Part shown: positions 1 to 60,381 of the stretch, in pieces
Layout: every line of letters starts with the position of its first letter
How positions within the stretch are numbered: position 1 is the first letter of the stretch
Source of the DNA: an uncultured Alcaligenaceae bacterium
Lineage (GTDB): Bacteria; Pseudomonadota; Gammaproteobacteria; Burkholderiales; Burkholderiaceae_B
Reading direction: 5' to 3'
DNA: 60,381 nucleotides
Assembly (NCBI GenBank): GCA_937896225.1
Contig: CALBMZ010000154.1
Span: 1-60,381 of the forward strand
Notes under the pieces: generated by a model
Told to the model about the DNA's origin: nothing
Databases searched by the model: none
What the model saw: the letters and a program-made list of their open reading frames with translations, nothing else
Program-made: the position numbers and the translations under genes

Positions 1-84
1 GTCGGTGCCATTATTTAAAGCAGCTAACCGAATGAATGCATATAACGTTTATTTGTCGATTCAAAGTGAGTAAGTTTTTAGTCG

Positions 85-606
85 TTATTTTTTGCCGTAA
101 TCTGCCAAGTCAAATACATCTAAATCTATCATTTCGCCATAATCTTTTTGTAGCACTTTGCCCGTTGGGTCAATGACATATAACTCAGGTATGCCGCGAC
201 GCTTGCCAATTGCCTTTGACAATTCAGGTGTCATCATCGCGTTGGGGAAGTTGATTTTATTTTTCTCAACGTACGCCACGACATCTGTCTGTTTTTTGTC
301 AATAGATAAACCAATGACTTGTAGGGGTATGCCTTGTGTCATCTTGACCAGTTCAACTAAGTTTTGATTTTGTCGATGACAAAACGGGCACCATGTGGCC
401 CACACTTCCACGATGACGTACTTACCTTTTAACTCTTGGGCCGTGATGACGTGGCCGTCAATTGTGGTGACTTCTTCAATGATTAAGGTGTCACCCACCT
501 CAATTGCTTGTGCTGAAATTGACGTGAATACGAGACAGAAAACGACGCAGAATTTAGTCCAAAAATTTACGCCGGCTTGAACCCATTTTGCTGCGGTTTT
601 CATCAT
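85..606 (-). CDS. TlpA/ResA-like thiol-disulfide oxidoreductase with N-terminal signal/anchor
   Basis: Thioredoxin fold motif VEVWATWCPFCHRQ (WCxxC), hydrophobic N-terminus, 'IPELYVIDPTGKV' with cis-Pro region. Confidence 0.85.
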   Translation of the reverse strand: MMKTAAKWVQAGVNFWTKFCVVFCLVFTSISAQAIEVGDTLIIEEVTTIDGHVITAQELKGKYVIVEVWATWCPFCHRQNQNLVELVKMTQGIPLQVIGLSIDKKQTDVVAYVEKNKINFPNAMMTPELSKAIGKRRGIPELYVIDPTGKVLQKDYGEMIDLDVFDLADYGKK

Positions 607-632
607 GTCTTAACCCAATAAATTATTATGTT

Positions 633-1583
633 TTATTGTATAGCGAGTCGTCGCGTATGGTTCGTTAAAAATACACCGGTCACCACAATGATGCCGCCTA
701 GCAACATGGATGGCAAAATAGGCTCAGACAAAATCAGTGCACCGAATATGACCCCAAATACGGGCACTAAATTTGTAAAAACAACCGTTCGGGCAGGGCC
801 AATGGTTTTGACGCCTTCGCTATACCAAATAAAAGCGACAGCCGTACCAAATACACCTAAATAAAGAATAGCACCTATATTTGTTAAGTTAAACATCGAA
901 GCGGTGAGTTGTGGTATTTCGAACAAGGCCCCAACTGAAAGGAACAAGGCGCCAAATAAGGTCGCATAGGTGGTGGCCGCAATGGGGCTAAGCCCCTTTA
1001 ACGCGAATCGACTGGTGATGGTGTATGCCACCCAACTGCACACGGCTAGTAGCATAAAGCCTTCGCCCAGTTCAAAGGTTTGGCTAATGGCTTGCCAGCC
1101 ATTTAAGAGTTGGCCTTGCGTCACAATAATGCTGACGCCAACTAATGCCATGCAAATACCTGTCCAACGTTTGACACCGAGTTTTTCTCTCAAAATAAAC
1201 GCCACAATTAAGGCTGTCAAAATAGGGCTTAGTGAAACAATTAACGCTGTTTTGCCTGCAGGAATGCGTTCAAGTGCCGCTAAAAAAAATATATTGTAGG
1301 CAAACACACCGGTTAGCCCTAAACCGATGGTGACCAAAAGTTGTCTACGGTTAAGTTTGGGTAACCCCCCTTCAAAGCGCCAAGCAATCGTCATCAAAAT
1401 CATGAAGGCAGTGATAAACCTTAGAGCTGAAATCGTTAGGTGGGGCATGGCTTGTGCCAATACCCGGCCAGAGATAAACGTGCCCCCCCAAAAGGCTGCC
1501 ACGCACACCAACTTTAATTGCGGTAACACCCTTGAAAAGGTCGATAAGGGTGTCACATGATTCACAGTTTTAACTGACAACAT
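633..1583 (-). CDS. EamA/DMT family transporter
   Basis: About 10 hydrophobic segments, duplicated EamA pattern (AAFWGGTFISGR ... PVFGVIFGALILSEPI). Confidence 0.88.
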   Translation of the reverse strand: MLSVKTVNHVTPLSTFSRVLPQLKLVCVAAFWGGTFISGRVLAQAMPHLTISALRFITAFMILMTIAWRFEGGLPKLNRRQLLVTIGLGLTGVFAYNIFFLAALERIPAGKTALIVSLSPILTALIVAFILREKLGVKRWTGICMALVGVSIIVTQGQLLNGWQAISQTFELGEGFMLLAVCSWVAYTITSRFALKGLSPIAATTYATLFGALFLSVGALFEIPQLTASMFNLTNIGAILYLGVFGTAVAFIWYSEGVKTIGPARTVVFTNLVPVFGVIFGALILSEPILPSMLLGGIIVVTGVFLTNHTRRLAIQ

Positions 1584-2517
1584 GAATCGGTTTTTCTTGA
1601 AAATAGGCTTCTAAGTTATCAGATACGCCGCGAGCCAGATTAAATAACCCTGACTGAGCCGCCCAAGCAATATGGGGTGTTATCAGTAGGTTAGGGTGGT
1701 CGAGTGTGAGTAACGGGTGGTCAACTGCTGGGGGCTCTTCAGTTAAAACATCAAGCGCTGCGCCACCTAAGTGACCCGTTTGCAAACCATCTAAGATGGC
1801 GGTTTCATTGACCAGGGGGCCACGGGCTGAATTAATAATGAACGCACCAGGTTTCATGTGCGCCACTTCTGCCTGACTGATCATATGTCGCGTGGTTTCA
1901 TTTAAAGGGCAGTGCAGGGTGATGACATCACTTTGTGCAATAACAGTCTCAAATCGGGTATAGCCTTCTCGTATTGTGGGCCGGTTACGGTGTTCTGCAA
2001 AGAGTATGTTCATGCCCATGGCTTGGGCCCGTTGTGCAACGGCTTGCCCGATTGCACCATTTCCAAAAATACCGAGTGTGGCGCCTTGAATGTTTAAAAT
2101 AGGGCGTTGATGCACACAAAAATGTTGAGAATCAGGCCAGTCAGCCCGACCGAGCTTGGTATAGCTGGGTAGAGAGCGCATCATGGCAAATAAACAAGTC
2201 ATCACGTGTTCAGAAACACTTTGAGCGGAATACCCTGGTACGTTTGATACGATAACTCCCTGTTCACGCGCGGCACGCAAATCAATGCAGTCGAAGCCAG
2301 TCGCGGCAACACAAATGAACTTGAGTTTGGGGCATTGTGCCAAAATGGCAGGTGTAATTTTGATTTTGTTGGTGATACATATTTCAGCATTGACTAAAGC
2401 CTTCACAACCGCTTCAGTAGTTTGCTCTGTAGTTGGATTTTGTACCCATTCAGTTACCCAAGAAGGTTGCTCTATGGGGTAAGGTAGCGTATCGCTATCA
2501 AGAAATACCAGTTTCAT
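1570..2517 (-). CDS. D-2-hydroxyacid dehydrogenase (glycerate/hydroxypyruvate reductase-like)
   Basis: GIFGNGAIGQAVAQRAQAMGM NAD-binding motif; 'INSARGPLVNETAILDGL' and 'TPHIAWAA' signatures. Confidence 0.88.
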   Translation of the reverse strand: MKLVFLDSDTLPYPIEQPSWVTEWVQNPTTEQTTEAVVKALVNAEICITNKIKITPAILAQCPKLKFICVAATGFDCIDLRAAREQGVIVSNVPGYSAQSVSEHVMTCLFAMMRSLPSYTKLGRADWPDSQHFCVHQRPILNIQGATLGIFGNGAIGQAVAQRAQAMGMNILFAEHRNRPTIREGYTRFETVIAQSDVITLHCPLNETTRHMISQAEVAHMKPGAFIINSARGPLVNETAILDGLQTGHLGGAALDVLTEEPPAVDHPLLTLDHPNLLITPHIAWAAQSGLFNLARGVSDNLEAYFQEKPIHVVS

Positions 2518-2663
2518 CTGCTTTGAGCCTATGTTTTAAAGTTTGTGTATAGATACTGATCCACATGTCTAGGTTGTGCCCAGTAAGGTAATGCTTATGA
2601 ATGGCTTGGTCAGTTGTTTTCATAGAAGATTGTTCGTATTAAATCATGCGATAACTCCGTTCA

Positions 2664-3350
2664 GTGAGGTACTTGGTGGTTAAGTCTATTTTTCACGCTA
2701 TTCAAGTCTTTCGACGATCGAATTTTGGTGTAACCAAGCACATATTAGGTTTTCGTCTAACAAGGTCAAACGCTCGTGTGGCATTGATTTGCGTGTTGAT
2801 AGGCTTAGGTTTTAGTCTGAGTACTGGTGTTTTGGCTCAGCCTACACAAGCTACCCAAGCTATTCAAGCCAGCCCACTTACGGCAAAGCATTCTTACACC
2901 ATTACCGGAAAAGTTATTCGAGTAGCAGATGGCGATACGCTTACGATTCGCAACACAGAAAACCAAAAAATAAGACTTGCCAGCATTGATGCGCCAGAGA
3001 AAAAAAGCAGCTCAAAGCGTCTCGGTCAGCCCTACAGTGAACCTTCTCGTTTATTTCTGTCCAATCTCGTAGCGGGCAAAACCGTAACAGTGCTGTGTTT
3101 TGAAACAGATCGTTATGGCCGTCATATTTGTGACATACCCGTTAATGAGACCACTGCAAATCGCTTGCTGGTTGAGGCGGGTTTGGCCTGGGCTAATCAA
3201 CAGGCAGGTGGAAAATATTTACGTGATAACGAATTGTTGGTGTTTGAGCAACAAGCACGGGATGCGAAGCGCGGACTATGGGTTGAACCTCAGGCTGTCG
3301 CACCTTGGGTTTGGCGAATATCATGCTGGCAAAAGGGGCAGTGTTCATAA
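2664..3350 (+). CDS. Secreted thermonuclease (SNase-like) family protein
   Basis: 'VADGDTLTIR...IRLASIDAPE', 'GRHICDIPVN', 'LVEAGLAWANQQ...REARRGLW'-type SNase motifs; hydrophobic N-terminal segment. Start codon uncertain. Confidence 0.85.
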   Translation: MRYLVVKSIFHAIQVFRRSNFGVTKHILGFRLTRSNARVALICVLIGLGFSLSTGVLAQPTQATQAIQASPLTAKHSYTITGKVIRVADGDTLTIRNTENQKIRLASIDAPEKKSSSKRLGQPYSEPSRLFLSNLVAGKTVTVLCFETDRYGRHICDIPVNETTANRLLVEAGLAWANQQAGGKYLRDNELLVFEQQARDAKRGLWVEPQAVAPWVWRISCWQKGQCS

Positions 3351-5653
3351 TGGTGGGTAAGTTCATTCTTGCATGTGATCGTGCGTTAACGTTAATGCAG
3401 GGTTTGTCGGCCCTGTTGATGCTTGGCCTAGCGTTAGCGTTTTGTAATGCTCAGGCTGAAACCATTAATAGCCCGCATGCTGAGGGTGCTGAAAAAACTA
3501 ACACTTTATTTACGGCTTTTGCGCAACGTTCACCTAAATTTCTTGACCCAGCACGCTCTTATTCAACTGATGAAACCCCTTTTACCTACAATATTTATGA
3601 ACCGCTTTATGGCTACCATTATTTAAAACGCCCTTATGAGTTGATTCCTCGTGCCGCTGAAAAAGTTGTGGCACCTGTTTTTCTGTCAAAACAAGGCGAG
3701 GTCCTAGGGGTAACCGCTGCGCCCGAAGACATTGCATTTAGTGTGTACGACGTTCCCATTCGTCGAGGTGTTATGTTCGCGCCGCACCCCGCGTTTGCCC
3801 GTGAACCCGATGGTACTTATGCCTATTGGCCAATTAAGCCCGGGTTTTTGCAAGATAAATATTCGCTCACCGACTTTAAGCAAACCGGTACCCGTGAACT
3901 CACTGCTCACGATTATGTTTATGCCTTTCGGCGTTTGGCCAGCCCAAAAGTAGCCTCACCTATTTATTCAACATTGGCACAGCATGTGGTTGATTTTGGG
4001 GCTTATGGCGAACGCTTGCGATTGACACTCAAGCAACAAGAGCAAGCGCAAAAGCAAGCATCAGCGGCTTCAACGGCTAACGTATCTAACCTAGACTGGC
4101 TTGATCTCAGGCAAACCGGTTTTGAAGGCGTTGAGGCGATTGACGACTACACCCTTCGTATTCGAGTCAAAGGGCCATATCCACAGTTTCAGTACTGGTT
4201 AGCCATGACATTTACAGCCCCCATGGCGTGGGAAGTTGATCGTTTCTATGCGCAACAGGGTATGGCTCAACACAACCTGTCTATCAATACGTGGCCAGCG
4301 GGTACCGGCCCTTACATGATGGTTGAGTCGATTCAAAATCGTCGTCATGTGCTCGCTAAAAACCCAAATTTCAGAGGTGAACCATACCCCTGTGAAGGTG
4401 AGCCCGAAGACCGCTTGAAAGGGTTGTTGGCCGATTGTGGCAAACCTACCCCGTTCATTGACCGCATTGTGTTTGACCTTGAAAAAGAGGCCATTCCCCT
4501 GCAAGGCAAATTTATGCAGGGCTATTACGATATTCCGCAAGTTGATCGGGGTGATTATGGTGTGGCGATGATTGTGGCGGCAGGCGATTCACAAGAAAAG
4601 GCAGCTTTGTATGCTGAGCGCGGTATTCAGCTGCCCTCTACAGTTGAAGCACAAATGCAGTACCTTGGTTTTAATTGGTTAGACCCGGTCGTTGGGCGGG
4701 GCGATACGTTTGAGCAGCAGCTAAAAAATCGAAAGCTCAGGCAAGCGTTAAGTATTGCGTTTAATTGGGAAGTTTATATCTCTATTTTTCAAAATGATCA
4801 GGCCCAGGCGGCTTTCGGGCCCGTGCCGCCAGGCATTCTAGGTTACCAACCGCCACCCCAAGGTATCAACCGGTCGGTGTATGACGTCGTCGAGGGCCAA
4901 GCGGTTCGCAAGTCTCTTGATGTTGCGCGACAATTGTTGGCCGAGGCCGGCTACCCCAACGGTCGGCATGTTCAAACGGGTGCACCTTTAGTTCTATATT
5001 TTGATTCGGCGGCAGGCGGTGGCACCAACCCCACATTGGAATGGATGCGGCGTCAATTTGCTCAAATTGGTGTGCAGCTCGATATTCGTGCGACTGACTA
5101 CAACCGTTTTCAAGAAAAAATGTCACGAGGTGTGGCGCAAATGTTCATGTGGGGTTGGGTAGCCGATTACCCCGATGCAGAAAACTTTTTATTCTTGCTC
5201 TATGGGCAACAAGCCAAAGCAAGCAAAGGGGGTGAAAATGCCTCAAACTATCAAAACAACGAATACGACAAGCTATTTTTAAGTATGCGTGATTTACCTG
5301 ATAGCCCAGAGAAAGAGGCCATCATTGCCCGTATGATTGAAATTGTGCAAACCGATGCACCATGGATGTTCGGTCTTTTTCCGAAGTCTGCCGGTGCTTA
5401 TCAGCAATGGGTAGGCAATGCTAAACCAACTCAAATGGTACGAAACACGCTTCAGTACCTGAAACTTGATACGACCCTCAGATACGAAAAAATTAATACC
5501 TGGAATCAACCCATTTGGTGGCCATTGATTGCACTGATAGCATTCATTGCATTATTGATTTGGCCAGCCTGGCGAATGTTGCGCCAGCAGCAGGTTCGTA
5601 CGGCAATGGGTGAAGCCGCGGCACCTCTTTCTACAAAATCGCGAGACAACTAA
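3350..5653 (+). CDS. ABC transporter peptide/oligopeptide substrate-binding protein with C-terminal transmembrane segment
   Basis: SBP family 5 features (FAQRSPKFLDPARSYSTDE..., GTGPYMMVE, RQALSIAFNWE); C-terminal 'WWPLIALIAFIALLIWPAW'. ATG at 3350 overlaps the upstream TAA (TAATG); the ORF track start 3305 is upstream and less likely. Confidence 0.88.
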   Translation: MVGKFILACDRALTLMQGLSALLMLGLALAFCNAQAETINSPHAEGAEKTNTLFTAFAQRSPKFLDPARSYSTDETPFTYNIYEPLYGYHYLKRPYELIPRAAEKVVAPVFLSKQGEVLGVTAAPEDIAFSVYDVPIRRGVMFAPHPAFAREPDGTYAYWPIKPGFLQDKYSLTDFKQTGTRELTAHDYVYAFRRLASPKVASPIYSTLAQHVVDFGAYGERLRLTLKQQEQAQKQASAASTANVSNLDWLDLRQTGFEGVEAIDDYTLRIRVKGPYPQFQYWLAMTFTAPMAWEVDRFYAQQGMAQHNLSINTWPAGTGPYMMVESIQNRRHVLAKNPNFRGEPYPCEGEPEDRLKGLLADCGKPTPFIDRIVFDLEKEAIPLQGKFMQGYYDIPQVDRGDYGVAMIVAAGDSQEKAALYAERGIQLPSTVEAQMQYLGFNWLDPVVGRGDTFEQQLKNRKLRQALSIAFNWEVYISIFQNDQAQAAFGPVPPGILGYQPPPQGINRSVYDVVEGQAVRKSLDVARQLLAEAGYPNGRHVQTGAPLVLYFDSAAGGGTNPTLEWMRRQFAQIGVQLDIRATDYNRFQEKMSRGVAQMFMWGWVADYPDAENFLFLLYGQQAKASKGGENASNYQNNEYDKLFLSMRDLPDSPEKEAIIARMIEIVQTDAPWMFGLFPKSAGAYQQWVGNAKPTQMVRNTLQYLKLDTTLRYEKINTWNQPIWWPLIALIAFIALLIWPAWRMLRQQQVRTAMGEAAAPLSTKSRDN

Positions 5654-5655
5654 AC

Positions 5656-6633
5656 ATGGCCCGCTACGTCTTACGTCGAATTCTGTACGGTTTTTTGATA
5701 CTCATTGGTGTTAATTTATTGACCTTTGTTTTATTTTTTGCAGTTAATACGCCTGATGATATGGCACGCTTAGCCATTGGTGGTCAACGTGTCAGTGCTG
5801 ATGCAGTTGAAAAGTGGAAAGTCGAGCGGGGTTATAACAAGCCGTTGTTTTTTAACGAACAAGCAAAAGGTATGAGGCAAATAACCGATACGATCTTTTA
5901 TCAACGCTCCGTTCCGTTATTGCGTTTTGACTTTGGTGAGTCAGATGGGGGGCGTCAAATCGGTTGGGAAATAAAAAATCGTATGGGGCCAAGTTTGGCT
6001 TTGGCGATTCCAAGCTTTATTTTGGGGCTTATTGCTAGTGTGGCGTTTGCTTTGGTTTTAGTGTTCTTTAGAACCACTCCGCTTGATTTTTGGGGAGTCG
6101 TGCTGTGCGTGTTGTTACTGTCTATTTCGGGTCTGTTCTACATCATTGCAGGTCAATGGTTATTTGCAAAGGTATTGCGTTGGGTGCCCTACTCGGGGTT
6201 TGCAGGGGGGCTAGATTTAATTAAATTTATGGCCTTGCCAGTATTTGTGGCAGTGATTTCAAGAGTTGGGCCCGAAGCACGTTTTTATCGCAGCTTATTT
6301 CTTGAAGAAATGGGTAAAGATTATGTGCGTACCGCTCGGGCGAAAGGTTTGGCTGAACGCATTGTTTTGTTTAGGCATGTTTTACGTAATGCGATGTTGC
6401 CGATCTTGACTGGAACCGTGTCGGCCTTACCGTTACTTTTTATGGGTAGTCTGATCGCGGAATCGTTCTTTGGTATTCCAGGTTTGGGTAGCTACACCAT
6501 TGATGCCATCAATGCTCAAGACTTCTCTGTGGTGCGTGCGATGGTTTTTCTTGGTTCTGCTCTCTACATTGTTGGTCTAATTTTGGCAGACTTATCTTAC
6601 ACATGGGCAGACCCCCGCGTGAGGTTTGAATGA
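5656..6633 (+). CDS. ABC transporter permease, YejB-like
   Basis: MARYVLRRILYGFLILIGVNLLTF N-terminus; permease EAA-loop 'MGKDYVRTARAKGLAERIVLFRHVLRNAMLP'. Confidence 0.92.
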   Translation: MARYVLRRILYGFLILIGVNLLTFVLFFAVNTPDDMARLAIGGQRVSADAVEKWKVERGYNKPLFFNEQAKGMRQITDTIFYQRSVPLLRFDFGESDGGRQIGWEIKNRMGPSLALAIPSFILGLIASVAFALVLVFFRTTPLDFWGVVLCVLLLSISGLFYIIAGQWLFAKVLRWVPYSGFAGGLDLIKFMALPVFVAVISRVGPEARFYRSLFLEEMGKDYVRTARAKGLAERIVLFRHVLRNAMLPILTGTVSALPLLFMGSLIAESFFGIPGLGSYTIDAINAQDFSVVRAMVFLGSALYIVGLILADLSYTWADPRVRFE

Positions 6634-8081
6634 TGATGATGCCTAAATTCATATTGCTTTGGACAGATCTGGCCTTGTTTGCCTTGGTCGCGCTGTGTGT
6701 CGTTTACGCGTGGCATGTCCGTCGCACCCCTGCATCACGGGCAACTTGGTCACGTGTGGCCAAACATACGCCAGCCATGTGTTCGGCGGTGGTGTTAAGT
6801 TTGTTTGTTTTAATTGGGCTGCTCGATTCGGTACATTTTCAACCCCGCTTGCCCGCGGCTCCCGGGGCGTTACCCACTGCACCAGTGGTCTATGCACCTA
6901 AGGTGGTTTCTCTTCTTGACGTGCTGTTATCAGATACGGCTTTGGTTTCACCTGAAAAAACCTATTCTGCCCCATTGGCATGGAAACAGTTCACCAAAGA
7001 GTCGATTTTGCAAGAGGGTGGGGCGTCAGTTCGCGATTTTCCTCGTCTGCGTTTTGGTGGTAAGCACTTAGAAGACCCTGAGGTGCAATGGTTGTCTGAT
7101 GTCAGTTTCAGAGCCAGTATGGGCGCTCTAGCCGGGCTGCTTTTTACAGTTGTCGTGGCAGGTATTGTCTGGCTGGTTAGGGCTAGACCACCTCAAGCAC
7201 CGCCGTCTGGCGTGCCTTGGCGCGCCATGTTGATCACCTTTGGCATCATGAGTGTGTTCCTTGGCGTGACCATTGCCTTGGCCTCGGGCTATCACGTATT
7301 GGGTACTGACCGCACGGGTAACGATGTACTTTGGCAAGCCCTAAAAAGTATTCGAACGGCTTGGGTGATTGGCACGCTCACCACGGTTGCCATGTTGCCA
7401 CCGGCTATTATTTTTGGTTTAAGTGCGGGTTATTTTAAAGGTTGGGTTGATGACCTCATTCAATATCTCTACACCACGCTGACTTCTGTACCCGGTGTGT
7501 TGCTGATTGCAGCCTGTGTATTGATGATGCAGGTTTATATTGATACGCACCCTGATTTATTCCCCACCTCGGCACAACGAGCCGATATTCGTTTGTTTCT
7601 GCTTTGTTTAATTTTAGGTTTGACCGGCTGGGCTGGCTTGTGTCGGCTGTTGCGGGCTGAGGCTTTAAAGTTACGTGAGCTTGAGTACGTGCAAGCGGCG
7701 AGAGCGTTTGGGTTGTCACCGTGGTCGATTCTGTATCGCCATGTCATGCCTAACGTCATGCATATTATTCTGATCACGCTGGTGCTAGAGTTTTCGGGTT
7801 TGGTGTTATATGAGGCGGTATTGTCTTACTTAGGAATTGGTGTTGACCCCAGTATGAACTCTTTTGGCACCATGATTGACGCCTCGCGGCTTGATATGTC
7901 ACGCGACCCGATGGTTTGGTGGACATTGCTTGCAGCGTTCATGTTTATGTTAGCGATGGTGTTGCCCGCTAATTTGTTTGCGGATGGGGTGCGCGATGCC
8001 TTTGACCCTCGAGGCGGTTTGATGAATGTACCTAAACGCCGTGCAGCATGGGCGAAAAGATTGAAAGGGGGTGTCTCGTGA
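6630..8081 (+). CDS. ABC transporter permease, YejE-like with extended N-terminal membrane region
   Basis: EAA-loop 'LRELEYVQAARAFGLSPWSILYRHVMPNVMHIIL'; ATGA overlap with upstream permease. Confidence 0.9.
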   Translation: MMMMPKFILLWTDLALFALVALCVVYAWHVRRTPASRATWSRVAKHTPAMCSAVVLSLFVLIGLLDSVHFQPRLPAAPGALPTAPVVYAPKVVSLLDVLLSDTALVSPEKTYSAPLAWKQFTKESILQEGGASVRDFPRLRFGGKHLEDPEVQWLSDVSFRASMGALAGLLFTVVVAGIVWLVRARPPQAPPSGVPWRAMLITFGIMSVFLGVTIALASGYHVLGTDRTGNDVLWQALKSIRTAWVIGTLTTVAMLPPAIIFGLSAGYFKGWVDDLIQYLYTTLTSVPGVLLIAACVLMMQVYIDTHPDLFPTSAQRADIRLFLLCLILGLTGWAGLCRLLRAEALKLRELEYVQAARAFGLSPWSILYRHVMPNVMHIILITLVLEFSGLVLYEAVLSYLGIGVDPSMNSFGTMIDASRLDMSRDPMVWWTLLAAFMFMLAMVLPANLFADGVRDAFDPRGGLMNVPKRRAAWAKRLKGGVS

Positions 8082-9802
8082 CGGTTCCTATCATATCGGT
8101 TGACGGCTTAGAAGTGGTGATTGATCGGGGTGACGAATGGGCGCACGCGGTGAAGTCATTGGCTTTAACGGTACAGCGGGGTGAAACTTTCGCATTGGTG
8201 GGCGAATCGGGTTCGGGTAAAAGTATGACCGCTTTTGCGTTGATGCGTTTGTTACCCGATGCGCTACACGTGGCAGCTGGTTCAATTGAGTTTGAAGGTC
8301 GTGACCTCAATCAGCTGCCTGAACAAGCCATGCAGTCGATCAGAGGGCGGCGCATTGGCATGATTTTTCAAGAGCCTAGTACAAGTCTCAACCCAGTTAT
8401 GCGCATCAGCGATCAACTGCTTGAAGTGATTGTGGCGCATACGCCGCTCCGAGGTAAATTAGCGCGTGAGCGGGCAATTGATTGGTTAGACCGCGTGGGG
8501 TTGCCAGACCCCGCTCAACGTATTGACGATTACCCTTTTCAGTTTTCTGGTGGGCAAAAGCAGCGCATCATGATTGCGATTGCATTGGCCGCAGAGCCTG
8601 CATTGTTGATTGCAGATGAGCCCACTACGGCGCTTGATGTAACGGTTCAAGCGCAAATCCTTGATTTGCTTGCTGACATTCAAAAACAATTAGGCATGGC
8701 TGTTTTATTAATTACCCATGACTTAGCCGTGGTGCGAAAAGTAGCAGATACCGTAGCATTAATGCGCCATGGGGAAATCGTTGAATTAGCCTCTGCCGAT
8801 GATTTTTTTAATCAACCCAAACACCCCTATGCCCGCGAGTTGTTTGATGCCATACCAACCTTTGCCAAACGGGGTCGACGTTTATCGGCTGTTTCGTCAG
8901 TTGAACCTTTATCTCACTCAGCTTCGATTCAAACAGATCCGCTTGCTGCTGCTGAACATAAGGCAGGCAACCATGTCTTAGCGCCCCTGTTTGACTCAAC
9001 CCAAGTGGTGCTTTCGGTTCAAGATTTGTGTGTTACTTATCGTGGCCAAGGGGGTTTATTTCAACGTAAAAAGCTGGGTAACCCAGTTGTAACAGGGGTG
9101 GGGTTTGACCTGCGTGCTGGCCAAACTCTGGCTTTGTTGGGCGGGTCTGGCTGTGGTAAAACCACAGTGGCTAAAACCATTATGCGGTTAATCGATGATG
9201 TGACACAAGTTTCAGGCCAAATTGATTTGTTAGGCCAGCCTTTACTCAGCGCTTCAGGTTCAGCGCTTCGCAAACTTAGGCAACATGTTCAAATTGTTTT
9301 TCAAGACCCTTTTGCATCGCTTGACCCGCGAATGCGTGTGGGTGATATTTTAAAAGAAGGCGTCGCCGCGCTATTGCCACAACAGTCGGCCTCTGAGAGA
9401 GAAGACCGTGTAATGGCCTTATTGCAACGAGTGGGCTTGCCTCACGATGCCGCCAGCCGATACCCGCATGAGTTTTCAGGAGGGCAACGCCAACGCATTG
9501 CCATTGCCCGTGCGTTAGCGGTTTCACCTCGTATGCTAATACTTGATGAACCGACATCAGCGCTTGATGTGTCGGTGCAGGCGCAAATTTTAGATTTGTT
9601 AACAGATGTGCAGCGTGAGACAGGCCTGGCGTATTTATTTATTACACACAACTTTAGTGTGGTTGAATTCTTTGCTGATCAAGTTGCGGTCATGCATGAG
9701 GGTAAAATTGTGGAATGGGGTGGGGCTGAGGCTGTGCTGATGAATCCAACCCACGATGTAACTCGAGCTTTACTCAATGCGGTACCTAGGCTAGAAGTTT
9801 AA
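8078..9802 (+). CDS. ABC transporter, duplicated ATP-binding protein (YejF-like)
   Basis: Two Walker A (GESGSGKS, GGSGCGKT), two signature motifs (FSGGQKQR, FSGGQRQR) and two Walker B. GTG start at 8078 overlaps upstream stop (GTGA). Confidence 0.92.
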   Translation: MTVPIISVDGLEVVIDRGDEWAHAVKSLALTVQRGETFALVGESGSGKSMTAFALMRLLPDALHVAAGSIEFEGRDLNQLPEQAMQSIRGRRIGMIFQEPSTSLNPVMRISDQLLEVIVAHTPLRGKLARERAIDWLDRVGLPDPAQRIDDYPFQFSGGQKQRIMIAIALAAEPALLIADEPTTALDVTVQAQILDLLADIQKQLGMAVLLITHDLAVVRKVADTVALMRHGEIVELASADDFFNQPKHPYARELFDAIPTFAKRGRRLSAVSSVEPLSHSASIQTDPLAAAEHKAGNHVLAPLFDSTQVVLSVQDLCVTYRGQGGLFQRKKLGNPVVTGVGFDLRAGQTLALLGGSGCGKTTVAKTIMRLIDDVTQVSGQIDLLGQPLLSASGSALRKLRQHVQIVFQDPFASLDPRMRVGDILKEGVAALLPQQSASEREDRVMALLQRVGLPHDAASRYPHEFSGGQRQRIAIARALAVSPRMLILDEPTSALDVSVQAQILDLLTDVQRETGLAYLFITHNFSVVEFFADQVAVMHEGKIVEWGGAEAVLMNPTHDVTRALLNAVPRLEV

Positions 9803-9861
9803 ATTATCACTCATATTTCATCCACTTTTATATTATTCATTTTAGTTATCAATTTTTATAT

Positions 9862-10413
9862 ATGGCCTTAAAAGTATTCGACTTGCAGTGCGAGCAGGGC
9901 CATCTGTTTGAGGGCTGGTTTGGTTCGCATGAAGATTACGATAGTCAACATGCTCGTGGCCTAATTACTTGCCCGGTTTGTGACAGTGCTCATACACAAA
10001 AAATGCTGTCAGCCCCACGTTTAAATTTGTCACATCCAATGGGGTCAGGGCTGGCGGGGGCGCGGCCCAAAAATACAAATATGGGGGGCCAATTTGAAGC
10101 TCAAAAAATGGCACTAGATGCACCTCAAAACCCGAATCAATTATTAGCCAAGCAGGGTCAGCTGCCTGACTTTGTTACCCCTGAAATGAGAAAAATTCAG
10201 GCTCAACTGATGACGCGTATGCGAGAAATGGTTCAGGCCACTGAAAACGTAGGGGTTCGTTTTGCGCAAGAAGCGCGGGCCATTCATGAAGGCGAGTCAC
10301 CCGATCGTGCGATACGAGGGATGACCACACTTGATGAACGACAGGCTTTGGCCGAAGATGGCATCACTGTTGTGACATTACCTGACTTTTTAGATTCGTC
10401 TAAGTTGCAGTAA
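9862..10413 (+). CDS. DUF1178 family protein
   Basis: N-terminal 'MALKVFDLQCEQGHLFEGWFGS' with CPVC zinc-ribbon-like motif and C-terminal 'ERQALAEDGITVVTLPD', typical of DUF1178. Confidence 0.82.
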   Translation: MALKVFDLQCEQGHLFEGWFGSHEDYDSQHARGLITCPVCDSAHTQKMLSAPRLNLSHPMGSGLAGARPKNTNMGGQFEAQKMALDAPQNPNQLLAKQGQLPDFVTPEMRKIQAQLMTRMREMVQATENVGVRFAQEARAIHEGESPDRAIRGMTTLDERQALAEDGITVVTLPDFLDSSKLQ

Positions 10414-10463
10414 CAGGATTGGTGCTAGTCATTGAAAGTTTAACGTATACACATGACATGCAA

Positions 10464-10493
10464 ATTAAAAGGCTACCTAAGTAGCCTTTTAAT
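10464..10493. terminator. Bidirectional intrinsic terminator between convergent DUF1178 gene and efp
   Basis: Perfect 13-bp inverted repeat ATTAAAAGGCTAC-CTAA-GTAGCCTTTTAAT with A-tract/T-tract on both sides. Confidence 0.9.
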
Positions 10494-10512
10494 GGTGCAG
10501 CATTAATGAACT

Positions 10513-11070
10513 TTACAAAACACGACTGCGATACTCACCTGTGCGGGTATCGATTTCAATTTTGTCGCCAATGTCGCAAAACAATGGCACAGGCAATTCA
10601 TGCCCAGTGGCAAGCTTTGCTGGTTTCATGACTTTACCTGAAGTGTCACCGCGAACGGCAGGTTCGGTGTAAATGATTTCACGAACCAACATGTTGGGTA
10701 ATTCAAGTGAAATGGCACGGCCTTCATAAAACACGACTTCAACAGCCATGCCTTCTTCCAGGTAAAACAAAGCATCACCCATGCTGTCAGCTTCGATTTC
10801 TAATTGGTTGTATTCGTCGTCCATAAACACATACATAGGGTCTGCGAAGTAAGAGTAGGTGCACTCTTTACGATCAAGCATGACCAATGTAAATTTTTCG
10901 TCAGCTTTATAAACTGATTCGCTAGCTGAACCAGTCAACAAGTTTTTAAGCTTGAGTTTGACTACAGCTGAATTACGGCCAGACTTGTTGAATTCTGCAC
11001 GTTGAACAACTAAGGGCTCATTGCCCACCATGATGACATTGCCGACGCGTAATTCTTGTGCGTTTTTCAT
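10513..11070 (-). CDS. efp: Translation elongation factor P
   Basis: Full-length EF-P fold (185 aa); Arg at position 32 in '[12 protein letters not shown]'; C-terminal '[17 protein letters not shown]'. Confidence 0.97.
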
Positions 11071-11150
11071 ACTATAAAGCTCCGTTAGGGGGTGCCCCGT
11101 GCCTCAATAGCCAGAGCCAATATGATGTAAAGCCTATCATTCTAGCCTGA

Positions 11151-12341
11151 CTAAGTGTTTTTCGTCTTTTCATGGCAAAAATGAGTAAGTTTTGTGGCTA
11201 AATCGGGCAAAATAGCCAATTTTTGTACGTATTGAATTGTAGTTTGTTGCCAATTGAACCAGTTTTCAGCGCTTAGGGCATCAAGCAGTGCTGTTTCAAG
11301 TTGATCTAACTGGTTGGCTGATGACCACGCTAACATGGCCTCTTTGACAGGTTGGGGCAACTCAGTGCTAGCCAACCAAGCATTGAGTTTGGTCAGGTGG
11401 GTATTTTCTGTTTGGCGATAAATATGCCAGATGAGGGGTTTACCAGCCCATAACGCACGCACAAAAGAATCTTCACCGCGCACCACATTCAAGTTCATCG
11501 ACCACAACAATTTATCATAATCAGCTTGCGTTAAAAAAGGAATGCGTTGCCACGTCACACTGGGTGACGTGATCAAGTTACCAGGCAAACTCACCCCCTC
11601 AGGAATAAGAACATGAATATTTTTTTGTTGCTGTGTTTCAGTTTGTGTTGAGTCTAATATGCAAGAAGATTGTAGGGTGTGATGAAGATGAGAGGCTTGC
11701 GAAGCGTTCCATTTAGATAAGCGGTTTAAAGCATTAAAAAATGATTGAAAGGGGGCCTGAGGGTAAGCAAATAATGATACATAAAAAGGACGAGGTGCAT
11801 GGGGGTTAATAGGCACCCCAATATGCTCCAAAAAATGATTTTGCTGCGCCATGTCAGCTTGCCAACCATCACGCTCTTGAATGATGTTTCGCTCTCGAAT
11901 TAAGCCCGCAGTTAGGTTGGTGAAGCCTGGGTAAAAAAAAGTAGGGTTCAACCCATCTGATCGTTTTGAGCTTAAACCGTGATGCGACTCAACCCATGGT
12001 TCGGCACTTAAATACTCAAGCTCAACCCAGCATGGGTTTGATTCAGCAGACATACGTTTAAGCCAATCGGCTCCTAAAGGGCAGCAAAAGCTGCTGATCA
12101 CAATAGGGTAGGGCTTTGGGGGCGCTGTATCTTTGACCCATCGACGAATATCAATCTGGTCGATCGTTTGCTGATCAGCTTGCGCGATGATACGAGGCTC
12201 AATGCGTGCAAAAACATTTAAATCATCAACCCATAAACGAAGCGAGATACCGTGTTCTTTATTAAGCTGTTTGGCTAAGCGCCAAGTGACCCCAATGTCA
12301 CCATAATGGTCAATCACTTGACAAAAAAGATCAGCCTGCAT
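11151..12341 (-). CDS. earP: EF-P arginine rhamnosyltransferase EarP
   Basis: 'DLFCQVIDHYGDIGVTWRLAKQL' and 'NLNVVRGEDSFVRALWAGKPLIWHIYRQ' are EarP hallmarks; adjacent to efp. Confidence 0.95.
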   Translation of the reverse strand: MQADLFCQVIDHYGDIGVTWRLAKQLNKEHGISLRLWVDDLNVFARIEPRIIAQADQQTIDQIDIRRWVKDTAPPKPYPIVISSFCCPLGADWLKRMSAESNPCWVELEYLSAEPWVESHHGLSSKRSDGLNPTFFYPGFTNLTAGLIRERNIIQERDGWQADMAQQNHFLEHIGVPINPHAPRPFYVSLFAYPQAPFQSFFNALNRLSKWNASQASHLHHTLQSSCILDSTQTETQQQKNIHVLIPEGVSLPGNLITSPSVTWQRIPFLTQADYDKLLWSMNLNVVRGEDSFVRALWAGKPLIWHIYRQTENTHLTKLNAWLASTELPQPVKEAMLAWSSANQLDQLETALLDALSAENWFNWQQTTIQYVQKLAILPDLATKLTHFCHEKTKNT

Positions 12342-12349
12342 CGTTTAAA

Positions 12350-13555
12350 TTAATGGAACCTAACAGGCGTTTCATCAATGTCATCAGGTAGTTCTGCGTG
12401 AACCAATTCACCAAGGGGGTTGGGAAAATGTGGCGCACCGCAATCTTCGCAATATTCTAAGTTCATCAAGGCAGGTAAACGTCGTACTTCCATGACTCCA
12501 CTTTCTTGCAAAACAGCTACGATTTTTTCTATGGTGTTGAGTTTGTTGTCTTCGAGCTCGGCACTAATCAAGTCTTCAAATAAAAACATGGGCCAAACGA
12601 TGCCATATAAAACAGTATTGTGACCTTTTTCAGTCACACTTAAGCGATACTCTTCAACTCTGTGTTCACCAAAACCTGCAATAACAGCTCGAAAGGTTTC
12701 GGGTTTTTTATTCATCACCAAGCACAACCAATTGATGGCCGCTTTAATCGTTAAGGGTCTAAGGCGTTTGTCGGCTTCACGTAAATTGACGTAATAGGCG
12801 TCAGGCAGCACGGTGTCAAACTCGCAACCAGGTAGTAACGGTGTCAAACTGCTGGCCATAGCCTTAGACCATTTGGGTGAACACTTTTCACGACGATCTT
12901 CAGTGTTTTCTTGCCACTTAAAGATGGGTGCGTTGATTGGGGCAACAACGGCCATCACAATGTATCGTGAGTCGGCTAACATACCAATGTGTTCGGGCTC
13001 ATCGTTGAGTTTCGGCAACTTACCTTCTTCGGAAATGGCTAATTGCGCCATCTGTTGCGTCCAATGAAACGTTTCTGAAAATGACTGAGACATTTGATCA
13101 AGACTAATAAGTTGAGGCACGATCGTTAAGGTCAAGTTGCTGGCTAATACCTGCTCATGCATGGCTTGTGTAAGCGTCTGTAATTGACTGGTGTTTAGGG
13201 TATGGTTTGGTATTTGGTATCGTGTCCAGCATACGACGGGCGCCGATATCAAGAGCACTTGCCAGCGTTCCCCCTCAATTTCAATGATGCATGAGCTTGA
13301 TAGGTTTTCAGCCAGTTCAATTAACGCCTCGAAGCCGCCATGGTGGTGTTCAGACAAATACTCAAGCGCTGTTTCAAGGGGTTTTTCTTTGCCTGATTTT
13401 AGAATTTTTTCCAGGGCTTCAATTATCTTGATTTCCCAAAACTGATCTTCTAAACGGCAACCCGATTGATCAAGCGCGATGCACCAATCAATGAGGCGTT
13501 TAGCTTCTCGGCCTAGGCGAGGTGAAGCAGGCTTGTGGGGTTTAAGCATAATCAA
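12350..13555 (-). CDS. DUF2863 family protein
   Basis: Resembles the Burkholderiales DUF2863 family ('CEDCGAPHFPNPLGELVHAELPDD' C-terminus, AAINWLCLVM..., position after earP). Confidence 0.7.
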   Translation of the reverse strand: MIMLKPHKPASPRLGREAKRLIDWCIALDQSGCRLEDQFWEIKIIEALEKILKSGKEKPLETALEYLSEHHHGGFEALIELAENLSSSCIIEIEGERWQVLLISAPVVCWTRYQIPNHTLNTSQLQTLTQAMHEQVLASNLTLTIVPQLISLDQMSQSFSETFHWTQQMAQLAISEEGKLPKLNDEPEHIGMLADSRYIVMAVVAPINAPIFKWQENTEDRREKCSPKWSKAMASSLTPLLPGCEFDTVLPDAYYVNLREADKRLRPLTIKAAINWLCLVMNKKPETFRAVIAGFGEHRVEEYRLSVTEKGHNTVLYGIVWPMFLFEDLISAELEDNKLNTIEKIVAVLQESGVMEVRRLPALMNLEYCEDCGAPHFPNPLGELVHAELPDDIDETPVRFH

Positions 13556-13610
13556 TCTTAAATCAATCTATTCTAACGTGCTTAGCCGTTAAGTGTCGTT
13601 CATTAAACGT

Positions 13611-16346
<2,736 letters not shown>

Positions 16347-16705
16347 GACGATTATTCCCTAAAGGTGAAGCCTATGAATAGCTTAATACTTTCTGGGCAG
16401 AAAACCAAAGAAACAATTTACAAATAATTATTTAAAGACGATTATTATTTATATCAGATAAATAGAGATAATCACAAGATGCTGCGGGGTTCTCCTTTGG
16501 CTTCCAAGTGAACGCCGTTCTCAACCCTTCGCGGGGGCAGTTTCTTAAGAGTATTAGCCAATAGGGGCTGATTTTTTTTGTTGAAAATATGAAGCGCTCG
16601 CGCAATTCAACGGCATTAGATCCGAACATGGCAATCCCAATTTTCAACACAGATCGGCATGGCGCAAGAAACTCGAGTATTGTTGCAATGCTAAACGTAT
16701 GGACT

Positions 16706-16749
16706 ACTCATCAAGGTTGTACAGGTGCCTACACACAACCTTGATGAGT
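16706..16749 (-). other. Perfect 15-bp inverted repeat (stem-loop) just downstream of acnB
   Basis: ACTCATCAAGGTTGT - 14 nt - ACAACCTTGATGAGT; no U-tract follows on the acnB (minus) strand. Confidence 0.8.
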
Positions 16750-16762
16750 TAAAAACAGATGC

Positions 16763-19348
16763 TTAATTACCTACTGAATCAGCAACGTCTTTATAGTCTG
16801 CCATTTTGTCAAAACTTAAGTACTGGTAAATCTTGTCGCTGTTCTGATCGATGACACCCATGTCGGCCATGTACTCTTCACGAGTAGGAATTTTACCCAA
16901 ACGTGAACAAATAGCGGCCAACTCAGCTGAACCTAAATACACATTGGCATTTTTACCTAAGCGATTGGGGAAATTACGGGTACTGGTTGACATCACTGTG
17001 GCGCCCTCGCGAACTTGGGCTTGGTTGCCCATACACAACGAACAACCCGGCATTTCGGTGCGTGCACCCGCCGTGCCAAATACGCCGTAGTGGCCTTCTT
17101 CGCTCAACTGTTGGGCATCCATTTTGGTTGGGGGGGCAACCCACAACTTAACAGGAATGTCACGCTTACCTTCAAGTAACTTTGATGCGGCGCGGAAGTG
17201 ACCAATATTGGTCATGCAACTGCCGATAAACACTTCGTCGATTTTGACACCGGCCACTTCAGACAACGTTTTCACGTCATCTGGGTCGTTGGGGCAAGCC
17301 AAAATCGGCTCAACGATATCGCTCATGTCAATTTCGATGACCGTGTTGTACTCGGCGTCAGCATCAGGGGCCAACAGTTTAGGATCAGCTAACCACTGCT
17401 CCATTGCGTGAATACGGCGCATCATGCTGCGCTCGTCTTCGTAACCGTTGGCGATCATCCATTTAAGCATCACAATATTGCTGTTTAAATATTCAATGAT
17501 GGGTTCTTTGTTCAAATGCACGGTGCAACCCGCAGCTGAACGCTCGGCTGACGCATCAGACAACTCAAATGCTTGCTCAACTTTTAGGTCGGGTAAGCCT
17601 TCGATTTCTAAAATGCGACCTGAAAAAATGTTTTTCTTGCCTTGCTTTTCAACGGTTAACAAACCAGCCTTAATCGCGTAAAGCGGAATGGAATTGACCA
17701 AGTCACGCAAGGTCACGCCAGGCTGCATTTTGCCTTTGAAACGCACTAAAACTGACTCGGGCATATCAAGCGGCATCACACCGGTTGCAGCAGCAAACGC
17801 CACCAAGCCTGACCCGGCGGGAAAACTGATGCCAATCGGGAAGCGGGTGTGTGAATCGCCACCGGTACCGACTGTATCGGGTAACAACATACGGTTGAGC
17901 CATGAGTGAATGACACCGTCACCAGGGCGTAATGAAATGCCACCACGAGTGCTAATGAACTCTGGCAAAGTGTGGTGTGTTTTGACGTCAACAGGCTTAG
18001 GGTAGGCAGCCGTGTGGCAGAACGATTGCATCACTAAGTCTGAAGAAAAGCCTAAACAAGCCAAGTCTTTCAACTCGTCACGTGTCATCGGGCCCGTGGT
18101 GTCTTGGCTACCAACAGACGTCATGTGAGGCTCGCAATACGTGCCAGGACGAACGCCTTGACCTTCAAGTAGACCACAGGCGCGGCCGACCATTTTTTGA
18201 GCCAAAGTGAAACCTTTGCCGCTGTCAACAGGGTCTTGTGGCAAACGGAATAAGGTTGAAGGGGGTAAGCCCAATACTTGACGTGCTTTTGTCGTGAGGC
18301 CGCGACCAATGATGAGGGGAATACGGCCGCCCGCACGCACTTCGTCAAACAACACATCTGATTTGACTTTGAATTCAGCAATCACTTTGCCATCTTTTAA
18401 AGCTTTGCCTTCATAAGCACGCAATTCAATGACGTCACCCATATTCATGTCTGACACATCAAGTTCGATTGGCAAGGCGCCGGCATCTTCCATGGTGTTG
18501 TAAAAAATGGGGGCAATTTTGCTACCTAAACATACACCACCAAAACGCTTGTTCGGCACAAACGGAATGTCTTCACCGGTGAACCACAATACTGAGTTGG
18601 TGGCTGACTTACGTGAAGAACCTGTTCCGACCACATCGCCCACATAAGCAATGAGGTTGCCTTTTTCTTTCAGGCTTTCCAGTAACTTGATGGGGCCGAT
18701 TTTGCCCGCATCGTCAGGCTCGTTACCTGGGCGCGGGTTTTTCAACATCGCTAAAGCATGAAGGGGAATGTCAGGCCGTGTCCAGGCGTCAGGGGCAGGT
18801 GACAAATCGTCTGTATTGGTTTCGCCCGTGACCTTGAATACAGTGAGTTTGATTGACTCAGGGAATTCAGGGCGGCTGGTGAACCACTCGGCATCAGCCC
18901 AGCTTTGCATGACGCCTTTGGCGTTGGCGCTACCTTTCTTGGCTTTTTCTTGTACGTCGTGAAAGGCGTCAAACATGAGCAAGGTTTTCTTTAAACTTTC
19001 GGCGGCAATGCTACCTACCACTTCGTCGTCAATTAACTCGACGAGCGCTGAAATATTGAAGCCACCCAGCATGGTGCCTAACAGTTCTGTGGCTTTTTCT
19101 CGGCTGATGAGTGAACACTTTTCTGTGCCGTGTGCCACGGCAGCCAAGTAAGATGCCTTCACTTTCGCGGCATCGTCAACACCAGCAGGTACACGGTTAA
19201 TAATTAAGTCGACTAAAAATTCAGCCTCGCCAGCTGGAGGTGATTTGAGCAACTCAATTAATTCAGCGGTTTGCTGAGCTGTAAGCGGGAGGGGAGGAAT
19301 ACCTAAGCTCGCGCGTTCAGCAACGTGGTCACGATACTCTTTCAACAT
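16763..19348 (-). CDS. acnB: Aconitate hydratase B / 2-methylisocitrate dehydratase
   Basis: 861 aa; N-terminal '[22 protein letters not shown]', '[13 protein letters not shown]', '[13 protein letters not shown]'. Confidence 0.97.
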
Positions 19349-19412
19349 GATGGTTAACCTTTACAAAAAATATTAAAAAAAACAATCTAAACGCTTCATC
19401 GGGCTTGCGTAC

Positions 19413-19694
19413 TCACGAACCCACGACTAAGTCTTGGTAACTAGGATGGCGATCGATATAAAGAGCTGAGTAAGAACACATCGGAACAATCGACCAGCCT
19501 TCTAGACGTGCATGATCTAATGCAAAGCGCGTTAAAGCGCCGGCTAAACCACGACCACCGACTGCCTCGGGCACGCCTGTATGTGTAATGGTCATGGTTT
19601 GACCGTTAAGGTGATAGTCGAGCACACAGGCATGGCCATCAACTTCACAAGTAAAGCGGTGCTCTTGGGGGCGATGAATAATGGCTTCTGTCAT
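19413..19694 (-). CDS. Small GNAT (YjdJ-type) N-acetyltransferase
   Basis: 93 aa with 'HTGVPEAVGGRGLAGALTRFALDHAR' and 'PMCSYSALYIDRHPSYQDLV', typical of short YjdJ-like GNAT proteins. Confidence 0.88.
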   Translation of the reverse strand: MTEAIIHRPQEHRFTCEVDGHACVLDYHLNGQTMTITHTGVPEAVGGRGLAGALTRFALDHARLEGWSIVPMCSYSALYIDRHPSYQDLVVGS

Positions 19695-19695
19695 C

Positions 19696-21147
19696 TTAAA
19701 TCACGTACATGTCAACGTATTCATGAACGGGCATCGTTTCAAGTGCTTTTTGATCAAGCGAAACCTGCAAAATACGAGCTTGTTGCTTGGTGGGGAACAT
19801 ACGCGCTAAGTTTGTACGGAATTTCGCTTCAAGCAAGGGAATGCCGTCGGTACGACGGCTCTTATGGCCGATTGGGTATTCGCAAACGATTTCATCAAGC
19901 TTTGTGCCATCGTTAAACTCAACCGTTAAAGCATTGGCAATCGAGCGCTTTTCAGGGTCGTGATAGTCTTTCGTGAACTGCGTGTCTTCAACGCATTCCA
20001 TCTTGTCACGTAAAACATCAATGCGGGGGTCAGAGGCAATATTGTCTTCATAATCTGAAGCAGTTAAACGGCCCATCAAGATGGGTAAGGCAACCATGTA
20101 TTGAATGCAGTGGTCACGATCTGCTGGGTTATTCAATGGGCCTTTTTTATCAATGATACGAATACATGCTTCATGCGTGCGAATCGTAATCTTTTTGATG
20201 TCTTCTGGCGTTTTGCCTGCAGCGGCTAATTTGTGATGAATGTCCATCGCACATTCAACGGCTGTTTGCGAATGGAATTCAGCTGGGAACGAAATTTTAA
20301 ATAAGACGTTTTCCATCACATAGCTGCCGTATGGGCGTTGAAACTTAAAGGGCTGGCCTTTGAATAAGACGTCGTAAAATCCCCAAGTTTTAGCAGATAG
20401 CACCGATGGGTAACCCATTTCACCCGTTTTAGCGATTAAGGCTAAACGAACGGCACGGCTAGTGGCATCGCCTGCAGCCCAACTTTTACGGCTACCCGTG
20501 TTAGGGCTGTGCCGATAGGTACGTAAGCTTTGACCGTCAACCCAGGCCAATGACACAGCGTTTAAGACTTCGTCACGGTTTAAACCCAACATTTGGGCAA
20601 CCACTGCAGTCGATGCCACTTTAACTAACACGACGTGATCAAGACCTACTTTGTTAAATGAATTTTCTAGGGCAATGCAACCTTGAATTTCGTGGGCTTT
20701 AATCATGCCAGTTAACACATCGCGCATGGTTAAGGGTGATTTGCCTGCTGCAACCGCATTGCGTGATAACCAATCGGCTGTGGCTAAAATACCGCCTAAA
20801 TTGTCTGATGGGTGACCCCATTCAGCCGCTAACCACGTGTCATTAAAATCTAACCAACGAATCATGGTGCCAATATTAAAGGCTGCTTGCACGGGGTCAA
20901 GTTGAAATTGTGTGCCAGGTACTTTGGCTCCGTTGGGTACGACAGTACCGGGAACGATCGGGCCCATTAATTTTTTGCATGCAGGGTACTCGAGCGCTTC
21001 GAGGCCACAACCCAGCGTATCAATTAAGCAGTTACGTGCTGTTTCATAAGCAACATCGCTTTTGATTTCGTAATTTAAAACATAATCAACGATATCAACT
21101 AAAACTTGATCGGGTTCAGGGCGAACATTAGAAATGTGAGCAGACAT
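19696..21147 (-). CDS. prpD: 2-methylcitrate dehydratase
   Basis: 483 aa MmgE/PrpD family; '[33 protein letters not shown]'; in cluster with prpC/prpB. Confidence 0.96.
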
Positions 21148-21201
21148 TTATTTTTCCAGATAAAAGATAGGTCGTTTAAAGTGAGGCGGCCAATAAAAAA
21201 A

Positions 21202-22395
21202 TTAACGGCGGCGATTAATCGGTACAAACTTCAAGTTTTCAGGGCCAACATAATTCGCGGTTGGGCGAATAATTTTGTTGTCAACGCGTTGTTCAAGAAC
21301 ATGAGCTGCCCAACCGGCTGTTCGGGCAATTACAAACAACGGTGTAAACATTGCGGTGGGAACGCCCATCATGTGATAAGAGACAGCTGAGAACCAATCA
21401 AGATTTGGAAACATTTTTTTGACGTCCCACATGACAGTTTCTAGGCGATTGGCAATGTCAAACATTTTGGCATTGCCCATTTTTTTAGACAAGCGATGCG
21501 CCACGTCTTTAATGACTTTATTGCGGGGGTCTGAAATGGTGTAAACGGGGTGCCCAAAGCCAATCACGACCTCTTTGTTTTCAACTCGAACACGAATATC
21601 TGCTTCGGCTTGATCAGGCGTGTCGTAACGTTTTTGTATTTCGAAAGCGGCTTCGTTTGCACCACCATGTTTGGGGCCGCGTAATGCACCAATGGCACCC
21701 GTTATCGCGGAGAACATATCTGAGCCAGTGCCAGCAATCACACGAGCCGTGAAGGTAGAAGCATTGAACTCGTGTTCTGCATATAAATTTAATGACGTGT
21801 GCATGGCGTGTACCCATTCAGCATCGGGTTTACGGCCATGTAAAAGATGCAAGAAGTGACCACCAATGCTGTCATCATCTGTTTGTACGTCAATGATGCG
21901 ACCGTTGTGACTGAAATGATACCAATACAGCAATGCAGAACCCAGGCTGGCAATGAGGCGATCGGCAATATCTCGCGCCTCAGGTGCGTTGTGGTTATCT
22001 TTTTCAGGCAATACACAACCTAAAACTGAGGTTGCGGTTCGCATGACGTCCATGGGGTGGCTGGCAGCGGGGAGGGCCTCAAGTGCAGTTTGTAATTGTG
22101 CCGGTAAGCCACGCAGGCTTTTTAGTTTGGTTTTGTAAGCAACCAGTTCATTTTTGTTGGGCAGTTTGCCATGAATCAGTAAGTGAGCAATTTCTTCAAA
22201 CTCACAGCGGTCGGCAAAATCAAGCACATCATAGCCACAGTAATGAAGATCGTTACCTGTGCGGCCAACGGTACATAGGGATGTATTGCCTGCAATAACA
22301 CCTGAAAGTGCGACTGATTTTTTTACCTTTGGGGCTGCAGGTGCTGTAACGGCAGCAGCAGGTTTGACAGCTTGTTTGGTTGCTTTGGTGACCAT
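21202..22395 (-). CDS. prpC: 2-methylcitrate synthase
   Basis: Citrate synthase family with '[30 protein letters not shown]' and '[14 protein letters not shown]'; extended Ala-rich N-terminus. Confidence 0.95.
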
Positions 22396-22445
22396 ATTTA
22401 AAACTCCTTTGGGTGAAAACCTCGCACCGGTCGATCAATAAAAAT

Positions 22446-23333
22446 TTATTTGCCTTGCATAAATAAAGTATCTAGCTTCTTTTCAAACTCGTGATAACCA
22501 ATACGTTCGTATAATTCTTCACGTGTTTGCATCGTGTGCAAGACACTCTTTTGTGTGCCTTCTTTACGAATGGCTTCGTAAACGGCTTCAGCCGCTTTAT
22601 TCATGGCCCTAAATGCTGAAAGAGGGTAGAGCACCATGGCAACGTGTACTGATCTTAACTCTTCAACTGTAAACAATGGGGTGGCGCCAAACTCGGTAAT
22701 GTTGGCTAAAACCGGTACGTTAACGGCTTTCACAAAACGTTCATAAGTAGGCAGATCGTAAGCCGCTTCAGCAAAAATGGCATCGGCGCCAGCCTCAACA
22801 CAAGCCAGCGCGCGCTCAATGGCGGCATCTACCCCTAGAACGGCGATGGCATCGGTGCGCGCAATGATGTAGAACGCGTCATCAGTTCTGGCATCGGCCG
22901 CAGCCTTGACGCGGTCTGCCATTTCGCCGGTGGTAACAATTTCTTTACCAGGGCGGTGACCGCAACGTTTGGCACCGACTTGGTCTTCAATGTGGCAAGC
23001 TGCCGCACCAAATTTAATGAGGCTTTTTACCGTTCGAGCAATGTTAAAAGCGGAAGGGCCAAAACCGGTATCAATATCAACTAAAAGGGGTACATCACAG
23101 ACGTCGGTAATACGACGAATATCAGTGAGGACATCATCAAGCGTATTGATGCCTAAGTCTGGCAAACCCAATGAACCTGCAGCAACCCCACCACCGGAAA
23201 GGTAAATGGCTTTGTACCCGCTACGTTTTGCCAATAAGGCATGGTTGGCGTTAATAGCACCAATAATTTGAAGAGGAGATTCTTCAGCAAGCGCATTTCT
23301 AAAGCGCTGACCAGCAGATTGTGGTTGAGTCAT
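22446..23333 (-). CDS. prpB: Methylisocitrate lyase
   Basis: '[12 protein letters not shown]' ICL-family catalytic motif; 295 aa; '[14 protein letters not shown]'. Confidence 0.96.
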
Positions 23334-23367
23334 GTTTAAGATTCCGAAAGATCAAGACAAAAGATCA

Positions 23368-23394
23368 ATAAAAAAGGCCTGTCATGCAGGCCCC
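23368..23394 (-). terminator. Intrinsic terminator downstream of mdh
   Basis: GGCCTG-CATGA-CAGGCC hairpin followed by TTTTTT on the minus strand. Confidence 0.8.
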
Positions 23395-23402
23395 TGTCAA
23401 CA

Positions 23403-24392
23403 TTACTTCAATAATGCTGCGACACCTTCGCGCTCTTCGAGCAACTCTTTCAAGGTGAAGTCCATTCTTTCACGTGAGAACGCATCAATTTCTAAGTCAG
23501 TTACACGGTGATATTGGCCGCCTTCGCAGATGACCGGTACGCCGTACATAATGCCTTCTGGAATGCCGTAAGAGCCGTCTGACGGAATACCCATTGTGAC
23601 CCATTTGCCAGCTGAACCCAAGACCCAGTCATGTATATGATCAATCGCAGCATTTGCGGCTGATGCTGCAGAAGATAAACCGCGCGCTTCAATAATGGCT
23701 GCGCCGCGTTTGCCGACCGTTGGTAAAAATGTGTCACGATTCCAGACGTCGTCATTTATGAGTTTGACAACACTTTGGCCGCCAATGGTGGCAAAACGGT
23801 AGTCAGGGTACATCGTGGGCGAGTGGTTGCCCCAAACTGCCAGTTTTTGAATATCTGCAACAGGGCGATTCATTTTTGAAGCCAACTGTGACAAAGCACG
23901 GTTATGGTCTAAACGCAACATAGCTGTAAAGTTATGTGCCGGTAAGTCTGGTGCTGATTTCATAGCAATGTATGCGTTAGTGTTGGCAGGGTTGCCCACA
24001 ACCAACACTCGAACGTTGCGACTTGCGACGTCGTTAAGCGCTTTACCTTGAACTTTAAAAATTTCAGCATTAACCGTTAACAAATCTTTGCGTTCCATAC
24101 CTGGTCCGCGGGGGCGTGAACCAACTAACAAGGCCACATCAACATCTTTGAATGCTTCGCGGGGGTCACTGTGCGCGCTCATGCTTTGCAATAAGGGGAA
24201 CGCGCAGTCGTCAAGTTCCATCATGACGCCCTTCAGTGCTTTTTGTGCCTTTTCATCAGGTATTTCAAGTAACTGCAAAATGACAGGCTGATCTTTACCG
24301 AGCATCTCACCAGACGCGATACGAAATAAAAGGGCGTAGCCAATTTGACCAGCGGCGCCTGTAACGGCAACGCGCATAACGGGTTTAGACAT
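23403..24392 (-). CDS. mdh: Malate dehydrogenase
   Basis: '[25 protein letters not shown]', '[17 protein letters not shown]', 329 aa. Confidence 0.97.
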
Positions 24393-24536
24393 GTGTAATT
24401 CTCCGAGAGTGACGTGAAGTAAGCATTCGACCTCAAGTGTAGCGGTTTTCCCGCATAGGCAAAGAGCACATAATGACGACTCTTTACACCTTTATTCATC
24501 TGAAATTGTAAAAGAGTCTGATTCGTCCGTCAACTA

Positions 24537-24557
24537 GTCTTATGTCTTATATAAGAC
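24537..24557. promoter_or_regulatory. Candidate GntR operator in mdh/gntR divergent region
   Basis: GTCTTAT-GTCTTAT-ATAAGAC: one direct repeat plus a perfect 14-bp palindrome GTCTTATATAAGAC, ~70 bp upstream of the gntR ATG. Confidence 0.65.
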
Positions 24558-24626
24558 AAAAGATGTTTTGCGAATTTGTTCATGCTGTGACACAATTAGA
24601 ACTTCTGATAAAACCGTTAAACCACT

Positions 24627-25406
24627 ATGTCTGACTCACTCGCCATGACTATTGGTGCTGAAACAAAGCAAAGTAGCCCTGCTGGCGGAGCGTCCTTTAG
24701 CCCTTTGTATCAGCAAATTAAGCAATTGTTATTGCGCGCACTTGATCAAGGCGAATGGAAACCTGGTGAATCAATTCCCAGCGAATTTGAATTGGCTGCT
24801 CGTTTTCAAGTCAGCCAAGGTACCGTTCGTAAAGCGGTTGACGAGTTAGCGTCAGAAAATATTTTGATAAGGCGTCAGGGTAAAGGCACTTTTGTATCAA
24901 CTCACCATGAGCCGCATGTGCGTTTTCGGTTTTTACGTTTGGCCGCGACGGCCGGCAGAACGCCCCCAACCAAAAGTCAGGTATTGAATTGTCAGCGTGT
25001 GCGCGCAAACGCTCATGCCGCACAGCAACTTGACTTAAGGGTGGGCGAGTCGCTGGTGTTTATTCGTCGCCTACTCACTTTTGAAAATGTTCCAACAGTA
25101 ATCGATGATATTTATTTACCAAGCTTTTTATTCAAGGGCCTAACTTCTTCGTTGCTTGAAGCGCACCAAGCTGTACCTTTATACGGGTTGTTTGAAACTG
25201 AGTTTGGGGTCAGTATGGTGCGTGCTGAGGAACAAATCAGGGCGGTTGCAGCATCCAGTGAGGTGGCCGAGTTGCTTGCCATTAAGGTCGAAAGCCCCTT
25301 GCTTCGTGTCGACAGAACCTCATACACGTATGTTGATCGTCCTGTAGAATTACGTGTAGGTCATTATTTGACTGACCAGTATTATTATCGTAACAGTTTG
25401 ATTTAA
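24627..25406 (+). CDS. GntR family (HutC/UTRA-type) transcriptional regulator
   Basis: wHTH 'LYQQIKQLLLRALDQGEWKPGESIPSEFELAARFQVSQGTVRKAVDELASENILIRRQGKGTFV' and C-terminal UTRA-like domain. Confidence 0.94.
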   Translation: MSDSLAMTIGAETKQSSPAGGASFSPLYQQIKQLLLRALDQGEWKPGESIPSEFELAARFQVSQGTVRKAVDELASENILIRRQGKGTFVSTHHEPHVRFRFLRLAATAGRTPPTKSQVLNCQRVRANAHAAQQLDLRVGESLVFIRRLLTFENVPTVIDDIYLPSFLFKGLTSSLLEAHQAVPLYGLFETEFGVSMVRAEEQIRAVAASSEVAELLAIKVESPLLRVDRTSYTYVDRPVELRVGHYLTDQYYYRNSLI

Positions 25407-25518
25407 AAGTTTTACATTCACTGATTTGTCATGTTTTAGCTAATCTGTGAAAATATCGTACTTAAAAAATATTTTTTTATCTTTTACATTTGCAAGTCAC
25501 CATAATATCGAGGTCATC

Positions 25519-25932
25519 ATGGCAGAAAGCGGCGTTAAACCACGCAAAACGTTTCGCAACATTAGCGTGCCCCAAATACTTTCCTATCGCTTGCCCCCCG
25601 CTGGTCAAATATCAATATTGCACCGCATCAGTGGTGCAATATTGTTCCTTGCATTGCCCATCATCATATTGCCTCTGTTCGCCATGAGTTTTGTATCGCA
25701 AGCAGGCTTTGATGCGATCGCGGTCATTTCTGATATGGTTATTGTTAAGCTTATTTTGCTGGTCTTAATATGGGGTTATTTGCATCATTTCTGTGCGGGC
25801 ATACGTTACTTGGTTCTTGACCTTCACATAGGTCTAGATAAGGTATCTGCGCAACGCAGTGCTCGTGTGGTGTTGGGCGTAAGTTTGGCATTAACGCTTG
25901 TCTTTGGGCTTAAACTTTTTGGGGCATGGTAA
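25519..25932 (+). CDS. sdhC: Succinate dehydrogenase cytochrome b556 subunit
   Basis: 'SILHRISGAILFL' and 'HHFCAGIRYLVLDLH' SdhC signatures; ATG at 25519 preferred over the 25447 ORF start. Confidence 0.95.
   Translation: MAESGVKPRKTFRNISVPQILSYRLPPAGQISILHRISGAILFLALPIIILPLFAMSFVSQAGFDAIAVISDMVIVKLILLVLIWGYLHHFCAGIRYLVLDLHIGLDKVSAQRSARVVLGVSLALTLVFGLKLFGAW
25613..25644. repeat. Perfect 12-bp inverted repeat inside sdhC
   Basis: CAATATTGCACC - GCATCAGT - GGTGCAATATTG. Confidence 0.85.
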
Positions 25933-25934
25933 TC

Positions 25935-26318
25935 ATGGCATCACAAGAAAAAATTGGCCAAAACCGCCTAGTTGTGGGCGCTCATTACGGCACGGCTCAG
26001 TACATTATTCAGCGTGTCACGGCCATTATTTTGGTGGTCTACACCTTAGTTTTGCTCATTGGCATTCTAAGCATGTCAGGTTTCACATACGAAGGGTGGC
26101 GTAACTTATTTACGTTTCAGGTCCTGCTCATGCCTGTCGGGCAAGTCTTAGCATCGCTTGCATTTATCTCCCTAGCGTGGCATGCCTACATTGGTATTCG
26201 TGACATCTGGATGGATTACGTGAAACCAGTCGGTATCAGACTGGGTCTCTATGTTTTGTCTATTCTTTGGTTGGCGGGTGCCGCCATTTATTTCATCGTT
26301 TTAGTCTGGGGGTCATAA
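25935..26318 (+). CDS. sdhD: Succinate dehydrogenase membrane anchor subunit
   Basis: Three TM segments; 'HYGTAQYIIQRVTAIILV', 'WHAYIGIRDIWMDYVKP'; between sdhC and sdhA. Confidence 0.94.
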   Translation: MASQEKIGQNRLVVGAHYGTAQYIIQRVTAIILVVYTLVLLIGILSMSGFTYEGWRNLFTFQVLLMPVGQVLASLAFISLAWHAYIGIRDIWMDYVKPVGIRLGLYVLSILWLAGAAIYFIVLVWGS

Positions 26319-26320
26319 TC

Positions 26321-28099
26321 GTGGTTGCTGTTAAAAAATCTTTACCACGCCGACAGTTCGATGTGGTTGTTGTAGGTGCTGGCGGCGCTGGTATGCGCTG
26401 TTCGTTGCAACTTGCACAAGCAGGCTTATCGGTAGCCGTTTTATCAAAAGTATTTCCAACGCGTTCACACACCGTGGCTGCGCAAGGCGGCATTGGCGCG
26501 TCGTTGGGTAACATGAGCGAAGATCATTGGTATTGGCATATGTACGATACCGTCAAAGGTTCAGATTGGTTGGGTGACCAAGATGCAATTGAATTTATGT
26601 GTCGCGAAGCACCCAATGCAGTCTACGAGCTAGAGCATTTTGGTATGCCATTTGACCGTAATGCTGATGGTACGATTTATCAACGTCCATTTGGTGGTCA
26701 CTCAGCCAACTTTGGTGAAAAGCCTGTGCAGCGCGCTTGTGCAGCAGCCGACCGAACTGGGCATGCCTTATTGCACACACTTTATCAACGAAACGTGTCA
26801 GCCCGTACACAGTTTTTTGTTGAATGGATGGCGCTTGATCTCATTCGAAATGAAGCAGGCGACGTGCTTGGCGTAACCGCCATGGAAATGGAAACCGGCG
26901 AAATCTATATTATTGAAGCCAAAACAACGGTGCTCGCCACGGGTGGTGCGGGCCGCATTTGGGCAGCATCAACGAATGCTTATATTAATACCGGTGACGG
27001 TATGGGCATGGCTGCGCGTGCTGGTATTGCATTGCAAGATATGGAATTCTGGCAGTTTCACCCCACAGGTGTTGCCGGTGCAGGCGTTCTGGTAACGGAA
27101 GGCGTGCGGGGCGAGGGTGGCATACTGCTCAACAAAGATGGTGAGCGTTTCATGGAACGCTATGCACCAACGATGAAAGATTTGGCACCACGTGATTTTG
27201 TGTCGCGTTGTATGGACCAAGAAATTAAAGAAGGTCGCGGCTGTGGCCCCGAAGGAAGCTACATTGAGTTGAAGTTAGACCATCTGGGTGCCGATGTCAT
27301 TAACAAGCGATTGCCTTCCATTCGTGAAATTGCCATCAAGTTTGCGAACGTTGACCCGATTAAAGAGTCCATTCCGGTTGTACCCACCATTCATTATCAA
27401 ATGGGTGGTGTGCCTGCCAACTATCATGGTCAAGTGGTGTCATGGGATGGTCAACAATCTTCAGTTGTTAATGGTCTGTATGCCATCGGTGAAGTCGCTG
27501 CTGTATCGGTTCACGGTGCGAACCGGTTGGGCACCAACTCGCTGTTAGATTTAATTGTTTTTGGTCGTGCAGCGGGCAATCATATTGTGTCTTCACATCT
27601 TGAGCGTCAACACGCACATCAAGATTTAGCGCAAGAGTCTGTTGATCTGTCACTTTCACGTATCGACGCAATCGAGTCGCGTACCAGCGGTGAGAAAACA
27701 CAAGATGTGGGTAACGCCATTCGTAACACCATGCAAAAGCATTGTGGCGTGTTCCGCACTTCAGCGATGCTTGACGAAGGCAGAAGCTTAATTGACGATT
27801 TGGCAACACAAGCTTATAACGTGGCCTATAAAGATAAATCAAAAGTGTTTAATACCGCTCGTATCGAAGCGCTTGAATTAACCAACATGATTGAAGTGGC
27901 ACGTTCAACGATTCATTCGGCAGCCGCCCGTAAAGAAAGTCGCGGTGCACATGCGCTTTTCGAGTTTCAAGAACGTGATGACGAAAACTGGATCAAGCAT
28001 ACACTCTGGTATTCAGAGGGTAACAAGCTTGATTACAAACCCGTTCAGATGAAGCCATTAACTGTCGATAGCTTCCCACCTAAAGCCCGTACGTTCTGA
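26321..28099 (+). CDS. sdhA: Succinate dehydrogenase flavoprotein subunit
   Basis: 'VGAGGAGMRCSLQL', 'FPTRSHTVAAQGGIGA' (FAD-His motif), 'HGANRLGTNSLLDL'. GTG start at 26321 likely; 26267 ORF start overlaps sdhD. Confidence 0.96.
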   Translation: MVAVKKSLPRRQFDVVVVGAGGAGMRCSLQLAQAGLSVAVLSKVFPTRSHTVAAQGGIGASLGNMSEDHWYWHMYDTVKGSDWLGDQDAIEFMCREAPNAVYELEHFGMPFDRNADGTIYQRPFGGHSANFGEKPVQRACAAADRTGHALLHTLYQRNVSARTQFFVEWMALDLIRNEAGDVLGVTAMEMETGEIYIIEAKTTVLATGGAGRIWAASTNAYINTGDGMGMAARAGIALQDMEFWQFHPTGVAGAGVLVTEGVRGEGGILLNKDGERFMERYAPTMKDLAPRDFVSRCMDQEIKEGRGCGPEGSYIELKLDHLGADVINKRLPSIREIAIKFANVDPIKESIPVVPTIHYQMGGVPANYHGQVVSWDGQQSSVVNGLYAIGEVAAVSVHGANRLGTNSLLDLIVFGRAAGNHIVSSHLERQHAHQDLAQESVDLSLSRIDAIESRTSGEKTQDVGNAIRNTMQKHCGVFRTSAMLDEGRSLIDDLATQAYNVAYKDKSKVFNTARIEALELTNMIEVARSTIHSAAARKESRGAHALFEFQERDDENWIKHTLWYSEGNKLDYKPVQMKPLTVDSFPPKARTF

Positions 28100-28119
28100 T
28101 CAAAATTGAGGCATAAAAA

Positions 28120-28836
28120 ATGACTACTATGCGCCGCGTAAAATTTGAAATTTATCGCTACGACCCCGATAAAGACGATCGCCCTTACATGCAAAAGCTT
28201 GAGGTCGAGTTGTTGCCAACAGACAAAATGTTGCTAGATGCCTTAATTCGCATCAAAAGTGATGTTGATGACAGCTTAGCCTTACGCCGTTCATGTCGGG
28301 AAGGTGTTTGCGGTTCAGACGCCATGAATATAAATGGTAAAAATGGTTTGGCTTGTACGACTAATCTTCGTGATTTAAAAGAACCCATTGTTTTGCGCCC
28401 CTTGCCAGGCTTGCCGGTTATTCGCGATTTAATCGTCGACATGACACACTTTTTTAATCAGTACCACTCCATTCGTCCTTACCTTATTAACAACACGCCT
28501 CCCCCCGAAAAAGAGCGTTTGCAAACGCCCGAAGCACGAGAAGAGCTTGATGGTTTGTATGAGTGCATTCTGTGTGCGTGCTGTTCAACTTCTTGCCCGT
28601 CGTTTTGGTGGAATCCTGACAAGTTTGTGGGGCCTGCCGGCTTGTTGCAAGCTTATCGATTCATCGCTGATTCTCGTGACGAAGCAACTGCAGAGCGTCT
28701 CGACAATCTAGAAGACCCGTATCGATTGTTTCGTTGTCACACCATTATGAATTGTGTTGATGTTTGTCCGAAAGGGTTAAACCCAACGCGTGCAATTGGT
28801 AAGATTAAAGAAATGCTTGTTCGCCGAACTGTTTAA
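28120..28836 (+). CDS. sdhB: Succinate dehydrogenase iron-sulfur subunit
   Basis: '[24 protein letters not shown]', '[16 protein letters not shown]', '[17 protein letters not shown]'. Confidence 0.97.
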
Positions 28837-28841
28837 TAGGA

Positions 28842-29111
28842 ATGGCAACCTTAACGGAGCTCGAGCGCGCTCGCCTGAGGTGGCGTGCTCGACGTGGATT
28901 ACTCGAAAACGACCTCATCATTACTCGTTTTCTTGATATTTACGAAGAAAGCTTAACTGATGATCAAATAGCAGTGTTAGCCCTAATATTTGAGTTGGGT
29001 GACAACGAGCTATTAGATCTGTTGCTGGGTCGCATTGAGCCATCTGGCAAACTTGATCAACCTGCCGTTCGCGCTGTGTTGAAACAAATACAAGAATTAA
29101 AAATTTCATAA
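28842..29111 (+). CDS. sdhE: FAD assembly factor SdhE
   Basis: 89 aa; '[22 protein letters not shown]' is the SdhE/YgfY RGxxE motif; directly after sdhB. Confidence 0.95.
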
Positions 29112-29124
29112 AGGAAAGCTTGTC

Positions 29125-30420
29125 ATGAAATTATCTGAAAATAAAGCCACCTTATCGTTCTCTAACGGTAAGCCCTCTGTTGACTTTCCTGTTTACTCAG
29201 GCAGTGTTGGCCCAGATGTGATCGACATACGCAAGTTGTATGGCGAAACTGACATGTTTACCTACGACCCAGGCTTTTTATCGACAGCAGCCTGTCAGTC
29301 AGCTATTACTTATATTGATGGTGATAAGGGCGAGTTACTGTATCGGGGTTACCCAATTGATCAGTTGGCAACTAAACGTGATTTCATGGACATTTGCTAT
29401 TTGATTTTAAACGGTGATTTACCCGACGCGGCTCAGAAAATAGATTTTGATGCGCAAGTTACCAATCACACCATGGTGAATGAGCAGCTACATTTCTTTA
29501 TGCGTGGCTTTCGGCGTGATGCCCACCCTATGGCAGTGTTAACTGGCTTGGTCGGTGCATTGTCAGCTTTTTATCACGACTCAACAGACATCACAAACCC
29601 GCGTCATCGCCACATTTCTGCTATTCGTTTAATTGCAAAAATGCCTACTTTAGTGGCCATGGCATATAAGTACTCGAAAGGTCAGCCCTTCATTTATCCA
29701 CAAAATAGCTTGTCTTACACCGGCAATTTTTTGCGTATGATGTTTGCTAACCCATGTGAAGATTATGTTGTTAACCCGGTTGTTGAGCGCGCACTTGACC
29801 GTATTTTTATTTTGCATGCAGATCACGAGCAAAATGCATCAACTTCAACTGTTCGCTTGTGTGGCTCATCGGGTACGAACCCGTTTGCAGCCATCGCTGC
29901 AGGCGTGGCATGTTTATGGGGCCCAGCTCATGGTGGCGCTAATGAAGCGTGTTTAAACATGCTCGAGCATCTGCAAGCTAATGGCGGCATTGAAAAAGTT
30001 GGCGAGTTCATGGAACAAGTCAAAGATAAAAATTCGGGTGTTCGCTTGATGGGTTTTGGTCATCGTGTTTACAAAAACTATGACCCCCGTGCAAAGTTAA
30101 TGCAGCAAACTTGCAAAGAAGTTTTAAAAGACCTCAATCTTGAAAATGACCCGTTATTCAAACTAGCAATGGAAGTCGAGCGCATTGCGCTTGAAGACCC
30201 TTACTTTGTTGAGCGTAAGCTATACCCTAACGTTGACTTCTACTCAGGTATTGTGCAACGTGCAATTGGAATTCCAACAGATCTGTTTACAGCCATTTTC
30301 TCGCTTGCTCGCACTGTTGGTTGGATAGCTCAGTGGAACGAAATGCTTTCAGACCCTGAATATAAAATTGGTCGCCCTCGCCAGTTGTATAACGGTGCAT
30401 CATTTCGAGACATTAAGTAA
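29125..30420 (+). CDS. gltA: Citrate synthase
   Basis: '[30 protein letters not shown]', '[18 protein letters not shown]', 431 aa type II citrate synthase. Confidence 0.97.
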
Positions 30421-30472
30421 AAACTAGTTTGACATTATTTATTCAATACGCGTGCATACTTTGATTTAAACC

Positions 30473-30515
30473 AAAAACCAAACTTAGCGAGCAATCGTTT
30501 TGTTTGGTTTTTTTT
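30473..30515 (+). terminator. Intrinsic terminator after gltA
   Basis: 11-bp stem AAAAACCAAAC / GTTTGGTTTTT with a trailing T-tract. Confidence 0.75.
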
Positions 30516-30599
30516 GTGTCTTTAGACAACAAATTAAGTAAACATACGAATATATTGGATTAAGTTGTTATGCTTAGGTTACACTTAAAATAGAAGTAC

Positions 30600-30713
30600 C
30601 AAGGCTAGTCAAGCGCCTTCTGCTATAGCTATCCGCAAACCGGTTGGGCCGTTTTCGCGGAAGGTTTTCCTGCATCATTACGGGTGAAACACCCGCCAAG
30701 GTGAAGCGTTATT
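30600..30713 (+). ncRNA. Structured sucA 5' leader, candidate sucA RNA motif (cis-regulatory, orphan ligand)
   Basis: Immediately 5' of sucA. Hairpins: 30633-30660 (CCGC/GCGG, then AAA/TTT, then CGG/CCG) and 30681-30695 (CGGGTG-AAA-CACCCG). CGCCTT (30614-30619) can pair with the putative SD AAGGTG (30698-30703). Confidence 0.7.
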
Positions 30714-33593
30714 ATGTCGTCACAATTAGAATCTTTACAAAACTCATACCTCTTTGGCGGTAATGCGCCCTATGTAGAAGAACTTTACGAGTTATATCTT
30801 AATAACCCAGGGTCGGTTCCCGATAGCTGGCGCGCTTATTTCGATCAGTTACAACACTTTCCAGCAACCGACGGTCAAACCTCAACACGCGATCAAACGC
30901 ATGCACCAGTGGTCGAGTCGTTCGCGCAGCAAGCTTTACAAAATAAATTTTCACGGCCAACACCTGCAACGGGTTTAAAGTCTGACCTTGAGTCTGCCGC
31001 GCGCCAAGTGCACGTGCAATCGCTCATCGCGGCATACCGAACACTGGGTTCACGTTGGGCAGACCTTGACCCTCTTAAACACATCGACCGACCTGACATT
31101 CCAGAGCTCGAGTCTAGCTTTTATGGCTTGACCGAATCTGACCTTGATCAAGTTGTTGCCGCAACTAACACTTACTTTACAACTGACAGCACCATGACGG
31201 TGCGTCAAATACTCAAAGCACTTCGTGACACGTACTGTCGTTCAGTGGGTACTGAGTTTATGCATATTTCAGACCCAGTCGTTAAGCGCTGGGTTCAGCA
31301 ACGCTTAGAGTCTTCGCTCAGTGCCCCAACGTTGACCAGTGATCGTAAAAAACATGTGTTGCAACAACTTACCGAGGCCGAAGGTCTTGAAAGGTTCTTA
31401 CACACTAAATATGTGGGTCAAAAACGATTTTCATTAGAAGGCGGTGAAAGCTTTATCGCCGCCATGGATGAAGTCGTGAATCATGCTGGTGATGCGGGTG
31501 TGCAAGAAATTGTAGTGGGCATGGCTCACCGCGGTCGTCTGAATGTTCTCGTAAACATTATGGGCAAAATGCCGGGTGATTTGTTTGCCGAATTTGAAGG
31601 TAAACATAATGATGCCTTAAAAGATGGTGATGTCAAATATCACAATGGTTTCTCCAGTGACCTGTCAACTCGTGGTGGCCCAATTCACTTGTCTTTAGCT
31701 TTTAACCCCTCGCATTTAGAAATAGTCAATCCAGTGGTTGAAGGTAGCGTGCGTGCTCGTCAAGAGCGTCGTGGCGATGCCCTAGGTAAGCAAGTGTTGC
31801 CTGTGCTGGTGCATGGTGATGCCGCGTTTGCCGCCCAAGGTGTCGTTATGGAAACCCTCAATTTGGCGCAAACGCGCGGTTATGGCACGGGTGGCACCTT
31901 TCACATTGTGATTAACAACCAAATTGGTTTCACCACCTCTGACCCGCGTGATAGCCGTTCAACCATTTATTGCACAGACGTTGCCAAAATGATTGAGGCC
32001 CCCGTTTTTCACGTCAATGGTGATGACCCAGAAGCGGTTGTTTTTGCGTGCGGTCTAGCACTCGATTTTCGTATGCAGTTTGGTCGTGATGTGGTGGTTG
32101 ATATCGTGTGTTTCCGTAAGTTGGGTCACAACGAGCAGGACACACCCGCCATGACGCAACCTTTGATGTATAAACGCATTGGCCAACACCCTGGTACCCG
32201 TGCGCTATATGCACAAAAACTCAATACCCAAGGCGTGTTGACCGAAGCTGATACAGATCAAATGGTCAAAGATTATCGTCAGTATATGGAAGACGGTCGT
32301 CGTACGATTGAGCCTGTATTAACCGATTACAAAAGCAAATATGCCATTGACTGGAGGCCATTTCTCAGTTCAAAATGGACTGACCATGCTGATACTGCCG
32401 TACCTTTAGCAGAGTTAAAGCGTATCGGTGATCGCATCACAACTGTACCTGAAGGTTTCACACCCCACCCGCTTGTTACCAAAATGCTGAACGATCGCCG
32501 TTCGATGGCAAATGGTGACCTCAATATTGATTGGGGTATGGGGGAGCATTTGGCGTTTGCATCGTTGGTCGCCTCTGGTTATGCCTTACGCATCACGGGT
32601 CAAGACTCGGGGCGTGGCACGTTTACCCACCGTCATGCCGTTTTACACGATCAAAATCGTGAACGCTGGAACGATGGCACTTACATCCCACTGCAAAATG
32701 TGGTTGATGGTCAGGCTCCTTTTGTGGTGATTGACTCTGTGCTGTCTGAAGAAGCAGTATTGGGCTTCGAATATGGCTATTCATGCGCAGACCCCAATAC
32801 CTTAACCATTTGGGAAGCTCAGTTTGGCGACTTCGTAAACGGTGCTCAAGTTGTAATTGACCAATTTATTGTGTCGGGTGAAGCGAAGTGGGGTCGACAG
32901 TCAGGCTTAACTTTAATGTTGCCACATGGCTATGAAGGTCAAGGCCCCGAGCACTCATCAGCTCGTATTGAACGATTCTTGCAGCTGTGTGCAGACAATA
33001 ATATTCAAGTGGCTCAACCTACTTCGGGTGCACAGATATTCCATCTGTTGCGTCGTCAAATGATTCGGCAGTTCCGCAAGCCTTTAGTGATTTTTACGCC
33101 TAAGTCTTTATTGCGAAATAAAGATGCGGCAACTCCATTATCAAGCTTGTCAAGCGGACGATTTCGACCTGTTATTGGTGAAGTAGATAAAACTATAAAT
33201 GATGAAAAAGTAAAACGTGTCTTGGTTTGTTCGGGCAAGGTTTACTACGACTTAGTACATGCTCGTAGCGCTCGTGAGGCTGATCATGTTGCCATTTTGC
33301 GTATTGAACAGTTGTACCCCTTTGCGCACAAGACATTTGAAACAGAGTTGCGTCGCTATCCAAAGGCAACTGAAGTTGTTTGGGTGCAAGACGAACCTCA
33401 AAATCAAGGCCCTTGGTACTACGTCGAACATCATTTGTTTGAAAACTTAGAAAAGGGTCAAAAGTTGGCTTATGCCGGTCGTGCAGCGTCGCCATCACCC
33501 GCTGCAGGTTATATGTCAACGCACATTGAGCAACAAAAAGCTTTTATCGAACAAGCGTTTAGTCGGTTTCGTACGCATGCGTTGACTAAGTAA
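30714..33593 (+). CDS. sucA: 2-oxoglutarate dehydrogenase E1 component
   Basis: 959 aa; '[32 protein letters not shown]', '[17 protein letters not shown]', '[23 protein letters not shown]'. Confidence 0.97.
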
Positions 33594-33657
33594 ACTCACC
33601 TCGAAAAACCCGAACTCTACACACACACTTATTTCAATACAAGACGGAAGATTAATA

Positions 33658-34911
33658 ATGGCCATAACCGATGTTCTCGTTCCACAACTTTCTGAATCTA
33701 TTTCAGAGGCAACCTTGCTGACCTGGAAAAAAAAGCCTGGCAGCATGGTAGTGGCCGATGAAATTCTGATTGAAATTGAGACAGATAAAGTGGTGCTAGA
33801 AGTGCCGGCTCCGGCATCTGGTTTGCTCAGCGAGATTATTAAGGGTGATTCAAGTTTGGTGGCCTCTGGCGAGGTGATTGCTCGTATTGATTCTGAAGGT
33901 AAAGCAACGAAATCTGCGGCTGCAGATGAAGGCGCATCGAAAGTACCTGCCGCTGCCGCATCAACCCCGGCAGCTACACCCACTTCAGCAACAAGTGCAG
34001 GTATTGCTTCACCTGCTGCAGCTAAAATTCTGGCTGATAAGGGTATGTCTTCAGCAGTCATTGACGGTTCGGGCAGAGGCGGGCGCGTGACCAAGGCCGA
34101 TGCCATGTCTGCACAGCCTGCCGCAGCAACTCCCAGCTCCGTCTCTGCGGCACCCGCGGCTGCTGGTGCACCGAAGCCTTCAATGCCATCATTAGGTCAA
34201 TCATTAGATGGTCGGGTCGAACAACGTGTTCCCATGAGTCGATTGCGTTCGCGAATTGCCGAGCGTTTACTTCAGTCTCAACAAGAAAATGCTATTTTGA
34301 CGACGTTTAACGAAGTTAATATGCAAGGCATTATCGATTTACGTAACCGATACAAAGACAAGTTTGAAAAAGAACACGGTGTCAAATTAGGCTTTATGTC
34401 ATTTTTTGTGAAAGCAGCCGTGGCCGCTTTAAAGCGTTACCCTGTGCTAAACGCTTCAATAGATGGTAAAGATATTATTTATCATGGTTACTTTGACATC
34501 GGTATTGCTGTCGGTAGCCCAAGAGGCTTAGTTGTGCCTATTTTGCGTAATGCTGATCAACTCACTTTAGCTGAGGTCGAAAAAAACATTGCTGACTTTG
34601 GTAAGCGTGCCGGCGAAGGTAAATTGGGTATTGATGAAATGACGGGTGGTACCTTTTCAATTTCTAATGGTGGCGTGTTTGGTTCAATGTTATCAACACC
34701 CATTATTAACCCTCCACAGGCAGCCATTTTAGGGGTGCACGCCACTAAAGATCGTGCGGTTGTTGAAAATGGTCAAATCGTCATTCGCCCAATGAATTAC
34801 TTGGCTATGTCATATGATCACCGCATTATTGACGGACGTGAAGCGGTACTGGGTTTAGTTGCAATGAAAGAAGCCCTCGAAGACCCGCAGCGTTTGTTAC
34901 TTGAAATCTGA
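33658..34911 (+). CDS. sucB: Dihydrolipoyl succinyltransferase (2-oxoglutarate dehydrogenase E2)
   Basis: Lipoyl motif '[14 protein letters not shown]', Ala/Pro linker, E3-binding domain, '[13 protein letters not shown]'. Confidence 0.97.
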
Positions 34912-34924
34912 TTCGGAAATATTA

Positions 34925-36355
34925 ATGTCTACCAAACAATTTGATGTCGTTGTAATCGGGGCAGGCCCAGGTGGTTATATTGCTGCCATTCGTGCCGCGC
35001 AGTTAGGAATGTCTGTTGCGTGTATTGATGCTTGGCAAAATGACCAAGGTGGCCCAGCGCCAGGTGGCACATGCACCAACGTGGGTTGCATTCCATCTAA
35101 AGCACTTTTACAGTCTTCAGAGCATGTCGAGCAAGCGCAACACCACTTCGTTGATCACGGTATTGAAATTAAAGGTTTGTCGGTCAAGCTTGATCGCATG
35201 CTGGGTCGTAAAAACGAAGTCGTTAAGCAAAATAATGATGGCATTTTGTACTTATTCAAAAAGAATAAGGTGCAGTTTTATCATGGTATGGGTGCTTTTG
35301 CGGGTCAAGCAGATGGTGGCTGGCTCATTAAAATTGACGGTAAAACCCCAGTTGAATTAGTGGGTCGTCACATCGTTGTCGCAACAGGTTCATCGGCTCG
35401 CGAACTGCCCGATTTACCGTTTGATGAGAAGCAAGTGCTTTCAAATGATGGTGCTTTAAATATTGCAACGGTACCCAAAAAGCTTGGTGTGATTGGCGCA
35501 GGCGTGATTGGTCTAGAAATGGGCAGCGTTTGGCGTCGTTTAGGTGCAGAGGTTACCGTGCTTGAAGCCATGCCAGAGTTTTTGGCAACTCTTGATAAAC
35601 AAGTTGCGAAAGAGGCCCTGAAGATTTTTACCAAACAAGGTTTAAAAATTCAAATGGGTGTGAAAATTGGTGGCATCACAAAAACAGCTAAACAAATCAC
35701 CATTCCTTACGTCAGCGCTGACGGCACAGAGCAAAAGCTCGTAGTCGATAAGTTGATCGTATCGATTGGTCGCTCACCTTACACGGGTGGCCTGCAAGCT
35801 GAAACAGTCGGTCTGAAGTTAGACGAACGCGGTTTTATTGACGTAGATGGTGATTGCCGTACCAATTTGCAAAATGTTTGGGCGGTGGGTGATGTGGTGC
35901 GCGGCCCAATGTTGGCTCATAAAGCTGAAGAAGAGGGCGTGGCGGTTGCCGAACGTATTGCCGGCCAACATGGTCATGTGAATTTTAATACGGTGCCTTG
36001 GGTTATTTACACCTCGCCTGAAATTGCTTGGGTTGGTCAAACCGAAGAGCAACTCAAAGCTGAAGGTCGTGCCATTCGCACGGGTTCATTCCCATTTTTG
36101 GCAAATGGCCGTGCCCGCGCTCTGGGTGATACAACGGGTTTTGTCAAAGTAATCGCTGATGAAAAAACAGACGAAGTGTTGGGTGTTCATATTATTGGCC
36201 CTATGGCGTCAGAGTTAATTGCAGAAGCGGTTACGATTATGGAATTCCGTGGGGCGGCTGAAGATATCGCGCGTATTTGCCATGCCCATCCAACCTTATC
36301 AGAATCATTAAAAGAGGCCGCTTTAGCTGTTGATAAGCGTGCCTTAAACTTTTAA
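34925..36355 (+). CDS. lpdA: Dihydrolipoyl dehydrogenase (E3)
   Basis: 'VIGAGPGGYIAAIRAAQLG', 'GGTCTNVGCIPSKALL', 'CHAHPTLSESLKEAAL'. Start at MSTKQF (34925). Confidence 0.96.
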   Translation: MSTKQFDVVVIGAGPGGYIAAIRAAQLGMSVACIDAWQNDQGGPAPGGTCTNVGCIPSKALLQSSEHVEQAQHHFVDHGIEIKGLSVKLDRMLGRKNEVVKQNNDGILYLFKKNKVQFYHGMGAFAGQADGGWLIKIDGKTPVELVGRHIVVATGSSARELPDLPFDEKQVLSNDGALNIATVPKKLGVIGAGVIGLEMGSVWRRLGAEVTVLEAMPEFLATLDKQVAKEALKIFTKQGLKIQMGVKIGGITKTAKQITIPYVSADGTEQKLVVDKLIVSIGRSPYTGGLQAETVGLKLDERGFIDVDGDCRTNLQNVWAVGDVVRGPMLAHKAEEEGVAVAERIAGQHGHVNFNTVPWVIYTSPEIAWVGQTEEQLKAEGRAIRTGSFPFLANGRARALGDTTGFVKVIADEKTDEVLGVHIIGPMASELIAEAVTIMEFRGAAEDIARICHAHPTLSESLKEAALAVDKRALNF

Positions 36356-36399
36356 TTGGACATCAGGTTTTGACGTTCTTTCTAAGTTTTATTTTAATA

Positions 36400-36429
36400 A
36401 ACACCGGTTATAAAAAATCGGTGTTTTGT
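36400..36429 (+). terminator. Intrinsic terminator after lpdA
   Basis: AACACCG-GTTATAAAAAAT-CGGTGTTTTG hairpin plus T-rich tail. Confidence 0.75.
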
Positions 36430-37529
36430 TTTTGTTTATGAATGTTATTGAATATTACGAGCAGTCGTTAAGAGATCGTGGTTTTAAGCCCGATTCAGCT
36501 CAAAGACGTGCAGCTGAGTCTTTACAAGTTTTTTATGACGAGTGGTCTGTTTATTTAAGTATTCGATCAAATAGAGTGACGCGTTTTTTGCGTCATCCCA
36601 CCATTCCGCGTAGCGTTTATTTGTGGGGTGGAGTGGGCCGGGGTAAAAGCTTCCTAATGGACGCTTTTTACAATACTGTTCCTCTAAAACGTAAAACGCG
36701 TGTTCACTTTCATGAGTTTATGCGTAGTGTGCATCGCGAGCTTGAAGATGTTAAGGGTACGGCTAATCCGCTTGATGAAGTGGCTCAACGTATATCTCGT
36801 CGTTACCGTCTAATTTGCTTCGATGAATTTCATGTGTCTGACATTGCAGATGCCATGATTTTATATAAACTTCTGTTGGGTTTGTATAAAAATGGTACCG
36901 CATTTGTGATGACCTCAAATTATGAGCCATGTACCCTTTACCCTGATGGCCTGCATCGCGATCGACTTTTGCCTGCGATTGAGTTGATTGAAAATAAAAT
37001 GGATATTCTCAATGTCGACAGTGGCATTGATTACCGTCGCTTGGCTTTCGATAAAGTTAAAACCTTTCATTACCCTAACGACGAACAAGCACACTCTGCG
37101 CTCAAACATGCGTTTGAAACGATATCCGACACGCAACCGCTCGATGTAATTTTAAATATTGAGCACCGTGAAATTACATCTATCGCAAGATCGGGTACGG
37201 TGGTTTGGTTTGATTTTGCAACGCTCTGTGGGGGGCCCCGATCACAAAATGATTACTTAGAGTTAGCCAATCGTTTTCAAGCGGTTATTTTGTCGGGCAT
37301 TCCATGTATGGGCCCTCGGCAAGCATCAGAAGCACGCCGTTTTACTTGGTTGATTGATGTCATGTATGACCATAACGTTAAGATGATTATGTCAGCAGAG
37401 TGTGAGCCTGAAGCTCTATACACCGTTGGTCCGTTAGCTAACGAGTTTCAGCGTACTATTTCACGTATTGAAGAAATGCAAACCAAAACGTATCTTGACC
37501 GTGAAAGACGCCGAACGGTTTCGCTTTGA
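36426..37529 (+). CDS. zapE: Cell division protein ZapE (AFG1-like ATPase)
   Basis: 'YLWGGVGRGKSFLMDAFY' Walker A, 'LICFDEFHVSDIADAMIL' Walker B, 'YEPCTLYPDGLHRDRLLPAIELI'. Confidence 0.94.
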   Translation: MFLFMNVIEYYEQSLRDRGFKPDSAQRRAAESLQVFYDEWSVYLSIRSNRVTRFLRHPTIPRSVYLWGGVGRGKSFLMDAFYNTVPLKRKTRVHFHEFMRSVHRELEDVKGTANPLDEVAQRISRRYRLICFDEFHVSDIADAMILYKLLLGLYKNGTAFVMTSNYEPCTLYPDGLHRDRLLPAIELIENKMDILNVDSGIDYRRLAFDKVKTFHYPNDEQAHSALKHAFETISDTQPLDVILNIEHREITSIARSGTVVWFDFATLCGGPRSQNDYLELANRFQAVILSGIPCMGPRQASEARRFTWLIDVMYDHNVKMIMSAECEPEALYTVGPLANEFQRTISRIEEMQTKTYLDRERRRTVSL

Positions 37530-37642
37530 AATTTTTTCTCACTTTTTCAGGCTCATAGCGCCAAACAGTGAGATGTGATTCAAGCCCTGAACGGATACAC
37601 TTTGAACGATTCTTTTATCGATAATTTAAGTAGGCTTTTTAA

Positions 37643-39010
37643 ATGAAAACGTGCGTCTTAACAGGTATCACCACTTCTGGTACGCCTCACTTAGGCAACT
37701 ATGTTGGGGCTATCCGCCCAGCTGTTCAAGCCAGTTTGGCCCCAAATACTGAAGCCTTTTTCTTTTTGGCAGACTATCACGCCTTAATTAAGTGCGAAGA
37801 TCCCAATCGCATTGCTCGCTCACGTATAGAAATTGCCGCTACGTGGTTGGCGGCTGGGCTTGACCCCAATCATGTTTTTTTCTATCGTCAGTCAGATATT
37901 CCTGAAATTTCTGAATTAAGCTGGTTGTTAACTTGTGTGACGGGCAAAGGTTTAATGAATCGAGCCCATGCTTATAAAGCTTCGGTTGATGCCAATCGTG
38001 AAAAGCACACGGAGGAAGATGATGGCATTACGATGGGTTTGTTTTCTTACCCAATATTGATGGCGGCCGATATTTTGATGTTCAATGCTCATCAAGTACC
38101 TGTTGGTCGAGATCAGTTGCAACATATTGAAATGACTCGCGATATTGCCCAACGCTTTAATCATTTGTTTGGTCAGGGTCGAGAGTTTTTTGTATTGCCT
38201 GAAGCCTTGATTCAAGACGATAATGCAATCTTGCAAGGCCTTGATGGCCGCAAAATGTCTAAAAGCTACAACAATACAATCCCCTTATTTGAAGGCGGTG
38301 AAAAGGCACTTCAATCGGCCGTTGCAAAAATTGTGACTGATTCAAAAGGCCCAGGCGAAGTGAAAGACGCTGAAAATTCAAATCTTGTTCCCATTTTTAA
38401 GGCGTTTGCGACACCTGAAGAGATTAAAGCTTATATGCAAAACCTTGAGCAGGGTATGAGTTGGGGTGATGCAAAAAAAGCATTATGTGTTCAAGTCGAA
38501 AGTGCGTTGTCACCGTTACGCGGCCGGTACGCCGATTTAATGGCACACCCAGATGACCTCGAAGACATCTTGCTGACAGGCGCTCAGCGAGCACGTGAGC
38601 GTTCAGCCCCGTTTATGGCTGAATTGCGGGCTGCGGTAGGTTTGCGTTCCTTTAAATCACAATCTTCAACAAAAACAAAAGTCGCCTCAACCAAACATAA
38701 AGCCCCTCGTTTTGTCAGCTATCGTGACACCGATCAACAGTTCAGGTTCAGGCTGCTTGATCAGGAAGGCCGTGAATTGTTTGTGTCTCGGCCTCATGCC
38801 GACCCAAAGCATGCGGGTGTGATTATGCGTCAATTGCAACAACGTACAGATGACGTCACCGTTAAAATAGAATCAGACACGCAGTTTGTTGTGTGTATTG
38901 AAGAACAGTGTGTGGGGCAAAGTGCTGCCTTTGTCAGTATCGAACAACGCGATGAGGTTTTGCAACAGACGCAAGCAGCCATCATAGCCATCAGTACTTT
39001 ATCGCTTTAG
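37643..39010 (+). CDS. trpS: Tryptophanyl-tRNA synthetase with C-terminal extension
   Basis: 'TSGTPHLGNYVGAIRP' HIGH-like and 'DGRKMSKSYNN' KMSKS motifs; ~100-aa extra C-terminal domain. Confidence 0.95.
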   Translation: MKTCVLTGITTSGTPHLGNYVGAIRPAVQASLAPNTEAFFFLADYHALIKCEDPNRIARSRIEIAATWLAAGLDPNHVFFYRQSDIPEISELSWLLTCVTGKGLMNRAHAYKASVDANREKHTEEDDGITMGLFSYPILMAADILMFNAHQVPVGRDQLQHIEMTRDIAQRFNHLFGQGREFFVLPEALIQDDNAILQGLDGRKMSKSYNNTIPLFEGGEKALQSAVAKIVTDSKGPGEVKDAENSNLVPIFKAFATPEEIKAYMQNLEQGMSWGDAKKALCVQVESALSPLRGRYADLMAHPDDLEDILLTGAQRARERSAPFMAELRAAVGLRSFKSQSSTKTKVASTKHKAPRFVSYRDTDQQFRFRLLDQEGRELFVSRPHADPKHAGVIMRQLQQRTDDVTVKIESDTQFVVCIEEQCVGQSAAFVSIEQRDEVLQQTQAAIIAISTLSL

Positions 39011-41401
39011 CTGACTAAACGCCCGAGCCATGGCGCTTTCGGTTGATGGTTGTGCGGTTCCTTTTGTTCCAGCCTTGCCCTGATTGCTTAATTTTTTATT
39101 TGAACGCTGACCCGCCTTGGCGTCATGGCCGTCTGAACTGTGGGCCTGTGACCCACGGGCATTCAGCGCGTCATCATCTAGCCGCATGGTTAATGCAATG
39201 CGTTTGCGCGCCACATCGACTTCCATGACTTTAACTTTTACAGTTTGCCCCACGCGCACCACATCGCGTGGGTCTTGTACAAACTGAGTTGAAAGTGCCG
39301 AGATATGTACCAACCCATCTTGGTGTACACCTATATCAACAAATGCGCCAAAGTTAGCCACGTTGGTCACCACGCCCTCTAAAGTCATGCCCACTTTGAG
39401 GTCGTTCATACTTTCAATACCATCCTCAAATCGCGCAGTTTCAAATGCTGGGCGAGGGTCACGACCGGGTTTTTCAAGTTCAGATAGGATATCTTGTACA
39501 GTCGGTATGCCAAATTTATCGTCTGTGAACAGAGAAGGGCTTAACGCTTGTAAGTGGCTTTTATGGCCAATCGTTTGTTGAATATCCAGCTTTAAATGCC
39601 CCAATATTTTCTTCACCACCGAGTACGCTTCGGGGTGCACCGCCGAGGCATCAAGCGGGTTATCACCGCCAATGACTTTTAAAAATCCGGCCGCTTGTTC
39701 AAAGGCCTTGTCACCAAATCGCGTGACGTCAAGTAATGCCTTGCGGTTTTTAAACGCACCATTGTTTTCACGATGGGTGACTATATTTTGCGCTAAGGTG
39801 CTATTTAAGCCTGATACATGCATCAGTAGTGCAGCAGAAGCCGTGTTGACATCAACGCCTACGGCATTCACGCAATCTTCAACTACGGTGTCAAGTGCAC
39901 CCATTAGTTGACGTTGATTCACATCGTGCTGATACTGGCCTACACCAATTGCTTTGGGTTCAATTTTGACGAGCTCAGCCAAGGGATCCTGCAATCGACG
40001 TGCAATAGATACGGCCCCGCGTAACGTGACATCGAGGTCAGGAAACTCTTTAGCTGCTAATTCAGAGGCTGAATAAATTGACGCACCTGCTTCAGAAACA
40101 ACAATACGGGTGAGATTTAAATCTGGGTTGTTGGTGCTTAAATGCGCAACCAGTTTTTCAGTTTCGCGTGAGGCTGTACCATTGCCAATCGCAACCAACT
40201 CAATGTGATGGGTTCGAGCGATACGCGCTAAGGTGCTTAAGCTGCCCGCCACATCTTTACGAGGTTCAAAGGGGTAAATGGTCGCGGTTTCAAGCACCTT
40301 ACCCGTCACATCAATGGCGGCCAACTTCACGCCCGTACGAATGCCTGGGTCAAGCCCTAATACGGCCTTGGGTCCTGCTGGGGCAGCTAACAGCAGGTCT
40401 TTAAGGTTCGCACCGAACACGCGAATGGCCTCTGTTTCAGCCGACTCACGTAAGTTAGAAATAAACTCTGTTTCAAATGCTGTCAGCATTTTGACGCGCC
40501 ATGTCCAGCGCGACACATCACCCAACCAACGAGATCTGGCACTAGCTTGTGGCGTAAACGTATCGTTCGGTATAGACAATCGAACAGCTAAGCGTGCAAC
40601 GCAGGGGTGAGGGACGAGCGCGTCTTCTTCGACCGACAATCCAATGCGTAAATCAAGCACGCCTTGTTGACGGCCCCGTAACATGGCCAACATGCGATGC
40701 GAAGGCACTTTACGCAGGGGTTCAGAGAAGTTGAACCAATCACGAAAATTAGCCCCTTCGGTTTCTTTGCCCTCAACCACACGTGCATGAAGAAAACCGT
40801 GTTGCCAAACAAATTGACGCAAATCGGCAATCACATCAGCGGTTTCGGCAAAACGTTCAGCCAAAATATCACGAGCACCATCTAAAGCCGATTTAGCATC
40901 AAGAACGTTTGCCTCAGCATTTATATATTGAAGCGCAAAAATTTCAGGCTCGGCTTTTAGGTCATGTAAGATCGCGTCTGCCAACGGTTCCAAACCGGCT
41001 TCACGGGCAATTTGTGCCCGTGTTCGACGTTTGGGCTTGTAAGGGGCGTACAGGTCTTCTAAGCGTTGTTTGCTATCTGCTTTGCGCAGTGATGTAGCTA
41101 AGGCATCGGTCATGTGGCCAAATTGCTCAATTGAAACAATTACTGCTGTGCGACGTTCTTCAAAGCTTGATAAGTAATCTAAGCGGGTTTCAAGGTTACG
41201 CAGCACCGTATCATCAAGGCCCCCAGTTGTTTCTTTGCGATATCGAGCAATAAAGGGCACAGTGGACCCTTCATCTAACAAACCCATGGTGGCTTCAATT
41301 TGCCTAGGTGCAACACTAAGTTCTGTGGCCAGTTGCGTCACAATGCGGGCCCGAATGGCCGTTGGGTTGGTAAAGTCGGTGCTGAATAATGTTGAGGTCA
41401 T
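38999..41401 (-). CDS. tex: Transcription accessory protein Tex (S1 RNA-binding)
   Basis: 'VPFIARYRKETTGGLDD', YqgF-like 'VLGLDPGIRTGVKLA', HhH region, C-terminal S1 'GMTLEGVVTNVANFGAFVDIGVHQDGLVHIS'. Start at MTSTLF preferred. Confidence 0.95.
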   Translation of the reverse strand: MTSTLFSTDFTNPTAIRARIVTQLATELSVAPRQIEATMGLLDEGSTVPFIARYRKETTGGLDDTVLRNLETRLDYLSSFEERRTAVIVSIEQFGHMTDALATSLRKADSKQRLEDLYAPYKPKRRTRAQIAREAGLEPLADAILHDLKAEPEIFALQYINAEANVLDAKSALDGARDILAERFAETADVIADLRQFVWQHGFLHARVVEGKETEGANFRDWFNFSEPLRKVPSHRMLAMLRGRQQGVLDLRIGLSVEEDALVPHPCVARLAVRLSIPNDTFTPQASARSRWLGDVSRWTWRVKMLTAFETEFISNLRESAETEAIRVFGANLKDLLLAAPAGPKAVLGLDPGIRTGVKLAAIDVTGKVLETATIYPFEPRKDVAGSLSTLARIARTHHIELVAIGNGTASRETEKLVAHLSTNNPDLNLTRIVVSEAGASIYSASELAAKEFPDLDVTLRGAVSIARRLQDPLAELVKIEPKAIGVGQYQHDVNQRQLMGALDTVVEDCVNAVGVDVNTASAALLMHVSGLNSTLAQNIVTHRENNGAFKNRKALLDVTRFGDKAFEQAAGFLKVIGGDNPLDASAVHPEAYSVVKKILGHLKLDIQQTIGHKSHLQALSPSLFTDDKFGIPTVQDILSELEKPGRDPRPAFETARFEDGIESMNDLKVGMTLEGVVTNVANFGAFVDIGVHQDGLVHISALSTQFVQDPRDVVRVGQTVKVKVMEVDVARKRIALTMRLDDDALNARGSQAHSSDGHDAKAGQRSNKKLSNQGKAGTKGTAQPSTESAMARAFSQLKR

Positions 41402-41502
41402 ACTTGTTTGTCTCGCTACATAAATTAAAAGCTCGGGGGATTGTGCCATAAGATACGGTTATCCATCGGTTAAGGTTAACTTGCCACCCACCCACCTATA
41501 AT

Positions 41503-43500
41503 GTGTGTATGTTTGGAACAGACTTAGACGACATTTTTGCCCCACAAGGCCCGCTGGCTAAACAGTCAGATCGTTATCGCATGCGCGAAGCACAACGTGC
41601 CCTGGCGCACGATATTGCGCGCACCATCGAGAACCGTGGTTCTCTCATTGCTGAGGCGGGCACAGGTATTGGTAAAACTTGGGCTTATCTTGTGCCTGCC
41701 ATGATGGCGGGCGGAAAAGTGTTGATTTCAACGGGTACACGTACCCTTCAAGATCAGCTCTACAGTAAAGACTTTCCCCAAGTTAGAGCCTCGCTTAATG
41801 TGCCCATTGTCACCGCCTTATTAAAAGGCCGCAGTAATTACGTTTGCCACTACCACCTTGAGCGCTTACAAGACGACCCGCAAGGTTTGAAAGCGCGTGG
41901 CGAGGCCTATCAGTTGCGGCAAATTGTTCAGTTTGCTCAAAAATCTAAAACAGGTGATCGGGCCGAGCTGCAAACGGTACCGGAAGACGCTGATATTTGG
42001 TCGCGCGTTACAGCAACACGCGAAAACTGTTTGGGCCAAGAGTGCCCGCATGTCAAAGATTGCTTCGTTTACAAAGCGCGTCGGCTTGCCCAAGAGGCTG
42101 ATATTGTTGTGATTAATCATGCTTTGTTTATGGCCGATATGGCTTTAAAAGAAGAGGGCATTACCGATTTGCTGCCGCAGGCAGACATCATTATTTTTGA
42201 CGAGGCGCATCAGCTACCTGAAACGGCAACCCGGTTTTTGGGTAAACAAATATCAACTCATCAAGTCGTCGAGCTTGCGCGTCTAATTGAGGTGACGGGT
42301 TTGGCGCAAGCACGCGAGGCTGCACCGTGGTCTGTTTTGTCACAATCAATAGAAAATGCCACGAAAGTATTGCGTCTCTCTTGTGCGGCACTTGAGCATA
42401 TGCCATCGCGTCGCGTAACCTCTGAATCCATACCTGACCCAGTGGCTTTTGAGCAAGCCCGCTCAGAGCTAGATGACGCTTTAGCCAAAGCCCGAACGGC
42501 GTTGATCAGTCAGCAAGAACGTCACCCTGATTTAGCGGCTGCTTTGCGTTCGCTTGACACCATTCAAACGCGTCTGTCTCAGTGGGGCCAATCATCTGTG
42601 GCTTCGACTGTGGTGCATTGGCTAGAGTTGGGTTTGCATCATTTACGCTTACATAGCGCACCGTTATCGGTATCAGATTTGTTTTCCAAAGAAACGGAAG
42701 TTGACCAAGCGCGAATTTTTCTATCAGCCACACTCACTGTTAAGGGTGACTTCAGTCACTTTACGTCGCGCTTAGGTCTAGAACAAGCGCAAACGGTTCG
42801 TTATGAATCACCGTTTAGTTATCCAGATCAAGCCTTGCTGTATGTGCCAAAAGGGTTACCTCTACCGCAGGCACCAGACTTTTTAAATCAGTTCGTCGCA
42901 GCCCTTTTCCCCCTTATTCAAGCAGGTGAAGGTGCTACCCTTGTGTTGTGTACGACACTTAGAGCGGTTGAGCGCGTGGCACAATTATTAGCTGAGGCAT
43001 ACGAGGCACACAAAATTGAGTGGCCTATTTTGCGTCAAGGTACACAAACGCGACGTTTTTTGCTCGAAAAGTTTCGCGATACGCCCCATGCAGTATTAGT
43101 AGGTAGTGCAAGTTTTTGGGAAGGTATTGACGTGGTGGGCAGTCAACTCACAACGGTAGCGATTGATAAACTACCCTTTGCTCCACCAGACGACCCTGTG
43201 CTTGAAGCCCGTTTAAAAGTATGCCGACAAGAAGGCGGTAACCCATTTATGTCGTTCCAGTTGCCTGAGGCGGCGATAACACTCAAACAAGGCGCTGGTC
43301 GGTTAATTCGCAGTGAGCAAGACTGGGGCGTGCTGATGGTGGGCGACACCCGTTTGGTTGAAAAGCCTTATGGCCGCTTGTTGTGGCAAGGGCTTCCCCC
43401 CTTTAAACGCACGCGCGTACTCGATGATGCCGTAAGGTTTTTAACCACAAAACGTCAACAAGCAGCACAAGCTAAACAATCAGTTGAAACGATTGATTAA
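41503..43500 (+). CDS. ATP-dependent DNA helicase, DinG/YoaA-like (XPD family)
   Basis: 'LIAEAGTGIGKTWAYLVPA', 'IIFDEAHQLPE', Cys cluster 'NCLGQECPHVKDC', 'QGAGRLIRSEQDWGVLMVGDTR'. Confidence 0.92.
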   Translation: MCMFGTDLDDIFAPQGPLAKQSDRYRMREAQRALAHDIARTIENRGSLIAEAGTGIGKTWAYLVPAMMAGGKVLISTGTRTLQDQLYSKDFPQVRASLNVPIVTALLKGRSNYVCHYHLERLQDDPQGLKARGEAYQLRQIVQFAQKSKTGDRAELQTVPEDADIWSRVTATRENCLGQECPHVKDCFVYKARRLAQEADIVVINHALFMADMALKEEGITDLLPQADIIIFDEAHQLPETATRFLGKQISTHQVVELARLIEVTGLAQAREAAPWSVLSQSIENATKVLRLSCAALEHMPSRRVTSESIPDPVAFEQARSELDDALAKARTALISQQERHPDLAAALRSLDTIQTRLSQWGQSSVASTVVHWLELGLHHLRLHSAPLSVSDLFSKETEVDQARIFLSATLTVKGDFSHFTSRLGLEQAQTVRYESPFSYPDQALLYVPKGLPLPQAPDFLNQFVAALFPLIQAGEGATLVLCTTLRAVERVAQLLAEAYEAHKIEWPILRQGTQTRRFLLEKFRDTPHAVLVGSASFWEGIDVVGSQLTTVAIDKLPFAPPDDPVLEARLKVCRQEGGNPFMSFQLPEAAITLKQGAGRLIRSEQDWGVLMVGDTRLVEKPYGRLLWQGLPPFKRTRVLDDAVRFLTTKRQQAAQAKQSVETID

Positions 43501-44324
43501 AGTAAACGCATCGGGTTCCATTTACTGTATTTATCTGGAAAACCGTCTGCAATCAGTTTGGTGTTCGGAAAATTCGCCAACAATACGCGCTCTGAGTCTT
43601 GACTGAGTTCCGTTAGACCTAACTTTTTATAAGACATCATCATGATGTAGAGGGCAGATTCAGAAGCGGGTACACCCTCAAACTCAGTAATGACGTTTTG
43701 AGCCCGATTGATCGCCGCAACATAACCTTGTCGATCATAATAAAAACGGGCTAAATGAACCTGGTGATCGGCCATGATGTTAACCAACCAACTCATTCTT
43801 TTGCGAGCATCAGGCGCGTAGCGGCTATCAGGAAAACGTGTAATTAATGAATTAAAGGCCTCGTAAGAGTTGCGTAACGCTTGGGGGTCGCGTTCTGACG
43901 GGTCTTGTTGGGTGAAGCGAGAAAACACTGCACTGGGGGGCGTAAATAAAATCAGCCCCTTAAGGTAGAGCATATAGTCAGTACCTGGGTGATTGGGGTA
44001 TTGCTGTTCAAAGCGGGCAATTGTGGCGAGCGCTTGTTCAGGTTCGTTTTGCTTCCATTGCACATAAGCTAAATTGATAAGCGATTGCTGGGCATACGGG
44101 CCAAATGGAAACCGCGCCTCAACAGCTGTAAAGCGGTCTGCTGCATCTTTGTAGTTGCCATCATTCATTTCAGCGCTGCCGTCTTGATACAGCTTTTCAA
44201 CTGACCAATTTGCAGTCGGGTCAATATCTTGCCCCTTCGATGCACAACCGCTCAAAACAAGTAAACAGATTGAAAAAAATATAACTGTCGCAAAAGACGA
44301 CTTAGAACGATTAGAAATTATCAT
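43497..44324 (-). CDS. bamD: Outer membrane assembly lipoprotein BamD
   Basis: Lipobox 'LLVLSGCASKG', TPR-like 'ARFPFGPYAQQSLINLAYVQWK', 'GTDYMLYLKGL'. Start at 44324 avoids overlap with divergent rluD. Confidence 0.93.
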   Translation of the reverse strand: MIISNRSKSSFATVIFFSICLLVLSGCASKGQDIDPTANWSVEKLYQDGSAEMNDGNYKDAADRFTAVEARFPFGPYAQQSLINLAYVQWKQNEPEQALATIARFEQQYPNHPGTDYMLYLKGLILFTPPSAVFSRFTQQDPSERDPQALRNSYEAFNSLITRFPDSRYAPDARKRMSWLVNIMADHQVHLARFYYDRQGYVAAINRAQNVITEFEGVPASESALYIMMMSYKKLGLTELSQDSERVLLANFPNTKLIADGFPDKYSKWNPMRLL

Positions 44325-44367
44325 TGGGGGCAAACTATTTAAAAAAGAGGATGTCACGCCATATCCC

Positions 44368-45372
44368 TTGGTGTTAGCATTTACACTTATTATAAGTTCA
44401 CAAAGCGTAACGAACGTGGTTTCAGATAAAGAAGTGTCCAATGATGACGAAGCAACCCGTTTTGTCGTGCCCGAATCGCTTGCAGGTGGGCGGCTAGACA
44501 AGGTTTTAGCCACCCTTATGCCTGAGCATTCTCGTGGCCGTATTCAAAACTGGGTTGAAGCAGGTTATGTTGAGGTTAATCAACAACCCACTAAAATACG
44601 ACACATTGCAAAATGGGGCGAAGTAATTTCAGTTTGGGCGCAACCCGCCCCTGAAGATTTGGCTTACAAGCCTGAAGACGTCGCGTTTGATGTGGTTAGT
44701 GAGTCGCCTACTTATATCGTTGTGCAAAAGCCTGTTGGCTTGGTCACCCATCCGGGTTCGGGCAATTGGGGCGGTACGTTACTCAACGGTTTGTTGTTTC
44801 GCTACCCAGAGTTAGCCAGTGTGCCGCGTGCCGGTATTGTGCATCGCCTTGATAAAGACACCTCGGGTCTCATGGTGGTGGCACGAACTGAAATTGCCCA
44901 AACACATTTGGTGAGGCAAATGCAGGCACGCAGTGTGAGCCGCACTTATGTGGCACTGGTGCATGGTCGCACGTTGCCCCAAGGCACCATTAACCGCCCA
45001 GTGGGTCGCGATCAACGTGTGCCAGTGCGTATGACCACTGAAAACCCCAGCGCACCGCGTGAAGCCATCACCCACTATACCTGTCGTCAAGCAGGGCATT
45101 ACGACACGTTGGGGGTATCTGAATTGATTTGCAAACTTGAAACGGGCCGAACCCACCAAATTCGAGCACACATGGCTAGTTTGGGCCACCCTTTATTAGG
45201 TGACACACTATATGGTGGTCGTATGGTGGGCAGTATCAAACGGCAAATGTTGCATGCCTATTCTTTAGCATTTGACGACCCCCAAACTCAATCACGGCTT
45301 GCTTTTGAGTCATCTTTACCAGCTGATATGCAAGAAATAGTCGATACCACTGTTTGGAATCATGCCGTTTAA
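44368..45372 (+). CDS. rluD: 23S rRNA pseudouridine synthase RluD
   Basis: S4 domain then 'GIVHRLDKDTSGLMVVART' catalytic motif; 'LETGRTHQIRAHMASLGHPLLGD'. True start may be internal. Confidence 0.94.
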   Translation: MVLAFTLIISSQSVTNVVSDKEVSNDDEATRFVVPESLAGGRLDKVLATLMPEHSRGRIQNWVEAGYVEVNQQPTKIRHIAKWGEVISVWAQPAPEDLAYKPEDVAFDVVSESPTYIVVQKPVGLVTHPGSGNWGGTLLNGLLFRYPELASVPRAGIVHRLDKDTSGLMVVARTEIAQTHLVRQMQARSVSRTYVALVHGRTLPQGTINRPVGRDQRVPVRMTTENPSAPREAITHYTCRQAGHYDTLGVSELICKLETGRTHQIRAHMASLGHPLLGDTLYGGRMVGSIKRQMLHAYSLAFDDPQTQSRLAFESSLPADMQEIVDTTVWNHAV

Positions 45373-46132
45373 TCTGCAGGTTATTCCGGTTGAGGGGTTG
45401 GGGCAATCCGTTGCGGGTTTTTGTACCACCCGTGAAGGCGGTGTGAGCGTCGAACCCTACCAATCGCTTAATTTAGGCCTTCATGTAGGCGATAACCCTC
45501 TGGCTGTTAACGCAAACCGCAATTTATTAAACACGGCCTTACCTAACCAACCTATTTGGCTCAACCAAGTGCATGGCACGAAAGTTTTTGAGGCCAATCA
45601 ATGCTTGCATGCTGAAACTCAACAACCCGTGCCAACGGCCGATGCCGCCGTCACCACTCATATTGACTTGCCGTTAGCCATTTTGACCGCTGACTGTTTG
45701 CCAATCGTGATGACTGATAAAGCAGGTACGGTACTGGGGGTCGCGCACGCTGGTTGGCGCGGTTTGGCGCAGGGTGTGCTTGAGGCCACTTTGCAAACGA
45801 TGCAGCAGGCAAGCCCTAGTTTGCACGACTGGACGGCATGGGTAGGTCCAGGTATTGGTCCATTGGCGTTTCAGGTCGGTCAAGAGGTGTATCAAACCTT
45901 CATTGATCAGCACGAAGCCGATCACGTTTTTTTTAAACCTGATACGCATCAACCTGGCAAATGGCTAGCCGACTTAGCGGGGCTAGCTGGGCAACGCTTG
46001 ATACGGCTTGGGGCACAAAAGATTGTTCAAAGTCAACGTTGCACCTTTAACGAAAAAAACCATTTTTTTTCTTACCGTCGAGAAGGACAAACGGGTCGTA
46101 TGGCAACCGTTGCATGGTTAACCCAACATTAA
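45362..46132 (+). CDS. pgeF: Peptidoglycan editing factor PgeF (YfiH / laccase-domain)
   Basis: 'WLNQVHGTKVF', 'TADCLPIVMTD', 'GVAHAGWRGLAQGVLE', 'WVGPGIGPLAFQVG'. Confidence 0.93.
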   Translation: MPFNLQVIPVEGLGQSVAGFCTTREGGVSVEPYQSLNLGLHVGDNPLAVNANRNLLNTALPNQPIWLNQVHGTKVFEANQCLHAETQQPVPTADAAVTTHIDLPLAILTADCLPIVMTDKAGTVLGVAHAGWRGLAQGVLEATLQTMQQASPSLHDWTAWVGPGIGPLAFQVGQEVYQTFIDQHEADHVFFKPDTHQPGKWLADLAGLAGQRLIRLGAQKIVQSQRCTFNEKNHFFSYRREGQTGRMATVAWLTQH

Positions 46133-46306
46133 TATAACGCTGACAACCTCCCCGTAATAAAGGTGCGAGTTTTACGTGCCAACTGATAAATCTAGGTGCG
46201 GTTTAGTCGAAAACTTAGAAGGTTTTACTGGTTTTCACCATTGACAACTATTAGCACTCAGCGCACGATCGAGCAAGGTGTTAAAGTTTAAAAAATGCTT
46301 CATTAG

Positions 46307-47947
46307 GTGAATGATTTGAGTACCTCAAAACCAACCCAGTGGCCAACGCCCTTAGGCCTCAGCAAAGAAGACGCGGCAACCATTCAAAACGAATTTATGG
46401 CTGAATGGCAAAAGCTTTCTCAGTCGGCAGCTCACGGCAAGGTTCCGCCTGTTGCCGACCGTCGATTCAAAGCAGAGGCTTGGGGTTCAAGCCCCATGCA
46501 CTTAATGATGGCACATTTGTACCTGTTGTCTGGCGAAGCCATGCAAAAAATGGTTGACGTGGTGCAAGCCCCCTCAGACGTAAAAGATAAATTGAAGTTT
46601 TCTGTTATGCAGTGGGTTGATGCCATGTCACCTGCTAATTACTTAGCCACCAACCCAGAAGCTCAAAAGGCCTTGATTGATTCGGGTGGTGAAACCATGC
46701 GTACTGGCATGGAAAACTTTATGAAAGACCTCAAGAAAGGTCGTATCAGTCACTCTGATGAAAGTCAGTTTGAAGTGGGCGTGAGTTTGGCAAACACGGC
46801 TGGTCAAGTTGTGTTTAAAAATAAGTATTTTGAGCTCATTCAGTACGCGCCACAAACCGCTACCGTTTTTCAACGCCCCTTATTAATGGTGCCACCTTGC
46901 ATCAACAAGTTTTACATTCTTGATTTACAACCTGAAAATTCGTTTGTTCGATACATGGTAGAGCAAGGTCATACGGTTTTTGTGATGGCCTGGCGCAACC
47001 CACTGGAAAGCGACAAAGATGGCATTCAAAAAGCTACCTGGGACGACTATCTGTCTGACGGCATTTTAAAAGCAGTTGAGGTCGTTTCTGACATTAGCGG
47101 TCAAAGCAAAATCAATGCACTTGGCTTTTGTGTCGGTGGTACCATGTTGGCCAGTGCCTTAGCGGTTGCCGCAGCCCGTAAAACCTACCCCGTAGCATCT
47201 GTCACCTTGCTCACAACTATGCTTGACTTTGAAGATGCCGGCGTCTTAGGTGTTTTTGTTGACGAGGCGCACGCCTCGCTTCGCGAGAAACAAATAGGTG
47301 AGGGTGGCTTAATGTCAGCCCGAGAGTTGAGCAATACATTTTCGTTCCTACGGCCCAATGAGCTCGTGTGGAATTATGTTGTTTCTAATTACCTCAAGGG
47401 CGAAACACCTGTTTCATTTGACTTGCTTTACTGGAATGGCGACGGTACAAACTTGCCTGGCCCTTTCTTTACTTGGTATTTCCGCAACATGTACCTTGAA
47501 AACAAATTATGCATACCCAAAGCTTTGACCTGTTTAGGGCAAAAGGTAGATTTGGGGTCTATTAAAACGCCAACTTATTTATACGCTTCACGTGACGACC
47601 ACATTGTGCCTTGGCGTTCAGGTTACAAATCATCTGGTTTACTCAAAGGTGTAAATCGTTTCGTTTTGGGGGCTTCAGGCCATATTGCTGGTGTCATTAA
47701 TCCACCTGAAAAAAATCGTCGTAACTATTGGGTTGCTGACAACCAAGCTGCAGGCGCTAAAGCCAGAAGTGCTGAAGATTGGTTTGATTCAGCTACTGAA
47801 GTGCAGGGCAGTTGGTGGCCCGACTATACCGCTTGGCTGGCTGATTTTGGTGGCAAAAAGGTTAAGGCTTCGGCCGTGTTTGGTAACGCTGAACATAAAC
47901 CAACCAATGCTGCACCAGGCACTTACGTTAAAGTGCGAGCAGAATAA
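46307..47947 (+). CDS. phaC: Class I polyhydroxyalkanoate synthase
   Basis: Lipase-box-like 'GFCVGGT' with catalytic Cys, 'VPPCINKFYILDLQPENSFVRYMVEQGHTVFVMAWRNP'. Confidence 0.96.
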   Translation: MNDLSTSKPTQWPTPLGLSKEDAATIQNEFMAEWQKLSQSAAHGKVPPVADRRFKAEAWGSSPMHLMMAHLYLLSGEAMQKMVDVVQAPSDVKDKLKFSVMQWVDAMSPANYLATNPEAQKALIDSGGETMRTGMENFMKDLKKGRISHSDESQFEVGVSLANTAGQVVFKNKYFELIQYAPQTATVFQRPLLMVPPCINKFYILDLQPENSFVRYMVEQGHTVFVMAWRNPLESDKDGIQKATWDDYLSDGILKAVEVVSDISGQSKINALGFCVGGTMLASALAVAAARKTYPVASVTLLTTMLDFEDAGVLGVFVDEAHASLREKQIGEGGLMSARELSNTFSFLRPNELVWNYVVSNYLKGETPVSFDLLYWNGDGTNLPGPFFTWYFRNMYLENKLCIPKALTCLGQKVDLGSIKTPTYLYASRDDHIVPWRSGYKSSGLLKGVNRFVLGASGHIAGVINPPEKNRRNYWVADNQAAGAKARSAEDWFDSATEVQGSWWPDYTAWLADFGGKKVKASAVFGNAEHKPTNAAPGTYVKVRAE

Positions 47948-48027
47948 ATTTTTATAACCCTCAGTATTTATTACCCTTACAAAGCGTATAAAAAATACGT
48001 TTAAAAACAACTAAAGGAGATTTAAAC

Positions 48028-48765
48028 ATGACAAATCGAGTCGCATACGTAACCGGTGGTATGGGCGGAATTGGAACAGCAATCTGTCAAAAACTTGCTA
48101 AAGAAGGTATGACGGTTATTGCGGGTTGCGGCCCAAGTCGTGATTTTAACCAGTGGTTAGACCAACAGTCGGCTTTAGGTTACAAATTTTACGCATCAGT
48201 TGGCAATGTGAGTGACTGGGAATCAACGGTTGAAGCTTTTAAAAAAGTCGTCAGTGAGCATGGCCCAGTTGAAGTGTTAGTGAACAATGCGGGTATTACC
48301 CGTGACGGTATGTTTCGCAAAATGACACTAGACGATTGGCGTGCCGTGATGGACACAAATTTGAACAGTATGTTCAACGTGACCAAACAAGTTCTAGATG
48401 GAATGGTCGAGCGGGGTTGGGGTCGTATCATTAACATCAGCTCTGTTAACGGGCAAAAAGGCCAGTTTGGTCAGTCTAACTATGCCACTGCTAAAGCCGC
48501 AATTCATGGTTTTTCAATGTCGCTCGCACAAGAAGTAGCCAGTAAAGGTGTTACTGTTAACACTGTTTCCCCAGGTTATATTGGCACTGACATGGTTCGT
48601 GCCATTCGACCAGACGTACTTGAAAAAATTATTGCTACGATACCTGTTAAACGTTTAGGTGAACCGTCTGAAATTGCATCAATCGTTGCTTGGATAGCTT
48701 CTGAAGATGCGGGCTTTTCAACTGGTGCAGACTTTTCTCTGAATGGTGGTTTGCATATGGGATAA
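48028..48765 (+). CDS. phaB: Acetoacetyl-CoA reductase
   Basis: SDR motifs 'YVTGGMGGIGTAIC', 'NNAGITRDGMFRKMTLDDW', 'YATAKAAIHGF'; adjacent to phaC. Confidence 0.95.
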   Translation: MTNRVAYVTGGMGGIGTAICQKLAKEGMTVIAGCGPSRDFNQWLDQQSALGYKFYASVGNVSDWESTVEAFKKVVSEHGPVEVLVNNAGITRDGMFRKMTLDDWRAVMDTNLNSMFNVTKQVLDGMVERGWGRIINISSVNGQKGQFGQSNYATAKAAIHGFSMSLAQEVASKGVTVNTVSPGYIGTDMVRAIRPDVLEKIIATIPVKRLGEPSEIASIVAWIASEDAGFSTGADFSLNGGLHMG

Positions 48766-48818
48766 ATACCAAGTTCGGGGGAGCTTGTGATTTTAAAAAT
48801 ATAATTATTGGAAATTAA

Positions 48819-49364
48819 ATGACAGATGCTACGGCTGATTCATCACAGCGGTTAATTAAGAAATATCCTAATCGCCGTTTGTATGACACCAAGACCAGTG
48901 CTTATATTACGCTGGCCGATGTTAAAAAGTTAGTGGTTGAAAATGAATCATTTAAAGCCGTTGACGCAAAGTCGGGTGAAGACCTCACCCGTAGCATTTT
49001 GTTACAAATTATCTTAGAAGAAGAAAGTGGGGGTGTACCCATGTTTTCTTCTGCCATGCTTTCGCAAATCATTCGTTTCTATGGTGGTTCTATGCAAGGC
49101 ATCATGGGTTCTTATCTCGAAAAAAACATTCAAGCATTTAAAGAGATTCAAGATCGTATGACTGAACAATCGGCAAACACATACGGTAACCAGTTCGGGC
49201 CTGAGGCCTGGACGCAATTTATGAATTTGCAGTCACCCATGTTGCAAAATGTCATGAACAATTATGTTGATCAAAGCAAAAACTTGTTTGTACAAATGCA
49301 AGACAAAATGCAAGACCAAACACGCAACATTTTTACGGGTTTTCCGTTCAAGCCAAACGAATAA
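48819..49364 (+). CDS. phaR: Polyhydroxyalkanoate synthesis repressor PhaR
   Basis: 'RLIKKYPNRRLYDTKTSAYITLADVKKLV' PHB/PHA accumulation regulator DNA-binding domain. Confidence 0.96.
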   Translation: MTDATADSSQRLIKKYPNRRLYDTKTSAYITLADVKKLVVENESFKAVDAKSGEDLTRSILLQIILEEESGGVPMFSSAMLSQIIRFYGGSMQGIMGSYLEKNIQAFKEIQDRMTEQSANTYGNQFGPEAWTQFMNLQSPMLQNVMNNYVDQSKNLFVQMQDKMQDQTRNIFTGFPFKPNE

Positions 49365-49386
49365 TATGTGCTCTGGTGCGTAAGCG

Positions 49387-51192
49387 ATGGAGTCACATCA
49401 GACGCTTCCCTATTTCAGAGAAATTGTTCTATTTCTCGTTTTCGCTGGCGTTTTAATTCCACTTTTAGGTAAATGGCGTGTCAATCAAGTGCTGGGCTTT
49501 TTGGCGGCTGGTGTGTTGGTCGGGCCCTTTGGTGCGGGAAGCCTGAGCCAGCAATGGCCATGGATGGCTTGGTTCACATTTCCGCGTCAAGAGTCTGTTG
49601 CGTCGCTTGCCGAATTGGGTGTCATTTTTTTAATGTTCACCATCGGTTTAGAACTTTCATTTAAGCGGCTCATCACACTACGGCATTGGGTGTTCGGTGT
49701 GGGCTTGTTGCAAATGAGCCTGACAACGATAGTGTTGGCTTTGTTTTGTGAACTGGTTGGCTTGACTTGGCCTAATGCCATTATGGTTGGTTTGATTTTA
49801 TCGTTTTCGTCAACGGCTGTTGTGATGCAAGTGTTGAGGCAGCGTAACGAATTGTCTACGCCAATGGGTCGCTCAGTCTTTTCAATATTACTCATGCAAG
49901 ACTTGGCTGTGGTGCCGCTATTGCTCATGGTGGGCATGCTGGGTGCGAGTGCGCAACAGCAAACCGATATGGTGCAGTGGTTCAGTACCCAAGGTTTGCT
50001 GTTTCAAATGTTGTTGGCTCTTGTTAAGGCAGCCGTTGCAGCCGGTATTATTTATTTTCTAGCCCGCAAAGTGCTACGACCTCTTTTTTTCTGGCTGGGT
50101 TCTGAGGGCAGTACAGACTCATTTGTAGCGCTTACCTTATTGGCAACGCTGGGTATTTCAGCTTTAACTTGGCTGGTTGGCCTGTCTTTAGCCATGGGGG
50201 CATTATTAGCCGGTTTACTGTTAGCTGAAACAGAGTTTCGCCACCGTGTTGCCTTAACCATCGAACCCTTCACCGGCTTGTTGTTAGGCTTGTTTTTTAT
50301 GTCGGTTGGCATGGGCGTTAACTTAGTCGAACTCTTGGGTAATTTGCCTGAAATTTTAATGTTGTCTGTACTGCTGATGGTTAGTAAATCTGTCATTGCT
50401 ACTTTGGCTCTGAAAATTGGCGGTATGCGTTGGGCATTAGCCATTGAGGGTGGGGTTTGGTTAGGTCAAGGTGGCGAGTTTGCTTTTGTAATGATTGCGG
50501 CTGCTACAGCCAGCGGTTTTTTAAACCCGGAGCTGGGACAATCTTTAATGTTGTTGGTCGCGATATCTATGTTTTTAACGCCATTGGCCGGTAGGCTGGG
50601 CCGTTTAATGGCTCGAAAGATTGAGCATCGTTTTCCTCCTCCAGACGATTTGACTGCACCGAATGCTTTGAAGGGTGAGCAAAAAGGTCACATGATTATC
50701 ATAGGTTTTGGGCGGGTGGGGCAAGCGGTAGTCGATGCGCTTGAAAGTCAAAATATTCCTATACTGATCATTGATCGCGATATTAATTTAGTTCGAAAAT
50801 TTGCAGGTCAGTATCCTATTTTTGTGGGCGATGTGGCACACGACAACTTGTTGACTAAACTTTCGCCAGAGCGAGCAATTGGTGTGGTACTAACGCTTGA
50901 CCACACTAAAGCATCTTTAGGTGCTTTGGCCTACATTAGGCGGTTTTATCCGAAATTGCCAGTCATTGCGCGTGCGCGCGATGAAGGCCATGCGAAATTG
51001 TTATACGCAGCGAAGGCGACCGCAGTTGTGCCTGAAACACTTGAGGCCAGTTTGCAGCTTTCGAGCTTGACGTTAGAGGCCGCAGGCATACCCGAAGACG
51101 CCGTTTTGCAATGGGCTGCAAATAGACGTGAAATGCGTTACGCCTTATTTAGAAGCCAGAAAAATAGCGGGGTCGACTCGGGCGTTGTTTAA
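49387..51192 (+). CDS. Kef-type monovalent cation:proton antiporter (CPA2) with TrkA-N domain
   Basis: Na/H exchanger fold with 'GLELSFKRL', 'GGEFAFVMI', and Rossmann 'HMIIIGFGRVGQAVVDALE'. Confidence 0.92.
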   Translation: MESHQTLPYFREIVLFLVFAGVLIPLLGKWRVNQVLGFLAAGVLVGPFGAGSLSQQWPWMAWFTFPRQESVASLAELGVIFLMFTIGLELSFKRLITLRHWVFGVGLLQMSLTTIVLALFCELVGLTWPNAIMVGLILSFSSTAVVMQVLRQRNELSTPMGRSVFSILLMQDLAVVPLLLMVGMLGASAQQQTDMVQWFSTQGLLFQMLLALVKAAVAAGIIYFLARKVLRPLFFWLGSEGSTDSFVALTLLATLGISALTWLVGLSLAMGALLAGLLLAETEFRHRVALTIEPFTGLLLGLFFMSVGMGVNLVELLGNLPEILMLSVLLMVSKSVIATLALKIGGMRWALAIEGGVWLGQGGEFAFVMIAAATASGFLNPELGQSLMLLVAISMFLTPLAGRLGRLMARKIEHRFPPPDDLTAPNALKGEQKGHMIIIGFGRVGQAVVDALESQNIPILIIDRDINLVRKFAGQYPIFVGDVAHDNLLTKLSPERAIGVVLTLDHTKASLGALAYIRRFYPKLPVIARARDEGHAKLLYAAKATAVVPETLEASLQLSSLTLEAAGIPEDAVLQWAANRREMRYALFRSQKNSGVDSGVV

Positions 51193-52173
51193 GCTTACAT
51201 TCCAGTGCAAGTGTGGGCCTGTTGAGCGGCCTGTTGAGCCCACTTTACCAATGACGTCATAGCGACTCACGTAATCGCCAAGCTTTCTGTCAATGCTTGA
51301 TAAGTGACAAAACATGCTGATTAAACCAGAGCCGTGATCAACAAAAACCGTGTTGCCATTAAAGAAATAGTTTCCCACCAAAATGATGCGGCCCGATGCG
51401 GGCGTTTGTACAGGTGTACCTTTTGGTACGGCGAAATCTAAACCTGAATGTGGGTTGCGCGGTTCACCGTTGAAAAACCGTTTCAAACCAAAGGGGCTTG
51501 ATAGACGCCCTTTAACAGGCGGATCAAATAAAACATTAGAGGGATCTGCGTTTGAAAAGGTTGCGTAAGCTTCATTTTGTAACGCTGACTCCTGGCGAAT
51601 GCGGGCTAAATCGTCAGGGTTGGGGTTGACCTGACGCTTATTCTTGAGTGTGATGTGTTGGGCTGGGTAGGTTTTATCGCGCACTTCAAACGCACCCAGA
51701 GCCGACAGCTGCCCTGCCTCGGCTTGCATCTGTTTAAGAACAGATTGAATATTGGGCTTGTGTTCAAGCGCCAAGTCAGTTTTTTCAGGTTCTTGATCAA
51801 CAAAAGACAATTGATATGCACCAGGCAGCGTATTAAGTGACAAGCCAACCAAGGCGTACCATTTGTTTTGATGAGCTAACACCAAAACATCTGAACCCTT
51901 GAATGTTGCACGTGGGGCTTCTTTGGCGAAGCCTAATGGGACCACCGCCACACCGCCCGGCACAGCTTGATTAAGTTGTTTGATGGCTTGTGCTGAAAGA
52001 GGTGAGGCCTTACCAGTTGAGGCGCTTGCAGACGAGGCGTTGGAAACTGTTGAGCGCACAGCCCAACTTTGTTGGTGAGGAATCAGGGCTAAACCGAACC
52101 ACCCTGCACACGCTAAAAGTGCCTGACGCCGACTTAAAACGGTAGGAAGTATTGAACGGGGTCGTCTGGACAT
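51145..52173 (-). CDS. M23 family metallopeptidase with Tat-like signal
   Basis: 'NPHSGLDFAVPKGTPVQTPASGRIILVG', 'GPHLHWNVSLN'; N-terminal 'LSRRQALLACAGWFGLALIP'. Confidence 0.9.
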   Translation of the reverse strand: MSRRPRSILPTVLSRRQALLACAGWFGLALIPHQQSWAVRSTVSNASSASASTGKASPLSAQAIKQLNQAVPGGVAVVPLGFAKEAPRATFKGSDVLVLAHQNKWYALVGLSLNTLPGAYQLSFVDQEPEKTDLALEHKPNIQSVLKQMQAEAGQLSALGAFEVRDKTYPAQHITLKNKRQVNPNPDDLARIRQESALQNEAYATFSNADPSNVLFDPPVKGRLSSPFGLKRFFNGEPRNPHSGLDFAVPKGTPVQTPASGRIILVGNYFFNGNTVFVDHGSGLISMFCHLSSIDRKLGDYVSRYDVIGKVGSTGRSTGPHLHWNVSLNNARVDPAIFLASK

Positions 52174-52706
52174 GGGCCAAGTTTGCAAACCATCACGCTG
52201 CTAACGGTGTTGGCTAAGCTTAAAATTAAGAATAAAGAAATAATCAAAACGGCAATCCAACCTAAACGTTGGAGTCTCGGTGTAGAAAAGTGCTTATGAT
52301 CGACACACAGCATGATCGATGTGAATGCAATTACCATCACAAATGAAATAAAGCCCCAAGTATAAAAATGCAAACCTAAAAATGGTGAACCATAGCCCGT
52401 ATCACCAGGGGCAATGTGCAAGAGCACTTGTCTCAAAGATGTGCCTGCACCTGCTAGCGCACCAATAATTGCCATGGCGTAGTGAATGGTTGAGGGCCCA
52501 AACTGAGCGTTCATCATAAAACCCATACCCACTAAAATGAGCCCAAGTCTTTGTAATTGGCATAAGGGGCAGGGCAGTTCGTGAAATGCTATTTGGTAAA
52601 AAAAAGCAATTAATAACGAAAAGCTAATACCCAACAATGCTAGTAGATTAAGTGAGTAAGATAATCGATGCTCAACGGGGGTTGCATGGGTTAATTGACT
52701 AAACAT
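52134..52706 (-). CDS. DsbB-like disulfide bond formation protein, 5-TM variant
   Basis: 'LPCPLCQLQRLGLI' motif; extra fifth TM and C-terminal 'CKLGPC' cysteine pair. Confidence 0.88.
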   Translation of the reverse strand: MFSQLTHATPVEHRLSYSLNLLALLGISFSLLIAFFYQIAFHELPCPLCQLQRLGLILVGMGFMMNAQFGPSTIHYAMAIIGALAGAGTSLRQVLLHIAPGDTGYGSPFLGLHFYTWGFISFVMVIAFTSIMLCVDHKHFSTPRLQRLGWIAVLIISLFLILSLANTVSSVMVCKLGPCPDDPVQYFLPF

Positions 52707-52770
52707 ACTGAAACCTCAATAAAACTGTCATGATCATGTTTGAATGCATATTTGAATTTAGCTTTAAACA

Positions 52771-52929
52771 TTAGAGTGAAATATTAAGGGTGCCAGTCAT
52801 GTGGTATGACATCCAACCCAACATGATCACTATCGTGATAACCCAAACACCAATAGCTGACGCACGTTTGCCTTTCATGGCTAAAACAATACCAATAAAG
52901 GCGGTTAAAAAAGGTAACATCATGATCAT
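52771..52929 (-). CDS. Small membrane protein (DUF5993-like), missed by the ORF track
   Basis: Hand translation of minus strand: MIMMLPFLTAFIGIVLAMKGKRASAIGVWVITIVIMLGWMSYHMTGTLNISL (52 aa); two TM helices; GGAG 8 nt upstream of ATG; immediately upstream of the dsbB-like gene. Confidence 0.75.
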   Translation of the reverse strand: MIMMLPFLTAFIGIVLAMKGKRASAIGVWVITIVIMLGWMSYHMTGTLNISL

Positions 52930-53030
52930 GTTGCTGTCTCCATGCTTTTATACGGTTACTGTATCACGCTGAATCTTTTTTTTCAGTATGGCATCAAAGG
53001 TTTAGGCTCATGTCATAAGCTTAAACTTAA

Positions 53031-53078
53031 GTTCAAGTTCATGTTCAAGTAAATGTTCATGCTCCTGTTCAAGAGACG
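53031..53078. repeat. Degenerate 12-bp (6-bp phased) tandem repeat
   Basis: GTTCAAGTTCAT / GTTCAAGTAAAT / GTTCATGCTCCT / GTTCAAGAGACG in register. Confidence 0.55.
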
Positions 53079-53138
53079 TGCAAGTTAAGGTCAAAGTTAA
53101 ATTTAAAGATTGGCTTAGTTTTTGATAATATTTAATTT

Positions 53139-54041
53139 TTAGCTTAATTTTAGCGTGGCTTCAATCGGGTCGCCAACTTTCACGATGTGACCCGCCCCTT
53201 GCGTGACAATAGCGTTCATTGCAAAACAAATTTCATCATTCATCGATATTAATCGTCTGTACCCTGCCAGCGTATCGTTGACTTCGGGCGAACTGATGGC
53301 TGTGAAAGGGTTTATATTGGGTACGGCACATCGCGTGCACGGTTTAACCATACTGATCATAACGGGGCCATTGCTTGAGTGAATGGTTAAGCTTTCAATA
53401 GAGTCTTCTTCATGGGGCTGTAAACCTGCCAAAATAATATTGGATCGAAAACGTAGTGCGTCAACAGGCTCGTGCCCAACCTCTGCCAGTCGGTCGTTCA
53501 AAGCGGTCATAGATGCTTGGCTTAATATGTTTAGGCCGTAGCCATCGCTAAACCAATTAGAGGTTCGCGGTAACGTTGTACCCTTTAAATTAGCGCTTCT
53601 TGGGTGCTCAGCATGCGCTTGAACCAACCGAAAGCTTTTACCTGGAACATCTAAGTATTGAGTCACCCATTTTGCAGAGACCTCGCCACAGTCGAGTGCA
53701 GTGACTGAGTCGCGCCACACTTGAACTGTTAGAGTGTTTGGCGTGTGGGGGCTGTGTGTTTGTGCCCAGGGAACTAAAAGCTCTGTTTGATTGGGGGCGT
53801 TTAAAATTAAGCCTTTATCGCTGGCTTGTGCCAAGATCCATACCAAATGGGGAATTTGACGTTGCGTGATGAAATGCCCTGATTCGTCAATAATTAACCA
53901 TTGCCGATCGTGCTGCAACCCAACACTTGTGATGATAGACTCAGTGAGTAAATTACCTGCCACGCCTTTAATGGGAAATTGATAAAGCGCTTGAATCGTA
54001 CCGGTTAGATCGACCTGCATGGTATGTTGAACCTCTTGCAT
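53139..54041 (-). CDS. MOSC domain-containing protein (MOSC_N plus MOSC)
   Basis: 'LYQFPIKGVAGNLL', 'HDRQWLIIDESGHFITQRQ', 'FRSNIILAGLQPHEED', 'VKPCTRCAVPNINP'. Confidence 0.93.
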   Translation of the reverse strand: MQEVQHTMQVDLTGTIQALYQFPIKGVAGNLLTESIITSVGLQHDRQWLIIDESGHFITQRQIPHLVWILAQASDKGLILNAPNQTELLVPWAQTHSPHTPNTLTVQVWRDSVTALDCGEVSAKWVTQYLDVPGKSFRLVQAHAEHPRSANLKGTTLPRTSNWFSDGYGLNILSQASMTALNDRLAEVGHEPVDALRFRSNIILAGLQPHEEDSIESLTIHSSNGPVMISMVKPCTRCAVPNINPFTAISSPEVNDTLAGYRRLISMNDEICFAMNAIVTQGAGHIVKVGDPIEATLKLS

Positions 54042-54278
54042 TAAATGTCACGTTAGTTTGTTGGGTAATATGGCAAAGTAGTAGCTTAGCGTTGTAGGTC
54101 AGAGCAGATTTGATAGTTCTTGTTCAACAAGTTCGCCGCTTAGTCATGATGTCATATTTTTGCGTGAGCGGTAAAGACGGTTTGAAAAAGTATTAGAGCG
54201 AGTTGAGAGCATCGCCATAACTGCTTAGAATAGTGTTTGTTAATAGTTTTTTGTAGTTTTTTTTTGGGGTTATACGTT

Positions 54279-54761
54279 ATGCCATCATTTGATGTTGTTT
54301 CAGAGGTTGATAAGCACGAGCTCACCAATGCCGTTGATCAAGCCAATCGAGAGCTATCGACTCGTTTCGATTTTAAAGGTACTGAAGCCAAGTTTGAACT
54401 CGACGAGTTTGTGGTAACACAAGTGGCATCAAGTGTTTTTCAACTCAAGCAAATGACCGACATTCTTCGTGCACGTTTAAGCGCACGTCAAATTGATACT
54501 CGGTGTCTTGATATGGCTGACCCACTTGAAAACGTCAGTGGCGCGCGTCAAAAAATAACGATTAAACAAGGGCTTGAACAAGCATCCTCTAAAAAGCTTA
54601 TCGCCGCCATTAAAGAGGCAAAGTTAAAAGTCGAAACGCAAATTAACGGTGACAAGTTACGGATTACCGGTAAAAAACGAGACGACCTTCAAGCGACGAT
54701 GGCGGTTCTTAAAAAAGTAGACATCGAATTGCCTTTGCAATTCGATAACTTTCGTGACTAA
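54279..54761 (+). CDS. YajQ family cyclic di-GMP-binding protein
   Basis: 'MPSFDVVSEVDKHELTNAVDQANRELSTRFDFKGT' and C-terminal 'LPLQFDNFRD'; ATG at 54279. Confidence 0.96.
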   Translation: MPSFDVVSEVDKHELTNAVDQANRELSTRFDFKGTEAKFELDEFVVTQVASSVFQLKQMTDILRARLSARQIDTRCLDMADPLENVSGARQKITIKQGLEQASSKKLIAAIKEAKLKVETQINGDKLRITGKKRDDLQATMAVLKKVDIELPLQFDNFRD

Positions 54762-54869
54762 TCTGATTGGGTTTATGTTTGCAGGCACCGCGGAGTTAAT
54801 TGGTGATAGTTAAGTTGATGGTTTAACTCGGCAGTGGTTATGAAAGATGCGGGCTAGCTAAAAATACCT

Positions 54870-55985
54870 TTATCGCTGATTACTGCGTACACCGTCAAAA
54901 AGCTTAGTATGACCAGCCGGTTGGCAACGCCAGTACTGTGGAGGTGCTTCAACTTGTGCCCCCAAAGCGGCAGCGGCATGCCATGGCCAGCGGGGGTTAT
55001 ACAAAATACCCCGTGCTAATGCAACCAAATCTGCTTTACCTTCTTGCAAAATAGCCTCAGCTTGTAAGGGGTCGTTAATTAAACCCACCGAAATAATGGG
55101 CATGTGTTTGACATGCGATTTAATTTCTTGCGCTAAATGTACTTGATAACCAGGCCCGATTGGAATTTTTTGTTGGGTTGAAACGCCGCCGCTTGATACG
55201 TGTAAGAAATCACAGCCCATGTCTTCAAGTTTTTGAGCCATGATGTTGCTTTCAGCTACCGTCCACCCGCCTTCAACCCAATCACAAGCTGATAATCGCA
55301 CGCCCAGTGCGATGTGTTGAGGTATCGCAGCCCTAACTGCTTCAAACACCGATAAAGGAAAGCGCATACGGTTTTCAGAGCTGCCGCCAAACTCATCGGT
55401 ACGTTGATTTGAGAGGGGGGACAGAAACTGATGAAATAAATAACCGTGCGCACAATGAAGTTCAATGCCATCAAAACCAATATTAGTTGCACGTTTAGCG
55501 GCCAATACAAATGCTTCTTTTATTCGCTCTAAGCCTGCAGCATCTAATTCAATAGGGGGGCGCTCATCAGCGCCATGGCTGATTGCGCTTGGGGCAACCG
55601 TTTCCCAGCCTCCGTTTTCGAAAGATATGAGTTTGCCTGATTCCCAGGGCTTATGGCTCGAACCCTTGCGCCCAGCGTGTGACAACTGAATAAATAGTTT
55701 GGTCGAGGCGATGGGTCTGATGGTGTCAATCACGTTTTTAATCGCAGTGGCGTGTTGGTCACTCCATAAACCAAGACAGCCATCAGAGATACGGCCAATC
55801 TTTTCGACTGCAGTGGCTTCAACAATAAGCGCTGCCGCACCTGAAAGGGTTAGGTTGCCTAAATGTATCAAATGCCATGGGCTGGCTAAGCCATTCTCTG
55901 ACGAGTATTGGCACATTGGGGCAATAACAATACGATTATTGAGCTTGACGGGCCCCAACTGAATTTCTGAAAAAAGCATGCTCAT
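54870..55985 (-). CDS. NADH:flavin oxidoreductase / Old Yellow Enzyme (YqjM-like)
   Basis: 'LNNRIVIAPMCQYSSENG', 'QLSHAGRKGSS', 'FDGIELHCAHGYLFHQFLSPLSNQRTDEFGG'. Confidence 0.94.
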   Translation of the reverse strand: MSMLFSEIQLGPVKLNNRIVIAPMCQYSSENGLASPWHLIHLGNLTLSGAAALIVEATAVEKIGRISDGCLGLWSDQHATAIKNVIDTIRPIASTKLFIQLSHAGRKGSSHKPWESGKLISFENGGWETVAPSAISHGADERPPIELDAAGLERIKEAFVLAAKRATNIGFDGIELHCAHGYLFHQFLSPLSNQRTDEFGGSSENRMRFPLSVFEAVRAAIPQHIALGVRLSACDWVEGGWTVAESNIMAQKLEDMGCDFLHVSSGGVSTQQKIPIGPGYQVHLAQEIKSHVKHMPIISVGLINDPLQAEAILQEGKADLVALARGILYNPRWPWHAAAALGAQVEAPPQYWRCQPAGHTKLFDGVRSNQR

Positions 55986-56165
55986 ATCAATTACCCTTGT
56001 TTTAGTTGTGTGGTTGGAAAAAGTTGACACATGAAAGTGCCTTATAAAATGTCAGTTTCTTAATTTACAACGAATGATGTTTACATTTTTAGATATTCAA
56101 AAAATGTTATTGTTAGGTTTGAAAAGTGTGTTTGATGCACACTTAATTATTTGGAGTCTGATGTT

Positions 56166-56609
56166 ATGAATATTCGTTCATTTTTTACGGCTACAGTTTT
56201 GGGCTTAGCCCTAGTTACAGGTGCTACACACGCTGCTGATGCAAAAAAACAGGTTGGCGAAGTTTCTATTAATGAGACTCAATTTGGCTTCATTATCGGC
56301 GGCAGCGTGGGTGGTGGCAAATTGAATTTTAATGGTAAAAATTACACTTTCAAAATTGGTGGCTTAAGCTTGGGCGCCAATATTGGTATTTCAAAAATGT
56401 CAGCTACTGGTGGCGTTTATGATTTAACTAACATTTCAAAATTTCCTGGTACATACGTCAAGCTTGACGGTAGCGTGGCTTTAGGTGGTGGCGTGGGCAA
56501 CATGACCTTAAAAAATGAGCATGGCGTGATCATGTCTTTGAAAGGCACAACCGAAGGTCTACAGTTGAACGTTAGTGCAAGTGGCGTGCAAGTGACGCTT
56601 GAGAAGTAA
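56166..56609 (+). CDS. Small secreted protein of unknown function (Gly-rich beta-type)
   Basis: Signal peptide 'MNIRSFFTATVLGLALVTGATHAAD'; 'GKLNFNGKNYTFKIGGLSLG...GGVYDLTNISKFPGTYVKLDGSVALGGGVGNMTLKNEHGVIMSLKGTTEGLQLNVSASGVQVTLEK'. Confidence 0.85.
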   Translation: MNIRSFFTATVLGLALVTGATHAADAKKQVGEVSINETQFGFIIGGSVGGGKLNFNGKNYTFKIGGLSLGANIGISKMSATGGVYDLTNISKFPGTYVKLDGSVALGGGVGNMTLKNEHGVIMSLKGTTEGLQLNVSASGVQVTLEK

Positions 56610-56721
56610 TGAAGAAATGACTAGTTATTACAATAATCAGTTTAAGATAGCCTCTCAAGTATTTTTCTTAAACAGCTTTTGAATGTTGATTGAAGTCTAG
56701 TTATTAATATAAGTTTTTAGT

Positions 56722-56785
56722 AAAAAAGCGATATGGTTATGTGCAAATAACGCCGAGTTAAGCACACCCATATCGTTTTTTATTT
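56722..56785 (+). terminator. Probable intrinsic terminator (long imperfect stem)
   Basis: AAAAAAGCGATATGGTTATGTGC / GCACACCCATATCGTTTTTT near-complementary arms then T-rich tail. Confidence 0.65.
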
Positions 56786-56919
56786 TTATAGTCACCATTC
56801 TTTACGATCAAAGTCTTCAGTCTGTTAAAACCTATTTTTAATAAGGAATTTATGCCAAGCGAGTTAAAAAGGCATTAATTTCATTAATTAAAGATTTAAT
56901 ATCTAACTTGCGAGACGCT

Positions 56920-57639
56920 ATGAACCAGTTACGTAAATCTGCAGATCGCGGCCATTTTGATCATGGTTGGCTCAAATCACAACATAGTTTTTCATTCGGT
57001 GAGTACCGAGATCCTAAATTCATGGGATGGGGTAACTTACGCGTTATTAATGAAGATTATATTGAGCCCGGTATGGGTTTTGGTACGCATGGCCATCGTG
57101 ATATGGAAATTGTGACCTACGTATTGTCGGGTGCGTTAGCGCATCAAGATAGTTTGGGTAATGTTGAAAGCATACCGCCTGGTGATGTACAAAGAATGAG
57201 CGCTGGAACAGGTGTGCGCCATAGTGAATTCAATCACGCTAAAGGCCAACAGACGCATTTACTACAAATTTGGATCGAGCCCAATGAAATCGGTGTTGAG
57301 CCAAGTTACGAACAAATACCGATTCAGCCAGAGCGTAAACGAGGGGCATTAACGCTAGTTGCAGCCCCTTGGTCAACGAAACAAGAAAATAGCGATGCAA
57401 GTTTTGTAAAAATGCATGCAGACGCCAGTATTTACGCGGGTTATTTTGATGGTGAGGAGAGCGCGCAACTCGACTTAAACCCTGCCAGAAAAGCTTATGT
57501 ACATGTTGTCGAGGGTAACATTCGAGTCAATGGGGTTGAGCTCGAAACAGGTGATGCACTGTTGATTCAAGAAGAAAAAATGCTTGATATCAAACAGGGT
57601 GTTGAGGCTGAAATTTTAGTTTTTGATTTGTCAGCGTAA
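56920..57639 (+). CDS. Pirin family protein
   Basis: 'HSFSFGEYRDPKFMGWGNLRVINEDYIEPGMGFGTHGHRDMEIVTYVLSGALAHQDSLGN' pirin motif. Confidence 0.96.
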   Translation: MNQLRKSADRGHFDHGWLKSQHSFSFGEYRDPKFMGWGNLRVINEDYIEPGMGFGTHGHRDMEIVTYVLSGALAHQDSLGNVESIPPGDVQRMSAGTGVRHSEFNHAKGQQTHLLQIWIEPNEIGVEPSYEQIPIQPERKRGALTLVAAPWSTKQENSDASFVKMHADASIYAGYFDGEESAQLDLNPARKAYVHVVEGNIRVNGVELETGDALLIQEEKMLDIKQGVEAEILVFDLSA

Positions 57640-57664
57640 TACCTTTCAGATGTCTGCGCAGGTG

Positions 57665-57961
57665 CTACGGTGACTTTTCGATACCAAAAAAAGTCACTTG
57701 CATAGCCTTATTTCTAATTGGTAAAAGATCTTGATACTGTGGGCTGTGCGCCCAATAATTGGCTTTTTCAACCGTATCAAATCTAACCTCCACATACGAG
57801 TCAAACAACTCGCAATTCAATTCGTTCCAAATAGGTTTGAAAGTTTGGCCTCGAGCCGTTACGGTACCGCCAAATAACTCAACGGTTTGACCGACTTTTG
57901 ATAAATAATCAGTTAATGAGCGTTGATCAAGTGACTTGATCAAACCGATAAAAGTAACCAT
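57665..57961 (-). CDS. DUF1330 family protein
   Basis: 98-aa ferredoxin-like DUF1330 pattern ('VEVRFDTVEKANYWAHSPQYQDLLPIRNKA'). Confidence 0.8.
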   Translation of the reverse strand: MVTFIGLIKSLDQRSLTDYLSKVGQTVELFGGTVTARGQTFKPIWNELNCELFDSYVEVRFDTVEKANYWAHSPQYQDLLPIRNKAMQVTFFGIEKSP

Positions 57962-58021
57962 GTCTAATTCCTTGTATCGACTGCGTGCCGTTCATGTGCG
58001 TGCAGCTCATTTATGACGCGC

Positions 58022-58053
58022 AGCTTAAGATTAAAATTAATAAATCTTAAGCT
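58022..58053. promoter_or_regulatory. Perfect 11-bp inverted repeat in divergent DUF1330/GNAT intergenic region
   Basis: AGCTTAAGATT-AAAATTAATA-AATCTTAAGCT, 12 bp upstream of the GNAT ATG. Confidence 0.6.
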
Positions 58054-58064
58054 ACAAATGCGCC

Positions 58065-58556
58065 ATGTCAAATAAATTTCAAATTTCGTTCGTTGATTAC
58101 GCATTAGCACGTGATCAAGCTGCCTTAACATTCATACTCAATATGTATGCTTGCGACCCTATGGGCGGTGGTGAAGCCTTACCATTAGAGGTGTTGGAAA
58201 GGCTTTGTTCTGATCTGGCTGATATACCAGGTGCGGTGTCATGGTTGGCATGGCAGGGTGATCAGGCGATTGGGTTACTCAACGCTTTCAAAGGTTATTC
58301 TACGTTTAAAGCTCAGCCTCTGATGAATATTCACGATATTGCTGTGCACCCTGACTTCAGAGGGCAGGGGGTTGGGCAGCAATTAATTCACGCCTTGCAG
58401 CAATATGCCCAGTCACAGAATTGCTGCAAAATCACGCTTGAAGTCTTGACGGGCAACGTACTCGCTCGGCAGGTCTATCTGAAGGCAGGTTTTGAAGAGT
58501 ATGCCCTTGACCCAACCATGGGCACAGCAAACATGATGCAAAAGTGGCTTGGGTAA
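58065..58556 (+). CDS. GNAT family N-acetyltransferase
   Basis: 'IHDIAVHPDFRGQGVGQQLIHALQQYA' acetyl-CoA-binding motif A. Confidence 0.93.
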   Translation: MSNKFQISFVDYALARDQAALTFILNMYACDPMGGGEALPLEVLERLCSDLADIPGAVSWLAWQGDQAIGLLNAFKGYSTFKAQPLMNIHDIAVHPDFRGQGVGQQLIHALQQYAQSQNCCKITLEVLTGNVLARQVYLKAGFEEYALDPTMGTANMMQKWLG

Positions 58557-58766
58557 AATGCGACCTAAATGCTTACTATCGAAATTACCCCTCATGTTAC
58601 TGGGGCATACTGTTCATTAACGTATGATGGGTGTTTAATCAGGCACAATTTGATTTCAATTACAGTATGCGAGATTCTTTAATTGATAATTTTTTATCGT
58701 AACGTGTTTGGCCTAAAATTTTAATTGTTGATTTGTGTAAGTGACACATTTAACGGAGCTTTCTGC

Positions 58767-59516
58767 ATGACCGATCAAGTAAATGACCTCAACCAAAGCG
58801 AGCACAAGCATGATGATGTTGCTGCGCCTGATCAGGGTCGCCCAATGTCTGTTGTGATTCGTGAGCGAATCCAGAAGTCTCGTAAACGCTTTCATGCAAA
58901 TGATAATATTTCTGCATTTATTGAACCTGGCGAGCTTGAGGTTTTGCTTGACGAAGTTGAACAAAAGATGGCTGGCGTACTTGAAAGCCTAGTCATAGAT
59001 ACTGAGGGTGACCACAACACTCAAGGTACCGCTCGTCGTGTGGCAAAAATGTACTTGAAAGAAGTGTTTGGGGGACGCTACGCGGCACAGCCAGCCATAA
59101 CCGAATTCCCCAATGTAGAGCACCTTAACGAACTCATGATTGTGGGGCCGATCACTGTGCGCAGCGCGTGTAGTCATCATTTCTGCCCAGTCATCGGTCA
59201 AGTGTGGGTAGGCATTATGCCTAACGAGCACACCAACGTCATTGGCTTATCAAAATACGTACGTTTGGCGGAATGGATCATGAGTCGCCCTCAAATACAA
59301 GAAGAAGCCGTCGTTCAGCTAGCTAATTTGATTCAAGATAAAACCCAACCTGATGGTTTAGCCGTTGTAATGAGTGCAACCCATTACTGCATGTCATGGC
59401 GGGGTGTGAAAGATATGGGTAGCCGCATGATCAATTCAGTGATGCGTGGTAGCTTTTTAAAAGACCCTAATTTACGTCGTGAATTTTTATCGCTCTTACC
59501 GCGTGAGGAAAAATAA
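58767..59516 (+). CDS. folE: GTP cyclohydrolase I
   Basis: 'VRSACSHHFCPVIGQVWVGIMPNE', 'LSKYVRLAEWIMSRPQIQEE', 'ATHYCMSWRGVKD'; ATG at 58767 preferred. Confidence 0.95.
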   Translation: MTDQVNDLNQSEHKHDDVAAPDQGRPMSVVIRERIQKSRKRFHANDNISAFIEPGELEVLLDEVEQKMAGVLESLVIDTEGDHNTQGTARRVAKMYLKEVFGGRYAAQPAITEFPNVEHLNELMIVGPITVRSACSHHFCPVIGQVWVGIMPNEHTNVIGLSKYVRLAEWIMSRPQIQEEAVVQLANLIQDKTQPDGLAVVMSATHYCMSWRGVKDMGSRMINSVMRGSFLKDPNLRREFLSLLPREEK

Positions 59517-59971
59517 TGCTTGTTCGCCTACTTTACGTTAGCCGTGCCGTTGATCAAAATTCAGGTAAGCCTGCCAATCCTGAAGTGCCCTTAGCGGAAG
59601 AAAGTGAATCCATTATGTCTTCCTCTCGCAGCTATAACATGAGCAATGGCATAACAGGCATTCTTTGTTATGGTGGGGGTATTTACCTTCAAGCCATTGA
59701 AGGCGGGCGTACCGAAGTTAATAAATTGTATAACCATATTATTCGTGATACACGCCACACCGATGTAGTGTTGTTGCATTATCAAGAAATACGTGAACGT
59801 CGATTCAGTGGCTGGACAATGGGGCAAGTTAACTTATCTAAATTAAATACATCTATCGTTTTAAAGTATTCAGAGCGACCCGAGCTCGACCCTTATTCAG
59901 TTTCAGGTGATGTGTCGATGGCGTTGCTTGAAGAGTTGATGTTGACTGCTTCAATTATTGGTCGGGCTTAA
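59516..59971 (+). CDS. BLUF domain blue-light sensor (short, no appended output domain)
   Basis: BLUF motifs: '[10 protein letters not shown]' (Tyr), '[29 protein letters not shown]' (Asn/Gln), '[10 protein letters not shown]' (Trp/Met); TAATG overlap with folE. Confidence 0.92.
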
Positions 59972-59973
59972 AT

Positions 59974-60273
59974 ATGGTGCGGCTCAGTCAACTCGATATT
60001 CAGTCTTTAATGACTCAACTCGACCCTGCTTGGAAAATGGTGCCGGGCCAAACTGAATCAACTGATTCGATACAAGCACAATTTAAATTTAAAAACTTTA
60101 CCTCTGCGTTTGCATTCATGACCCGCGTCGCAAAAGTCGCTGATGACATGAATCACCACCCCGAATGGTTCAACGTTTATAACCGTGTTGACATTACCCT
60201 ACGTACCCATGATGCCGGCGGAATCACTCAGCTTGACTTTGATTTGGCAAACGCAATTGATCAATTGGTCTAG
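59974..60273 (+). CDS. 4a-hydroxytetrahydrobiopterin (pterin-4a-carbinolamine) dehydratase
   Basis: Motif D-x3-HHP-x5-Y-x9-H-x8-D satisfied by '[32 protein letters not shown]'; 99 aa. Confidence 0.94.
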
Positions 60274-60293
60274 TCTTTTAAAAAGTGATTTCG

Positions 60294-60381
60294 CAACTAA
60301 CTTACAACTAACTTACAACTAACCTGCAACTAACCTGCAACTAACCTGCAACTAACCTGCAACTAACCTGCAACTAACCTG
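60294..60381. repeat. 11-bp tandem repeat, 8 units, truncated by window end
   Basis: 2 x CAACTAACTTA followed by 6 x CAACTAACCTG, uninterrupted to last base. Confidence 0.97.

Follow-up and report, generated by a model that had tools for sequence, protein, structure and literature searches.

The folE-BLUF gene pair is apparently a conserved light-sensor/enzyme module that is undescribed among the partner systems of short BLUF proteins. FolE converts GTP to dihydroneopterin triphosphate, the entry to folate and pterins, and BLUF proteins bind FAD and change state in blue light. Conservation this wide suggests that light probably controls the first enzyme of folate synthesis or its product, and some coupling to light is considerably likelier than none at all. 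The chances are about even that the two genes form a light-responsive module in which the BLUF protein contacts FolE and light tunes the activity or assembly of the enzyme.

The window is the whole 60,381-nucleotide stretch that was analyzed, contig C154 of an uncultured Alcaligenaceae bacterium, and the pair lies close to its end with the following features.
58755–58758, + strand: GGAG, a ribosome-binding-like (Shine-Dalgarno-like) sequence 8 nt 5′ of the folE start
58767–59516, + strand: folE, 249 aa, with ATG at 58767 and stop TAA at 59514–59516
59505–59509, + strand: GAGGA, a ribosome-binding-like sequence within the folE 3′ end, 6 nt 5′ of the BLUF start
59516–59971, + strand: BLUF gene, 151 aa, with ATG at 59516–59518 and stop TAA at 59969–59971
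59974–60273, + strand: PCD (pterin-4a-carbinolamine dehydratase) gene, 99 aa, a lineage-specific third gene
60293–60381, no strand: contig end, 8 copies of the 11-bp tandem repeat GCAACTAACCT

The folE stop and the BLUF start share one base in the TAATG at 59514–59518, the PCD ATG at 59974 begins two nucleotides after the BLUF stop, and the three genes are a tight operon. The coordinates, the overlap and the 2-nt spacing had been reported in an earlier sequence-only reading of this DNA and were all correct when the sequence was re-read. Scanning the operon for promoters and terminators returned sites no more numerous than in shuffled sequence. The folE, BLUF and PCD genes are each the sole gene of their kind in the window genome (2.65 Mb, 97% complete), and a second GTP cyclohydrolase I of the FolE2 type was not found in it.

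The BLUF protein was used as the sole query against bacterial and archaeal genomes, and 80 loci were kept, mostly from Alcaligenaceae and Comamonadaceae. folE is directly upstream of BLUF in all 80, and the distance from the folE stop to the BLUF start is −1 to 63 nt, mostly <15 nt. In a wider sample of 250 genomes of Burkholderiales, 88 had at least one BLUF and 119 matched FolE, the latter divided into genomes with a divergent FolE (≥58% identity, n = 56) and genomes with classical FolE only (≤43% identity, n = 63). In 40 of the 56 divergent-FolE genomes, belonging to 14 families, BLUF is the next gene downstream and shares the strand of folE; it is downstream of folE in 0 of the 63 genomes with classical FolE only (Fisher's exact p = 5e-19, a value that ignores kinship between genomes). 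The better measure is the spread over 14 families, since genomes that share ancestry are not independent. G021 is a 41st carrier genome in which both genes are near contig ends. A second, classical FolE was detected in 6 of the 40 pair-bearing genomes, and the same search detected none in the other 34. The 16 of 56 genomes that keep a divergent FolE without an adjacent BLUF come from several lineages and indicate that BLUF is dispensable for FolE activity.

The pair also occurs in another order of the same class (G398 and G509, loci L166/L167) and in another class (G847, loci L175/L206). FolE and BLUF have the same nearest relatives, which are L143 for L166 and L101 for L175. This agreement between the two proteins suggests that folE-BLUF was transferred as a unit, apparently at least twice. 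Synteny confined to a single genome, which the sequence-only reading had named as refuting, is clearly false for a pair present in 14 families and two further lineages. The pairing might instead be neutral hitch-hiking, an old operon retained by inertia, since much of the sample has one ancestor in the order and the tree needs only about six changes; for the same reason of common ancestry, the pair counts are not independent. However, the pair has stayed intact although the genes around it are rearranged from one family to the next, and the apparent unit transfers and the constrained BLUF tail described below also speak against inertia, which makes hitch-hiking quite improbable.

The BLUF protein scores 93.4 bits against PF04940 (cut-off 25), and no second Pfam domain was found in this single-domain protein. 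The photocycle residues Tyr7, Asn41, Gln59, Trp100, and Met102 are invariant in 110 folE-linked BLUF proteins; the sequence-only reading had recognized this residue set and the absence of a fused output domain, and both observations hold. The AlphaFold model (pLDDT 86.7) matches the PixD fold over the whole chain, and the best PDB matches are 1x0p, 8i98, and 2hfo with TM scores of 0.79–0.83. PixD is the closest protein in both sequence and fold (33% identity; decameric 1x0p, 8i98, and 2hfn), and the predicted structure places the window protein as a PixD-type short BLUF consisting of a single domain and C-terminal helices. The first loop contains a 10-residue insert (residues 17–26, 59564–59593) that, among the 110 linked BLUF proteins, is present only in the window protein and that of L002.

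The C-terminal tail distinguishes the linked proteins. Mean pairwise identity among linked BLUF proteins is 71% for the tail (residues 104–150) and 66% for the sensor core, compared to 15% and 38%, respectively, for 21 unlinked short BLUF proteins from the same order. Overall diversity is higher in the unlinked set, which makes the ratio of tail to core identity the fairer comparison: 1.08 for linked versus 0.38 for unlinked proteins. The linked tail has the consensus LKYSExPxLDPYxVSGxVSxALLEELMxTASIxGR. The linked proteins form one clade in the best tree, on a branch without support.

The flavin of a BLUF protein can also respond to redox state, and the carrier genera are mostly not phototrophs. 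Both points would suit a BLUF protein that regulates FolE in response to flavin or redox state and not to light. Redox sensing alone needs no such set of photocycle residues, and the invariance of all five in the 110 linked proteins makes this explanation unlikely.

FolE belongs to a divergent subfamily. The protein scores 144.8 bits against the Pfam GTP_cyclohydroI family (PF01227, cut-off 27) and 146.8 bits against the NCBIfam folE equivalog TIGR00063, which is below the 181.6-bit cut-off and sets it apart from the standard equivalog. Its signatures are CSHH and an N-terminal RFHANDNI motif. The zinc and catalytic residues C135, H137, H138, S162, K163, Q178, E179, H206, and C208 are invariant in 55 sequences and align with those of the E. 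coli and Yersinia enzymes. A fold search matched decameric enzymes, GFRP-bound ones among them. The FolE tree was rooted on L217, and the outgroup branch is so long that the root is not trusted and the tree was used for nesting only. Eight FolE positions are kept in BLUF-bearing lineages and not in BLUF-less lineages. Conservation at residues 232–233 is 0.87/0.95 in lineages with BLUF versus 0.32/0.53 where BLUF is absent, a weak sequence hint with two confounders, kinship and the faster drift of the BLUF-less lineages. These two residues presumably fall in the segment that matches R235–R241 of human GCH1, based on an alignment by eye to the human C-terminus. Human R235–R241 is part of an allosteric site near the GFRP interface (PMC7750480). 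A divergent FolE is also found behind a GTP cyclohydrolase II (RibA-type) domain in fusion proteins of about 785 aa in G142 (L159:1192–3564) and G009 (L161:949–3294), and neither genome has a BLUF match.

folE is the only permanent companion of BLUF, and none of the other neighbors that were followed is constant. A protein of about 275 aa without a Pfam match is encoded downstream in 53 of the 64 linked loci with enough flank (Comamonadaceae), a photolyase-related gene in 4 of 64, and PCD within 2.5 kb in 5 of 64, the window not being counted. None of the neighbors followed was found in other families within the ~1.3-kb flank examined. The PCD protein itself is a clear family member (Pterin_4a, 115 bits; NF002018, 121.1 bits with a curated cut-off of 108). 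PCD recycles pterin-4a-carbinolamine. The sequence-only reading had observed that no phenylalanine hydroxylase gene in the window explains PCD, and this extends to the whole genome, where no match to the aromatic amino acid hydroxylase family (PF00351) was found anywhere; a phenylalanine hydroxylase is therefore ruled out as the explanation of PCD.

A unit of all three genes, in which BLUF controls both pterin enzymes, would account for the tight spacing in the window and for PCD near the pair in L002, L005, L047, L053, and L056. It is highly improbable: 59 of the 64 loci have no PCD in the downstream flank, a transporter gene intervenes between BLUF and PCD in four of the other five, and the genome has no pterin-dependent aromatic amino acid hydroxylase. 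A general folE-BLUF-PCD module is ruled out by the same 5/64 count; PCD belongs to a small lineage as an accessory gene and may function in pterin recycling. The sequence-only reading had placed a BLUF protein between two pterin enzymes. Its functional tie to FolE has strong support from adjacency, co-transfer, and a tail conserved only in linked proteins, and the placement next to PCD does not hold in general.

The GCAACTAACCT repeat that ends the window contig also opens contig C82 of the same genome (L148:1–55). The genes that follow the repeat on C82 lie on the opposite strand and encode DUF2237, a protein related to deoxyribodipyrimidine photolyase (PF04244), and a cryptochrome of the DASH type (TIGR02765, 405 bits against a cut-off of 317). 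The same DUF2237/photolyase-related/DASH cryptochrome order is directly after folE-BLUF-PCD in the close relative L002. Based on the repeat common to both contigs and the gene order in L002, C154 and C82 very likely join at the repeat, and given that join the operon is very likely convergent with two light-dependent flavoproteins. L005, L047, and L056 have an MFS transporter gene, PCD, and then both photolyase-family genes, and L053 has MFS, PCD, and the DASH cryptochrome, the only photolyase-family gene recorded there. Despite its small size, the window genome encodes three photolyase-family proteins, two on C82 (L148:509–3447) and one on C277 (L147:401–1942).

Shared transcription alone, without contact, could cause the adjacency. 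Both genes would then serve a light or UV response, FolE would feed folate (the methenyl-THF antenna) to DASH cryptochromes and photolyases, and BLUF would target another protein such as a transcription factor. The operon faces photolyase-related and DASH cryptochrome genes in the window genome, L002, L005, L047, and L056, and CRY-DASH alone at L053, as this explanation would have it. A precedent exists in Pseudomonas mendocina, where the short LOV protein PmSB-LOV and the LitR effector PmlR2 are encoded beside a light-inducible folM-folE-folX cluster (PMC9758184). It independently ties blue light to FolE at the transcript level, with a short blue-light sensor next to pterin genes that include folE and folE transcripts that increase in light, but the sensor is LOV rather than BLUF and control is transcriptional through a LitR-type regulator. 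The photolyase neighbors are confined to one small branch and most folE-BLUF pairs lack them, whereas folE alone is constant, also in the other order and class that apparently received the pair. Co-expression without contact is thus possible but doubtful, and photolyase antenna supply as the sole reason for the pair is ruled out by the limited distribution of the photolyase genes.

The reading in which the BLUF protein acts on FolE itself starts from a PixD-type sensor, predicted here to bind FAD and to change state under blue light. The protein has no output domain and so would act through contact, and because folE is its only permanent companion, the most likely target is the co-translated FolE or its product. 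Light would then raise or lower FolE activity or assembly. In its most specific form, which we hold tentatively and at somewhat less than even, BLUF is a regulatory subunit of FolE, switched by light, through which blue light directly gates the enzyme; it would be the first short BLUF with an enzyme of primary metabolism as its direct target. The gated step would be the first entry to folate and pterins across much of Burkholderiales, and apparently the sole one in most carriers. Several facts count against FolE contact: no FolE-BLUF gene fusion was seen, this FolE persists without an adjacent BLUF in several lineages and is active when purified alone (FolE_IA of Cupriavidus metallidurans, PMC10882993), PixD switches between dimer and decamer, and its partner PixE is not an enzyme. 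The purpose would be to match folate and pterin supply to light. Since light destroys folates and increases the need for photolyase antenna folate, activation by light seems the more natural guess, although the direction is not readable from sequence.

In crystals, PixD is a stack of two pentameric rings, and light makes it release its partner (PMC5899715). GCH1 is a D5 decamer that is flanked in animals by two GFRP pentamers along the five-fold axes (PMC7750480). PixD-type stacked pentamers and a five-fold symmetric FolE decamer are a ready match, and by analogy BLUF pentamers could plausibly cap the FolE decamer in the way that GFRP caps the animal enzyme. The resemblance to GFRP is in working only: a small protein proposed to dock on the five-fold decamer and tune it. 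GFRP is neither a BLUF protein nor photosensory, it mediates BH4 and phenylalanine control, no homology was found, and GFRP is absent among the 50 PDB matches listed for the BLUF model. PixD (Slr1694/Tll0078) is a closer relative, also a single-domain BLUF with a two-helix C-terminal extension and the best match in sequence and fold. PixD acts via protein contact and forms decamers, and the window protein is proposed to act alike. The PixD partner PixE is response-regulator-like and functions in phototaxis, whereas the constant companion of the window BLUF is a folate enzyme, and the linked tail is a distinct and strongly conserved sequence. BlsA, YcgF/BluF, and AppA are likewise BLUF sensors that steer a partner by contact, and their known partners are, to our knowledge, regulators and not biosynthetic enzymes.

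Partners are known for few of the many short BLUF proteins, and these partners are regulators. Comparative genomics here points to one partner, FolE, in bacteria that belong to many families and are mostly not phototrophs. A literature search for BLUF together with GTP cyclohydrolase, folE, pterin, or Cupriavidus returned no paper on the pairing in a coverage that excludes most subscription journals. If FolE is controlled by light, folate supply, one-carbon metabolism, and antifolate sensitivity would be light-dependent in the carriers, growth tests run regardless of light would deserve a second look, and the pair would provide a natural light-switchable metabolic enzyme for optogenetics.

The Cupriavidus metallidurans CH34 chromid (NC_007974.2) carries a folE of the same subfamily that is 70% identical to the window folE, followed 23 nt after its stop by a BLUF gene whose product is 47% identical to the window protein. 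The sole FolE reported on this chromid is FolE_IA (Rmet_3990), which is an active zinc enzyme when purified alone (41 U/g), and the paper mentions neither BLUF nor blue light (PMC10882993). From its location and type, we infer that the chromid folE paired with BLUF is FolE_IA, Rmet_3990. C. metallidurans has two further FolE enzymes, whereas the window genome has one FolE. Strains with single and double folE deletions exist, as does purified FolE_IA, so the question is testable now in this organism. A natural comparison pair is present in G872, which has two divergent FolE copies (L211 and L212), one with an adjacent BLUF and one without.
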